Part shown: positions 1 to 47,084 of the stretch, piece by piece
Layout: each line of letters begins with the position of its first letter
Position numbering within the stretch: the stretch's first letter is position 1
NCBI GenBank assembly: GCA_030592645.1
Contig: JAUVIR010000021.1
Span: forward strand, 1 to 47,084
Source: Candidatus Fermentibacterota bacterium
GTDB taxonomy: Bacteria; Fermentibacterota; Fermentibacteria; Fermentibacterales; JCC-6
DNA: 47,084 nucleotides
Reading direction: 5' to 3'
The notes under the pieces: model-generated
Database searches by the model: none
What the model was told of the DNA's origin: nothing
Seen by the model: only the letters and a program-made list of their open reading frames with translations
Program-made: the position numbers and the translations under genes

Positions 1-1426
1 AATGAGCAGTTTTTCTCCAGAGTCTGGTGCAGGGGAAACACACTTATCCCGGAACCGGGACACATTACCGATGTGTCTTATCTGATATGGCTTGCTTCTG
101 GTTTAGCATCGAATGGACAGATGACCATGGCACACAATCTTATAGCGAATTTTGCCGGAATCGGTGTTATCTCTGAAGAGGAAGACGATGTGCTGATTGC
201 TGTTTACTATCCAGGCAATCCTGTAAGTGAATGCGAAAACATGTTCTGGCATCAGGACTGCACAGTACTGTTCGCCGGAGAGTGGGGTTTCAGCTTTTAT
301 AATATTTGTAACATCGCTTCAATGCATGAGATCAGCCCATCAGGTAAATACTATGCAATTGGAGCGGATGGAACCGGAACATGGCGAGGTACCATAGATC
401 TGGTGGATATTGAAACCGGTGTTAAATACCGATACGATATCCCCCGTTCAGGCGTAAACTCATACTCGAGCTGGATAGAAGGTGATTTTCTGCTGATTCA
501 GAGCATCGGTTCAGGAGCTATGTCCGAAAACTGGACCGGTATTGGAAATCAACCATGGATAAACTATTCATATAAGACTAGTGCAGAGGGGGCTCCAAGA
601 GATATCGTTCTCATGCACGGGAACAGAGCATGGATGATTCTGCCGGAGGACAGGTATTACAATTACCGGTTGAAGGATAACTTCGGCTTCTACGACAGCG
701 GCATTTTCTTCGATGTTTCGGCGTCTCCAAACGTAATTCCGTCTCTGGCAGGGATTGAATCATACGATGATTTTTCGGAGTGGATCGACTCGATGGGAGG
801 TCAGAATGAAGCCTTCCCATCATTTGATTTCCGTGTTTTCATTGATACACTGAACATGAGCATGTCCTTCCACAATGATTCAACATTATCATCCGGATCC
901 GGTGAAACCTCTTCAGGTCCGCTTGACGGTATGGAATTTGTAATGATTCCATCCGGGAGTTTCGAGATGGGTTCTCCTTACTCAGAGGATCATCGGCATC
1001 ATGATGAAGAGCAGCATAGAGTTCATGTTGATTCGTTCGAACTTATGACAACAGAGGTTACTCAGAGTATGTGGCGGGACTGAAACGATGTATTACTGGG
1101 GAGATGAGATGAATGATGCCTTTTGCTGGTACAGGGAGAACGCCAATCCATCAACCCAACAGGTAGGAACTAGGGAACCCAATACCTGGGGATTGTACGA
1201 CATGAGCGGTAATGTCTGCGAGTGGTGCGAGGATGTATACACAAGTGATTACGAAAACTGTCCCGCTGATGGAAGCGCGTATTTGGGTTCGGGTCCCGCT
1301 CGCGTCTTCCGTAGCGGCAGCTGGTACGTTACTCCCCCTTACCACCGGTCCGCAAATCGCGGCGGCTTCAACCCCGACTTCAACTTAAACGACCATGGCT
1401 TTCGCATTGCAAGGTCATTACACTGA
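1..1426 (+). pseudogene. Secreted protein with broken FGE-sulfatase domain (5' partial)
   Basis: The reading frame is already open at base 1, so the gene enters from the left edge. Residues up to about 300 form an unrecognised beta-rich region, followed by a Ser/Gly linker and the start of a formylglycine-generating-enzyme-like domain (DGMEFVMIPSGSFEMGS, then TTEVTQSMW). The frame stops at 1081-1083. The domain resumes in the next frame from about 1076-1088 (YYWGDEMN, GLYDMSGNVCEWCED, FRSGSW, NDHGFRIAR) to a stop at 1424-1426. The roughly 60-75 residues that normally lie between these blocks, including the RLPTEAEWEYA motif, are missing from both frames. This is therefore an internal deletion plus frame change, not a simple single-base slip. 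In this lineage such domains usually decorate secreted or lipid-anchored proteins. It could be a true pseudogene or an assembly collapse. Confidence 0.75.
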
Positions 1427-1558
1427 ACTGTATCACATTATCAATGCCTGCTTAAGGGTACACAGCAGAACGAGAAGAACTTGTTCGTCTCCCGCTGCTC
1501 TTGAGCAGTTTATCTGGACCGGGATATCATCATCTTTGCACGGGAACAGGGGGTTTTC

Positions 1559-2821
1559 TCAGATAACGAATCCAGGTTCGAGCATGGTATTCTTTGGTAT
1601 GACAATAATACCGTCGCGAATGCAGTAAAGCTCCGAAGAGTATTCCTGGATACCCTCTCTGTTCTCAAGCCTGCACCCATCACCTATTCTGGCATTCTTA
1701 TCGATGATCGCGTTTTTTATGATGCAGTTCTCCCCTATTCCAAGGGGGAGCATATCACTCCGGATAGTCCTGGGGTCAAGGTAGTGACCATCCCAGTAAT
1801 CCGAGCCTATGAACACACATTTCTCCATCACAGTTCCGCTTTGGATCTTTCCGCGCAAGCCCACAATACAGTCAATGAACGATACTCCATTTACATCGGA
1901 AGCATCGCATATGATCGTATTATTCATACTGCAGTTGTTTATCCGTGCTCCGGGAAGAGCCCTTGCCCGTGTATAGAGCGGAGAGAAGGTGTTATACATA
2001 TCAAAGTCGGGATCGGGACGCGCCATATCCAGGTTGGCCTTGAAGAAACTGGAGATGGTCCCGATATCGGACCAGTAACCGTCGAACATATACGAAGCAA
2101 CTCTGTACGAACCTATGGAATGAGGTATGATCTCCTTCCCGAAATCGATGACATCCGGCTCCTTCTCAAGTATTTCCCTGAGGATACCCGGAGAAAACAT
2201 GTAGATACCCATGCTTCCCAGATACGGTCTTGAACTGCTGGTCCCATCCTGAGTGCTCATCAGCCCTTCGAGCTCGTCTTCCGATGGTTTTTCCCTGAAC
2301 TCGGTGATAAGACCGTCTCCACCCACTTTCATAATGCCCAGAGACGGGGCTTCGGCGGCTGAGACAGGTTTGGTTGCGATAGTGATATCAGCATTACTGC
2401 TCTCGTGGCACCTGGCAAATTCCCGGAAATCCATTCTGTAAAGCTGATCGCCCGAAAGTATAAGGACCAGGTCCGGATGCTGGTTGTTGATGTATCTGAG
2501 GCTCTGCCTGACCGCATCAGCGGTTCCCTGGAACCACTCCCTGTTTTCATCGGTCTGTTCGGCTGCGAGAATGGAGACAAAACCGTTTGTGAACCTGTCA
2601 AATCTGTACGTGCGTGCCACATGTGTGTTAAGGCTCTCGCTGTTGTACTGTGTAAGGACAAGCATGTGTCTGATCTGATCGTTAATGCAGTTTGAGATCG
2701 GTATGTCAATAAGTCTGTACTTGCCGCCGATAGGAACAGCGGGTTTGCTCCTGTCCCGTGTGAGAGGAAAGAGTCTCGTTCCCCTTCCTCCACCAAGAAT
2801 CACCGCAACTATCCTTTTCAT
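1559..2821 (-). CDS. glgC: Glucose-1-phosphate adenylyltransferase
   Basis: Makes ADP-glucose from ATP and glucose-1-phosphate, the committed step of bacterial glycogen synthesis, in the cytosol. The 420-residue product has the usual family length. It opens with the nucleotidyltransferase signature GGGRGTRLFPLT at about residues 10-20, followed by KPAVPIGGKYRLIDIPISNC. The middle has the WFQGTADAVRQ and LILSGDQLYRMD blocks typical of GlgC. The C-terminal third is a left-handed beta-helix (SDVNGVSFIDCIVG, GENCIIKNAIIDKNARIG). A GGAGG site sits a few bases upstream of the ATG. The gene is transcribed alone, divergently from the DUF2089 gene, and no other glycogen genes lie in the window. Confidence 0.95.
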   Translation of the reverse strand: MKRIVAVILGGGRGTRLFPLTRDRSKPAVPIGGKYRLIDIPISNCINDQIRHMLVLTQYNSESLNTHVARTYRFDRFTNGFVSILAAEQTDENREWFQGTADAVRQSLRYINNQHPDLVLILSGDQLYRMDFREFARCHESSNADITIATKPVSAAEAPSLGIMKVGGDGLITEFREKPSEDELEGLMSTQDGTSSSRPYLGSMGIYMFSPGILREILEKEPDVIDFGKEIIPHSIGSYRVASYMFDGYWSDIGTISSFFKANLDMARPDPDFDMYNTFSPLYTRARALPGARINNCSMNNTIICDASDVNGVSFIDCIVGLRGKIQSGTVMEKCVFIGSDYWDGHYLDPRTIRSDMLPLGIGENCIIKNAIIDKNARIGDGCRLENREGIQEYSSELYCIRDGIIVIPKNTMLEPGFVI

Positions 2822-2914
2822 TCATACCTCCATGATGCAATAGAATCATGCTGCCGGGCAGAGTCAAGGATGTATGAATAACGTGATTCACTTATTAATA
2901 TTTTCACCATACAC

Positions 2915-2942
2915 TTGACATTTTTTAATAAATTTGTATAAT
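2915..2942 (+). promoter_or_regulatory. Consensus sigma-70 promoter upstream of the DUF2089 gene
   Basis: A perfect -35 box TTGACA (2915-2920) and a perfect -10 box TATAAT (2937-2942) are separated by a 16-base, A/T-rich spacer. The start codon at 2968 follows about 25 bases after the -10 box, with TTGGAGG as ribosome binding site at 2955-2961. The leader would be very short. The match is strong enough to predict a strong constitutive promoter for the 2968-4009 gene group. Confidence 0.8.
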
Positions 2943-2967
2943 TTTTTTAAGTTATTGGAGGTTACAC

Positions 2968-3318
2968 ATGGATATTGGCAATGCCAGATGCCCTGACTGC
3001 GGAAAACCGATGACACCGGTTACCTGTGAATGCCAGCACTGCGACATAAGGATGGAAGGGAAATTCTCGGTTTCCATCCTGTCCCAGCTCTCCGTTACAG
3101 ACCAGGCGCTTGTAATCGCATTCGTTCGCAGTTACGGTTCGATAAAGAAGATTCAGAAACTCCTTGATGTGAGCTATCCCACTGCGAGAGCTCGTATCGC
3201 AGATCTGATAAAAAGATTGGACTCAACTATGGAGGTGACGGACAATATGGAAAGCCAGATCCTTGAAAAACTCGAACGGGGAGATATCTCCTTCTCCGAA
3301 GCTATGGAGGAACTCTGA
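2968..3318 (+). CDS. DUF2089 family protein (zinc ribbon plus HTH-like domain)
   Basis: A 116-residue DUF2089-type protein, a putative cytosolic DNA-binding regulator whose family function is not established. The N-terminus has a four-cysteine zinc ribbon (CPDCGKPM, then CECQHC). Residues about 40-90 form a helix-turn-helix-like segment (LSVTDQALVIAFVRSYGSIKKIQKLLDVSYPTARARI in outline). The tail ends with a short SHOCT-like helix pair (ILEKLERGDISFSEAMEEL). It is the first gene of a compact group: its TGA overlaps the next ATG by one base (TGATG), which suggests translational coupling. Genes of this type are often found next to SHOCT-like or YvlB-like genes, as here. Confidence 0.85.
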   Translation: MDIGNARCPDCGKPMTPVTCECQHCDIRMEGKFSVSILSQLSVTDQALVIAFVRSYGSIKKIQKLLDVSYPTARARIADLIKRLDSTMEVTDNMESQILEKLERGDISFSEAMEEL

Positions 3319-3575
3319 TGCCTGCCTGCATACTCCTGCTCAGAATAAAGAAATTCTTCATCCCGCTGCCATGGTTCCTTATCTGGTGTCTTGGGGCACC
3401 CTTCGTTTTTCTGGGATGGTTCGTGGGGCATATCGGGTTGATCTTCGCCCCTGACAGTTATCCAATGCGCGCTGCCAGCGAATCGTGGAGGGTTCTGATG
3501 CTGCTGATGAACCTTCATGGAACCGAAGTGAAGGTCGATACCGGTGCTGAAAACATATCGATAAAGTTCATATAA
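3318..3575 (+). CDS. Small membrane protein, unknown
   Basis: An 85-residue protein with a very hydrophobic N-terminal half: a segment around residues 13-42 (FFIPLPWFLIWCLGAPFVFLGWFVG) can form one long or two short membrane helices. A short polar tail (HGTEVKVDTGAENISIKFI) follows. The start overlaps the stop of the DUF2089 gene by one base, with a GGAGG site 8 bases upstream inside that gene, so the two are probably coupled. No family is recognised with confidence. Similar short membrane proteins lie between DUF2089 and SHOCT-like genes in other bacteria, suggesting an envelope-sensing module, but this is inference. Confidence 0.75.
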   Translation: MPACILLLRIKKFFIPLPWFLIWCLGAPFVFLGWFVGHIGLIFAPDSYPMRAASESWRVLMLLMNLHGTEVKVDTGAENISIKFI

Positions 3576-3595
3576 TCATAAGAAGGGAGAATACA

Positions 3596-4009
3596 ATGAA
3601 GAACGATTCTCACAAAAAGATCCTGGAAATGCTCTCCGACGGAAAGATCACAGTAGATGAAGCCGCAGCGCTTCTCTCAAAGCTTCAGAATACCGATGCA
3701 GTTGAAGAGGAGGTTATCGAGACTGAATCCGGCGAAGTCAGGAAAAGAACTCCAAGGTACTTAAGAGTAGTGGTTGATTCTGCAAACGGAGACAAGGTTA
3801 ACGTAAGGGTTCCTATGAGCCTTCTGAAAACGGGCATCAAGCTGTCGGCACTTCTTCCGGGTAACGCTGCGGAAAAGATGAGCAGCCATGGATTCGACCT
3901 TTCCCAGCTCTCCGGGCTCGACGGGGATGAACTCATCGAAGCGCTCAGCGATCTAACGGTCGATGTGGACAGTGCCGATGGAGATAAGGTCAGGGTTTTC
4001 ACCGAATAG
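3596..4009 (+). CDS. SHOCT-like / YvlB-like N-terminal domain protein
   Basis: A 137-residue acidic soluble protein. Residues 5-32 (KKILEMLSDGKITVDEAAALLSKL) match the SHOCT-like helical pair found at the start of YvlB-type proteins. The rest has two related halves, each with a D-S-A-(N/D)-GDKV-(N/R)-V strand motif (near residues 60 and 128) around a hydrophobic 'KTGIKLSALLP' stretch. A GGGAG ribosome binding site precedes the ATG. It lies 20 bases after the small membrane protein and ends the promoter-proximal group. Its role is unknown. The link to DUF2089 suggests a cell-envelope or regulatory function. Confidence 0.8.
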   Translation: MKNDSHKKILEMLSDGKITVDEAAALLSKLQNTDAVEEEVIETESGEVRKRTPRYLRVVVDSANGDKVNVRVPMSLLKTGIKLSALLPGNAAEKMSSHGFDLSQLSGLDGDELIEALSDLTVDVDSADGDKVRVFTE

Positions 4010-4052
4010 TTAGTATATTCACCTTTCTATTTAATGCAGAAAGGAAATATCA

Positions 4053-5042
4053 GTGAAAATAGCCCTTGCGGGAAAACCGGGCTGCGGCAGGTCCACTCTG
4101 TTCCATGCCCTTGCCGGCTCCCCGAATGCTGATTCGGGAAAACCTCTAACGGTCAAGGTGCCCGACCACAGACTGGACTTCCTTGAAGGCATCCATAACC
4201 CGCTGAAAAATACTCATGCAACGGTCGTGTTTTTCGATGTTCCAACCCCTTCCTTTTCGGCAAAAAATCTGACTCTCATCAGAAATGCCGCGGTACTGAC
4301 GATAGTCCTTGATAATTACGCCCTGGGCGATACCGTAAACGATTTCAATGATATCGAATCGGAACTCATTCTCAGCGATATGGCCCTCTGTGAAAAGAGG
4401 CAGGCCCGCCTTACCAAGGAGAGTAAAGGTAAAACCAGGGAAGCCCTTATTCTTGGAAATCTTCTGAAACATATGGAGGACGGCAGTCCCCTGCGAGTTC
4501 TTAAGCTGGATAAAGGCGAGGCTGCAATTCTGGCTCCCTACGCCCTTCTCTCCCTCAAACCCCTGATAGTGGTTTCCAACAGAATGGGTGATCCTGTCAC
4601 TCCGGATGAGGAACTCTCCTTACTGGTCTCGGAACATGGAGGAACCCTTCTTGCTGTCGACGCAGGGTTCGAGCTTGAACTGACCGAGATAGATGAAAGT
4701 GAGCAGGCTCCCTTTCTTGAATCAATGGGCTACTCCGCAAGCGGACTCTCCCGTCTGATCAGATCGTCGTATTCCGCCCTGGACCTGATAGTCTTTTTCA
4801 CTATCGGTAAAGATGAAACAAGGGCATGGCCCATACGGAGAGGTTCAACCGCTCTGGATGCTGCGGGAGCCATCCATTCCGACCTGGAAAGAGGCTTCAT
4901 TCGAGCAGTTGTAGTGCCATGGGATCTGTATCACGAACATCCGGACAGAACGGTGCTGAAGGAAAAGGGAGAACTCAGGATCGAAGGCAGGGATTACACC
5001 GTCAAAGACGGCGACCTGATAGAGATTCGTTTTAACGTCTGA
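4053..5042 (+). CDS. YchF/OLA1-like GTPase with degenerate nucleotide site and C-terminal TGS domain
   Basis: A 329-residue protein starting with GTG after AAGGAAAT. The C-terminal 72 residues (AWPIRRGSTALDAAGAIHSD, then GRDYTVKDGDLIEIRFNV) are a clear TGS domain of the YchF type. The N-terminus is a P-loop G domain, GKPGCGRSTLFHAL at residues 7-19, but the invariant Walker A lysine is arginine (R13). The usual DxxG switch is replaced by DVPTPSF, and the NxxE/NKxD base-recognition motif is unclear (VVSNRMGD). Canonical YchF is about 363 residues. The protein is therefore a divergent paralogue or a form with altered nucleotide use. YchF proteins bind ribosomes, and the intact TGS domain is compatible with that. 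It is the last gene before a convergent neighbour. Confidence 0.8.
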   Translation: MKIALAGKPGCGRSTLFHALAGSPNADSGKPLTVKVPDHRLDFLEGIHNPLKNTHATVVFFDVPTPSFSAKNLTLIRNAAVLTIVLDNYALGDTVNDFNDIESELILSDMALCEKRQARLTKESKGKTREALILGNLLKHMEDGSPLRVLKLDKGEAAILAPYALLSLKPLIVVSNRMGDPVTPDEELSLLVSEHGGTLLAVDAGFELELTEIDESEQAPFLESMGYSASGLSRLIRSSYSALDLIVFFTIGKDETRAWPIRRGSTALDAAGAIHSDLERGFIRAVVVPWDLYHEHPDRTVLKEKGELRIEGRDYTVKDGDLIEIRFNV

Positions 5043-5101
5043 TCCTGGCCATCAGGGAATTCCAGAAACTTGCAAACAAGTACCAGGCAGAAAGAAATTG
5101 A

Positions 5102-7297
5102 CTATCTGAGAACAGTAAAATATCTGCTGGCTGTTTCACCGCCTGCGTTGATACATGCAATGTAGATCCCCGATGGAAGATCTCCCAGCCTGATATCATA
5201 TTGTCCCGGTGAACAGATGCTGCTGAAGGGCTTGGTTACCAGTCGTCCGGACATATCGTAAATATTCAACTGGACATCGGATTGCGTTAAAAGCTGAAAA
5301 TGTACCGTCGCATTACCGTCTGAGGGATTTGGAGATACTTCCATAAAGATAGCATCCATGTTTTCTTCTTCACTGAGGCCCGCAGAGGAGAAATTGAATA
5401 TCTGCAAACCGTTACTTTGGCAGGCAGCGAAGACAAGATCACCTGAGAATGCAACCCCTTCACCGTCAAAGGGTGGTGTGTAAAATCCGCAATGAAAAGG
5501 GTCTTCAGGATTTGAAATATCAACAAGGCGAATACCGGCACCATCAGCGGTTATGCAGGCGTAGTCACCGGAAATCACTAATCCTCTTACAGTCCCGGTA
5601 AAAGAGCAGGAACCCACCAGAACCGGGTCTGACGGGGAGGAAATATCAATCACCGTTAAAGATTGACCGCCGATAACATATGCGAAGTTTCCAACGATCT
5701 CCACACGAGATGCCGCTACATAGGTAAAACCAAGAGAAACAGGATTTGAGGGTGTGGAAACATCCAGTATTCTAAGGGTGTTGCTATCGATGGTAATGCA
5801 GACAATATCGCCGGCTGAAGCAACTCCGATGGTGGAGCCGGTACAGAAATAGCTGCCGATTTCAGTGGGGTTAAAAGGGTCCGATATGTCTATTACACGG
5901 AGACCATCATCGTAGTTTGTCACGAAGGCATAATCTCCGGAGATGGAAACATCCCAGGCGTAAATCCCTGGAGTTTCACAGTAACCGGTCTCCACTGGAT
6001 TTGAAGGAGTTGATACATCAATGATGTGTAAGCCATCATAGACATCCACCACATATGCGTAATCCCCCGAAACCTCCACTTGTACGGCATCAAGAGCCGC
6101 ATCGCAAAATCCCACCTGAAAAGAAGCAGAGGGGCTGGATACATCAATCAAACGGAGGCCATCGTCATGCGCTGCAACATAGGCAAGCCCATCTGTTACA
6201 GCTAAACCTCTTGCATAACCCGGAGTATTGAATGTACCTAGCAGAACAGGTGCTGCCGGGATGCATACATCTATCGCCCAGATACCATCAAGGTCGCTGA
6301 TGAACACAGAATTGCCGGATACTGCTATGCCCCTGGCATTTCCTGAAGTATCGTAATTCCCGACTACCACAGGATTTGAAGGAGTTGATACATCAATCAC
6401 AGCGAGACCGTCTGAGGCGTTCGCAATGTATACATGATCACCTGAGACCTCCACACCATGTGCATCCCTTGTTAGGAAGCAGGATCCCACCGCAGTTGGA
6501 TTTGAAGGTGAGGAAATATCTATTACACGGAGTCCGTAACCACCGTTTGCGATATAGGCATATTGCCCTGCTGTCACAACATCCTCTGCTGAATAAGATG
6601 AGATGCACGACCCAACTTCAGTGGGATCTGCCGGGGCAGATACATCAATTACCCGCAGACCTCCATATCCTGCAGCAAGATATACGTAGTTACCTGTTTT
6701 GGTTACTGTATTTATGAAGTAGCTTGAGTATTCCAGGAACCCGACTTCAACCGGATCCGAGGGTGTGGACACATCGATCACCCGGAGTCCGTCTGAAATA
6801 TCTGCGATGTATGCAAAACCATCAGAGGCAACAACGCTCCTGGCAATGCCCGGAGTGGAACAGGTTCCTAATATGAACGGATTTTCGGGATCCTGTACAT
6901 CCCATATTTCAAGCCCCATATGACTCACTGCAAGGTATAGTCTCTGTGTTGATTCTTCGTAGAACAGCCCGAGAACATTATCTCTGGCGTGTATCTGCTT
7001 AGAGAGAGGAACCGGTGGAGTTGATAGCAGGGAATCAAGAATGTAGACTCCGCCTCCTGCACCGCAGAAAGTCAGACCTCTTGAATGATCCACAGCAGTA
7101 TTGTATGCGACACTGAATGGCCAGCTGCCTGCAAATTCCACATTCAATGAATCCCTGCTTTGAATGTCTGTGAGCCTTGAGAATAGTACTTCTTCATGAT
7201 CTGAATAAGAAAATATCAGGCTGCTGGTCTGATGTTCAGAGCCTTCACCTGAAGCAGAATGAGAGAATACTGTCAGAATCAACAACATGCAGTACAT
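5102..7297 (-). CDS. Secreted LVIVD-repeat protein with T9SS-type C-terminal sorting domain
   Basis: A 731-residue exported protein. The N-terminus has a short hydrophobic signal (MYCMLLILTVFSHSASG). From about residue 130 to 630 there are about 12 repeats of about 42 residues, each with the core LRVIDVSTPSDPVEVG followed by a G-D-YAY segment: the LVIVD repeat, which builds beta-propellers. A 13th, partial copy (LQIFNFSS) leads into the tail. The last about 75 residues (VSPNPSDGNATVHF, NIYDMSGRLV, LPSGIYIA) match the Por/T9SS sorting domain, so it is probably surface attached or released. LVIVD proteins are common in this phylum, but their ligands are unknown. It stands alone, convergent with the YchF-like gene. 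Confidence 0.88.
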   Translation of the reverse strand: MYCMLLILTVFSHSASGEGSEHQTSSLIFSYSDHEEVLFSRLTDIQSRDSLNVEFAGSWPFSVAYNTAVDHSRGLTFCGAGGGVYILDSLLSTPPVPLSKQIHARDNVLGLFYEESTQRLYLAVSHMGLEIWDVQDPENPFILGTCSTPGIARSVVASDGFAYIADISDGLRVIDVSTPSDPVEVGFLEYSSYFINTVTKTGNYVYLAAGYGGLRVIDVSAPADPTEVGSCISSYSAEDVVTAGQYAYIANGGYGLRVIDISSPSNPTAVGSCFLTRDAHGVEVSGDHVYIANASDGLAVIDVSTPSNPVVVGNYDTSGNARGIAVSGNSVFISDLDGIWAIDVCIPAAPVLLGTFNTPGYARGLAVTDGLAYVAAHDDGLRLIDVSSPSASFQVGFCDAALDAVQVEVSGDYAYVVDVYDGLHIIDVSTPSNPVETGYCETPGIYAWDVSISGDYAFVTNYDDGLRVIDISDPFNPTEIGSYFCTGSTIGVASAGDIVCITIDSNTLRILDVSTPSNPVSLGFTYVAASRVEIVGNFAYVIGGQSLTVIDISSPSDPVLVGSCSFTGTVRGLVISGDYACITADGAGIRLVDISNPEDPFHCGFYTPPFDGEGVAFSGDLVFAACQSNGLQIFNFSSAGLSEEENMDAIFMEVSPNPSDGNATVHFQLLTQSDVQLNIYDMSGRLVTKPFSSICSPGQYDIRLGDLPSGIYIACINAGGETASRYFTVLR

Positions 7298-7401
7298 TAT
7301 TCAAGCTCCCGTCAGGCCTGAGGTTGATGTGATGATCAGGCAATTTCAATACCCGATACTGACCATACTAGCAGAACTCCGCAATCGTCAACATCGAAGT
7401 T

Positions 7402-8325
7402 CTAACGTATACTTTTCATGGTTCTCGATACCTTGCGCCATTCATTTACGATCTGACTGATCTCAGCGGCACCCAGGAGTATCACACACTCCCAATAGAG
7501 CAGGAAGAATGTAGCCATAATCCTTGCCAGCGCCCCGTATACAACTCCCCATCCCGGATGACCGATCACCCAGATGTATGTCTGTGCGCCAAGACCGGTG
7601 AAGACTATCGCAATGATCGTTGCAAGAAGAGCCTGTCCGATACTGATCTTCCGGTTAGGAGCGGCTTTGAAAAGGGTGAAGAAGAGCAGCGCAGTGAAGG
7701 ATACACCGAGTATTTCAGCCAGTCCGCCTCCGGTGAGGCGTCCGATGATCGGCCATTGGGAAACGATGTCACCCACCGGGCTGTCAACTACCAGACGGGC
7801 CATGGCTGAAAACATCAATGCTGAGACGAAACAGAGGGCGACGAGCAGAGCAAGAAAGAAATCGTAGAGCTTCCCGAGGACGATATTCCGCCCCCTTGCT
7901 ACTTCGAATACTTTATCGAACGCGGTCCGTATGGTTCCGAAAAGCCGGCTGACAAGCCAAAGAAGAAAAACAAAACCCACAACTCCCGGTATTCCAGCAT
8001 TGCCTCTGAAAATAGCGCTTTCTATATCGCTCCTCATGGACTCAGGAATAAGAGGGTTCGCTGTATCGAGCCAGTTCGTGAGGCCATGCTGCAGACCCTC
8101 GTCCTCCTGGAATGCAAGACCGCTGAACATGATTATCATCAGACCCAGAGGAAGGATGGTTATAAGTACATTGAAAGCAATAGCCGCTGCCGAGAAGAAT
8201 ACGCTGTCATCGTTCCATTTGTTGTAAAGTCTTCTTCCGAAATACCTGATGAAGATCCATAGTCTGTGAAGGTATCTTTTTACCGGCTCAGCCCTTATGG
8301 GAAAGAGTTCACGCCAGGATCCCAT
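7402..8325 (-). CDS. YihY/BrkB family inner-membrane protein
   Basis: A 307-residue polytopic membrane protein of the YihY/virulence factor BrkB family (once mislabelled ribonuclease BN). It shows the family hallmark NDDSVFFSAAAIAFNVLITILPLGLM near residue 40, then further hydrophobic segments (VVGFVFLLWLVSRLFGTIRTAFDKVF, LVALCFVSALMFSA, LLATIIAIVFTGLGAQTYIWV), about six membrane helices in all. The function of the family is not settled. The gene begins 14 bases after the glmS stop on the same strand, so it is probably the last gene of a glmM-glmS-yihY transcript. The ribosome binding site is weak, which fits coupling to glmS. Confidence 0.85.
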   Translation of the reverse strand: MGSWRELFPIRAEPVKRYLHRLWIFIRYFGRRLYNKWNDDSVFFSAAAIAFNVLITILPLGLMIIMFSGLAFQEDEGLQHGLTNWLDTANPLIPESMRSDIESAIFRGNAGIPGVVGFVFLLWLVSRLFGTIRTAFDKVFEVARGRNIVLGKLYDFFLALLVALCFVSALMFSAMARLVVDSPVGDIVSQWPIIGRLTGGGLAEILGVSFTALLFFTLFKAAPNRKISIGQALLATIIAIVFTGLGAQTYIWVIGHPGWGVVYGALARIMATFFLLYWECVILLGAAEISQIVNEWRKVSRTMKSIR

Positions 8326-8339
8326 CTTAGCAGTCAGAT

Positions 8340-10175
8340 CTACTCTACCGTTACACTCTTTGCGAGATTTCTGGGTTTATCAACATCACATCCTCTTGCT
8401 ACGGCGATATGATAGGACAGGAGCTGAAGCGGAATAACGGTCAGTAGAGGAATAAGCATGTCCGGCGCTTCGGGTACCCTGATAATCCAGTCTGAAACGG
8501 ATTCGATATCTGTATCTCCTTCGGTAGCTATGGCAAGAACTCTTCCGTGTCTGGCTCTTACAACCTGAATGTTGGAGATTATCTTGTCGTAAGCTGCGCC
8601 CTTAACGGCAATAACAGCGATGGGCATCATCTCGTCTATCAGAGCGATGGGTCCGTGCTTCATCTCAGCCGCCGGATAGCCTTCAGCATGAATGTAGGAT
8701 ATTTCCTTTAGTTTCAGTGCACCTTCGAGCGCCACCGGGTAGTTCACTCCCCTGCCGAGGTAGAGGAAATTCCTGGCGTAGGTGAATTCCTTGGCAATCT
8801 CAGCTATGCCGCTGGAATTCTCCAGAATCTTGCTTACCTTATCGGGTATTGCCATGATCTCACGGACGAGTTCAAGCCCCTGTTTGCGGTTGAGAACGTG
8901 CCTGGCTCTTCCAAGGGCAAAAGCAATCAGGATAAGTGCCATTACCTGTGAAGTGAAAGCCTTTGTTGAGGCGACTCCGATCTCGGGACCTGCATGGATA
9001 TAGACTCCGGCATCCGTTTCCCTGGCTATGGTTGAACCGATTACATTCACTATGCCAAGGGTACGGCATTTTCTTTCTTTAGCCAGTTTCAGAGCAGCCA
9101 GCGTATCAGCTGTCTCACCACTCTGGCTGATCACTATCATCACGGTATCCGGAGAGAGAACAGGATCTCTGTACCTGAACTCGGAAGCGTATTCCACCTG
9201 AACGGGAATCCTCGCATAAGCCTCTATGAGGTACTTGCCTATTGAAGCCGCGTGCCAGGAGGTACCGCAGGCAGTTATCACTATCCTGCTTATGGATCTC
9301 ATGTCCTCTTCGGACATCTGCAGGCCTCCCAGATGAGCTGTGCCCTGAACCAGGTCCAGCCTGCCCCGGAAAGCGTTCGTGAGTGATTCCGGCTGGCTGT
9401 AGATCTCCTTCAGCATGAAATGCGGATAGCCATCCTTTTCGATATCCGTGATGTCCCAATCTACATATTCGATCCGTTCACGTATCAGGGCTGGATGACC
9501 GTTATCCGACTGAATTCCTTCGAGGTTCACTTCGATAACTTCACCCTCTTCAAGGTAGATAACGTCCCTGGTGTGAGATACGATTGCTGCAACGTCACTG
9601 GCTACGAAATACTCCCTGTCACCTATGCCGGCTACGAGAGGGCTGCCGTAACGTGCTGCTACCAGTGTATTCGGCTCATCAGCGGAGATAACAGCTATTC
9701 CATAAGCACCATGGACCTTGACAAGTGCATCTTTCACAGCGGTGAAGAGTTTCTTACCTTTTGCGACTTCCTGGCTTATCAGCATAGGCAGCACTTCGGA
9801 ATCAGTTTCCGATTCGAATGTTACTCCAGAACCGGTAAGCTCCTTCCTCAATGTCATGAAATTCTCAATAATACCGTTATGAACAACGGCTATCCTCCCC
9901 GCCTGATCGAAATGAGGATGAGCGTTAGCAATGGAAGGCTCTCCATGTGTAGCCCATCGTGTATGAGCTATCCCGACGGTTGATGATCCAGCATCTCCCG
10001 GATCCATACTCTCGAGGTCACTGACCCGCCCTTCGCACTTCCTAATGAGCAGGCTGCCTTTGTTCTGAAGCGCGTAGCCTGCCGAATCGTAGCCTCTGTA
10101 TTCAAGGCGCTTCAGCCCCGTCAGGAGGATGTCCCTGGCAGATTTGTGCCCAACATATCCGACTATTCCACACAT
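8340..10175 (-). CDS. glmS: Glutamine-fructose-6-phosphate aminotransferase (isomerizing)
   Basis: Makes glucosamine-6-phosphate from fructose-6-phosphate and glutamine, the first step towards UDP-GlcNAc for peptidoglycan and LPS. At 611 residues it has the normal length. The N-terminal amidotransferase starts MCGIVGYVG with the catalytic Cys2 and contains HTRWATHGEPS and HNGIIENF. Two SIS sugar-isomerase domains follow, with VITACGTSWHAA, SQSGETADTLAALKLAK and AEGYPAAEMKHGPIALI, ending in the DKPRNLAKSVTVE tail. The ATG overlaps the glmM reading frame by 13 bases and is preceded by GGAGAG. Because the start lies within glmM there is no room for a glmS ribozyme. Confidence 0.97.
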   Translation of the reverse strand: MCGIVGYVGHKSARDILLTGLKRLEYRGYDSAGYALQNKGSLLIRKCEGRVSDLESMDPGDAGSSTVGIAHTRWATHGEPSIANAHPHFDQAGRIAVVHNGIIENFMTLRKELTGSGVTFESETDSEVLPMLISQEVAKGKKLFTAVKDALVKVHGAYGIAVISADEPNTLVAARYGSPLVAGIGDREYFVASDVAAIVSHTRDVIYLEEGEVIEVNLEGIQSDNGHPALIRERIEYVDWDITDIEKDGYPHFMLKEIYSQPESLTNAFRGRLDLVQGTAHLGGLQMSEEDMRSISRIVITACGTSWHAASIGKYLIEAYARIPVQVEYASEFRYRDPVLSPDTVMIVISQSGETADTLAALKLAKERKCRTLGIVNVIGSTIARETDAGVYIHAGPEIGVASTKAFTSQVMALILIAFALGRARHVLNRKQGLELVREIMAIPDKVSKILENSSGIAEIAKEFTYARNFLYLGRGVNYPVALEGALKLKEISYIHAEGYPAAEMKHGPIALIDEMMPIAVIAVKGAAYDKIISNIQVVRARHGRVLAIATEGDTDIESVSDWIIRVPEAPDMLIPLLTVIPLQLLSYHIAVARGCDVDKPRNLAKSVTVE

Positions 10176-11509
10176 ATACTCTCCATCGCTTCGCGGAAGA
10201 TATTAAAATCTTTTTCAATGTAACTATTATCCCGGTTCTCCGCAATGAACCTGACAACCGGTTCGGTACCCGATGGCCTGATATGCATCCATCCGCCCTC
10301 TCTGCGGTACCATAGACCATCTCTTGTGTCGTCTGCCGGACCGTACTGCGCAACTAATTCCGTGCGAAGCGCATCGAACCCGATATCCAGCGGAAACTTC
10401 CTTTTGAACATGGTGTAAGATGGATAACTGTCCGCCCACTCTCCAATACTCGAGTCGGGATTCTCTCTGAGCAATGAGATCGCGCAGGCCATCGCGACAC
10501 CGCTGTCCCTTCCTGCGTGAAAATCTCTGTCGATCACACCGCCGTTACCCTCACCGCCGGTGAACGCCCCGACCTTTTCCATCTCCTCAACTACGTTCAC
10601 CTCGCCCACCGGACTTCGATAGAGCCGGCAACCATGTTTCGCTGCAGCATCCTCAGCCAGCCTGGAAGTCGAAAGGTTAACAACAGCCGGTCCGGGTCTG
10701 ACTGATAGTATAAAATCAATAGCCAGTGCCACAGTGTAATCCTCTCCGATTATTCTTCCATTCTCATCGACCATTGCCAGTCTGTCTCCATCGGGGTCAA
10801 AAGCGAAACCTACGTCTGCTTTCTCGTTAATAACCGCCCTGGACAGGTCAGACAGACTTTCAACGGTTGGTTCGGCAACGCGTGGAAAATCTCCGGCAGA
10901 TGTCATTTCGGCATTGATGACAGTGTAATCAACTCCGAGTCTTTCCATCAGCATAGGGGCAAAAGCTGCTGCTGCTCCACCGGTAACATCAAGTACTGCC
11001 TTCAGTGGTCTTCCCTCGCACCGAAGCCAGGGTATCGAAAGGAGACCTTCGATATGTCTTTCCACAGAACCGTTCAATTCTCCCGGTATCCCGACTGTTC
11101 TGTAATCCGCCTGCTTCATATCACTGTCAAGCAGTTGCATCAAACGCTTTCTGTCTGCGGATCTGAGGAAAATACCATCAGGCCCGATGAGTTTCAGTGC
11201 ATTCCATTCCCCGGGATTGTGGCTTGAAGTAATAGCTATTCCGCCTTGAACTCCCTCTCCCATGGCTTCAAGCTGTACAGTGGGGGTTGGTACGATACCC
11301 AGAAGAACCGGGTCACAACCCACAGACATAAGCCCTGCAGTTACGGCAGCTTCAACGGCTGGTCCGCTTATTCTGGTATCTCTGCCGACAACAACAGGTC
11401 CGTGTCCGACAAGAGCTCCAAATGCGGATGCGAAGTTCACTACATCAGTAATTTTCAGGGAAGCTCCGAATATGCCCCTGATTCCTGATCCGCTGATAAT
11501 TGGCTTCAT
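10163..11509 (-). CDS. glmM: Phosphoglucosamine mutase / phosphohexomutase
   Basis: A 448-residue alpha-D-phosphohexomutase. The four functional motifs are present: the phosphoserine loop TSSHNPGEWNALK (catalytic Ser about residue 96), the metal-binding loop DPDGDRLA, the sugar-binding loop GGEGNGG and the phosphate-binding loop RPSGTEPVVR. Its position just before glmS, with a 13-base overlap, argues for glucosamine-6-P to glucosamine-1-P activity (GlmM) rather than phosphomannomutase. The opening ISGSGIRGIFG differs from the FGTDGIRG of classical GlmM, so dual specificity cannot be excluded. An AAGG site precedes the ATG. The tRNA-Thr gene lies just upstream on the same strand. Confidence 0.88.
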   Translation of the reverse strand: MKPIISGSGIRGIFGASLKITDVVNFASAFGALVGHGPVVVGRDTRISGPAVEAAVTAGLMSVGCDPVLLGIVPTPTVQLEAMGEGVQGGIAITSSHNPGEWNALKLIGPDGIFLRSADRKRLMQLLDSDMKQADYRTVGIPGELNGSVERHIEGLLSIPWLRCEGRPLKAVLDVTGGAAAAFAPMLMERLGVDYTVINAEMTSAGDFPRVAEPTVESLSDLSRAVINEKADVGFAFDPDGDRLAMVDENGRIIGEDYTVALAIDFILSVRPGPAVVNLSTSRLAEDAAAKHGCRLYRSPVGEVNVVEEMEKVGAFTGGEGNGGVIDRDFHAGRDSGVAMACAISLLRENPDSSIGEWADSYPSYTMFKRKFPLDIGFDALRTELVAQYGPADDTRDGLWYRREGGWMHIRPSGTEPVVRFIAENRDNSYIEKDFNIFREAMESICVE

Positions 11510-11528
11510 AAACCTTCCCTGGTAGATC

Positions 11529-11604
11529 TGGAGCCGGCGAACGGAATCGAACCGTTGACCTGCGCATTACGAATGCGCTGCTCTGCCAGCTGAGCTACGC
11601 CGGC
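11529..11604 (-). tRNA. tRNA-Thr (anticodon CGU), CCA encoded
   Basis: Read on the minus strand the RNA starts GCCGGCG, pairing with CGCCGGC at the 3' end (7-bp acceptor stem). It has a D arm GCTC-AGCTGGCAGA-GC and an anticodon arm GCGCA-TTCGTAA-TGCGC. In the 7-base anticodon loop the anticodon is CGT, decoding ACG as threonine. The T arm contains GGTTCGATTCC. The discriminator base is U and CCA is encoded (bases 11529-11531). The gene is complete and ordinary, between glmM and the leuCD group. Confidence 0.96.
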
Positions 11605-11651
11605 TCCGGAGGAATGGATATTATTGAATAATTCACAGTTCGTCAATAATG

Positions 11652-12278
11652 TCAGAAAATTGATCCGGAGCCCCCGAACAGGCTCAGAGGAAATGTGACG
11701 CAGAACTGAGAACTCCCCAGATCAGCTTCCGCAGCAGGGTAGATTGATGATTCCTGTCCATCTATTATGGCATTATCCGTTTTGAAACCTGCATAAGACC
11801 TTCTGTACTCAAGCCTGCCTGAAAGTGGGCCGGCAAGGACTACCTCAGCTCCAACGGAAAATATGAAACCTGCCGAATTTCCTTCAGCTTCAACGAATTC
11901 CCCGAAATCATCCGTTCCGCTGTACTTTCCGGTTATGAACACTCCTCCAGCTCCTGCAAACACGGAGAGTCTGCTGAATACTTCGTGCTTCGCCAGCGGC
12001 ATGATCGAAATGAGAAATGCACTCAATTCACCATCCCATCCTATCGGAGAGGAATTCTTCCAGAAATACTCGCCCGATACTCTGAAGTCCAGTATTCCCG
12101 GCGCGTCGATATCTACGGCCAGACCTATCGATGTTCCAGGTGTGAGAAACCTGTTTTCGTAAACGGAATCCATCGGAGCAAGATTCGAGATCATAGGACC
12201 CGCACTGATCGAGATGCCATCGAAGCCGAAAGCCTGTGAGAGGCAGAACATCAGCACAATAGTGGATAGGATTTTCAT
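11652..12278 (-). CDS. Outer-membrane beta-barrel-like protein
   Basis: A 208-residue exported protein. It has a clean signal peptide (MKILSTIVLMFCLSQAFG), then alternating polar/hydrophobic strands of the kind found in small outer-membrane barrels (SVFAGAGGVFITGKYSG, GFIFSVGAEVVLAGPLSGRLEYRRSYAGF) and a C-terminal phenylalanine. The start overlaps the leuD stop by four bases (ATGA), so it is translationally coupled to an amino-acid biosynthesis gene, an odd pairing. No named family is recognised. It is probably an 8-stranded barrel of unknown role. Confidence 0.75.
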   Translation of the reverse strand: MKILSTIVLMFCLSQAFGFDGISISAGPMISNLAPMDSVYENRFLTPGTSIGLAVDIDAPGILDFRVSGEYFWKNSSPIGWDGELSAFLISIMPLAKHEVFSRLSVFAGAGGVFITGKYSGTDDFGEFVEAEGNSAGFIFSVGAEVVLAGPLSGRLEYRRSYAGFKTDNAIIDGQESSIYPAAEADLGSSQFCVTFPLSLFGGSGSIF

Positions 12279-12769
12279 GCTCCATCTCCCCGTGCAAACT
12301 GCTTCTTTATATGGTTGAGCAGCCCTCCATCCCTGAGAATTTCCAGCATTTCATCCGGCAGCGAAGGGAAATTGAATACTCTGTCCCCAATACGAACCTC
12401 TCCAGCGGCAGGATCAACCGTGACATCATCACCTTCGGTATAGTGCTTCACAGCTTCGGAGCTCTGGATCAGAAGAAGTCCCTGATTTATTGCGCTTCTG
12501 TAGAATATCCTCGCAAATGATGAAGCAATCACAGCTTTCAGGCCTATATGCTTAAGACCCAGTGAAGGATGTTCCCTGCTGGACCCGCACCCGAAATTCT
12601 CCCCTGCGATTATTATATCTCCGGCTTGAACGGCTCCTGCAAAGGATGGATCGAGATCCTCCAGAAGATGTTCCTTGATCTCAGGGCCTGTGGAGCAAGT
12701 GTAAGTGTACTTTCCTGGAAACAGCAGATCGGTGTTAATGTCCTTCTGAGGGTAGTGGAATACTTTCAT
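12275..12769 (-). CDS. leuD: 3-isopropylmalate dehydratase small subunit (LeuD-like)
   Basis: A 164-residue aconitase-superfamily swivel subunit of the short (archaeal/LeuD type II) form. It carries the diagnostic GENFGCGSSREHPSLGLKHIG block at about residues 56-76, then ASSFARIFYRSAINQGLLLI. Together with LeuC it would isomerise 2-isopropylmalate to 3-isopropylmalate for leucine. It shares four-base ATGA overlaps with leuC upstream and the barrel gene downstream, so all three are one operon. The short forms also include homoaconitase and methylmalate-type dehydratases, and no leuA or leuB lies nearby to settle the substrate. Confidence 0.88.
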   Translation of the reverse strand: MKVFHYPQKDINTDLLFPGKYTYTCSTGPEIKEHLLEDLDPSFAGAVQAGDIIIAGENFGCGSSREHPSLGLKHIGLKAVIASSFARIFYRSAINQGLLLIQSSEAVKHYTEGDDVTVDPAAGEVRIGDRVFNFPSLPDEMLEILRDGGLLNHIKKQFARGDGA

Positions 12770-14025
12770 TTGAGTACCTCCCGGGGGTCACGTATAGTAC
12801 CCGTCAGGGCCGATACGGCTGCCGTCTCTGGGCTGGACAGGTATATCTCAGCTTCTTTTTCACCCATTCTTCCCTTGAAATTCCTGTTTGCTGTAGAAAG
12901 ACACTTCTCACCGGGGGCAAGTGCACCCTGGTGCGCTCCGAGGCATGGACCGCAGCCCGGCGGTAGAATTACCGCCCCGGCGGTTACCAGATCCTGAACG
13001 ATACCCATCTTCATTGCCTTGAGATATTCAATTCTGGAGGCAGGGGCAACCAGCATCCGTGTGGAGGAGTGAATTTTCTCTCCCCTCAGGATATCGGCTG
13101 CAGCCTTGAGATCTTCGACTCTGCCATTGGTGCAGGTTCCAAGGAATATCTGGTCGATCTTCATACCGGCCATTTCCTCGACCGGAACAACGTTATCCAC
13201 CTGATGGGGACATGCAATAACAGGGACGATGTTCTCAAGGTCGTACTCCAGTGTCCTTGCATATTCTGCATCGAAATCACTCCAGATGGCATCTGTAATC
13301 GGTACATCCAGAGCTTCGAAATACTTACTTGTCACTATATTGGCTGGGAATGCAGCTATTTTAGCTCCCATCTCGATTCCCATATTGGCAATGGTCATTC
13401 TGTCGCATATCCGGAGTCCACCTACTGCGGGTCCGTTGAACTCAACAGCCATATAGTTTGCTCCGCCGGCACCCACATCTCCAATTATCGTCAGGATCAG
13501 GTCCTTCGCGGAAACCCCTGCGCTGAAACTGCCGGTAAGTTCAATGTTTATTGTCCGGGGTACTTTGAACCATGTCCGGCCTGTTATCCAGATACCGGCT
13601 GCCTCTGTTCTGTCTATACCCGTGGCAAAGCAGTTGAATGCGCCATAAGTACATGTATGGCTGTCACTGCCGACGACAATTGATCCGGGCTGTACAAGCC
13701 CCACCTCAGGCATGACCTGGTGGCAGACACCGGTTCCGATATCATAGAAATTAGCTATGCCCTGTTCACGTACGAATTCCCTTACTTTCCTGTGACCGGC
13801 AGCGTGCTTACTGGAAGCGGCCGGAATAACGTGATCCAGTACAATGGCAATCCTTTCGGGGTATCTGACCCTGCCCCCCGGAACGGTAGACTCGAACTTG
13901 CCTACAATCGCCGAACTGTTATCATGGGTTAGAATGTAATCCGGTTCGACAAATACTATCTCACCTTCCCTGACCTTCTTGCCGGCAGCCCGGCTGAGGA
14001 TTTTAATCGCAAAAGTGTCTCCCAT
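12766..14025 (-). CDS. leuC: 3-isopropylmalate dehydratase large subunit (LeuC / homoaconitase family)
   Basis: A 419-residue [4Fe-4S] hydro-lyase large subunit, the normal length for the type II family. It contains HDNSSAIVGKF, YDIGTGVCHQVMPE, GSDSHTCTYGAFNCFATGIDRTE, and the iron-sulfur cysteines in FLGTCTNGR and PPGCGPCLGAHQG. An AAAGG site precedes the ATG. It pairs with the small subunit 12275-12769. The reaction is probably 2- to 3-isopropylmalate, but homoaconitate or (R)-2-methylmalate type substrates remain possible from sequence alone. It is divergent from the FAD oxidase gene, with a gap of about 115 bases that should hold both promoters. Confidence 0.9.
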   Translation of the reverse strand: MGDTFAIKILSRAAGKKVREGEIVFVEPDYILTHDNSSAIVGKFESTVPGGRVRYPERIAIVLDHVIPAASSKHAAGHRKVREFVREQGIANFYDIGTGVCHQVMPEVGLVQPGSIVVGSDSHTCTYGAFNCFATGIDRTEAAGIWITGRTWFKVPRTINIELTGSFSAGVSAKDLILTIIGDVGAGGANYMAVEFNGPAVGGLRICDRMTIANMGIEMGAKIAAFPANIVTSKYFEALDVPITDAIWSDFDAEYARTLEYDLENIVPVIACPHQVDNVVPVEEMAGMKIDQIFLGTCTNGRVEDLKAAADILRGEKIHSSTRMLVAPASRIEYLKAMKMGIVQDLVTAGAVILPPGCGPCLGAHQGALAPGEKCLSTANRNFKGRMGEKEAEIYLSSPETAAVSALTGTIRDPREVLK

Positions 14026-14142
14026 TTGCAGAGCCTTTCTTCAAGAATATTCCTGCTCGTGATCGATTCAGTATAGTATGAATTATACAATCTGTTCCGG
14101 GAGTAGTAACCCCGAATGATAATATGGCCAGGAAAGGGTTTT

Positions 14143-15621
14143 ATGAGATCAGTAACGGGAAGAAAAAACGTAGCCGAAATGTGTGCCGACCTTCTCCAGG
14201 ACGAGTCGAATCTGTCAGGCGCATGGTGCGAAGCAGCCACCTGGCCAGAAGACACAGATGAAGCCAGGGACTACATGGAAAATTGCTCGAAGACAGGAAT
14301 GAAACTAACGGTTTCCGGCGGGCTGACAGGTATAGCCGGGGGAGCTCTCCCGGAGGGAGGTTCCGTAATATCGGCATCAGCACTTAAGGATATAAGGCTC
14401 CTGGATAACGGCAACATAGCGGCCGGCGCTGGTGTAACTATAGAAGAACTCAATTCCTTCATCTCCGCAAACACGGATGGTCATTTCTACCCCCCTGACA
14501 CTACTGAAGAAACGGCTTCTGTAGGAGGCACGATAGCCACCAATGCCTCCGGAGCGGACAGTTTTCTGTACGGGGCTACAAGAAACTGGGTTGAAGGGCT
14601 CAAGATCATTCTCCCGTGCGGTAAGCTTCTGGACATAAAAAGGGGCACGAATGTCTTCGATAACCGCGAATGCACCCATCCCCTCCTGGGAACGATTCAC
14701 CTCCCCCCTCTTCGGAGTGAACAGCCGCCCAAAAACGCCGCAGGATATTATGTGCGGCCAGGCATGGATCTGATAGATCTCTTCATCGGCTCTGAGGGAA
14801 CCCTTGGTTTTATCGTAGAGGCCGAACTGAAGCTCGCGCCTGTGCCGGAGTACGTTATCGACCTTGCAGTATTCCCCGATAATCAGGAATCCTTCTGGGA
14901 ACTCTACGGTTCACTGCTGCATGCCCCGGAACCCCTGAGGATAAGAGCTCTGGAAATGATGGATGATAAATGCATGGACTTTCTGAGGTCACATCCCGGT
15001 GAACTCCCGCTTCCCCCCGAGGGTGCTCTCTTCTGCCTGCTTTTAAGAGCTGAAGCAGACAGCGATGAACATCTGGAGGAAACCCTCGTGACTCTGGATG
15101 ATATGCTTGTCTCATCCAATTCAAACCCCGAGACCGCCTGGGGCGGGTTTGAACCTTCCGAAAGAAAAAGGATCAAGGATTTCAGACATGCGCTGCCGGA
15201 AGCTGTAAACCACTGCATCGCAGAATCAAGGAGGAAGTACCCCTCAATACACAAATTCGGTTCGGATGGCGCTGTCGAACTATTACGCTTCAAAGAATAC
15301 TTCGCGCAGGTAACGGGTATTCTCGAGAAAAGAGCTCTGCCCTTTGTGATCTTCGGTCACGCCGGACAGGGACACATTCACGCAAATGCGATGCCGGAAA
15401 ACCCCCGGCAGATGCTTCTGGCAGGCGAAGCCATGAGGGAAATTGCGAAAGCGGCAGTGGAAATGGGCGGCACGGTATCCGCCGAGCACGGGCTTGGAAA
15501 GCTGAAGCTCGATTATCTCAAGCTGATGTACTCAGAAGATGAGATCAGGGGGATGGAAGCAATCAGAAGGGCGATCGACCCGAATCACCTGATGGGAACG
15601 GTTTACCTTACATCGCCGTAG
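14143..15621 (+). CDS. FAD-linked oxidase, GlcD / D-lactate dehydrogenase type
   Basis: A flavoprotein dehydrogenase of about 492 residues oxidising a 2-hydroxy acid (glycolate, D-lactate or similar). The PCMH FAD-binding domain is marked by LTVSGGLTGIAGGALPEGG and SVGGTIATNASGADSFLYGATRNWVEG. The C-terminal cap has FVIFGHAGQGHIHANAMP and GGTVSAEHGLGKLKLDYL, typical of the GlcD/DLD/VAO family. I chose the ATG at 14143 because AGGAAAGG lies just upstream; the longer in-frame ATG at 14116 has no such site. It overlaps the convergent DUF4954 gene by 19 bases at the 3' end. There is no adjacent iron-sulfur subunit, so the electron acceptor is unknown. Confidence 0.88.
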   Translation: MRSVTGRKNVAEMCADLLQDESNLSGAWCEAATWPEDTDEARDYMENCSKTGMKLTVSGGLTGIAGGALPEGGSVISASALKDIRLLDNGNIAAGAGVTIEELNSFISANTDGHFYPPDTTEETASVGGTIATNASGADSFLYGATRNWVEGLKIILPCGKLLDIKRGTNVFDNRECTHPLLGTIHLPPLRSEQPPKNAAGYYVRPGMDLIDLFIGSEGTLGFIVEAELKLAPVPEYVIDLAVFPDNQESFWELYGSLLHAPEPLRIRALEMMDDKCMDFLRSHPGELPLPPEGALFCLLLRAEADSDEHLEETLVTLDDMLVSSNSNPETAWGGFEPSERKRIKDFRHALPEAVNHCIAESRRKYPSIHKFGSDGAVELLRFKEYFAQVTGILEKRALPFVIFGHAGQGHIHANAMPENPRQMLLAGEAMREIAKAAVEMGGTVSAEHGLGKLKLDYLKLMYSEDEIRGMEAIRRAIDPNHLMGTVYLTSP

Positions 15622-17321
15622 TCAGTGATTATCCTGCAGCCCCTGGAATAGTCCTTCTCCCTGCTCATGCGGATACTTTCAGCGATCACTTCCCGCATAT
15701 CGGAGACTATTTTATGGAGCTCTTCACCGGATACACCCGGAAATTCCCTTTGCAGATAATCTTGCTGGAAAACTGAAAGCTTTTCAGGGCTGCTCGAGAG
15801 GCATTCAAGGGCGAAGTACCTTATATGGAACCTGTACGTCTCGATAGCCCGGTGCCGGTGCGCTTCGGTAAGATAGTTCTTGCCAAGGCCGCAGATATCC
15901 GATTCCGTGTATATCTCCTTCACCGATTTTACATCGAGCTTCCCAAGTGACCGCATCATCATTCTAACAGTCTCTTCCCGGATGATCTTTCCATCGGGTT
16001 TCCAGTGGATAGCACGGTTTCTGGAGCTGTACTTCTCCTCATTCCTCTTTATTGCGAAGAGATTATCGGAAAGGACCCATCCGGGAATAATCTGATTGAA
16101 CGCGGGGGGTATTCCATCGATCGAGCTGAAGGGCTCACAGATAAGTGAAAATGGGAATTCGACTCTCCCGGGCAATGCGGTTACACCTGTTGCTATTATG
16201 CTGTATGGAGCCTGCGAATAATCAGCCGGGAACTTAACTGAACATGCCAGCCCGAAGAACATACCCTCTCCGGGTCTTATCTCCTGATCGGGAAGCCTTG
16301 ATGTATGGTTGCTTCCAATGTTGGCTCCGTAACCTATGTTTCCCCTTCCCTCAGGCCATCTGGCGGCTATAAGGAGAGACTGGTGATGGGAGGATGTAAA
16401 TGGACCCGCGAGTGATGCTGTGATCTCACCTTCAGCCAGTACCGAATTCGGCCCGAGAAAGGATGATGTAAGTTTGCCGTGCTTCTCTACCGTCGACACT
16501 TCCCCGACTACGGACTTCTCAACTATAGCCCCCGAATCAACTCTGGAGCCCCATTTCAGTATTGAATCCCTTACAAGAGCTCCGTCCAGTACTGAAGCCG
16601 GATTGGGCTCACCACCAAGAACGGTACTGTTCCGAAGAGCACAGGCATTCAGAATTTCTACACCGGAGCCGATAAAACAGTCTTCGAGAACAGGCGTATC
16701 CTGAATTCTGCAGGCTCTTCCGATGACCCCGCTTTTTTCCGATCTGAGCTGCGATATAAATCCACCGAGAAACGTATGGTACAAAGCAATATTCTCGCTT
16801 CGATCGGAACCTCCGGATAGTAATGCAGCAAGGTCTGTATCAAGGCAGGGTGAGGAGGGTACATTTCTCTCGCCGGTCTCAACTCCGAGCTCAAGCTCTG
16901 TTCCGCAGCCACATAATGAACCCTGTTCGTAAATGAGCCTGCCGCAGTTCTCTATGACCGTTCCCTCTCCAATATGAAGATTGGAAAGCAGATATGTAGA
17001 TTCGATCCTGCATCCTGGAAGAACTGTCACGTTCTGAAGGCAGCAGTTAGTGAGAACTGGGGCAAACTGTTTACCTTCAATCTCAGCTGGAGTCATGGCA
17101 ATCCGGACATCACCTCTGAAAACACAATTACGAACGGAATCGAGTGCGGCGTTTCCGAATACTCTTACTCCAGACCAGTTTTCGGATGAGTTACCGTTGT
17201 CCTCAAGAAGTACGATCTGGGATTCGGTCAGAGGTATCCAGTCTTCCTGCGTATCCTGGGCACTGAACATCTCGTCTGATACCTGACTGAACACCTCATT
17301 GAGCCTTTGCTTGAGTTCCAT
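15603..17321 (-). CDS. DUF4954 family protein (left-handed beta-helix)
   Basis: A 572-residue protein with many hexapeptide-like turns (VFGNAALDSVRNCVFRGDVRIA, RIESTYLLSNLHIGEGTVIENCG, VLEDCFIGSGVEILNACALRNSTVLGG), giving a left-handed beta-helix. The block GYGANIGSNHTSRLPDQEIRPGEGMFFGL and the all-helical C-terminus match the DUF4954 family of Bacteroidetes, spirochaetes and relatives. Sugar-nucleotide or acyl transferase activity is suggested by the fold, but no reaction is known. It starts 14 bases after pepD on the same strand and so ends a GATase-pepD-DUF4954 operon. The function cannot be assigned. Confidence 0.85.
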   Translation of the reverse strand: MELKQRLNEVFSQVSDEMFSAQDTQEDWIPLTESQIVLLEDNGNSSENWSGVRVFGNAALDSVRNCVFRGDVRIAMTPAEIEGKQFAPVLTNCCLQNVTVLPGCRIESTYLLSNLHIGEGTVIENCGRLIYEQGSLCGCGTELELGVETGERNVPSSPCLDTDLAALLSGGSDRSENIALYHTFLGGFISQLRSEKSGVIGRACRIQDTPVLEDCFIGSGVEILNACALRNSTVLGGEPNPASVLDGALVRDSILKWGSRVDSGAIVEKSVVGEVSTVEKHGKLTSSFLGPNSVLAEGEITASLAGPFTSSHHQSLLIAARWPEGRGNIGYGANIGSNHTSRLPDQEIRPGEGMFFGLACSVKFPADYSQAPYSIIATGVTALPGRVEFPFSLICEPFSSIDGIPPAFNQIIPGWVLSDNLFAIKRNEEKYSSRNRAIHWKPDGKIIREETVRMMMRSLGKLDVKSVKEIYTESDICGLGKNYLTEAHRHRAIETYRFHIRYFALECLSSSPEKLSVFQQDYLQREFPGVSGEELHKIVSDMREVIAESIRMSREKDYSRGCRIITDYGDVR

Positions 17322-17335
17322 TTTTCCAGGACCCC

Positions 17336-18775
17336 TTAATCCAGAGTTTCGAGTGCGAACAGGAAAAACTTCCAGAAACGCTGAAGTGAAGAAATACTCG
17401 CTCGCTCTCCCGGTACATGAACATCCCTTATATCAGGACCCATTGATATCATGTCCATATTGCCGATCCGCTCACCGATAATGCCGCATTCAAGCCCGGC
17501 ATGGACGGATTCGACTTCAGGCCTATGTCCGGATATTTCAGTGTAGATCCCGATAAGTTTTTTAAGTAATATGGAATTTGAATCAGGCATCCATCCCGGA
17601 TACGAGCCTCCCGTGCTGAATGAACATCCTGACAGCCCGGCGACAGCAGCAATTCGCTCGCCAAGAGCCTTCTTAGCGCTTGCGAGCGGGCTTCTCACGG
17701 TAAGTTCAACACTGAATTCTTCATCACTCATTGAAACGATGGCCATGTTTACGGAAGTCTCTACCAACCCGTCAATTACACCACTGTTCTTCTCTATCCC
17801 ATGGGGAAGCGCCAGAAGCAGGTCGGCTATCCTCAGGCTGGTCTCGTAATCCATAGCTCCGATTCTGACGATCCCGTTATCCATCCGGATTCTGATCTCA
17901 TCTTCTATTCCACTGTATTCAAGCGCTATCTCCTCCGAAACCCGGTTCAGAAATACCTTTGCCTGATAGGAGTCATCATCTGGAAAATGAATCAAAGCGG
18001 AAGCATTGCGGGGTATGGCGTTTCTTTTTGTGCCCCCTGAAACTCCTGCGATGCGGCAATTGTAATCCATACATAGTTTTCGGAGAATTCTTCCGAGAAG
18101 TCGGATCGCGTTCCCGCGGTTTTTGTCTATCTCCATCCCCGAATGACCGCCTTTGAGGCCAGAGATCTCCAGACTGTAACAGTCAACCGGCCTGGAACGC
18201 ACAATCGGCATGCTCAGATGAATATCCATCCCGCCCGCGCACCCGATCGTAAAAACTCCCTCGTCCTCCGAATCGAGATTAATGAGACGTCTGAAGTTTA
18301 TCCACTCGGGAGTGAGGTTATCGGCTCCCGTAAGTCCCCTTTCTTCATCCGTTGTGAAAAGGCACTCCAGAGGAGGGTGAGCACACTGGGAATCAAGCAC
18401 TGCAAGCATAAGTGCGACGCCGATTCCGTTGTCCGCGCCAAGAGTTGTATCAGGCGAGATAACCCAGTCACCTTCGATGACCGGGATAATGGGGTCTACC
18501 GAATGATCATGGGTACTTTCATCCGTCTTTTCCGGAACTATGTCGACATGAGCCTGAAGAACAAGCCCGGGATTATCGGCAGCCCTGCGGGAACCTGCGG
18601 CGCGGATAAGAACATTATTAACGTCATCCCTGCTGTACTCGAGATTTCTCTTCCTTGCGAACTCAACCAGAAAATCAGCTATTTTTTCCTCTTCCCCCGA
18701 TGGCCTGGGAATCCTGGATATCTCTTCAAACCAGTACCAGACTTCTTTAGGTTCAATATTCTCCAATACTCTCAT
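17336..18775 (-). CDS. pepD: Aminoacyl-histidine dipeptidase (M20C, PepD)
   Basis: A 479-residue cytosolic zinc dipeptidase hydrolysing Xaa-His and other dipeptides. It has the M20 metal motifs: LQAHVDIVPEK (first His, and Asp), LGADNGIGVALMLAVLD (bridging Asp), FTTDEERGLTGAD (general-base Glu and ligand Glu), INLDSEDEG and a late SVHAGLECG (His). The N-terminus EVWYWFEEISRIPRPSGEE is typical of PepD. AAAGG precedes the ATG. Neighbours are a glutamine amidotransferase 18 bases upstream and DUF4954 downstream. With pepT nearby it suggests use of imported peptides. Confidence 0.94.
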   Translation of the reverse strand: MRVLENIEPKEVWYWFEEISRIPRPSGEEEKIADFLVEFARKRNLEYSRDDVNNVLIRAAGSRRAADNPGLVLQAHVDIVPEKTDESTHDHSVDPIIPVIEGDWVISPDTTLGADNGIGVALMLAVLDSQCAHPPLECLFTTDEERGLTGADNLTPEWINFRRLINLDSEDEGVFTIGCAGGMDIHLSMPIVRSRPVDCYSLEISGLKGGHSGMEIDKNRGNAIRLLGRILRKLCMDYNCRIAGVSGGTKRNAIPRNASALIHFPDDDSYQAKVFLNRVSEEIALEYSGIEDEIRIRMDNGIVRIGAMDYETSLRIADLLLALPHGIEKNSGVIDGLVETSVNMAIVSMSDEEFSVELTVRSPLASAKKALGERIAAVAGLSGCSFSTGGSYPGWMPDSNSILLKKLIGIYTEISGHRPEVESVHAGLECGIIGERIGNMDMISMGPDIRDVHVPGERASISSLQRFWKFFLFALETLD

Positions 18776-18793
18776 CTGACTAACCTTTCATTT

Positions 18794-19516
18794 CTATCTG
18801 TTCGGGAGCTTGGACTGCTTCGATTCCCCCGTAAATATGTTGAAAAAATACTCGAAAAATACCTTTCCGGTCTCAATTGATGGCCCGTCATCAAGTATGG
18901 ACGCGAGATCTATGCCGTTATCCTCCAGAAGCCGGGCTTCCTTAAGGAATAGTCCGTTGCCGTCAGAACGGGTGAATTCAGGGTGGAACTGCAGGCTGAA
19001 AAGGCTCTTCTTAAAATCAATGAACCCCTGGATATCAGTGTGATCGTTCGCAGCTATAACTTCAGAAGTATCAGGAATTTCAGTAACCCTGTCAAAATGC
19101 GACTGCAGAACCCTGGAAACCGGTGCTGCACCCGGTATTTCAAGCCCGCGGCCGATCATCTCCACATCGACCCAGCCAGCCTCCAGACCATTTGCGCATC
19201 TGCCGATAGCTGATGGACCCAGCAGTGCTCTGCAGATGAGCTGATGCCCGTAGCAGACACCCATCTGAGGAATGTTCCCGGCTACACATTTTCTTACGAT
19301 TTCTTCCGCATCTTCAAGAAAGAAAGCTTCTTCGCATATCGATAAGCTGGATCCTGTATGCATAACGCGAGAGTATTCAAGCGGATCGGGAAATCTGTCA
19401 CCAGAATAGATGTACGCCGCAGTTGAGGCGCAGTTCTCCGGGAAATATCTCCTGAACAGCGGTGCCTCAGAACGATCAACTGAATAATCAAGTATCAGTA
19501 TATTAACAGTTTTCAT
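18794..19516 (-). CDS. Class I glutamine amidotransferase-like protein
   Basis: A 240-residue stand-alone GATase1 domain. The nucleophile elbow is MGVCYGHQL (Cys about 88), and the His-Glu pair is in LQFHPEF (His about 178, Glu about 180), so the triad is complete. It most resembles the GMP-synthase-like or YfeJ-type free-standing amidotransferases, with a longer C-terminal tail. The ammonia acceptor or substrate is unknown. Some members hydrolyse gamma-glutamyl compounds, which would suit its place before pepD. The ATG is preceded by AGGG and lies 68 bases downstream of the exported protein gene on the same strand. Confidence 0.82.
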   Translation of the reverse strand: MKTVNILILDYSVDRSEAPLFRRYFPENCASTAAYIYSGDRFPDPLEYSRVMHTGSSLSICEEAFFLEDAEEIVRKCVAGNIPQMGVCYGHQLICRALLGPSAIGRCANGLEAGWVDVEMIGRGLEIPGAAPVSRVLQSHFDRVTEIPDTSEVIAANDHTDIQGFIDFKKSLFSLQFHPEFTRSDGNGLFLKEARLLEDNGIDLASILDDGPSIETGKVFFEYFFNIFTGESKQSKLPNR

Positions 19517-19584
19517 TATTCCCTAACAGATTCATTGCTGGATGAATGATTGCAATCGGTAAATCGGATAAGTATTGAGCTGTA

Positions 19585-20190
19585 TCAGGGGAAGCTGTTC
19601 AGCCCCATGAAACTCGTTACTTTCCACTGGTTATCTTCTTTCTTGAGGATAGCTTCGTAAGGGAGCTCCAGCCCCGTGGCTGTGCTGAATACAAGCGGAA
19701 TGACAAGTTCATTTCCCCGATCCGAATAGTCACCGATCTGCATTTCATAAATGGAGTAACGGGCTTTCATTACGGGAAGCACTATGGTGCTGATTAGATA
19801 ATCCATCGGTGACCAGTGATCTATTTCGTCAGCAGTTGCAGTATAGCCTGCAGTGGTTAACCGGGATAGTGTGGCATCATCAAGATTCTCCTGCAGGATT
19901 TCAAGCATGATATCGATATCATCAAGCCCATCGCTGGAAATAAGCTCGGAGATCACAAATGTATCACCGGTTCTAAGAGCCTGGAAGAAAACCTCCAGAA
20001 CACCTGTTGGATCATTGGGAATGAGGGGAGTTTCATCCTCGATTGGAATTTCGATCTCTTCCGCGAGGAGTGAATCAGGTTCCGTATTCTCAGGAGAATC
20101 CTGAAGCAAATAGATTTCCTCATCAAGTTGAGCGAAAACACCTCCAGCAGAGATCAACAGAATCATAGTCAGGAATGCAGTCTGCCTCAA
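19585..20190 (-). CDS. Exported NTF2-like protein, unknown
   Basis: About 201 residues. The start is most likely the TTG at 20190, which has GAGGAGGG six bases upstream; a second TTG at 20205 overlaps that site. The signal peptide reads MRQTAFLTMILLISAGGVFAQ. A Glu/Pro-rich acidic linker (residues about 25-50) follows, then an NTF2/SnoaL-like domain (VLEVFFQALRTGDTFVISELIS, ending EAILKKEDNQWKVTSFMG). The closing 'DNQWKV' strand is usual for DUF4878-type folds. It is probably periplasmic, its ligand is unknown, and it may be the first gene of the operon with the GATase. Confidence 0.7.
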   Translation of the reverse strand: MRQTAFLTMILLISAGGVFAQLDEEIYLLQDSPENTEPDSLLAEEIEIPIEDETPLIPNDPTGVLEVFFQALRTGDTFVISELISSDGLDDIDIMLEILQENLDDATLSRLTTAGYTATADEIDHWSPMDYLISTIVLPVMKARYSIYEMQIGDYSDRGNELVIPLVFSTATGLELPYEAILKKEDNQWKVTSFMGLNSFP

Positions 20191-20355
20191 TTGAACCCTC
20201 CTCAATTAACAAAAGGCTTCCAATACATAATACAAAATAGCGAATAGGAACCAGTAGCGCCAAACAACCCCGCAAAGATGCCTGATCGATACCGGGGACA
20301 CTCTCTGCTATCGAACCTGTTAATTAAACAATGAATAGGGGTATAAGATGTTCTA

Positions 20356-20379
20356 CCGGCAGGAATTCTATGCTGCCGG
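20356..20379 (-). terminator. Possible terminator hairpin after pepT
   Basis: CCGGCAG (20356-20362) and CTGCCGG (20373-20379) form a perfect 7-bp stem with a 10-base loop, starting 7 bases after the pepT stop in the direction of transcription. The following bases (TAGAACATCTTAT) are only moderately T-rich, so termination strength is uncertain. Confidence 0.4.
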
Positions 20380-20385
20380 ATACCT

Positions 20386-21603
20386 TCACTGTGTACCCCA
20401 TATCCTGAGCGTTTCAAGGACTATCCCGTATGACAGCTCAAGCCCCTGTTCAGCTATCCATTCGTTCCGGGAGTGAAAAAGCTCTCCGCCTGTCGGCAGA
20501 TTTACAGTCGGTACTCCCATAAAAGAGAGCCTGGATCCATCGGTACCGCCCCGGATAGAGCTTTCCTCAGGTTGAAGCCCCATCTTCCCGGTTGCCCTCA
20601 GAGCGAATTCCACAGGCCTTCTATCCTGCTTCAATATTTCGCCGGGATTCATGTACTGTTCGGACATTTCAAGAGAAATTTCCGCTCCGGGATACTTAAC
20701 TTTGATCCATTTCTCAAGGCTCCTCATTGTTTCAATCCTTGATGTCATTCCTTCAGAAGTGAAATCCCGCAGTATCATTTTCAGATTTCCTTCTGAGGTA
20801 ACCGATGAAATGGAAAGAGGGTAGTAATATCCCTCACTTCCAGAACTGTTCTCTGGCATTTCCTCCGGGGGCAGAGATGAAACGATATCGGTAAGTACAC
20901 GCAGAGCATTGACCATTATTCCTTCCGCACTTCCGGGATGAACTTCTCTACCCTTGATTTTCCAGTCTGCCGACCAGGCATTGAATGTCTGTGTATCTAT
21001 TTTACCGACGGAGCCCCCATCGACTGTATAGGCAAAATCAGCACCGAATCTCGCCGGGTCAAAATTGTCCATTCCCCTCCCCACCTCTTCATCTGTTGTA
21101 AAGGCGATCCGAAGAGGCGGCACGGCTTTATCACTGCTCTTTATCAGAGTTTCAAGAATTTCCATAATGATGGCAACACCGGCTTTATCATCCGCACCAA
21201 GAAGAGTTGTACCGTCAGATGTAATAATCGTACCGCCGGCATATCTCAGCATATCAGTAGTTTGAGACGGCAAGATGACAACCCCCTCGCATAGCTCAAT
21301 CGGCATGCCGTCCCAGTTGCGATGCAGGATGGGATTAACGTTCTCACCGGGGGCATCCGGAGAGGTGTCCACATGTGCAAGAAGACCTATCACTGTATCG
21401 CCGCTCCCTTCCCCTGGAAGTGAAGCGTAAAGGGTACCTTTCTCATCGAGTTCAATATCTTCCATTCCAAGTTCGCTAAGTTCAACCTCAAGTAAGCGGA
21501 GGAATTCGATCTGTCTGGCCGTGGAAGGTGATGTCGAAGAGGATGAATCTGAAGCTGTATTTATCCGGGCGTATCTGAGGAATCTGTCGGTAAGGCCTGA
21601 CAT
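20386..21603 (-). CDS. pepT: Peptidase T, tripeptide aminopeptidase (M20B)
   Basis: A 405-residue zinc aminopeptidase releasing the N-terminal residue of tripeptides in the cytosol. Zinc motifs are visible: LLAHVDTSPDAPG, LLGADDKAGVAIIMEIL, FTTDEEVGRGMDNFD and TVDGGSVGKI. The block HPGSAEGIMVNAL and the ending RGGTDGSRLSFMGVPTVNLPTGGELFHSRNEW are characteristic of PepT. AAGGAG precedes the ATG. It is divergent from pyrB, separated by 106 bases. It is the second M20 peptidase in 4 kb. Confidence 0.95.
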   Translation of the reverse strand: MSGLTDRFLRYARINTASDSSSSTSPSTARQIEFLRLLEVELSELGMEDIELDEKGTLYASLPGEGSGDTVIGLLAHVDTSPDAPGENVNPILHRNWDGMPIELCEGVVILPSQTTDMLRYAGGTIITSDGTTLLGADDKAGVAIIMEILETLIKSSDKAVPPLRIAFTTDEEVGRGMDNFDPARFGADFAYTVDGGSVGKIDTQTFNAWSADWKIKGREVHPGSAEGIMVNALRVLTDIVSSLPPEEMPENSSGSEGYYYPLSISSVTSEGNLKMILRDFTSEGMTSRIETMRSLEKWIKVKYPGAEISLEMSEQYMNPGEILKQDRRPVEFALRATGKMGLQPEESSIRGGTDGSRLSFMGVPTVNLPTGGELFHSRNEWIAEQGLELSYGIVLETLRIWGTQ

Positions 21604-21634
21604 TGTATCTCCTTTTCAAGAATGGAATATTTGA

Positions 21635-21646
21635 TGTATATATACA
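21635..21646. promoter_or_regulatory. TGTATATATACA palindrome between pepT and pyrB
   Basis: A perfect 12-base palindrome about 30 bases upstream of pepT and about 65 bases upstream of pyrB. It could be an operator or just an A/T-rich promoter element. No clear -35/-10 pair could be fixed around it on either strand, so the role is uncertain. Confidence 0.25.
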
Positions 21647-21709
21647 CGGGTGCAAATATTGAAACAGTCTTAAAGCGGCAAATTCAGTAGTCGGGAAGAA
21701 GGTGTATAA

Positions 21710-22633
21710 GTGATATCCTTCAGGGGTAGAAGCATAGTATCCATAAGAGACATGTCACAGGATGATCTGACAAAAGTGGTTGAAACAGCAGATCTGGTAA
21801 AACGCGGCGAGTTATCCGGCTTTCTCAATGGAAAAACTGTTGCAACTCTTTTTTTCGAGCCTTCTACAAGAACCCGTCTTTCTTTTGAATCCGCTGTTTT
21901 CAAAAGCGGAGGTTCCGTTTTCGGTATCGCAAATCCCAAGGCTTCCTCACAGAGCAAGGGTGAATCATTCGCCGATTCGATAAGAACTGTTTCCGGTTAC
22001 TGTGATGTAATGGTGATTCGCCATCCGGTGGAGGGAGCGGCTCGTATGGCTTCGGAGCTCTCAGGTACACCTGTTGTCAACGCAGGTGACGGGGCAAACC
22101 AGCATCCCACCCAGACTTTTCTTGATCTGTTCACCATTAAAGAAAGTCTAGGGCGCCTTGATAACCTGAAAATAGGCATGATGGGAGATCTTAAATATGG
22201 AAGAACCGTTCACTCCCTTACCGATGCTCTCGCAATGTTTAATAACGAGCTGATATTCATCTCTCCACCTTCGCTGAAGATGCCTGAGCATATACTTAAA
22301 GAGCTGGATGACGCGAATATCAGATACAGGACTATTTCAGACCTTGAAGAAGCCGGAAAATGTGATCTTGACATACTGTACGTTACAAGAATTCAGAAGG
22401 AACGTTTCGGCGACCCGCAGGAATATGAAAAAGTCGCTGGTGTATACAGGATCACGCAGGATACAATAAACATGCTGGGAAAGGATATACGCGTGATGCA
22501 TCCCCTGCCGAGGGTAGATGAGATCGCAGAAGAGGTAGATTCAATGCCTAACGCGATATACTTCACACAGGCGCACAATGGTATCCCTACAAGACAGGCA
22601 TTACTCGGCCTGGTGACTGGAGGGTTGAACTGA
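21710..22633 (+). CDS. pyrB: Aspartate carbamoyltransferase catalytic chain
   Basis: Condenses carbamoyl phosphate and aspartate to carbamoyl-aspartate in pyrimidine synthesis. At 307 residues it has the normal length. The carbamoyl-phosphate loop FFEPSTRTRLSFE is at residues 48-60 and the NAGDGANQHPTQTFLDLFTI block at about 125-145. The aspartate-binding HPLPRVDEIA is near the C-terminus. It starts with GTG after GAAGAAGG. Its stop overlaps the pyrI start (TGATG), giving 1:1 coupled expression of the two subunits. No attenuator-like leader is visible upstream. Confidence 0.97.
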   Translation: MISFRGRSIVSIRDMSQDDLTKVVETADLVKRGELSGFLNGKTVATLFFEPSTRTRLSFESAVFKSGGSVFGIANPKASSQSKGESFADSIRTVSGYCDVMVIRHPVEGAARMASELSGTPVVNAGDGANQHPTQTFLDLFTIKESLGRLDNLKIGMMGDLKYGRTVHSLTDALAMFNNELIFISPPSLKMPEHILKELDDANIRYRTISDLEEAGKCDLDILYVTRIQKERFGDPQEYEKVAGVYRITQDTINMLGKDIRVMHPLPRVDEIAEEVDSMPNAIYFTQAHNGIPTRQALLGLVTGGLN

Positions 22634-23091
22634 TGACGAGAGCGTACAAGGTTTATTCAATAGAAAACGGTACTGTGATCGATCATATTCCTACTCCGCT
22701 TGCCCTTATAGTTATCCGAATACTTGGACTTGAGAATGAGGGAATAATGACGATCGGGATCGGCTTCAACTCCGAGAAGCATCCTCGCGGCAAAGATATT
22801 CTTAAGATCGAAAACCGGGAACTCTCTTACGAAGAGACGGATAAGATCGCCCTTATCGCCCCCGACGCGACCATCAATATCATCAAGAACGGTGAAGTAT
22901 CAGAAAAGAGGCAGATCACACTGCCCTCGGAAGTCAGAGATATACTCACCTGCCCCAATCCCAACTGTGCCACCAACAAACTGGGAGCAAGAAAACACTT
23001 CCTGCTCGAGAATAGAGATACAGTAACGTACAGATGTGTATACTGCGAAAGAGCCACTGTAGTAAATGCGGATATGCTTGCATCAAAGTGA
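22633..23091 (+). CDS. pyrI: Aspartate carbamoyltransferase regulatory chain
   Basis: A 152-residue allosteric subunit that binds ATP/CTP and links catalytic trimers through a zinc domain. It shows the N-terminal allosteric fold (VYSIENGTVIDHIPTPLALIVIRILGL) and a four-cysteine zinc site at C107, C112, C135 and C138 (CPNPNCATN, then YRCVYCER). It overlaps pyrB by one base, with GGAGGG upstream. This indicates a class B, enterobacterial-type PyrB6I6 holoenzyme. It is the last gene before a hairpin shared with the convergent micro-ORF unit. Confidence 0.96.
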   Translation: MTRAYKVYSIENGTVIDHIPTPLALIVIRILGLENEGIMTIGIGFNSEKHPRGKDILKIENRELSYEETDKIALIAPDATINIIKNGEVSEKRQITLPSEVRDILTCPNPNCATNKLGARKHFLLENRDTVTYRCVYCERATVVNADMLASK

Positions 23092-23133
23092 GATATTACT
23101 GAATACCGATAATCCAGCTTCCTGATGGAATAA

Positions 23134-23160
23134 GGGCCGGAGCAGTGAATGCTCCGGCCC
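23134..23160 (-). terminator. Strong GC hairpin between pyrI and the micro-ORF unit
   Basis: GGGCCGGAGC (23134-23143) and GCTCCGGCCC (23151-23160) form a perfect 10-bp stem with a 7-base loop. In the minus direction it is followed by TTATTCC, in the plus direction by CGTCCTTATAGG. It can end the micro-ORF transcript, and probably also pyrBI from the other side. The minus-strand side is slightly more terminator-like. Confidence 0.7.
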
Positions 23161-23181
23161 CGTCCTTATAGGGAGAACAGG

Positions 23182-23223
23182 CTAGGCCTTACCCTCCCCG
23201 CATTTGTATTTATTTCCTACCAT
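23182..23223 (-). CDS. Micro-ORF 2, 13-residue peptide
   Basis: ATG at 23223 down to TAG at 23182 encodes MVGNKYKCGEGKA. The ribosome binding site is near-ideal, AGAGGAGGTGCAC directly before the ATG, and matches the site of the micro-ORF 83 bases upstream. The reading frame ends in GGCCTAG, as does its neighbour. It lies between the first micro-ORF and the 23134-23160 hairpin. I do not recognise the peptide. It has one cysteine, is basic, and has no signal sequence. It may be a peptide signal, a RiPP-like precursor, a regulatory leader or part of a dual-function RNA. Confidence 0.5.
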   Translation of the reverse strand: MVGNKYKCGEGKA

Positions 23224-23264
23224 GTGCACCTCCTCTGTTGGGGTTTCGGATATAGAGGGCTGAT

Positions 23265-23306
23265 CTAGGCCAGCACCTCCGTGCGTATGCCCTTCCCTTT
23301 CCTCAT
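23265..23306 (-). CDS. Micro-ORF 1, 13-residue peptide
   Basis: ATG at 23306 down to TAG at 23265 encodes MRKGKGIRTEVLA. It has AAAGGAGGTGCAC immediately before the ATG, about as strong a Shine-Dalgarno as the window contains. It has exactly the same length (13 codons plus TAG) as the second micro-ORF. When aligned the two share M1, K5, E10 and A13, plus the GGCC-TAG end. It is the first ORF of a transcript expected to start near 23333. The product is unrecognised and strongly basic at its N-terminal half. Confidence 0.5.
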   Translation of the reverse strand: MRKGKGIRTEVLA

Positions 23307-23339
23307 GTGCACCTCCTTTCGGTTGGAGTTGGTAGACCT

Positions 23340-23369
23340 AATAGAACAGAAAGCATGTTCATCTGTCAA
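23340..23369 (-). promoter_or_regulatory. Promoter of the micro-ORF unit
   Basis: On the minus strand TTGACA (23364-23369, perfect -35) is followed after 18 bases by TCTATT (23340-23345), or after 17 by TTCTAT. The first micro-ORF starts about 34 bases after the -10 box. The promoter lies in the 112-base gap downstream of the AAA ATPase stop, so the micro-ORF unit need not depend on that gene. Confidence 0.6.
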
Positions 23370-23418
23370 GTATGAATCACACCTGTCCGGGTGACCTTCC
23401 GCTGATATATCCGTCCTG

Positions 23419-24609
23419 TCATGGGCGCATTAGAAAATCCAGCAAATTGATATGCCTGATTCCATTTCGACCTTGAAACATCTTATCCATACTTATTACA
23501 GTTTTGGGATAGTTATCCTTTATCGTTTCAAGTGAATGAAACTCTCTTTCCACAGTTTCCGTTGAAGCAAGAAGGTAGGCAACCTGGAAATACTCCAATT
23601 CTCCTGATTTTTCGATGACAAAATCAACCTCACATCCCCCTGCACTACCGGTACTTACTCTAAAACCTCTTCGGTGAAATTCAAGAAACACAAGGTTCTC
23701 GAGTAATCCGGAAATGTCAGACTCTCTGTATCCGATAGATGCATTTCGAATCCCGAGATCATTTACATAGTATTTCGCTCCCAGTTCGAGATGTTTTTTC
23801 CCTTTGATATCGTATCTGCCAACTCGATGAATCAGATAGGCATCTTCCATATGAGACAGGTAGTTTAATACTGTTTCCAACCCAATTGAAATGCGCTGGG
23901 ATTTGAAGAAATCAACTATTTTTTTCGCAGAGAGTATACTTCCAATATTGTCAAATACGAAAGCACACACTCTACGCAGAAGCTGTACATTCCTTATACT
24001 GTATCTCTGCACAATATCCCTCAGTAGAACTGAATCAAAGACAGACTCAAGATATCTTGTGAATACTTCCTTATCAGGACTGAACTGATGCAGACCGGGA
24101 AGCCCTCCGAACTTTATGTAGTCCTGAATATCAGCTTCATTGTCGCTGAATTCAATATACTCAGGATAGCTCAAACCATTAACTTCTATTTCTATGAACC
24201 TTCCGGTGAGCAGGGAGGCCAGTTCTCCGGAAAGAAGCCTGGCGTTGGATCCACTGACAACAACATCAAATTCCGGTCTTTTGATAAGGGATACAACAGC
24301 TTTTTCCCAGTGTTCAATTTCCTGGACTTCATCAATGAGAAGAAGAACCGACTTCGCGCCTTCAGGGATTTGAACCTTCACCTCTTCCATTAAATGGTGA
24401 TAATTTCTAACGTGATCGAATGAGTAATCTTCCTTATCAATGAAACAGACATTCCTGTAAATATCTCTGCGTCTAGCAAGTAGTCGCATAATACTAGTCT
24501 TACCCGTACGCCTCATTCCAGTGATAACCTTCACAAGCGGTTTCTGCAGGAAGGGCTCAATTCTGCTCATGCATATTCTTCTATCATACAAGACGCTTTC
24601 GTGTATCAT
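23419..24609 (-). CDS. AAA family ATPase with DUF4143 domain
   Basis: A 396-residue P-loop ATPase of the AAA_14/DUF4143 family. Walker A is ITGMRRTGKTSIM (about residues 29-41) and Walker B is SVLLLIDEVQEIE. A sensor-like VVSGSNARLLSGE and GRFIEIEVNGLSYPEY follow. The C-terminal DUF4143 half carries a nuclease-like stretch (HRRGFRVSTGSAGGCEVDFVIEKSGELEYFQVAY) with the conserved E-VDFV and the E-Y-FQVA strand. Such genes are common, scattered accessory genes of unknown function, often mobile between genomes. AAAGGATG precedes the ATG, next to a small CTTTCG/CGAAAG inverted repeat that might be an operator. The gene is monocistronic. Confidence 0.85.
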   Translation of the reverse strand: MIHESVLYDRRICMSRIEPFLQKPLVKVITGMRRTGKTSIMRLLARRRDIYRNVCFIDKEDYSFDHVRNYHHLMEEVKVQIPEGAKSVLLLIDEVQEIEHWEKAVVSLIKRPEFDVVVSGSNARLLSGELASLLTGRFIEIEVNGLSYPEYIEFSDNEADIQDYIKFGGLPGLHQFSPDKEVFTRYLESVFDSVLLRDIVQRYSIRNVQLLRRVCAFVFDNIGSILSAKKIVDFFKSQRISIGLETVLNYLSHMEDAYLIHRVGRYDIKGKKHLELGAKYYVNDLGIRNASIGYRESDISGLLENLVFLEFHRRGFRVSTGSAGGCEVDFVIEKSGELEYFQVAYLLASTETVEREFHSLETIKDNYPKTVISMDKMFQGRNGIRHINLLDFLMRP

Positions 24610-24793
24610 GCTACATCCTTTCGGTATATCGAAAGATTGTATGAATTCGAGCCTCTGTCAATACTGAAACCTCCCAGGGCTGTTATTCCATTCCGTTCAA
24701 TGTCGCATAATGATCGGACAGAGTTACTGGCAGCATCATCATCTCATGTTAATGAATTGAGAATATCAAGGGGCAACTGAAGCTGAAGAATCG

Positions 24794-24874
24794 TTAGTCG
24801 TTCATGTCTCCGATAGGACCAATCTCAACTTCGCGAACAGCTCCGAATTTCAACTGATTCGTTTTGCTATACAT
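24794..24874 (-). other. Short open frame, possible gene remnant
   Basis: A 26-codon ATG-to-TAA frame on the minus strand encodes MYSKTNQLKFGAVREVEIG followed by PIGDMND. It lies in the 294-base space between the lipoprotein and ATPase genes. There is no good ribosome binding site. The amino-acid pattern looks like a strand of a larger protein, so it may be a decayed fragment. The rest of 24610-24903 shows nothing I can name. Confidence 0.2.
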
Positions 24875-24903
24875 GTGAAGCAGAAATCAGGATGATCCAG
24901 CGA

Positions 24904-25578
24904 TTACAGAACCGAATAATCCACCATCTCAGCAACGGAATGGTAAATACTCTGAATCATTTCAATATGAACGATATACTTGATCGGTCCAACGCCTGGC
25001 GCGTAGAAGTAATTAACGTAGGAATCCGGGAACTCGGGTTCCGTCTGCTGAATGTAGACACATTCATTAAAACTTCCTGCGGGAACCGTGATGGAAGTGT
25101 CAACAGATAGTACCGTCATGATCCTCGATGGAAATTCAGGGTCACTGTACCACCAGTCCCCGACAGTAAGGGGGTATTTCATCCATATCCTGTAGATTGA
25201 TACCGATGGTGAGTCGTAGGCTCTGATCACACTGTCCACCTCTGTAACGTAGTTGGCGCATATCAGCGTATCGGTGGAAATGGTTTGACCACCTATGGAG
25301 ATTTCCATAATTGAAGTTTCCTGCCAGTTGAAAAGCTGGAAGCCTTCGGAATGGGTTGTATCATCTGTGATGATCCAGCTGATTTCCCCTGAGATCTCCT
25401 GCAAGGGTAGAGAATCGGCAGTAAAGATACCGCTAAGCTGAAGATCCCAGGTGTTCCCTATGGTTAAGGGATAGTACTGCACGGCGCCGGTGGGACCGGA
25501 CGGACCGGTAGAGCTGTTTCCACAACTGATCAGTATAGAGATCAGGAGGATTATTAACGGGGATATTACTCTCTTCAT
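24904..25578 (-). CDS. Secreted lipoprotein, unknown
   Basis: About 224 residues. The ATG at 25578 is preferred because AGGAGATAATA precedes it; a longer frame from 25596 has no such site. The signal peptide MKRVISPLIILLISILISC ends in a lipobox with the lipidated cysteine, followed by a Gly/Ser/Pro linker (GNSSTGPSGPTG). The mature part begins with the motif YYPLTIGNTWDLQL, common at the start of secreted beta-sandwich proteins in FCB bacteria. It continues with strands up to FYAPGVGPIKYIV. It is probably exposed on the outer membrane or periplasmic. No enzyme motif is seen. Confidence 0.8.
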   Translation of the reverse strand: MKRVISPLIILLISILISCGNSSTGPSGPTGAVQYYPLTIGNTWDLQLSGIFTADSLPLQEISGEISWIITDDTTHSEGFQLFNWQETSIMEISIGGQTISTDTLICANYVTEVDSVIRAYDSPSVSIYRIWMKYPLTVGDWWYSDPEFPSRIMTVLSVDTSITVPAGSFNECVYIQQTEPEFPDSYVNYFYAPGVGPIKYIVHIEMIQSIYHSVAEMVDYSVL

Positions 25579-25644
25579 TATTATCTCCTGTACCATTCGA
25601 GAAAGCTGAAAGAATACTGCAAAATGAATATCCAGAAATTCATG

Positions 25645-26193
25645 CTACACCTGTCCTGGTGATTTCAATTTGAGGTACCTGTCCCGTTCGCTGAAAACGC
25701 AGCCGCAGTAAGGCTGCCTGTACATTTCCGCTTCCCGGGAAATCCGTATGGATTCTTTGTAGAACTCCCTGAAATCTCTGTAAATGAAACAAACTCCGCT
25801 TTTCTTTTCGGCCGACTTCCCGGCTTCAATTATGAATGACTGATTCTGGTAGGGGCTTACAGATAAAGTTGTGGAGAAATTCTTGATTCCAAGTTCCGCC
25901 GCTTTGCCGGCCGTAGCCGAAAGTCTGTCCAGAAAACAGGCATAACATCTGTTCTCAGCGTCCAGCAGCATCCTGATATTCTCCTCAAGCGGGTATTCCT
26001 CATCGATCTCAAGAGGGATATTCTTTGAATCGGCATACCCGGTAAGCGCTGCAAGCCTTCTCTCCCTCTCCTTCCAGGGGTGTATGTTTGGATTGTAGAA
26101 GAAGGCTGTTACTTCGAAACCTTCCTTCTGAAGCTGCTCGCAGACAACGGTCATGCAGGGTCCGCAGCATGCATGAAGGAGAAGCTCTTTCAC
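25645..26193 (-). CDS. queH: Epoxyqueuosine reductase QueH
   Basis: A 182-residue QueH (formerly DUF208) protein, the cobalamin-independent enzyme that reduces epoxyqueuosine to queuosine in tRNA. It carries the family cysteines: HACCGPC (about residues 7-13), the central CYACFLDRL and the late YCGCVF, which bind an Fe-S cluster and a second metal. The NPNIHPWKERERR block is typical. It starts with GTG, and GTGA overlaps the ruvB stop by four bases, so it is the last gene of the yebC-ruvCAB-queH group. Confidence 0.93.
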   Translation of the reverse strand: MKELLLHACCGPCMTVVCEQLQKEGFEVTAFFYNPNIHPWKERERRLAALTGYADSKNIPLEIDEEYPLEENIRMLLDAENRCYACFLDRLSATAGKAAELGIKNFSTTLSVSPYQNQSFIIEAGKSAEKKSGVCFIYRDFREFYKESIRISREAEMYRQPYCGCVFSERDRYLKLKSPGQV

Positions 26194-27221
26194 AGAGGAA
26201 GTTCTTCCTGACTGTTGTGTTTCAGGCCCAGATGGCGATACGCTTTGGAAGTTGTCATTCTGCCTCTGCTTGTCCGGTTGAGAAAACCTGATATCAGCAG
26301 ATACGGTTCCACAACATCGATCAGCGTATCCTTCTCTTCGTTAAGGGTCGCTGCCATAGCTGCTACCCCTACCGGACCACCTGCATACTGCTTGATTATG
26401 ACGCTGAGGTATTTGATATCCAGGCTGTCCAGCCCGGCTTCGTCTACACCATGAATATCCATGGCCTCGACAGCAACATCCTCGGTGATAGCACCCCTGC
26501 CCTCAACCTGGGCAAAATCCCTTGCCCTCTTGAGAAGTCTGTTGCAGATCCTGGGTGTGCCCCTTGACCGGAGAGCTATCGTTTCCGCTCCACCTTCAGT
26601 TATCTCAAGCTTGAGGATACCCGAAGATCTTCTGATTATTATTGCCAGCTCCGCGGCGTTGTAGAACTGCATGTGAAGAGATAAACCGAACCTGTTGCGG
26701 AGAGGGTTTGTTATAAGGCCCGCGCGGGTGGTAGCGCCAATGATCGTGAACTCAGCCAGGTCAAGCCTTACCGTCCTGGCATACGGTCCTGGATCCACCA
26801 CAATATCAATTTTGAAATCCTCCATTGCGGGATAAAGGTACTCCTCCACCACCCTGGGAAGCCTGTGGATCTCATCGATAAAAAGGATATCCCCCCGCTG
26901 AAGGTTGGTCAGTATCCCGACCAGGTCTGCCGCCCGCTCAAGCACGGGTCCGGAAGTACAGACCAACCCGGCGTTCATTTCGTGAGATACGATATTGGCC
27001 AGTGTGGTTTTGCCCAGACCCGGAGGACCGTGGAACAGAATGTGATCCAGAGGTTCTCCTCTCCCGAGGGCTGCCTTGATCGCGATTGACAGTTTCTGAA
27101 TGACCGCTTCCTGACCGACATATTCACTAAGGTTCTCAGGACGGAGGGAAGCAAGTGTCTTCTCATCGGCGATGTCATCGAACCTCTGGGATTCGCCGGA
27201 AACTATTGATTCTCTGCTCAC
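26190..27221 (-). CDS. ruvB: Holliday junction branch-migration helicase RuvB
   Basis: A 343-residue AAA+ motor that, with RuvA, drives branch migration during recombination and fork repair. It has Walker A GPPGLGKTT (about residues 65-73), Walker B ILFIDEIHRLPR, sensor 1 IGATTRAG, the arginine finger and sensor 2 region GTPRICNRLLKRARDFAQ, and the winged-helix C-terminus ending PYLLISGFLNRTSRGRMTT. It starts with GTG overlapping the ruvA stop by four bases. The length is normal. Confidence 0.98.
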   Translation of the reverse strand: MSRESIVSGESQRFDDIADEKTLASLRPENLSEYVGQEAVIQKLSIAIKAALGRGEPLDHILFHGPPGLGKTTLANIVSHEMNAGLVCTSGPVLERAADLVGILTNLQRGDILFIDEIHRLPRVVEEYLYPAMEDFKIDIVVDPGPYARTVRLDLAEFTIIGATTRAGLITNPLRNRFGLSLHMQFYNAAELAIIIRRSSGILKLEITEGGAETIALRSRGTPRICNRLLKRARDFAQVEGRGAITEDVAVEAMDIHGVDEAGLDSLDIKYLSVIIKQYAGGPVGVAAMAATLNEEKDTLIDVVEPYLLISGFLNRTSRGRMTTSKAYRHLGLKHNSQEELPL

Positions 27222-27817
27222 TGTCTGCTCCGAAGTTTCATAGCCCGCTTAACTATATCAGATGTCCGGGCTTCTTCCCCAAGTTCACCGCATGCTTTTT
27301 CAATAAGCTCAACAGCTTCAGCCACAGGCACTCCAAGTTGTTTCAGAACTGCTTCCGCCTCGCCGCCGGTTTCCAAAACGGTTTTTCCATACGGCATCGC
27401 TCCGTACATTTTCTTCATCTTTTCCTGCAGTCCCGCTACGATCTGTCTGGCTCTTTTCTTACCTATACCAGGCAGGGTCGTAAGGTAATCGTAATCCTCC
27501 GAAGCTATTGCCGAGGCAATTCTGTGAGGCGGTTTCTCAAGAGCTTTTATCGCAGCCTTCACTCCCACTCCTGAAACCGAAATGAACCTCTCGAAAAATT
27601 CTCTGTCCTGTACTTCCGGAAACCCGACTATAAGAGGGACAATGCGGTTCCCCTCCATCTGAAGATGCAAGTAGACCGGAATGTCAATCTCCTGCCCTGC
27701 AGATATATTTCTGAAGAAATAACCTGGAACCAGTATACGTACAACAACCGGACCTGTCCGCATATACACTGTGGAATCAGCTGTCTTTTCTACCGAGCCT
27801 CTTATACTTTCTATCAT
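27218..27817 (-). CDS. ruvA: Holliday junction DNA-binding protein RuvA
   Basis: About 199 residues. It binds the four-way junction and loads RuvB. The start is placed at the ATG at 27817 (MIESIRGSVEK), which fits the family's N-terminus; a GTG three codons upstream is possible. It has an OB-fold domain I, then two helix-hairpin-helix motifs (SVSGVGVKAAIKAL and LTTLPGIGKKRARQIVAGL), and domain III after a short linker (EAVLKQLGVPVAEAVELIEKAC). Its start lies inside ruvC by about 40 bases, a tight coupling. Confidence 0.96.
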   Translation of the reverse strand: MIESIRGSVEKTADSTVYMRTGPVVVRILVPGYFFRNISAGQEIDIPVYLHLQMEGNRIVPLIVGFPEVQDREFFERFISVSGVGVKAAIKALEKPPHRIASAIASEDYDYLTTLPGIGKKRARQIVAGLQEKMKKMYGAMPYGKTVLETGGEAEAVLKQLGVPVAEAVELIEKACGELGEEARTSDIVKRAMKLRSRQ

Positions 27818-28307
27818 TCTTTTCACTTTCGTAAGCGGCTATTGCAATTGCAAGCGCATCAGTAACATCATCCGGTTTGATCTCGGCGGTCAAACCCAGC
27901 AGATGTCTGACCATGCCCGCTACCTGTTCCTTGCCTGCTCTTCCATTACCCGTAACAAGTTTTTTTATCCTGGTTGCGGGCAGGGAAATAAGAGGCACCT
28001 GCCGCCTGGCGGCAGCAAGACAGAAGACACCCCTGGCATGCGCCATTTTAATTGCTGTAGCCGGATGCTTGTAATGTGAATAAATCTTCTCCAGCCCCAT
28101 GGCAACAGGTCTGTACTTATCAAGAACCTCAATTATTCCGCAATAGAGTTCATCCAGCCTTACCGGGAGAGGGTCGCCTGCTTTCGATCTTATCGCACCT
28201 CCATCAAGAAGCTCGATTGAACAAGCTTTGAACCGCAGCACTCCGTATCCTGTGGTGCCCAGCCCGGGGTCGACACCAAGATAGATAACTGATTCAGTCT
28301 CAGGCAA
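27777..28307 (-). CDS. ruvC: Crossover junction endodeoxyribonuclease RuvC
   Basis: A 176-residue resolvase of the RNase H fold that cuts Holliday junctions symmetrically. The catalytic acids are recognisable: Asp13 in YLGVDPGLGTTGYG, Glu in MGLEKIYSHYKHP, and the late Asp pair in KPDDVTDALAIAI. The start is a TTG directly abutting the yebC stop (TAG-TTG), with AGGAT upstream. The 3' end overlaps ruvA by about 40 bases. Confidence 0.96.
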   Translation of the reverse strand: MPETESVIYLGVDPGLGTTGYGVLRFKACSIELLDGGAIRSKAGDPLPVRLDELYCGIIEVLDKYRPVAMGLEKIYSHYKHPATAIKMAHARGVFCLAAARRQVPLISLPATRIKKLVTGNGRAGKEQVAGMVRHLLGLTAEIKPDDVTDALAIAIAAYESEKNDRKYKRLGRKDS

Positions 28308-29036
28308 CTATTCATCCTGCATTTCGAAATTGGTATGAATCGCCTGAACATCATCATTATCTTCAAGTATCTCAAGAAGTTCAAGAGCCTTGTGGGCTTC
28401 CTTTTCGCTTAATCCAATGTAGTTCTCCGGTTCCTTTGTAACCTCTGCGCTTTCAGGAATTACATTCATTTCCACCAGAGCGTTCTTCACATCGAATACA
28501 TCGGAGGGAGATGTGGAAGCGATGATCACTTCGTCAATTGTCTGCACATCTTCAAGACCTGCTTCAAGCCCGGCCTCAAGAACCTGATCCTCTGTGTACA
28601 GGGTCCCGTCAATGACTATCTTTCCAACCCTGCTGAACATATATGCAACACTGTTTCTTGAACCGAGATGACCGCCGTGTTTTCCCAGGATATGTCTTAT
28701 TTCAGCCGCTGTCCTGTTCTTGTTATCCGTCAGTACTTCGATAATTATTGCGACTCCGCCGGGACCGTAGGCTTCGTACGTCATCTCCTCGTATGTGATT
28801 CCCTCAAGGGCACCCGTACCTCTTTTAATAGCCCGTTCGATATTGTCCGAAGGCATATTATGGGATTTAGCGGTTTCGACCCCGACCCTTAATCGGGCGT
28901 TTGTTTCTATGTCTCCCCCGCCCTCCCTCGCGGCAACTGATATTTCCTTGACGAGCCTGCTGAAGATTTTACCTCTGGCTGCGTCAGCCTTCTGCTTCTT
29001 GTGCTTAATACTGCTCCATTTATTATGTCCTGACAT
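28308..29036 (-). CDS. yebC: YebC/PmpR family protein
   Basis: A 242-residue YebC family protein, described both as a DNA-binding regulator and, for some members, as a factor aiding translation of proline stretches. It starts with the invariant MSGHNKWSSIKHKKQKADAARGKIFSRL. GPGGVAIIIEVLTDNKNRTAAEIRHILGKHGG follows in the middle. The gene directly precedes ruvC, the classic arrangement in many phyla. GGAG lies upstream of the ATG. The 76-base gap before it could hold a promoter. Confidence 0.96.
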   Translation of the reverse strand: MSGHNKWSSIKHKKQKADAARGKIFSRLVKEISVAAREGGGDIETNARLRVGVETAKSHNMPSDNIERAIKRGTGALEGITYEEMTYEAYGPGGVAIIIEVLTDNKNRTAAEIRHILGKHGGHLGSRNSVAYMFSRVGKIVIDGTLYTEDQVLEAGLEAGLEDVQTIDEVIIASTSPSDVFDVKNALVEMNVIPESAEVTKEPENYIGLSEKEAHKALELLEILEDNDDVQAIHTNFEMQDE

Positions 29037-29112
29037 GCATTGCTCCTGTTCCGTAATACTTTCTGATTTACGTCATCTGCAATATCAACATTAGATATGC
29101 AGCCTTCAAAGG

Positions 29113-29820
29113 TCAAGAAGTAGGGTTAACCGGAAAAACCTTATCCTGTTTAAGTATATCATCGCAATCGTTTATCGCTTCAAGGAGTATTCCGATTTCT
29201 GAGCCGTTAATTCTGAGAACACTCTTATCGCGTGTACACCCGATCGCGTAGATGCTTGCTGAATGAATATCGATATCCAGGTCAACGGATGCAAGGTAAT
29301 CTGTTCTATTAACTTCAACACCCACCGCAACCGCACGAGCCAGTAATGCAGCGTCATCTTTCCCTACAGAACCGCCGATAACTCTGAATCGCTTTCCATT
29401 CTCTGTCTTTTCCGGAAGAAAGTTCTCTCTGTGCATTCTGACCCCGGTTGAGAGGACCAGACTCGTTGAAAATGCCGGAAAGATAAACCTGACATTGCGG
29501 GATCCGGAATCGGATTCCGTCAGCCCCATCTCCCTTCCGGTGAACACCCTGAATCCAGGAACGCCTGATGCTGATGATTCCCTGCGTGAAATACGGTCCC
29601 GCATGGTCACGGAAGCATCAACCTTCCAGAAAGGAAGCAGAACTGAATCGGAACCGCCAACCCGTACGAATTCAATATCGATCGGACTTAGACGTTCATC
29701 TGAAATCCAGCATCTGCCGCACTCACAACAGTAAAATATGACATCTGTGGGAAGTCCGTCCAGATCGCTGCCGCAATTGGAACACCTCAAAAGCGTAAGC
29801 TCCGAAAGATCATATCTCAT
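29113..29820 (-). CDS. Zinc-ribbon protein C (soluble member of cluster)
   Basis: A 235-residue protein without membrane segments. The N-terminus holds a cysteine-rich ribbon (C13, C16, then C31, C32, C34 and C37). It is followed by a 'VLLPFWKVDASVTMRD' motif that also occurs in the neighbouring gene product as 'VPFWHCSAQV'. A repeat of beta-strands and a C-terminal RINGSEIGILLEAIND helix complete it. It lies 21 bases after the stop of the middle zinc-ribbon gene, so it is the last gene of the four-gene cluster. No named family is recognised. The shared ribbon plus PFW motif suggests the three proteins are relatives acting together. Confidence 0.75.
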   Translation of the reverse strand: MRYDLSELTLLRCSNCGSDLDGLPTDVIFYCCECGRCWISDERLSPIDIEFVRVGGSDSVLLPFWKVDASVTMRDRISRRESSASGVPGFRVFTGREMGLTESDSGSRNVRFIFPAFSTSLVLSTGVRMHRENFLPEKTENGKRFRVIGGSVGKDDAALLARAVAVGVEVNRTDYLASVDLDIDIHSASIYAIGCTRDKSVLRINGSEIGILLEAINDCDDILKQDKVFPVNPTS

Positions 29821-29841
29821 GCCAGGGTATCCATCGTTGTA

Positions 29842-30918
29842 TTAATAGATAACATGATCGTTACCCCTGTCCGCTAATCTGCTGAGTATTTTGAGGAGAT
29901 GCCAGGTTCCGTAAGCAAGTGCACATAGAATAAGAATGATTATGGGAAGACAGCTTGATTGTCCTCTTCCTGCTGTTCTGTAGTTAAGTCTGCCGCTGAA
30001 AATCATATCAAGAGTGTAAGGCAGAATGCCGGCCCATAGCAGCGCCATGGCAACTGTGATTATCTTCCTGTCCTTGCCTGATGATGGAAATCTCCCCCTT
30101 AGAACACTACCTGAACGTCCATCAACAACTACCTGATATGATCCGGTATCGATCCTGAAATCGGTGATCCACAACGGATAATAGACAAGAGCATCCCGAT
30201 ACCCGGATACAACAACATATTCCCATCTCTCCTCAAGCCCGAAACCGACTCCGGTGCCCAGTCTGCTGAAATATCTGGCCGTCTGGGCATGGGCATCGGC
30301 AACGGTTACCAGAGGATCGACGAATACACCCTCTCTGGAGCCCTCATCCTGCAGGATCTCAAGACCATCGGGAAGTGCTGTACGCTGAATATCAAGCCCC
30401 TGAATGGAAAGCTGCGAATCCGCCGAAAGACTGGGGATTCCTAACGGTTCAAGGTCTGCAGCACTGATGTTCACGGTTCCGGAGAGCTGAATCTCCCGCT
30501 CCACAGCATTGGATCCGGTTCGAGTCTTGATCTTCCTGGTGACTGACACGGAAAAACCGGATTGAGACTGCCCTTCGTAAGATATGGTTGGAACTTCACT
30601 CTCATGGTAGACAGGTTCAACTCCCAGTACGTAGCCGTTTACCTGTGCGCTGCAGTGCCAGAAAGGTACATAATAGAGCACCGGTTTGCTCACCCTTGCA
30701 CGTTCAATGCTGCGGGGATTCACTCCCCTGAGCTCCCTGCGTACCGATCTTAGAACATCTATACCTGCTATCCTCGAAGGAAGCACATATCTGCGCACTG
30801 CATTTGAAAGCAGCAGACTGCTCGAACAGCTGGGGCAGACTGTATGTGTATCCCCCTCTCGAATACTGAGCGGTCCGGCGCATGATGGGCAGGTAAGGGC
30901 GACAGTTACTTTATTCAT
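29842..30918 (-). CDS. Zinc-ribbon membrane protein B
   Basis: About 358 residues from the ATG at 30918, which overlaps the upstream stop by one base (TAATG) behind CGGAGAT; a longer in-frame ATG at 30987 is less likely. The N-terminal ribbon is CPSC/CPSC (C10, C13, C28, C31). A soluble middle contains YYVPFWHCSAQVNGYVLG and, later, LVYYPLWITDFRIDTGSYQVVVDGRSGSVLRG. Two hydrophobic helices close the protein (ITVAMALLWAGILPYTLDMIF and LPIIILILCALAYGTWHLL). Orientation is unknown. The 'P-(F/L)-W ... VDG-SG' pattern recurs in the next protein. No function can be assigned. Confidence 0.78.
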   Translation of the reverse strand: MNKVTVALTCPSCAGPLSIREGDTHTVCPSCSSSLLLSNAVRRYVLPSRIAGIDVLRSVRRELRGVNPRSIERARVSKPVLYYVPFWHCSAQVNGYVLGVEPVYHESEVPTISYEGQSQSGFSVSVTRKIKTRTGSNAVEREIQLSGTVNISAADLEPLGIPSLSADSQLSIQGLDIQRTALPDGLEILQDEGSREGVFVDPLVTVADAHAQTARYFSRLGTGVGFGLEERWEYVVVSGYRDALVYYPLWITDFRIDTGSYQVVVDGRSGSVLRGRFPSSGKDRKIITVAMALLWAGILPYTLDMIFSGRLNYRTAGRGQSSCLPIIILILCALAYGTWHLLKILSRLADRGNDHVIY

Positions 30919-31619
30919 TATCTCCGGGCTTTCAACCTGTAATAAATGAGTGCCACTATCAGAGGTATAATTACCATGTATGTCCAAATCCCGGAAAGTG
31001 CTGACCGATCAAGACCCTTAGTAAGAAAATAAACGGGTAATGTAAAAACAAGACCTGCAGCAAGAGTCAGCAAAAATACCCTGTTTAGATTCTTTTTCGG
31101 ATCACACTGTTCTCCCAGAATTGATAACTCACCAATCAGCTTGCCGGATACACCGTCAACCAGCAGTCCCTCGCTGTATCCCTCCAGATTCAGCATGACA
31201 ATATAGAGCGGGTGAAAGATCACTCTGCCGCTGCTTCCCTCAGCTGTATCTCTGTTGAATGGTATCAGCTGATCGGGGGTAACCAAGCTTTCATCAAAGA
31301 CTTTCATGCTTCCGGAGGGGGGAATGTAATCCTCAAGGTCCTGCCAGGGCTGACTGAAGCAGGGTTGGAGCTTCCTTGCGGAAGATGTTCCTGTTTCCAG
31401 GTATGGAAAGAACTTTATTGCCACGGAAGAGACCTTGCCCGATGGAAACAGCCTCCTGACATGCTCTTCTGAAACGGATGGTTCCACCAGCGCCGGTGTA
31501 TTCTCCGGCGGGTCTACAATGATCCTGGCATCACAATACGGACAGCGCAGGAAGAAGTTGCTTTCCAGAACCACCTGCCGGGATCCACACTGTGTGCACC
31601 TAATCTTCACTTTTGCCAT
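30918..31619 (-). CDS. Zinc-ribbon membrane protein A
   Basis: A 233-residue protein with an N-terminal ribbon (C8, C11, C26, C29: CTQCGSRQ, then FLRCPYCDARI). It has a soluble middle with VIFHPLYIVMLNLEGYSEGLLVDGVSGKLIG, clearly related to the PLW...VDGRSG motif of protein B, and two C-terminal membrane helices (VFLLTLAAGLVFTLPVYFL and WTYMVIIPLIVALIYY). The start lies 20 bases inside the 3' end of the histidine-kinase-like gene and the stop overlaps the next start, so it is coupled on both sides. The function is unknown. Confidence 0.78.
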   Translation of the reverse strand: MAKVKIRCTQCGSRQVVLESNFFLRCPYCDARIIVDPPENTPALVEPSVSEEHVRRLFPSGKVSSVAIKFFPYLETGTSSARKLQPCFSQPWQDLEDYIPPSGSMKVFDESLVTPDQLIPFNRDTAEGSSGRVIFHPLYIVMLNLEGYSEGLLVDGVSGKLIGELSILGEQCDPKKNLNRVFLLTLAAGLVFTLPVYFLTKGLDRSALSGIWTYMVIIPLIVALIYYRLKARR

Positions 31620-33099
31620 CCTTCGGCCTTGACCATGCGTTCTCCGTAACGGCCGCTATGATGATATCACTCCCCAAAGGTCTTCTTACGAACACTACAT
31701 TCGATTCATGATTATCGGGTATATGGTAAGATTCATTAATAACCGCTATAACACCCTGTTCCGAGACTGGTGAACCTTTGAAATGATCGATTTCCGACAT
31801 GTACAGATCGTAATCGATCAACAGCAGATTATATTCCGAAGCCTCCTTACGCGCTTTAATCAAATCATTCTTTATACTATCCGCAGTCAGCTGAAATACG
31901 GTGCAGCCGATAGCCTCGAGTATAAATTCAAGGTGCGAAGTCTCCTCCTCAGAAAATCCGGTAATTGAGACCCTCGGAAAAACATCCCCTATTGTCTCAG
32001 TTACTATATTTCTGGCTGAAGGGAGGTATACCGTAAACTTGGAACCTGAACCAAGCTCAGAACCAACAACAATATAACCATGATAGGTGTTCACTATTGA
32101 GTAAACCGCAGATAAGCCAAGCCCCCCCTGCTGACGTTTGGTGGAGTAGAATGGATCATAAATTCTGGTCAGGTTTTTCTCCGAAATACCGCACCCGTCG
32201 TCACTGATGGATATCATAACGTAGCTTCCGGCGATTATTGGTTTCATATCTTCAGGTAGATCGATCCTGCAGGCTGTAACTCTTATAGTGCCGCTGCCGC
32301 TTGTGGCCTCACCGGCATTCATAAGAAGGTTAAGGACTATCTGCTGTGCAAGTCCCGGCGGAACACCTGCATATCCCGTCCTGTCCGGGTAAGCCAGTTT
32401 TATATCCAATCCGGGAAATGAAGCGGTAAAGATGGAAAGGCTGCTCCCGATAATATTCCCGACAAGACAGATATCCGCTGCGGGCTCCGCTGCAGCTTCT
32501 GTGGATGTGAGGCTGGATACCATTGAACTGATCCTGCTTATTATCTTCTTTGAATCACGAATAGATCTGAAAACGGAAGCTTTATCCTTATGGTTTCTGC
32601 CTATTCCGGACAGGCGCGCTAGAAGAACAGTAAGAAGATCATCGAGTCTGCCTGCGATTCCTCCGGCAAGAGCCCTTATGGTCTCCGCTTTCTGACTCGC
32701 CTGGAGAGCAGTATCTATAAGCCATCTTGAGCTTACATTCCTGAAAACAAGACCCTCAATGACATTGGAACCCTTGCGGGAATCATCGGAGAGGAAAACA
32801 CCGCCCCTTACAAGTGTTTCATCTCCATCCCGGCTAATGATGACGGCAGCAACAGGGAAATTGTAATATCCATCCCGGGAAAGGATTTCATTCATGTCTT
32901 CAATAAGTGGTTCCCGTGTGTACTGATCGGCAAAGACACAGATTTCCCACAAATCCTTCCCCGCAGCACCGGAAGCGCTGAATCCCGTAAGATTCTCCGC
33001 TTCCGGATTCATGAAGGATATTTTCCCGTTGGGATTAACAAGTACAACAGCATCCGTGACCGCGGATAGAAGATTCCGGATTCCACCAGGCGGCTTCAT
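31600..33099 (-). CDS. PAS / histidine-kinase-like protein lacking the phospho-acceptor His
   Basis: A 499-residue cytosolic protein. An N-terminal PAS domain (VTDAVVLVNPNGKISFMNPEAENLTGF, residues about 12-125) precedes a DHp-like segment and an intact-looking HATPase_c domain: N-box NLLMNAGEA, G1 DDGCGI, F-box YDPFYSTK, G2 GGLGLS. The H-box, normally LAGGIAHDFNNLLT, reads LAGGIAGRLDDLLT: the histidine is Gly150. The C-terminal about 120 residues look like a receiver-type fold (LLLIDYDLYMSEI, ending VVFVRRPLGSDII). Autophosphorylation by the standard route is therefore unlikely. It could be an ATP-binding sensor or scaffold. It begins 25 bases after the M14 peptidase and overlaps the zinc-ribbon gene by 20 bases. 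Confidence 0.85.
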   Translation of the reverse strand: MKPPGGIRNLLSAVTDAVVLVNPNGKISFMNPEAENLTGFSASGAAGKDLWEICVFADQYTREPLIEDMNEILSRDGYYNFPVAAVIISRDGDETLVRGGVFLSDDSRKGSNVIEGLVFRNVSSRWLIDTALQASQKAETIRALAGGIAGRLDDLLTVLLARLSGIGRNHKDKASVFRSIRDSKKIISRISSMVSSLTSTEAAAEPAADICLVGNIIGSSLSIFTASFPGLDIKLAYPDRTGYAGVPPGLAQQIVLNLLMNAGEATSGSGTIRVTACRIDLPEDMKPIIAGSYVMISISDDGCGISEKNLTRIYDPFYSTKRQQGGLGLSAVYSIVNTYHGYIVVGSELGSGSKFTVYLPSARNIVTETIGDVFPRVSITGFSEEETSHLEFILEAIGCTVFQLTADSIKNDLIKARKEASEYNLLLIDYDLYMSEIDHFKGSPVSEQGVIAVINESYHIPDNHESNVVFVRRPLGSDIIIAAVTENAWSRPKDGKSED

Positions 33100-33124
33100 G
33101 CAGAATGTATCTCTGTATCAATCA

Positions 33125-35311
33125 TTAATAGCCCACAACAACTAATTGTCTTGTCTGTCTGAGATCCGGTGCGTCAATAACGAAGAAATAGAGTCCTCCG
33201 GGTACGATATCTCCGCCCGAATCGCGGCAGTCCCAGTTCAGATTATGTGATCCCGCCGCTGCGATCCCGGATGAAAGGTCCCGGATCTGTCTTCCCGAAA
33301 GATCGTAAACAACAAGTGATACCGAGCCTTCAGCAGCAGTTGAGATCGTCACGGGGATCGAAGTCATACCGGAAGCGGGATTGGGGCTGAACTGACCAAT
33401 ATGGGTTATACCGGCACCAGTCAAACCTTCCGAGATACCGGTTGTAGATACTTGTGCCAGAACGGCATCGGAAGGCCAGCCGGCACCGAATTCGTTGTCA
33501 ATCGCCCAGACCCTGAAGTAGTACTCACCATTATTAAGAGAGTTTATTGTGTACTGCGAACCCGCAATATTGTCTGACTGAATTACATTACTATCCCAGA
33601 CCTCGATCTTGATGTCATCTATGTAGAGCTTGCAGCTTGAGCTGCTTCCGTAGCTCTCCCAGCGGAACATCAGTGTCTGCCCCTGGAATTCATCGAGCTC
33701 ATGGATATTGAAGCGCCAGGTCATGTCATCGCGTCCGAATGTCTGGAGATAGTACCAGTTCGCACCGGCATCGGGACTGTAGGAGAAGGCTCCCTGGTAA
33801 CTCTGAGGGGTTATATCCTGCTCTGACCAGAAGCTGATCCTTCCGCCGCCATTGGCCGGAATGGTCACCGATTCCTGCCAGGTCATGTGACCTGTTCCGT
33901 TCGAGACGTAGCACTGAGTACCGCTGTGATGCTGGCTGGTGGTAATGATCCAGTTAACTTTGTCAAAGGGACCGCTATCACCGTGGTCATCCAGAAGCAG
34001 CTGGTAGCCGGAGAGTCTCTGAAGAGCGTAGTAATCAGCATCGGCAGCATCATTCCAGTTGATGGTAAAGGGCACGCTCACAGAACCGATGGCGTCTATC
34101 ACCGGCACTCCCGGCTCATGCGGATCGTACTGGCAGCCGGCAAGACATGCAGTTACAAGGTAGCTTCTGAGATTTCTCCTTGAAAGCTTAACAACCTCTG
34201 TGGCAGAAGGCCAGAATCCTGCAAAGCTAGCTCCGGTTTCGTGATTCCAGCTCATGGCTCCGTGAACACCGTAAGCATGATCCCGGGTGTTACCGGCAGA
34301 TGGGCCAAAGTAGTACGAGATATAATGTTCCTCACCGGTGGCCCACTGAACCATCATCTCACCCTGGGTACTGTAGGCTGCTGCATGTGTGGTCGGGGAG
34401 CTGGTCCAGCCCCATGGATAGATAAGAACATTGCTGTAAGTATGCGTGGAATGCATCTGGGCAGGAACATGACTCTGCCAGAAGGTATCGATGTTGGAAC
34501 TTTCCGGTTCTGAAAGCGGACCTGTCCCTCTGTATGTCTGGGAATTGGGATCTCCGCTGGAACCAGCGCCGCCCCAGTCAACCGACCAGTTCCTGTTCAG
34601 ATCGATACCATCACCGCCAGCGGTCCAGTTCATGTTCTTCCTGTGCATTCCGCCGCCGCCGGGTGAGATACTCTGATTGTACACCCAGCCGTCAACATTG
34701 TTCACAGGAAGACACCATATTTCTCTGTTTTCAAGAAGCCATGTCGCCTGGTATCCGTTGTAACCATTACGCTCGTAGTTCGAGCAGAGCCACATCATCC
34801 AGTAGCGGACGTTTCTCATGGCAGCACCTTCGCGGGCATGGATAAGACCATCGTACCAGGCGTTGGCCATGGCTGGGTCATCGTCGTTGAAGTTGTTGTT
34901 CACGGAAATTTTCACTACCCTCTGAGGACGGTTCTGATAGGTGTTTCCGATGGATTGAACGCTAGTGATGGAGGGGTTGGCAGCCACAAGCGAATCGATC
35001 CAGACGCTTACTTCATCCCAGGTGTAGAATCCGCCCATTGAACGGCTGGTGCCGTTGCGGGCCTGGTAGTAAGCCTGCATATCCGTAATTTTTGTTGTGG
35101 CAGAGAGACCGTTATCAAGCAGTATCATGCGCTCGTAGGAGTTGGCAACAAAATCGACTGAACCATCTTCATGAATCTGCACAACTTCAAAAGCGAGACT
35201 TCTGAAGAGTTCAGCCTGAGCACCGGATGAGGGCTGAAAATTCATAAGTGAATAAATTTCTGCGGAAACAAGAGTTACCGCTACGAATAGAAACAGCATA
35301 ACCTTTCTCAT
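33125..35311 (-). CDS. Secreted M14 zinc carboxypeptidase with T9SS-type sorting domain
   Basis: About 728 residues from the ATG at 35311, which has AAGGAGAAGG upstream. The signal peptide is MRKVMLFLFVAVTLVSA, and a propeptide-like region of about 85 residues follows. The M14 domain (about residues 93-400) has zinc ligands in GLIHAREG (His158, Glu161) and QMHSTHTYSN, the substrate-binding DLNRNW, and the likely catalytic Glu in SWNHETG. A jelly-roll region (ITTSQHHSGTQCYVSNGTG, RFNIHELDEFQGQTLMFRW) and a fibronectin-III-like module come next. The last 75 residues (FSPNPASGMTSIPV, LVVYDLSGRQIRDL, VPGGLYFFVI) are a sorting domain. It probably digests peptides outside the cell. Confidence 0.92.
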   Translation of the reverse strand: MRKVMLFLFVAVTLVSAEIYSLMNFQPSSGAQAELFRSLAFEVVQIHEDGSVDFVANSYERMILLDNGLSATTKITDMQAYYQARNGTSRSMGGFYTWDEVSVWIDSLVAANPSITSVQSIGNTYQNRPQRVVKISVNNNFNDDDPAMANAWYDGLIHAREGAAMRNVRYWMMWLCSNYERNGYNGYQATWLLENREIWCLPVNNVDGWVYNQSISPGGGGMHRKNMNWTAGGDGIDLNRNWSVDWGGAGSSGDPNSQTYRGTGPLSEPESSNIDTFWQSHVPAQMHSTHTYSNVLIYPWGWTSSPTTHAAAYSTQGEMMVQWATGEEHYISYYFGPSAGNTRDHAYGVHGAMSWNHETGASFAGFWPSATEVVKLSRRNLRSYLVTACLAGCQYDPHEPGVPVIDAIGSVSVPFTINWNDAADADYYALQRLSGYQLLLDDHGDSGPFDKVNWIITTSQHHSGTQCYVSNGTGHMTWQESVTIPANGGGRISFWSEQDITPQSYQGAFSYSPDAGANWYYLQTFGRDDMTWRFNIHELDEFQGQTLMFRWESYGSSSSCKLYIDDIKIEVWDSNVIQSDNIAGSQYTINSLNNGEYYFRVWAIDNEFGAGWPSDAVLAQVSTTGISEGLTGAGITHIGQFSPNPASGMTSIPVTISTAAEGSVSLVVYDLSGRQIRDLSSGIAAAGSHNLNWDCRDSGGDIVPGGLYFFVIDAPDLRQTRQLVVVGY

Positions 35312-35399
35312 AATTACCTTCTCCTTGTGAAAGAAAACACGTTGATTATTATTCAACATACTAAATCAGTTATTATGAATATATACAGTGGAGGTTTTC

Positions 35400-37415
35400 A
35401 TGTCAGACGCTTTGGTAAAACATCTTTCAGAGGGTATCCCCGATTCGATCCCTCCTGTGCCCCCTGACCTTCCGGGAGTAAGTCATGCGCCGGCCAGGCC
35501 GGATGTGCTGAATACCGAAGAAAAGAAACTTGCAGTGAAGAATGCGCTTCGATATTTCCCTGCGGAATGGCATGCCGAACTCGCTCCGGAGTTCGCGGCT
35601 GAGCTGAAAAATGACGGCAGGATATACATGCGGAGATTCAGACCGCCGCATGAAATAAAAGCAAGACCCATAACTGAATATCCTGCAAGAACGCAAAAAG
35701 CGGCAGCGATAATGCTGATGATCCAGAATAACCTCGATATCGCGGTTGCCCAGCATCCGCAGGAGCTCATAACTTATGGAGGCAACGGAACTGTATTTCA
35801 GAACTGGGCGCAGTATCTCATTACAATGAAGTACCTCTCCGAGATGACGGAATACCAGACCCTTGTTCTCTACTCGGGACACCCCCTCGGCCTCTTCCCG
35901 TCACATCCCGATGCACCGAGGCTGGTTCTGACGAATGGTCTGGTTATACCAAACTACAGTTCGCGAGAAGACTACGATAGAATGGCTGCCCTTGGCGTAA
36001 CATCTTACGGACAGATGACCGCAGGCAGCTTCATGTATATAGGCCCCCAGGGGATCGTCCACGGTACCACCATCACACTTCTGAACGCCGGAAGAAAATA
36101 TCTTGGATTACCTCCGGAGGCGGACCTTTCGGGTAAACTGTTCGTAACCTCAGGACTCGGAGGCATGAGCGGAGCCCAGGCAAAAGCTTCAGTTATAGCC
36201 GGTGCTGTATGCGTAATCGCCGAGATCAACCCCAAGGCGATAAGAACAAGGCACGAACAGGGGTGGCTTCAGGAGATTGAGAACGATCTTGACAGGGCTC
36301 TTCTCAGGATTGATAAGGCGCGCGAGGCAGGTGAGGCTCTTTCCCTCGGCTATACGGGAAATATCGTCGATCTCTGGGAAAAGCTTGCAGCTGAAAACAT
36401 CCACGTTGACCTGGGAAGTGATCAGACCTCGCTTCATAACCCTTACCTTGGCGGTTATTATCCGGCCGGTCTCTCCCTCGCCGAATCCAACAGGATGATG
36501 GTTGAAGACCCGGAGGAATTCAAAAAAGCAGTGCAGGAATCCCTTCGAAGACAGGTCAGAGCGATAAACACCCTGAGCACCGCTGGAATGTTCTTCTGGG
36601 ACTACGGCAACGCTTTTCTGCTTGAAGCTTCAAGGGCAGGTGCGGAGGGGATTCTCCGTACGGATGGTACATTCGCCTACCCCTCCTACGTTGAGGACAT
36701 CATGGGACCTATCTGCTTCGATTACGGATTCGGTCCCTTCAGATGGGTCTGCACTTCCGGAGATCATGAAGATCTTAAGAAAACTGACAGGATCGCCGCC
36801 GGTGTACTCGAAAAGATGGCGGAGGAAGCCGATCCTGAGATAAAACGCCAGATGCTGGACAACATACTGTGGATAAAGCAGGCCGAAGAGAACAAAATGG
36901 TGGTGGGTTCCCAGGCAAGGATACTATACGCTGACAGGCAGGGGAGAATAAATATCGCCAGGGCTTTCAACGATGCTGTAGCAGACGGCGAGATATCAGC
37001 ACCGATAGTCCTCGGAAGAGATCACCACGACGTTTCAGGAACGGATTCCCCCTACCGGGAAACCGCGAATATCAGGGACGGAAGCATGTTCACAGCGGAT
37101 ATGGCTGTTCAGAATATTATCGGTGATTCATTCAGAGGCGCAACCTGGGTATCCCTGCATAACGGAGGAGGAGTTGGCTGGGGTGAAGTTATCAACGGGG
37201 GATTCGGACTCCTTCTTGACGGTTCGCCCGAAGCTGCGCAGCGGGCATCCTCCATGCTGAGCTGGGATGTATCCAACGGACTGGCCAGGCGATCCTGGGC
37301 ACGAAATCCAGGAGCAATCTACGCGGTGAAGAAAGCGATGGAAGCAGAACCGGATATGAAGGTAACCATACCTGAAATTGCTGATGAAAGTTTACTTGAC
37401 GGTTTGTTCGGGTAA
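35400..37415 (+). CDS. hutU: Urocanate hydratase (long form)
   Basis: Converts urocanate to imidazolone-propionate with a tightly bound NAD+, the second step of histidine breakdown. About 671 residues from the ATG at 35400, which follows GTGGAGGTTTTC; a GTG at 35388 lies within that site. Urocanase signatures are present: YGGNGTVFQNWAQY, the dinucleotide loop TSGLGGMSGAQAKA, DQTSLHNPYLGGYYPAG, SGDHEDLKKTD and SLHNGGGVGWGEVINGGFG. It is about 110 residues longer than the classical 560-residue enzyme, mainly by an N-terminal extension and an insertion, matching the longer form of Bacteroidetes-type bacteria. No hutH, hutI or hutG is nearby. Confidence 0.95.
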   Translation: MSDALVKHLSEGIPDSIPPVPPDLPGVSHAPARPDVLNTEEKKLAVKNALRYFPAEWHAELAPEFAAELKNDGRIYMRRFRPPHEIKARPITEYPARTQKAAAIMLMIQNNLDIAVAQHPQELITYGGNGTVFQNWAQYLITMKYLSEMTEYQTLVLYSGHPLGLFPSHPDAPRLVLTNGLVIPNYSSREDYDRMAALGVTSYGQMTAGSFMYIGPQGIVHGTTITLLNAGRKYLGLPPEADLSGKLFVTSGLGGMSGAQAKASVIAGAVCVIAEINPKAIRTRHEQGWLQEIENDLDRALLRIDKAREAGEALSLGYTGNIVDLWEKLAAENIHVDLGSDQTSLHNPYLGGYYPAGLSLAESNRMMVEDPEEFKKAVQESLRRQVRAINTLSTAGMFFWDYGNAFLLEASRAGAEGILRTDGTFAYPSYVEDIMGPICFDYGFGPFRWVCTSGDHEDLKKTDRIAAGVLEKMAEEADPEIKRQMLDNILWIKQAEENKMVVGSQARILYADRQGRINIARAFNDAVADGEISAPIVLGRDHHDVSGTDSPYRETANIRDGSMFTADMAVQNIIGDSFRGATWVSLHNGGGVGWGEVINGGFGLLLDGSPEAAQRASSMLSWDVSNGLARRSWARNPGAIYAVKKAMEAEPDMKVTIPEIADESLLDGLFG

Positions 37416-37458
37416 TATTCTTTAAAAGGGGTATTTTCTGTTACTTAAGGGGTTTGAA

Positions 37459-38547
37459 ATGCACAAATACTTAACTGTTTTTTGCATTGTTCTATTGTTT
37501 CCGGCAATCACGCTGGCATGGGGCTTTCATGATGGTATCGGGAATGGTTCACCCTTACTGTGTGTAACCACAAAATCATCCGCTATGGGTGGGGTCTGGT
37601 CACTTCCATCGGGCGGCGCAGCATCCATTTTTCTCAATCCTGCGGAACTGTCCATGCTGGATGGTCCGTTCATCAACGCAGCAATCTCAATTGTACAGTG
37701 GAGTTCATATGCAAATGGAGTGGTGGATTTCGATGAATACAGTTCGGGCAACACAGGAGCTGTAACCCTTGCCTTTGGAACAGAAATATCCGATGCCGTA
37801 TCCGTAGGCGCAGGAATCACAAAGGTTTCGGAATTCGGATTCGATGGTATCCTTATTCTCACGGACGAAATCGGAGTAAACAGCTATGAGGTCGTCGCCA
37901 TTGATGTACTCGATTCCCACGGTTCCATCTGGGAGGCGAACACCGGCGTTTCGGTGATTCTGAATGACTGGCTGACCGCAGGAGTATCCGGTGGAATCAG
38001 GTTTGGAAAAGGGTCGTGGAATCGCAGACATGACATTGTGGATCCACTGGCTTTCGATGACACCACCAGCTTGGAATGGGAAGAAGAGGATTTCTGCCTC
38101 CATGCCGGGATTCTAATGCCGTTTGAGTTCGGAACATTCGGTTTATCCGGTACCAATGCCACAGGCAGGTACCGGTCGAGGATCGCAGTCGGATTCCAGA
38201 AGAAATTCAGTATCCTGTACGGCAGCACAATAGGGGTGGAGTTCGATATTCAATCCATAGAAGAGAAAAATCCTGCTGTATCCGGACGAGTGTTCGCAAA
38301 CCTGGCCGAGATGATGCCTCATGTACGGTCAACTTACAGCATTGGTTTCAACAGGGCTTCCGATTATCAGCACGCGGCTGCCTGCCTCGGAACAGGAGCT
38401 TTCATAAATTTCGAGAAGCTGGAAATTGAACTGGGAATATCATGGATGAGCAGAAGCAGGGCTGGATATGCTTTTCCTGAACCATTTATTTCCAATATAA
38501 ATGACGCGGGAACATATTATTCCGCCGGATTATCCTGGAAACTGTAA
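37459..38547 (+). CDS. PorV/UPF0164-like outer-membrane barrel protein
   Basis: A 362-residue exported protein with signal peptide MHKYLTVFCIVLLFPAITLA. The early block SSAMGGVWSLPSGGAASIFLNPAELS has the 'AMGGA...NPA-L' pattern of PorV/PorQ/UPF0164 outer-membrane proteins related to FadL. Alternating strands follow (TLAFGTEISDAVSVGAGITKV, VSGGIRFGKG, RIAVGFQKKFSILYGSTIGVEF) to a barrel-like end GLSWKL. In T9SS organisms PorV-like barrels shuttle cargo to the surface, and the window contains T9SS-tailed cargo, so such a role is plausible but unproven. It lies 43 bases after hutU. Confidence 0.78.
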   Translation: MHKYLTVFCIVLLFPAITLAWGFHDGIGNGSPLLCVTTKSSAMGGVWSLPSGGAASIFLNPAELSMLDGPFINAAISIVQWSSYANGVVDFDEYSSGNTGAVTLAFGTEISDAVSVGAGITKVSEFGFDGILILTDEIGVNSYEVVAIDVLDSHGSIWEANTGVSVILNDWLTAGVSGGIRFGKGSWNRRHDIVDPLAFDDTTSLEWEEEDFCLHAGILMPFEFGTFGLSGTNATGRYRSRIAVGFQKKFSILYGSTIGVEFDIQSIEEKNPAVSGRVFANLAEMMPHVRSTYSIGFNRASDYQHAAACLGTGAFINFEKLEIELGISWMSRSRAGYAFPEPFISNINDAGTYYSAGLSWKL

Positions 38548-38572
38548 CCATAATATGTACAGAAAGGAAACC

Positions 38573-39061
38573 ATGAAAACGATCTCAGCATTTTTCATAT
38601 TTCTGCTGGCTCTGACAATGGCATGCGGTGGCGGCAGCAGCGCCGGCGGCCCCGGCGATGCCGTAACCGGAATGTTCGATGCATTGAAGGCGGGAAACGG
38701 TGAGAGGGTAGTTTCATATATGTCCGAAAGCGCCCTTGCGGGAATGGAAGGACAGCTGGAAATGGTAAAGCTCGACCCCCAGGCTGCATCCGCTCAGATG
38801 GCTGCCATGGGTATTGAGATAGACGCGACAGCTATTCCCGATATGACAGTTAAAGATTTCGCCATAGCCGTGTTTTCCTCACAGATGATGGCATCTGTCA
38901 TGAGTTCCGGTGATGTAAGCATCGGCGAGGTCACAATCGATGGTGATATCGCCAGGGTCGAAGTGACTACTACTTTCCTGGATGAAACCGAAACAAATAT
39001 TATCGATGTGGTAAAGGAAGACGGCCAGTGGAAGGTTGTAGAGTTCGGGCTCAATATGTAA
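38573..39061 (+). CDS. DUF4878-like lipoprotein
   Basis: About 162 residues from the ATG at 38573 (AAAGGAAACC upstream); a longer frame from 38501 would overlap the barrel gene and lacks a site. The signal peptide MKTISAFFIFLLALTMAC ends in a lipobox, followed by GGGSSAGG. The rest is an NTF2-like fold typical of DUF4878: DAVTGMFDALKAGNGERVVSYMS at the start and VVKEDGQWKVVEFGLNM at the end. It resembles the exported protein at 19585-20190 in fold. It is probably periplasmic and its ligand is unknown. It is likely cotranscribed with the barrel gene 25 bases upstream. Confidence 0.82.
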   Translation: MKTISAFFIFLLALTMACGGGSSAGGPGDAVTGMFDALKAGNGERVVSYMSESALAGMEGQLEMVKLDPQAASAQMAAMGIEIDATAIPDMTVKDFAIAVFSSQMMASVMSSGDVSIGEVTIDGDIARVEVTTTFLDETETNIIDVVKEDGQWKVVEFGLNM

Positions 39062-39121
39062 CGCCTGTCTGAATGGTAATTATTCCGACTGTTTTGCTGT
39101 GGTAATTCAGCCGATCAGTAT

Positions 39122-39151
39122 TTGACAATAATCTCAATCTGAATATATAAT
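39122..39151 (+). promoter_or_regulatory. Consensus promoter for the secreted protein at 39196
   Basis: TTGACA (39122-39127) and TATAAT (39146-39151) are both perfect, with an 18-base spacer. They stand 45 bases before the start codon, in the 134-base gap after the lipoprotein gene. With the AAGGAGG site at 39185-39191 this predicts strong expression. Confidence 0.75.
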
Positions 39152-39195
39152 GTTAGTGATTATCCGGTGCTTACCATTGAAACCAAGGAGGAAAA

Positions 39196-40035
39196 ATGAA
39201 AAAAGTAGTATTCCTGCTGCTGTGCGTTGCTCTTACTCTTTCTGCCGCTGATCGCGTTGCAGGACCAGGTTCAGGTTCCGGTACCACCGCATTCCAGAAG
39301 GGTACATACACTGTTGTAAGTTCCTTTGACCCTGATATGGCAGCAAGTGCTTACGGCGCCGCAATACAGGACAATGTTGCAGATCGCATGTGGATCAGCA
39401 GCTGGGGCGATCTGAACACCTACGAATTCGACATGAGTACAGGCTTTGCCACAGGCAATTCCTGGGAAATAACAAATAGCATTGATGCTGATGACATGGC
39501 CTGGTGTGAATACACCGGTGGAGCTCAGTTCTTAATCGGTGACTACACTTTCAGCAACATCGGTGTATTTGACGCTTCAGGAATCTGGGTCAGAGCCCTT
39601 GCGGGTCCCGCCAGCTTCTCCAACGTTTTCCCGGTAGCCGCTGGACACGACATGATTTATGTCGACAGATCCGGAGAAATGGCATGGGGCTCCTACACCG
39701 GCACAGAATCCTCAGTAACCTGGACTGTTGTAACATCACCAGTTCCTAGTTCTTACGGAATGGCTGTATGGGGCGACTACCTCTTCCTCTGCAACGGAGA
39801 AATAGGTACAGACAACGTCTTCATCTTCGCAATCAACGGAGACGGAAGTGTTAACCTCACTCCTCTATGGTCTACTGAATTCACCGAGATTGTCGATGGC
39901 GCCAACGGAGCGATCGACTACGACGGTACATACCTTTACGTCTACCCTCAGAATGACTTCGTTTATACGCTGGATATTGACTGGACCGGCGCCCTTCAGA
40001 ACTCAACCTGGGGCCAGATCAAAGCTGAGTTTTAG
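39196..40035 (+). CDS. Abundant secreted propeller-like protein, unknown
   Basis: A 279-residue exported protein with signal peptide MKKVVFLLLCVALTLSAADR. The mature part is a chain of short blades rich in aromatic residues and glycine (NVADRMWISSWGDLNTYEFD, YGMAVWGDYLFLCNGE, IDYDGTYLYVYPQNDFVYTLDI), resembling secreted beta-propellers. In relatives such proteins usually carry a T9SS tail, but here the gene ends at IKAEF without one. It has its own consensus promoter, a full AAGGAGG site and a terminator, all signs of a highly expressed single gene. Its role is unknown. Confidence 0.78.
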   Translation: MKKVVFLLLCVALTLSAADRVAGPGSGSGTTAFQKGTYTVVSSFDPDMAASAYGAAIQDNVADRMWISSWGDLNTYEFDMSTGFATGNSWEITNSIDADDMAWCEYTGGAQFLIGDYTFSNIGVFDASGIWVRALAGPASFSNVFPVAAGHDMIYVDRSGEMAWGSYTGTESSVTWTVVTSPVPSSYGMAVWGDYLFLCNGEIGTDNVFIFAINGDGSVNLTPLWSTEFTEIVDGANGAIDYDGTYLYVYPQNDFVYTLDIDWTGALQNSTWGQIKAEF

Positions 40036-40061
40036 TAACGTTTAGTTTACACGTGCGCAGA

Positions 40062-40086
40062 AGAGGCGGGGTTCATCCCCGCCTCT
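40062..40086 (+). terminator. Rho-independent terminator
   Basis: AGAGGCGGGG (40062-40071) and CCCCGCCTCT (40077-40086) form a perfect 10-bp stem with loop TTCAT, followed by TTCTTTGG. It ends the secreted-protein gene at 39196. Confidence 0.88.
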
Positions 40087-40102
40087 TTCTTTGGTGTCGG
40101 TT

Positions 40103-40181
40103 ATCGGGGTCGTATCTTGAATTTTTGCATTTCATTTGTTAAGATATTTACGAATGCCAAAATTCAAGATACGACCCCGAT
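40103..40181. repeat. REP/RAYT-type palindromic element
   Basis: Two 29-base arms, 40103-40131 and 40153-40181, are inverted copies with one mismatch (126 against 158): ATCGGGGTCGTATCTTGAAT and so on, around a 21-base A/T-rich spacer. The right flank continues with AGGTCCGACCCCTTTTT. The GGGGTCGTATCTTGAATTTT core resembles the palindromes bordering IS200-like REP transposases (RAYTs). No transposase gene is in the window, so this would be a stand-alone, non-autonomous copy. It sits just after the mrp stop and may also end that transcript. Confidence 0.65.
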
Positions 40182-40199
40182 AAGGTCCGACCCCTTTTT

Positions 40200-41000
40200 C
40201 TACTTAGTTTTCTCTACAATACCGGTTACAATGCTCTCGAAATCCTTTGCGAACTGAGTTTGACCGTTGTGATTCACAAAGGGCTTTCCACTGTCTCCCG
40301 ATGAAACTATTTCAGGTTCTATTGGAATTCTTCCAAGGAAGGGAACTTCCATCTCGGACGCCATTTTCTCCCCGCCGCCCGAGCCGAATAACTCGGTCCG
40401 CTCGCCGCAATGGGGACAGACGAACCCTGACATGTTCTCTACGACTCCGAGTACCGGCAGCTTGAGAGCTCTGCAGAACTGGATCGAGCGCCTAACATCG
40501 GAAAGGGACAATTCCTGCGGCGTTGTGACAATGACAGCACCGGCGGGATCCGGTATGAGCTGAGCAACGGAAAGCGGTTCATCACCGGTTCCAGGAGGAC
40601 AGTCCACTATCATGTAGTCAAGCTCCCCCCAGTTCACGTCTTCAAGAAACTGTTTGATAACGTTCATCTTCATCGGACCCCGCCAGATCACGGGGTCTGT
40701 CCTGCTGCCGAGCATGAAATCCACAGAGATCACCTTGAGGGATCCTATTTCAGCGGGATTCAGCATTTTACCATCGGAAGATGTCAGTCTCGTTCCCTCC
40801 ATACCTAGAAGTTTGGGAATGCTGGGACCATGAAAATCCGTATCAAGAAGACCGGTAGCATACCCCTGAAGCGAAAGTGAAATTGCAAGGTTGGCGGCAA
40901 CGGTACTCTTACCCACTCCTCCCTTGCCGGAAAGCACAAGAATGCTTTTTTTCGCTGGCGATTTTTCAAGGCTGAGCGGCGCGGTATTCGGGTTACTCAT
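40200..41000 (-). CDS. mrp: Mrp/NBP35-type P-loop ATPase (Fe-S cluster carrier)
   Basis: A 266-residue MinD-like ATPase that carries and transfers [4Fe-4S] clusters to apoproteins. It has the deviant Walker A SGKGGVGKSTVAANL (about residues 24-38), LLDTDFHGPSIPKLLGM, the Walker B YMIVDCPPGTGDEP, the CxxC cluster site FVCPHCGERTELF and the ending LGRIPIEPEIV. It lacks the N-terminal DUF59 domain of longer Mrp proteins. A GAAAGG site lies 8-12 bases before the ATG. It is a single gene, with the REP-like palindrome just downstream. Confidence 0.93.
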   Translation of the reverse strand: MSNPNTAPLSLEKSPAKKSILVLSGKGGVGKSTVAANLAISLSLQGYATGLLDTDFHGPSIPKLLGMEGTRLTSSDGKMLNPAEIGSLKVISVDFMLGSRTDPVIWRGPMKMNVIKQFLEDVNWGELDYMIVDCPPGTGDEPLSVAQLIPDPAGAVIVTTPQELSLSDVRRSIQFCRALKLPVLGVVENMSGFVCPHCGERTELFGSGGGEKMASEMEVPFLGRIPIEPEIVSSGDSGKPFVNHNGQTQFAKDFESIVTGIVEKTK

Positions 41001-41116
41001 AATAATCGTGCCTTTCTAAAGGTGAGTATCCAAAGATTTAGAAATAGTAATATAACGCAAAGGTATTGCCGAAGTGCACTTTCATTACCATGGTATTGGA
41101 ACAGGAGGTTATTCTC

Positions 41117-41818
41117 ATGGATTTCAGTAAGTACGGCGCTATTCTCTTCGATCTGGATGGAACACTCATTAATTACGCGGGAGCACAGAAGTCCGCCGCG
41201 GAATACATCGTGGAAATTCTCGACCTTGACAAATCAAGTGATACGATGACGCATATCCTTGAATTTCTTGAGGATAAGGTCATTCAGGATCTTGAAGCCT
41301 GCAAGCCGTCGGCCATAGAACCAGGTTCCAATGAAATGCGCCAGGCTTTCAGTAAAGCCGGGTTAGGTGTTGATCCCGTTGAGTTCATCGAACTCTACTT
41401 CGAGGGATTGGAGGAGCATGGAGAGCCGCTACCCGGTATTATCGACCTGATGGGAGTACTCAAAGACAGATTCTCTATTGGGATCGTATCAAACGGCCCG
41501 GGATCTGTCCAGCGCAAAAGGCTTGAAAAATCAGGATTGATGGAGTTTCTTGACCTTATCGTGTTAAGCTGTGAAGTGGGTTCTGCAAAACCAGACCCTG
41601 AGATACTCCGATACGCAATGAAACTTGCGAATTCAAAAACGTACGATACTCTACTCGTCGGCGACAGCGCAGGCAGCGATATGGGAGCTGCCAACGCAGC
41701 AGGAGTTGATTTTGTATTCGTACGGCCTGATGGAGATTTTTCCGCACCGGGGCCAAGGGTTCTTGAACTGAGAAGGACAGCGGATATGGCTGAGTACTTC
41801 AGAAGCAGAGCTGACTGA
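41117..41818 (+). CDS. HAD-IA family phosphatase (YjjG-like)
   Basis: About 233 residues from the ATG at 41117, which has AGGAGG upstream; a longer frame from 41066 lacks a site. All HAD motifs are present: I, LFDLDGTLI with the catalytic Asp12 and Asp14; II, IVSNGPGS; III, the Lys in VGSAKPDPEI; IV, VGDSAGSDMGAAN. The helical cap (about residues 18-90) fits subclass IA. The closest named relatives are YjjG-type pyrimidine 5'-nucleotidases and phosphoglycolate phosphatases, but the substrate cannot be read from sequence. It is divergent from mrp. Confidence 0.88.
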   Translation: MDFSKYGAILFDLDGTLINYAGAQKSAAEYIVEILDLDKSSDTMTHILEFLEDKVIQDLEACKPSAIEPGSNEMRQAFSKAGLGVDPVEFIELYFEGLEEHGEPLPGIIDLMGVLKDRFSIGIVSNGPGSVQRKRLEKSGLMEFLDLIVLSCEVGSAKPDPEILRYAMKLANSKTYDTLLVGDSAGSDMGAANAAGVDFVFVRPDGDFSAPGPRVLELRRTADMAEYFRSRAD

Positions 41819-41857
41819 ATCTCTTTGAAGCTTAAACCCTGCTCATCTCTGCAAAGG

Positions 41858-43144
41858 CTATACCAGTCCTCCCTCTGCCTTTCTCTTCCTGTACTTCCGT
41901 AGAAACAGTATGCCCGAAAGGGCAAAGAGCCCTGAAGAGACCAGGAATGCTTCTGAAAACCCCCAGAAATGCAGCAGAACACTACCCAGTATCGGCGCAA
42001 AACTGGCCCTTAACGCAGTCATGGTAACATGAAGACCCTGATATGTGGCTTCCTGGCCCTGGGGAGCGAAGTGCATGCTGGAAATGTTCCAGGATATTCT
42101 CACACCTGCCATCCCCACGGCAAAGATAGCATAAGCGATATAGAAGAACGTAATACCCATATCTGGTATCCAGTTGCCAAAGGCCATCGAGAGAGGGTAG
42201 AAGGCGAGAAGCAGGCATACTATACCTGTGAACCTGAAGGGATGGAGTTTCTCAAGCCGGACTCCAAGAAAAGGAGAGAGAAGAAGAACTCCCATTTGTC
42301 CGATCACACCCTTCGCCAGTGCGTACTGCTCGTAATCCAGCCCGAGCCTGTCTATTGCGAAGAAGGGTATAACGGGCAGGATCATCAGAAAGGCGATGCC
42401 GTATATGAAAAAGTATATCTCGAACCAGGCAAAATCCCTGTCATTTTTGAAAATAGCCCACAGACTTCTGAAGAAGTGAGCAGATCCACTGCCTGTGGAA
42501 CTCTCCGTTACGCTGGATTCCATACCTCTTGCCATTCTTGAGAGGAACAGAGCCTGTCCCGCTCCGAACAGTGCTTCAACCAGGAACAGAATCCTGTAGT
42601 ACTGAAAATCCATATCCAGAAGAGCACCTGCAAGCATAGCCATGGGAAGGCTGAAAAGAGTGAACGCGCTTGTCCACCAGCCGAACAGTCTTGCCCTGTT
42701 GTTCTGGGAGTACCGCTTTTTCATGATGCTGTTCTGCGCAGGCAGAATGACACTGTTTGATGCAAAGAAGAGAAGGAGGAGCACCAGCATCACATTGACA
42801 GAAGATGAGAAGAACATCAGAGCAACAGGAAGCCTGGACAGGACTCCGAAGACAAGAACTGCCCTGTCGTACCTTCCCCTTCGGTCAAGCCAGTGGTTTA
42901 TGAAAACAGCGAGCATATTGCTGATCGGCCAGAGCATCGTAAGGGCGGTTATCTGCCATGCGGCGGCATGCAGCCCGTTAACAGCTATGTACTCATGGTT
43001 TATAACCACTCCCATGGAAATTCCCCCGAAAACGGCGGATACCAGATGGAGCTTGAATGATTTTCTTTCATCCCCCCCGAGGGGGCGGAAGAATTTCCTC
43101 TCTCCACTATCTGACTTGAATGACATCCATGAGAAAAACTGCAT
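41858..43144 (-). CDS. MFS transporter
   Basis: A 428-residue major facilitator superfamily protein with about 12 hydrophobic segments. An N-terminal soluble stretch with RPLGGDERKSFKLHLVSAVFGGISMGVVI leads into the first helix. A loop with NHWLDRRGRYDRAVLVFGVLSRLP corresponds to the conserved loop 2-3 motif. The central loop is hydrophilic (MARGMESSVTESSTGSGSAHF). The substrate is unknown. It starts three bases after the cysC stop on the same strand, so it is cotranscribed with it, though a sulfate or nucleotide role cannot be inferred. Confidence 0.88.
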   Translation of the reverse strand: MQFFSWMSFKSDSGERKFFRPLGGDERKSFKLHLVSAVFGGISMGVVINHEYIAVNGLHAAAWQITALTMLWPISNMLAVFINHWLDRRGRYDRAVLVFGVLSRLPVALMFFSSSVNVMLVLLLLFFASNSVILPAQNSIMKKRYSQNNRARLFGWWTSAFTLFSLPMAMLAGALLDMDFQYYRILFLVEALFGAGQALFLSRMARGMESSVTESSTGSGSAHFFRSLWAIFKNDRDFAWFEIYFFIYGIAFLMILPVIPFFAIDRLGLDYEQYALAKGVIGQMGVLLLSPFLGVRLEKLHPFRFTGIVCLLLAFYPLSMAFGNWIPDMGITFFYIAYAIFAVGMAGVRISWNISSMHFAPQGQEATYQGLHVTMTALRASFAPILGSVLLHFWGFSEAFLVSSGLFALSGILFLRKYRKRKAEGGLV

Positions 43145-43147
43145 AGC

Positions 43148-43771
43148 TTAACTGACCGGCGGCACTATTTTCTTAGCCACAAGGATTTCCAGAACCTGTT
43201 CAGCACACTCCGCAGCTGAATATTCATGGGTTTTCAGAACAAGCTCAGGTGAAAGGGGTTCTTCGTAAGGTGCTGATATACCCGTAAAAGAAGGGATCTC
43301 ACCGCTTCTGGCCTTTTTGTACAGACCCTTGGGATCCCTCTCCTCAGCCACTGCAAGCGGGACTTCAACGAATACCTCAACAAAATCGTGCTCATCCTGG
43401 ATGGATCTGGCAAAATCTCTGTCCTCGCGGTAAGGGCTTATGAAGGCCAGCAGGTTCACAACACCAAAGGAACTGAAGAGTTTGGCAACTTGAGCGATTC
43501 TGCGAATATTCTCTTTCCTGTCATCCGGCGAAAATCCAAGATCGCTGTTAAGACCGTGCCTGATATTGTCACCGTCGAGGATCGCTGTCAGAACACCGCG
43601 TTCCTGAAGCATTTCCGCGAGAATGTCCGCAACGGTAGACTTGCCTGAACCGGAAAGCCCAGTGAGCCATACGGTAGCTCCCCTGTGCCCGAGAAGCTTC
43701 TCCCTGTCAATTCTATCTACACCATGATGGTGCCATGTAAGGTTCTTATCAGCAGTGCTATCCTGCTTCAT
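43148..43771 (-). CDS. cysC: Adenylylsulfate kinase
   Basis: A 207-residue APS kinase, making PAPS from APS and ATP. The P-loop is GLSGSGKST (residues 38-46), followed by LDGDNIRHGLNSDLGFSPDDRKENIRR and the helix AQVAKLFSSFGVVNLLAFISPYREDRDFAR, as in all CysC. The loop EVPLAVAEERDPKGLYKKARSGEIPSFTGISAPYEEPLSPEL is also characteristic. AGGAGAAAT precedes the ATG. No ATP sulfurylase gene is in the window, so PAPS could serve sulfation as well as assimilation. Confidence 0.95.
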   Translation of the reverse strand: MKQDSTADKNLTWHHHGVDRIDREKLLGHRGATVWLTGLSGSGKSTVADILAEMLQERGVLTAILDGDNIRHGLNSDLGFSPDDRKENIRRIAQVAKLFSSFGVVNLLAFISPYREDRDFARSIQDEHDFVEVFVEVPLAVAEERDPKGLYKKARSGEIPSFTGISAPYEEPLSPELVLKTHEYSAAECAEQVLEILVAKKIVPPVS

Positions 43772-43884
43772 ATTTCTCCTGTTCTACAAAATTATAAATA
43801 GGTTTCAATAATGGGAAAGTTTCACTATCATACATACTCAGAATCGAAATCGCTAATGAATTCCGTTACAATCGAGAGGATGTC

Positions 43885-44847
43885 ATGGTCAACAAGGATA
43901 CTATCAGAAAAAACCTGTCAAGCTGCCTCACAGATACTTTTTCACTGAATCTTCCTGGAGGAAAACGGGGTAAAGTCAGAGACAGTTACGATCTTGGAGA
44001 CAGGATTCTCCTTATCACCACTGACAGGCAGAGCGCATTCGACAGGGTACTCACTTCTGTCCCGTTCAAGGGACAGGTCCTCAACCAGGTAAGTGCATTC
44101 TGGTTCGAAAACACCAGTGATATCGTTCCAAATCATGTCATCTCAATACCCGATCCCAATGCTACTCTAGCAGTCAAGTGCGATGTCTTCCCTGTGGAAT
44201 TCATCGTCAGGGGTTACCTTACCGGCAGCACAAGTACCTCCGCATGGACCCTTTACAGCAGCGGCAGCCGGAACATCTGCGGTAACGAACTTCCGGATGG
44301 AATGGTGAAGAACCAGAGATTCCCCGAGCCCATTATCACTCCCACCACAAAAAGCGAAGTCCATGATGAGTCAATCACGCCAGAAGGAATAGTCAGCGAA
44401 GGTCTGATGACCGCTGACGAATGGAACAGAGCATCCGATATAGCGATGAAGCTCTTCAAAAGAGGCGTTAAGATAGCAGCTGAGAACGGCCTGATCCTCG
44501 TTGATACAAAGTACGAACTTGGGAAGAATGATAACGGCGAAATAATACTCATCGATGAGATCCATACTCCGGATTCCTCAAGGTACTGGATTGCCGCCAG
44601 CTACGAAGAAAGATTCGCGAGCGGCCGGGAACCTGAGAATATCGACAAGGAATTCCTCAGGCTCTGGTTCAGGGACAACTGCGACCCGTACAACGATGAG
44701 GAACTCCCTGCAGCTCCGGATGATCTTGTCATTGAGCTTTCATCAAGATACATAAAGCTTTACGAGATGATAACCGGCAAGGAGTTCGTTCCTGCGACGG
44801 GAGATGATCCGATGGATAGACTGAAGAATAATCTAAGGGGTATCTAA
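43885..44847 (+). CDS. purC: SAICAR synthase (PurC)
   Basis: Phosphoribosylaminoimidazole-succinocarboxamide synthase, 320 residues, of the longer bacterial/yeast type rather than the 240-residue form. It shows GKVRDSYDLGDRILLITTDRQSAFDRVL near the N-terminus, then FPVEFIVRGYLTGSTSTSAW, PIITPTTKSEVHDESIT, LILVDTKYELGKN and IILIDEIHTPDSSRYW. It catalyses the ATP-dependent joining of CAIR and aspartate in purine synthesis. GAGAGGATGTC precedes the ATG. It is a single gene, divergent from cysC, and followed after 33 bases by the NNHH-repeat gene. Confidence 0.95.
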   Translation: MVNKDTIRKNLSSCLTDTFSLNLPGGKRGKVRDSYDLGDRILLITTDRQSAFDRVLTSVPFKGQVLNQVSAFWFENTSDIVPNHVISIPDPNATLAVKCDVFPVEFIVRGYLTGSTSTSAWTLYSSGSRNICGNELPDGMVKNQRFPEPIITPTTKSEVHDESITPEGIVSEGLMTADEWNRASDIAMKLFKRGVKIAAENGLILVDTKYELGKNDNGEIILIDEIHTPDSSRYWIAASYEERFASGREPENIDKEFLRLWFRDNCDPYNDEELPAAPDDLVIELSSRYIKLYEMITGKEFVPATGDDPMDRLKNNLRGI

Positions 44848-44880
44848 GCATTACGGATTCATATCACAAAGGAGAATAAG

Positions 44881-45513
44881 ATGCGTTTCGCACCTGCGCT
44901 TGTCATGCTTGCATTTGCGATGCCTGTTATTGCTGGAGAGATTGTTGTCGGCGTCTGCTGCGAGTGCGGCTACCAGACCGACGAGTTTTTTGCGGGATAC
45001 GGCATGATGCCGGGTTATGCTGCTGAAGTATACCGTGATCCCCATACTGGTGAATTTCACCTTGTAAGGTTCGACATCGTAGAGATCGAGGCCGAAGAGA
45101 TCGCGGTCAGCATAACTAACAACCACCATGAGATGGAAGAGCTAAACATCGATGAGATCGCGGTCACCATAACAAACAACCATCACGTGATTGGACTGGA
45201 GACCGCCGAGGAGATAGCAGTCACAATTACCAATAACCATCGTGAAACCGGAAACATATCAGTTGACGAGATCGCATCCATCATCAGAAATTCCTACGGG
45301 GAAGTCGTGGAGATTGCCATGGTCTGGGTTTCGCCCGAATTGCTCGGAGAGATCAGACTGGAAGTAGTACTGCCGGCAGGTGCCTATCTTAACGATGAAA
45401 CGGCTGAGGATCCGCTGAACTGGGAGCTTGTCTCATTGTTTGACGGTCCCCACCAGTGCCCGGTCTGCTGCTGCGAAACTCTGGTGTTCGAGAGGATCGG
45501 TAACTGGGATTAA
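44881..45513 (+). CDS. Secreted Cys/His-rich repeat protein, unrecognised
   Basis: A 210-residue protein not matched to any family I know. An AAAGGAGAATAAG site precedes the ATG. It has a signal peptide MRFAPALVMLAFAMPVIAG. The mature protein begins with VVGVCCECGYQ (C26, C27, C29). Residues 72-147 hold four 19-residue repeats, the first three ending in NNHH or NNHR. The C-terminus has HQCPVCCCET (C193, C196-C198). The Cys clusters at both ends and the His pairs between them suggest zinc or other metal binding, or disulfide closure. It is probably periplasmic or secreted. It lies 33 bases after purC and could be read through from it. Confidence 0.7.
   Translation: MRFAPALVMLAFAMPVIAGEIVVGVCCECGYQTDEFFAGYGMMPGYAAEVYRDPHTGEFHLVRFDIVEIEAEEIAVSITNNHHEMEELNIDEIAVTITNNHHVIGLETAEEIAVTITNNHRETGNISVDEIASIIRNSYGEVVEIAMVWVSPELLGEIRLEVVLPAGAYLNDETAEDPLNWELVSLFDGPHQCPVCCCETLVFERIGNWD
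45094..45321 (+). repeat. Four tandem 57-base (19-residue) coding repeats
   Basis: Within the gene at 44881, residues 72-147 are EEIAVSITNNHHEMEELNI, DEIAVTITNNHHVIGLETA, EEIAVTITNNHRETGNISV and DEIASIIRNSYGEVVEIAM. The first three are close copies and the fourth is degenerate. The strand core (E/D)EIAVTITNNHH is the best-conserved part at DNA level too (GAGAT-GCGGTCA-CATAAC in outline). Confidence 0.85.
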
Positions 45514-45566
45514 TTCGGGCAATAATATCTTCGCGACAGCCACATGAAATGAAGTCCGTGTTGACA

Positions 45567-45581
45567 TTCCCATTATGGGAA
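45567..45581. promoter_or_regulatory. Operator-like palindrome over the NTase start codon
   Basis: TTCCCAT-T-ATGGGAA is a perfect 7+1+7 inverted repeat covering the ATG at 45575. It is preceded directly by TTGACA (45561-45566). No Shine-Dalgarno is visible. The gene encodes an N-terminal winged-helix domain, so self-repression by binding here is plausible, but this is inference. Confidence 0.45.
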
Positions 45582-46177
45582 CGCCAATATCTGATCCGAT
45601 AAGCAGGGCTCTTTTCGGCAAGGTTCGAAGAGAGGTGCTTGCACTGTTTTATTCTGACACTGATGTTTTGTTCAATGTAAATGAAGTCATCAGGAATCTG
45701 AATCTTGGTATAGGAGCCGTTCACCGTGAGTTGAACGGACTGGCTGAAGCCGGAATCCTTGAGAAGCTGAAAGTCGGCAATCAGATCAGATTCAAAGCGA
45801 ACAGTGACTGCGCAGTATTCAATGAACTGAAAGCCCTTGTACAGAAAACCTCAGGTACTCTACAGTCAGTTAAAGATGCGCTTTATCCCTTCCGAGATAC
45901 AATTCAATTCGCCTTTATTTATGGAAGCTGCGCAACAGGTGATATGAAGCCGGAAAGCGACATTGATCTCATGATCATCGGGGATGTCGATATGGTTCAA
46001 ATGATGACTGTGCTGCATGAACCCCAAATGAATCTGAGAAGAGAGATCAACACATCTGTATTCGAATCAGAAGTATTTAGCAAAAGACTGAAACAGGAAG
46101 GATTCATACGGAGGATATCTACCGGTGAAAAGGTCTTTTTGATAGGAACAGAGGATGAGTTTAGAGAAATGGGCTGA
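45575..46177 (+). CDS. wHTH plus MNT-type nucleotidyltransferase (HEPN partner/antitoxin-like)
   Basis: A 200-residue protein. Residues about 8-90 are an ArsR-like winged helix (ISRALFGKVRREVLALFYSDTDVLFNVNEVIRNLNLGIGAVHREL in outline). Residues 110-140 are a minimal nucleotidyltransferase: GSCATGDMKPESDIDLMIIGD with the GS pair (117-118) and the two metal Asp residues (129, 131). Such proteins usually form MNT-HEPN pairs in which the NTase adenylylates and silences a HEPN toxin. The expected HEPN gene overlaps its 3' end but is only a stub. The catalytic motif is intact. Confidence 0.88.
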   Translation: MGTPISDPISRALFGKVRREVLALFYSDTDVLFNVNEVIRNLNLGIGAVHRELNGLAEAGILEKLKVGNQIRFKANSDCAVFNELKALVQKTSGTLQSVKDALYPFRDTIQFAFIYGSCATGDMKPESDIDLMIIGDVDMVQMMTVLHEPQMNLRREINTSVFESEVFSKRLKQEGFIRRISTGEKVFLIGTEDEFREMG

Positions 46178-46256
46178 GAATGGCTGGCTGAAAACAGCCG
46201 AACCTGATGATGCGGATAAAGAAATACTTTGCAGACATACCAATACTGACACATGA
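46155..46256 (+). pseudogene. Truncated HEPN-domain protein (remnant)
   Basis: A 33-residue frame, ATG at 46155 to TGA at 46254-46256, begins MSLEKWAENGWLKTAEPD. That opening matches the typical start of the HEPN proteins that accompany wHTH-NTase genes (S-L-E-K-W-x-E-N-G-W-L). A full HEPN partner is about 130-150 residues, and here the frame ends in IL-CRHTNTDT. The HEPN catalytic RxxxxH motif is absent. It overlaps the NTase gene by 23 bases as intact pairs do, and its stop overlaps the ATG of the next gene. Confidence 0.6.
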
Positions 46257-47084
46257 GAGTGATTGTGAAATAGAACTTATATTTATCAATCGGAGTACTC
46301 TTAACTGTATTCATGATGTTGACCGGGTGCGGAGCTGACGAATCACCACCCGAACTCCCCGATATTGAGTACATACTCGTTATTACCGACTCGATAGGAG
46401 TCGAGACAGGTGACCCTGAGTACATGCTCGTGTGGCCTGTGAGCCCCACATATACTCCCCACGGCAATATCGCAATCCTTGACCGGATGAAGCACGCTGC
46501 TTTCATATACTCACCGGAGGGAGAATTCATCAGGACCGTGGGACGGGAAGGCTCCGGACCGGGAGAATTCCATATGCCGTCTTCCATGGAGTTCAACTCC
46601 AATGGAAACCTGCTGATCCGTGATCAGGATGGGATCGCGTTGTTTGACAGCAATTACGAATATCAGGATCAGATGACCTGGCCTTTCTTAACTCCATCTA
46701 TAGTTTCTGCGCTGGACAGCGGTGGGTTCATAGGAATAAGGACAACTGCAAAACCGGATGAAGGGAAGATCAAGATGGTTTCGACTCTCGCAAGGTGGGA
46801 TGGTGATGAAGATTCCTCGATGGAGTACTTCAGCCTTGAATTCGAAATGAATATGGAACCCGGTGTAATCGATTTCACCAGCTCCAGAGAGCATACTATC
46901 TACAGCTGTGCCACCCGCAATGGAAGGGTTTTCTATTCGCAATCATCAATCGACAAGTTTGAGATCCATGGCTGCGAACCTGATGGAACTCCTTTTCTGC
47001 ATATAGTGGATGAGAACTTCCATAGAGTAGCGAAAAGTGAAGAAGAGCTTCAAACTGAGATGGATAATTACAACAGTGTAATCA
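46253..47084 (+). pseudogene. 6-bladed beta-propeller lipoprotein with in-frame amber codon (3' partial)
   Basis: From ATG 46253 the frame reads MRVIVK, then TAG (46271-46273), then NLYLSIGVLLTVFMMLTGC, a textbook lipoprotein signal with lipobox at LTGC. The frame then stays open to the window end (GADESPPELPDIEYILVITDSIG and onward). The mature part has propeller blades (GNIAILDRMKHAAFIYSPEGEFIRTVGREGSGPGEF, GNLLIRDQDGIALFDSNY) of the NHL/6-bladed family abundant in this phylum. Only ATG 46313 follows the amber codon soon enough, and starting there leaves no usable signal. So this is either a nonsense mutation (or sequencing error) in a real lipoprotein, or an amber readthrough case. Confidence 0.65.

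Follow-up and report, generated by a model that had tools for sequence, protein, structure and literature searches.

The unit on the minus strand at positions 23134-23369 of the window, by which we mean the whole stretch of 47,084 nucleotides that was analyzed, is, as judged from sequence comparison, a real and conserved element without an Rfam match and, in our reading, a variant of the translated small RNAs. We give about an even chance to the view that it is a free-standing small RNA, translated and structured, whose ribosome loading and folding would be selected more than its peptides. What comparison between genomes brings out is that the unit is conserved, that its ribosome-binding (SD) sequences are strong, that starts, stops, frames and pairing are kept, and that amino-acid constraint is weak at most.

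Layout of the unit

Read directly from the sequence, the unit comprises two micro-ORFs, a -35 box and a terminal hairpin, all on the minus strand, as are the features described below. ORF1 (MRKGKGIRTEVLA, 23265-23306) and ORF2 (MVGNKYKCGEGKA, 23182-23223) each consist of 13 codons followed by TAG and are found in 11 and 12 of the 12 copies, respectively. Their starts lie 83 bases apart and AGGAGGTGCAC precedes both, while a repeat search finds CATGTGCACCTCCT twice, again with a spacing of 83. The TTGACA box, the two 13-codon ORFs, the distance between their starts and the shared translation signal thus all read as an earlier note on this DNA had claimed. Two features were absent from that description, namely a third GGAGGTGC located within ORF1 (23280-23273), where it is overlapped by the first of the hairpins described below, and the conserved RNA folds.

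The boundaries of the putative transcript are less clear-cut. The -35 box TTGACA (23364-23369) is separated by an 18-base spacer from a putative -10 element, TCTATT (23340-23345). TTGAC is present in all 11 copies having both ORFs, paired at a spacing of 17-18 nt with TCTATT in ten of them and with TAGACT in one. At the other end, the unit is closed by a GC-rich hairpin of 11 bp (23134-23160), a probable terminator whose first six pairs are identical in 11/11 copies. The promoter and the 10-bp hairpin terminator that the earlier note had proposed consequently stand in part. The -35 box and the terminal hairpin are there and are kept in 11/11 copies, but the -10 element is poor, the stem is one of 11 bp followed by a weak T tail (TTATT), and neither end is called by mechanical scans, the sigma-70 scan returning no promoter in 22950-23500 and the terminator scan passing over the hairpin. 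This is what we find regarding an own transcript, which is a criterion for dual-function sRNAs.

Distribution and genomic context

BLAST of the region gave matches in 13 of 40 genomes, its own included, one of which (G018) matches through the terminal hairpin only. With a covariance model, R1, 12 of the 42 genomes of the phylum turn out to carry the unit, 11 of these 12 with both ORFs. All carriers belong to one order (ten to one genus, one to another genus of the same family and one to another family), and the unit sits at differing genomic places between them. Since five same-genus genomes that are at least 94% complete (G001, G005, G007, G011 and G018) go without it, the unit is dispensable. 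No convincing match was seen in the 343 genomes outside the phylum among 385 searched with R1, a search in which 7 candidates per genome were scored with stricter filters, against 66 per genome in the phylum search. The five weak matches that did appear there (per-genome E of 8e-4 to 0.0097) were rejected, four of them being little but the SD match and the fifth (L276) resembling the ORF2 hairpin region only.

In searches by pattern, a set of three GGAGGTGC occurs in at least 118 stretches of genome contigs and at least 120 stretches of viral contigs, and R1 found nothing convincing in 238 of these loci (none at E<=1 in 80, three partial matches with a best E of 0.044 in 100, none in 58). Pairs of SD and micro-ORF in tandem, found in 18 of the 238 loci, resemble repetitive sequence when judged by eye. 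The tandem-SD pattern also matches outside the unit within the phylum, where the three places that were inspected (L303, L291 and L313) were rejected. Of the 385 genomes, nine contain the leader pattern CAAC..AAC..GAAAGGAGGTG, and all nine are members of the same genus. Two places in G001 with this pattern (L330 and L339, position 28) correspond to an unrelated stretch with CAACTCAACGAAAGGAGGTGCGGG that is common to two contig ends and may mark where a repeated element terminates.

Two genomes hold incomplete versions. In G017 (L289, unit at 5174-5366), about 57 bases have been lost, from SD1 to the ORF1 stop, while the promoter, ORF2 and the terminal hairpin remain. In G018 (L290, near 1312-1354), which is not among the 12 carriers, the terminal hairpin stands alone beside a downstream flank like that of G006 (83% identical over 675 bases), with the break near the junction between the second ORF hairpin and the terminal hairpin. 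These two cases, together with the patchy occurrence in 12/42 genomes and the positions that differ between genomes, are what might be left of a mobile element, be it decaying or neutral. We consider such an origin very unlikely, as pairing and frames are conserved in three genera of two families, comparison of G006, G017 and G018 reveals no defined ends, and plasmid and phage collections contain no match to the unit.

The flanks of the unit are equally varied. A ruvB/queH cluster lies upstream in G000, G003, G012 and G014, another upstream cluster is common to G006 and G017 and partly present in G004, and the remaining flanks differ. Clustering of the proteins encoded in the fetched flanks, which are of unequal length, yields no family common to all 12 copies, the commonest cluster being found in 7/12. 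In the window, an AAA_14/DUF4143 ATPase is encoded directly upstream (23419-24609, minus strand), and, among the fetched flanks, those of G010 are the only others with a protein of that cluster ahead of the unit. Elsewhere in the window, two minus-strand genes encode proteins with C-terminal sorting-type tails, an LVIVD-repeat protein with a Por_Secre_tail domain (5102-7297) and an M14 carboxypeptidase with a FlgD_ig domain (33125-35359).

Downstream, the next gene of the window is pyrI, which is convergent to the unit, as translations show it to be in G014 as well. Because downstream frames vary between copies and, according to automatic ORF calling and translations, converge on the unit in at least 6 of 12 (G000, G003, G006, G012, G014 and G017), the unit is not the leader of a fixed gene. 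This bears on the idea of a cis-acting attenuator, in which leader peptides and a terminator would control a downstream gene and which the short ORFs, the stop-containing hairpins and the terminal hairpin do resemble. At the window locus this is contradicted by the convergent orientation of pyrI, and with the differing and often convergent frames of the other copies we regard it as highly improbable for the unit at large.

Strength of the ribosome-binding sites

Each ORF is preceded by a long complement of the 16S 3' tail. SD1, GAAAGGAGGTG (23310-23320), matches the tail over 11 nt, and SD2, AGGAGGTGCAC, occupies 23224-23234. The duplexes of the window copy amount to -19.4 kcal/mol for SD1 and -15.8 kcal/mol for SD2. 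Both are stronger than those of every one of the 42 open frames examined in the window (150 codons or longer), the best of which reaches -13.6 with the best start allowed for each frame, in a comparison scored on an assumed 16S tail. The tail GGATCACCTCCTTTCT was read in 5/5 full-length 16S loci of the phylum, which come from five genomes (G001, G005, G011, G022 and G026) none of which carries the unit; the window's own assembly gave no 16S match. The 16S matches of five further genomes (G003, G007, G008, G020 and G024; L347-L351) are split near model position 873. Duplex strength is nearly constant between copies, at -19.2 to -19.5 in 11/11 for SD1 and -15.8 to -16.2 in 12/12 for SD2. Moreover, GGAGGTGCACATG is found just twice in the 2.58-Mb assembly, both times within the unit. 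The two SDs of the unit are more than chance.

Frames are kept while much of the peptides drifts

The ORFs behind these SDs are stable in their outline. ORF1 starts with ATG in 11/11 copies and has 13 codons in ten of them and 12 in G009, G017 being the copy from which it is deleted. ORF2 starts with ATG in 11 copies and with TTG in one, and has 13 codons in 12/12, followed by TAG in seven and TAA in five. Across copies, the stops of both ORFs are only TAG or TAA. In diverged copies, the distance from SD to hairpin is shifted by -2 or +2 bases, and starts, stops and lengths are nevertheless retained. The distance from SD1 to the inner GGAGGTGC is 36 in the window copy, 34 in G009 and 38 in both G020 and G028, while that from the ATG is 26, 23, 26 and 26, respectively, so that the frame is retained. 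When spacers were shuffled, an ORF that was intact, in frame and properly spaced at its start arose in 2.3-3.3% of cases for ORF1 and 2.7-4.0% for ORF2 (9.6% for ORF2 of G009 with three starts allowed), percentages that are not to be multiplied since the copies share ancestry; the real ORFs are intact in 22 of 22 cases in 11 copies. That both ORFs are under selection to be translated is supported by this comparison of copies.

The amino acids behave differently. The minimum number of changes at the three codon positions is 8, 11 and 10 for ORF1 (the ten copies that agree in length) and 12, 12 and 13 for ORF2 (12 copies), and among close copies alone it is 2, 3 and 4 (eight copies) and 4, 5 and 5 (nine copies). 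Since changes are spread about evenly over the three positions, amino-acid constraint on the peptides is, on this count, weak at most. Amino acids exchange freely at ORF1 codons 3-7 and at the majority of codons in ORF2. Those ORF1 codons that vary least sit in one arm of an RNA hairpin, where changes are paired, codons 8-13 being in the hairpin. Pairwise single-base codon differences between close copies, for which no neutral expectation was fitted, give synonymous to non-synonymous ratios of 28:35 for ORF1 and 41:93 for ORF2, and the former may hint at a mild constraint on the peptide. The comparison of synonymous with non-synonymous change that the earlier note had suggested is two-sided, the even spread over codon positions speaking against peptide constraint and the ORF1 ratio leaving room for it.

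These numbers bear directly on what the unit would produce. The earlier note had suggested that the peptides are made and used, and the first half of this proposal fares well, translation being backed by the starts, stops, lengths and frames kept in diverged copies, while their use as signals, RiPP-like precursors or regulators finds little encouragement in codon-position counts of 8/11/10 and 12/12/13. A unit whose product is the two 13-residue peptides, with RNA folds controlling their dose only, would also account for the kept frames, lengths, starts and stops, and strong SDs would suit peptide production. A Glu at codon 10 (codon 9 in the 12-codon ORF1 of G009), constant in both peptides and in all copies, once despite a synonymous change from GAG to GAA (ORF2 of G010), points the same way, as does the 28:35 ratio of ORF1. 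We nevertheless think a peptide product rather unlikely, given the even codon-position changes with free exchange at many codons, the location of ORF1 codons 8-13 within an RNA hairpin, and the lack of a protein family common to the fetched flanks of all 12 copies.

RNA folding

The structure, drawn from the window copy, was evaluated over 11 copies and 506 pair cells, of which 93.5% keep their pairing. Two-sided changes occur in ten cells, where shuffles average 3.9 and are as high in 1 of 500 cases, and at six pairs, where shuffles average 3.0; the latter is a modest excess (16 of 500 as high). The covariation score is 0.166 against 0.139 for shuffles, none of 500 being as high, while the number of further pair types shows no excess (218 of 500 as high). 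Slid control structures all score lower, in a control that favors a structure written from one of the rows, and several helices hardly vary between copies. With the terminal hairpin left out, the fold z score is -0.75 for the window copy, -0.93 for G028, -1.06 for G012 and between -1.97 and -3.35 in the other 8 of 11.

The predicted helices involve both SDs, the ORF2 start and the two stops. A mini-hairpin, CUCC/GGAG (23313-23328), masks SD1 in predicted folds, with 88.6% of cells paired and no two-sided change; its U-A pair is lost in three diverged copies, two of which fold CCC/GGG in its place. The probability that SD1 is unpaired is at most 0.05 in 10/11 copies and 0.38 in G020. The 5' leader CUACCA (23330-23335) pairs with 23222-23217 over the ORF2 start, a helix present in the MFE folds of 9/11 copies (absent in G009 and G020) and in which one A-U pair becomes G-C in 2/11. 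The GUGCAC of SD2 pairs with 23312-23307, this helix being 98.5% paired with one-sided changes only. Hairpin 1 (23255-23279), which holds the ORF1 stop in its loop, is paired in 96.6% of cells, with one U-A pair replaced by both C-G and A-U, and is beaten in several MFE folds, including that of the window copy, by a competing GCAC[GGAG]GUGC hairpin. Hairpin 2 (23171-23198), with the ORF2 stop in its loop, is paired in 87.6% of cells, one pair being changed on both sides in two sequences. The terminal hairpin is paired in 97.5% of cells and has two-sided changes at three pairs.

Conserved pairing of this kind, kept with double changes, might also be that of a structured non-coding RNA with a binding partner, be it the 16S tail or a protein. 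Its SD-like and hairpin motifs would then serve binding, and the ORFs would arise from them as by-products. The three copies of GGAGGTGC, one of which overlaps a hairpin, and a complement to the 16S tail of up to 11 nt would fit such binding. By-products of this sort would hardly retain start, stop and frame despite length changes not divisible by three, and the swaps between TAG and TAA and between ATG and TTG are those that translation tolerates. Covariation without conservation of frames had been named in the earlier note as a sign of a non-coding RNA; frame and pairing are both kept, and we judge this explanation unlikely. In one version of it, the RNA would sequester CsrA, as do sponges of the CsrB/RsmY type, which have several GGA motifs in one short RNA. 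The unit has several GGA motifs too, but this version is excluded, as the CsrA family PF02599 matches 0 of 42 phylum genomes, with 3 of 14 control genomes positive.

A masked SD combined with long-range pairing of the 5' end is also reminiscent of type I toxin mRNAs. The peptides are, by eye, hydrophilic and charged, and they change freely, which leaves a toxin-like mRNA extremely improbable. No sigma-70-like antisense promoter was called, which counts for little, since the same scan also fails to call the promoter of the unit itself.

Proposed mechanism

To return to the translated small RNA that we favor, translation seems to matter more than the peptides, because starts, stops and RNA folding are kept while much of the peptides drifts. 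Its transcription and translation, and the switch and trans output outlined here, we infer from these comparisons. The gene would give rise to a small RNA some 200 nt long, with two translation modules in tandem and a terminal hairpin that closes the unit. Each module would have a sequence strongly complementary to the 16S tail, then a start codon and 13 codons, with the stop codon placed in the loop of a hairpin. As long as the RNA is free, the small hairpin would mask SD1 and the 5' end would pair over the ORF2 start. Once this fold opens, 30S subunits would bind strongly, translate the 13 codons and reach the stops within the hairpins. The output under selection would then be ribosome loading and the resulting change of fold, more than the peptides. 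It might act either by holding initiating ribosomes (30S titration) or by freeing the CU-rich hairpin arms for other RNAs. Predictions for a simple relay, in which a ribosome on ORF1 would open ORF2, are mixed. A ribosome placed in silico on AUG1 leaves SD2 less open in 8/11 copies, unchanged in two and more open in one, while a ribosome at the ORF1 stop leaves SD2 more open in 8/11 and about unchanged in three, with changes at AUG2 in two only.

Short ORFs are mostly judged by the conservation of their peptides. Here, much of the peptide changes between copies, yet start, stop, length, frame and fold are kept, and translation is thereby suggested as the possible function of an independent small RNA.

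Comparison with known systems

Among known RNAs, Rfam gave one match at gathering score over the whole window, a tRNA, and the unit lies below the cut-off of every family. A literature search, judged by titles and abstract openings and with most subscription papers lying outside it, found no description of such a unit.

SgrS and SR1 are dual-function or peptide-coding small RNAs. VcdRP belongs to the same group according to excerpts of PMC8672173, and excerpts of PMC5521070 place ORFs of 10-50 aa in the majority of annotated sRNAs. The unit is like SgrS, SR1 and VcdRP in carrying a small ORF on what would be a short RNA of its own, but it differs from them in its two tandem 13-codon ORFs behind strong 16S-tail complements and in a peptide sequence that is largely unkept. 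Minigenes provide another comparison, such as lambda bar, which has an SD. Of the same kind is the mg2 mini-ORF of axe-txe, a very short ORF after an SD in which, in the part of PMC8708949 available, ribosome binding or translation, and not the peptide, is proposed to matter. The minigenes described in that part of the source (PMC8708949) are of two codons or encode a hexapeptide and lie inside longer mRNAs, in contrast to 13 codons, twice, on what would be a transcript of its own.

The closest parallel in layout is CC2171 (RF01867), a Caulobacter sRNA that was also encountered here in other Alphaproteobacteria and is known from an original report; no function was found in the literature under that name, the original report lying outside that search. 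Its model gives a faint full-length match on the unit (12.3 bits, E 1.3-2, against a gathering score of 75). Applied to the whole loci of four relatives, the same model gives no match at E<=5, a weak negative since a 12-bit match would go unlisted at that search size, and R1 gives none at E<=1 on five CC2171 loci. These five are the best CC2171 matches in five of six alphaproteobacterial genomes (L315-L319), two of them over the gathering score and three below it at E 4.5e-11 to 2e-7. All five show CAAC.. followed by GAAAGGAGGTG (with a one-base change in one) and a micro-ORF that opens with GTG or ATG, encodes VSH or MSC at its start and runs to 23, 23, 14, 19 or 26 codons. Like the unit, CC2171 therefore has a strong 16S-tail complement followed by a variable micro-ORF, a feature observed here and lying outside Rfam's definition, and its Rfam model ends in a GC-rich hairpin. 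Unlike the unit, it has one module in place of two, with other codons and the VSH or MSC start. As far as sequence goes, the two are alike in layout without detectable homology, and they are not shown to be related.

If our account of the unit holds, it suggests a testable reading of CC2171, which may itself be a translated RNA and not a plain sRNA. Tentatively, there might even be a general kind of ribosome-engaging small RNA, a free-standing gene in which a near-complete complement of the 16S tail is followed by a micro-ORF of nearly irrelevant sequence, and whose translation gates, protects or titrates. The tandem unit of this phylum, with its stops in hairpin loops and its second module, and the alphaproteobacterial CC2171 would then be two unrelated instances of it.
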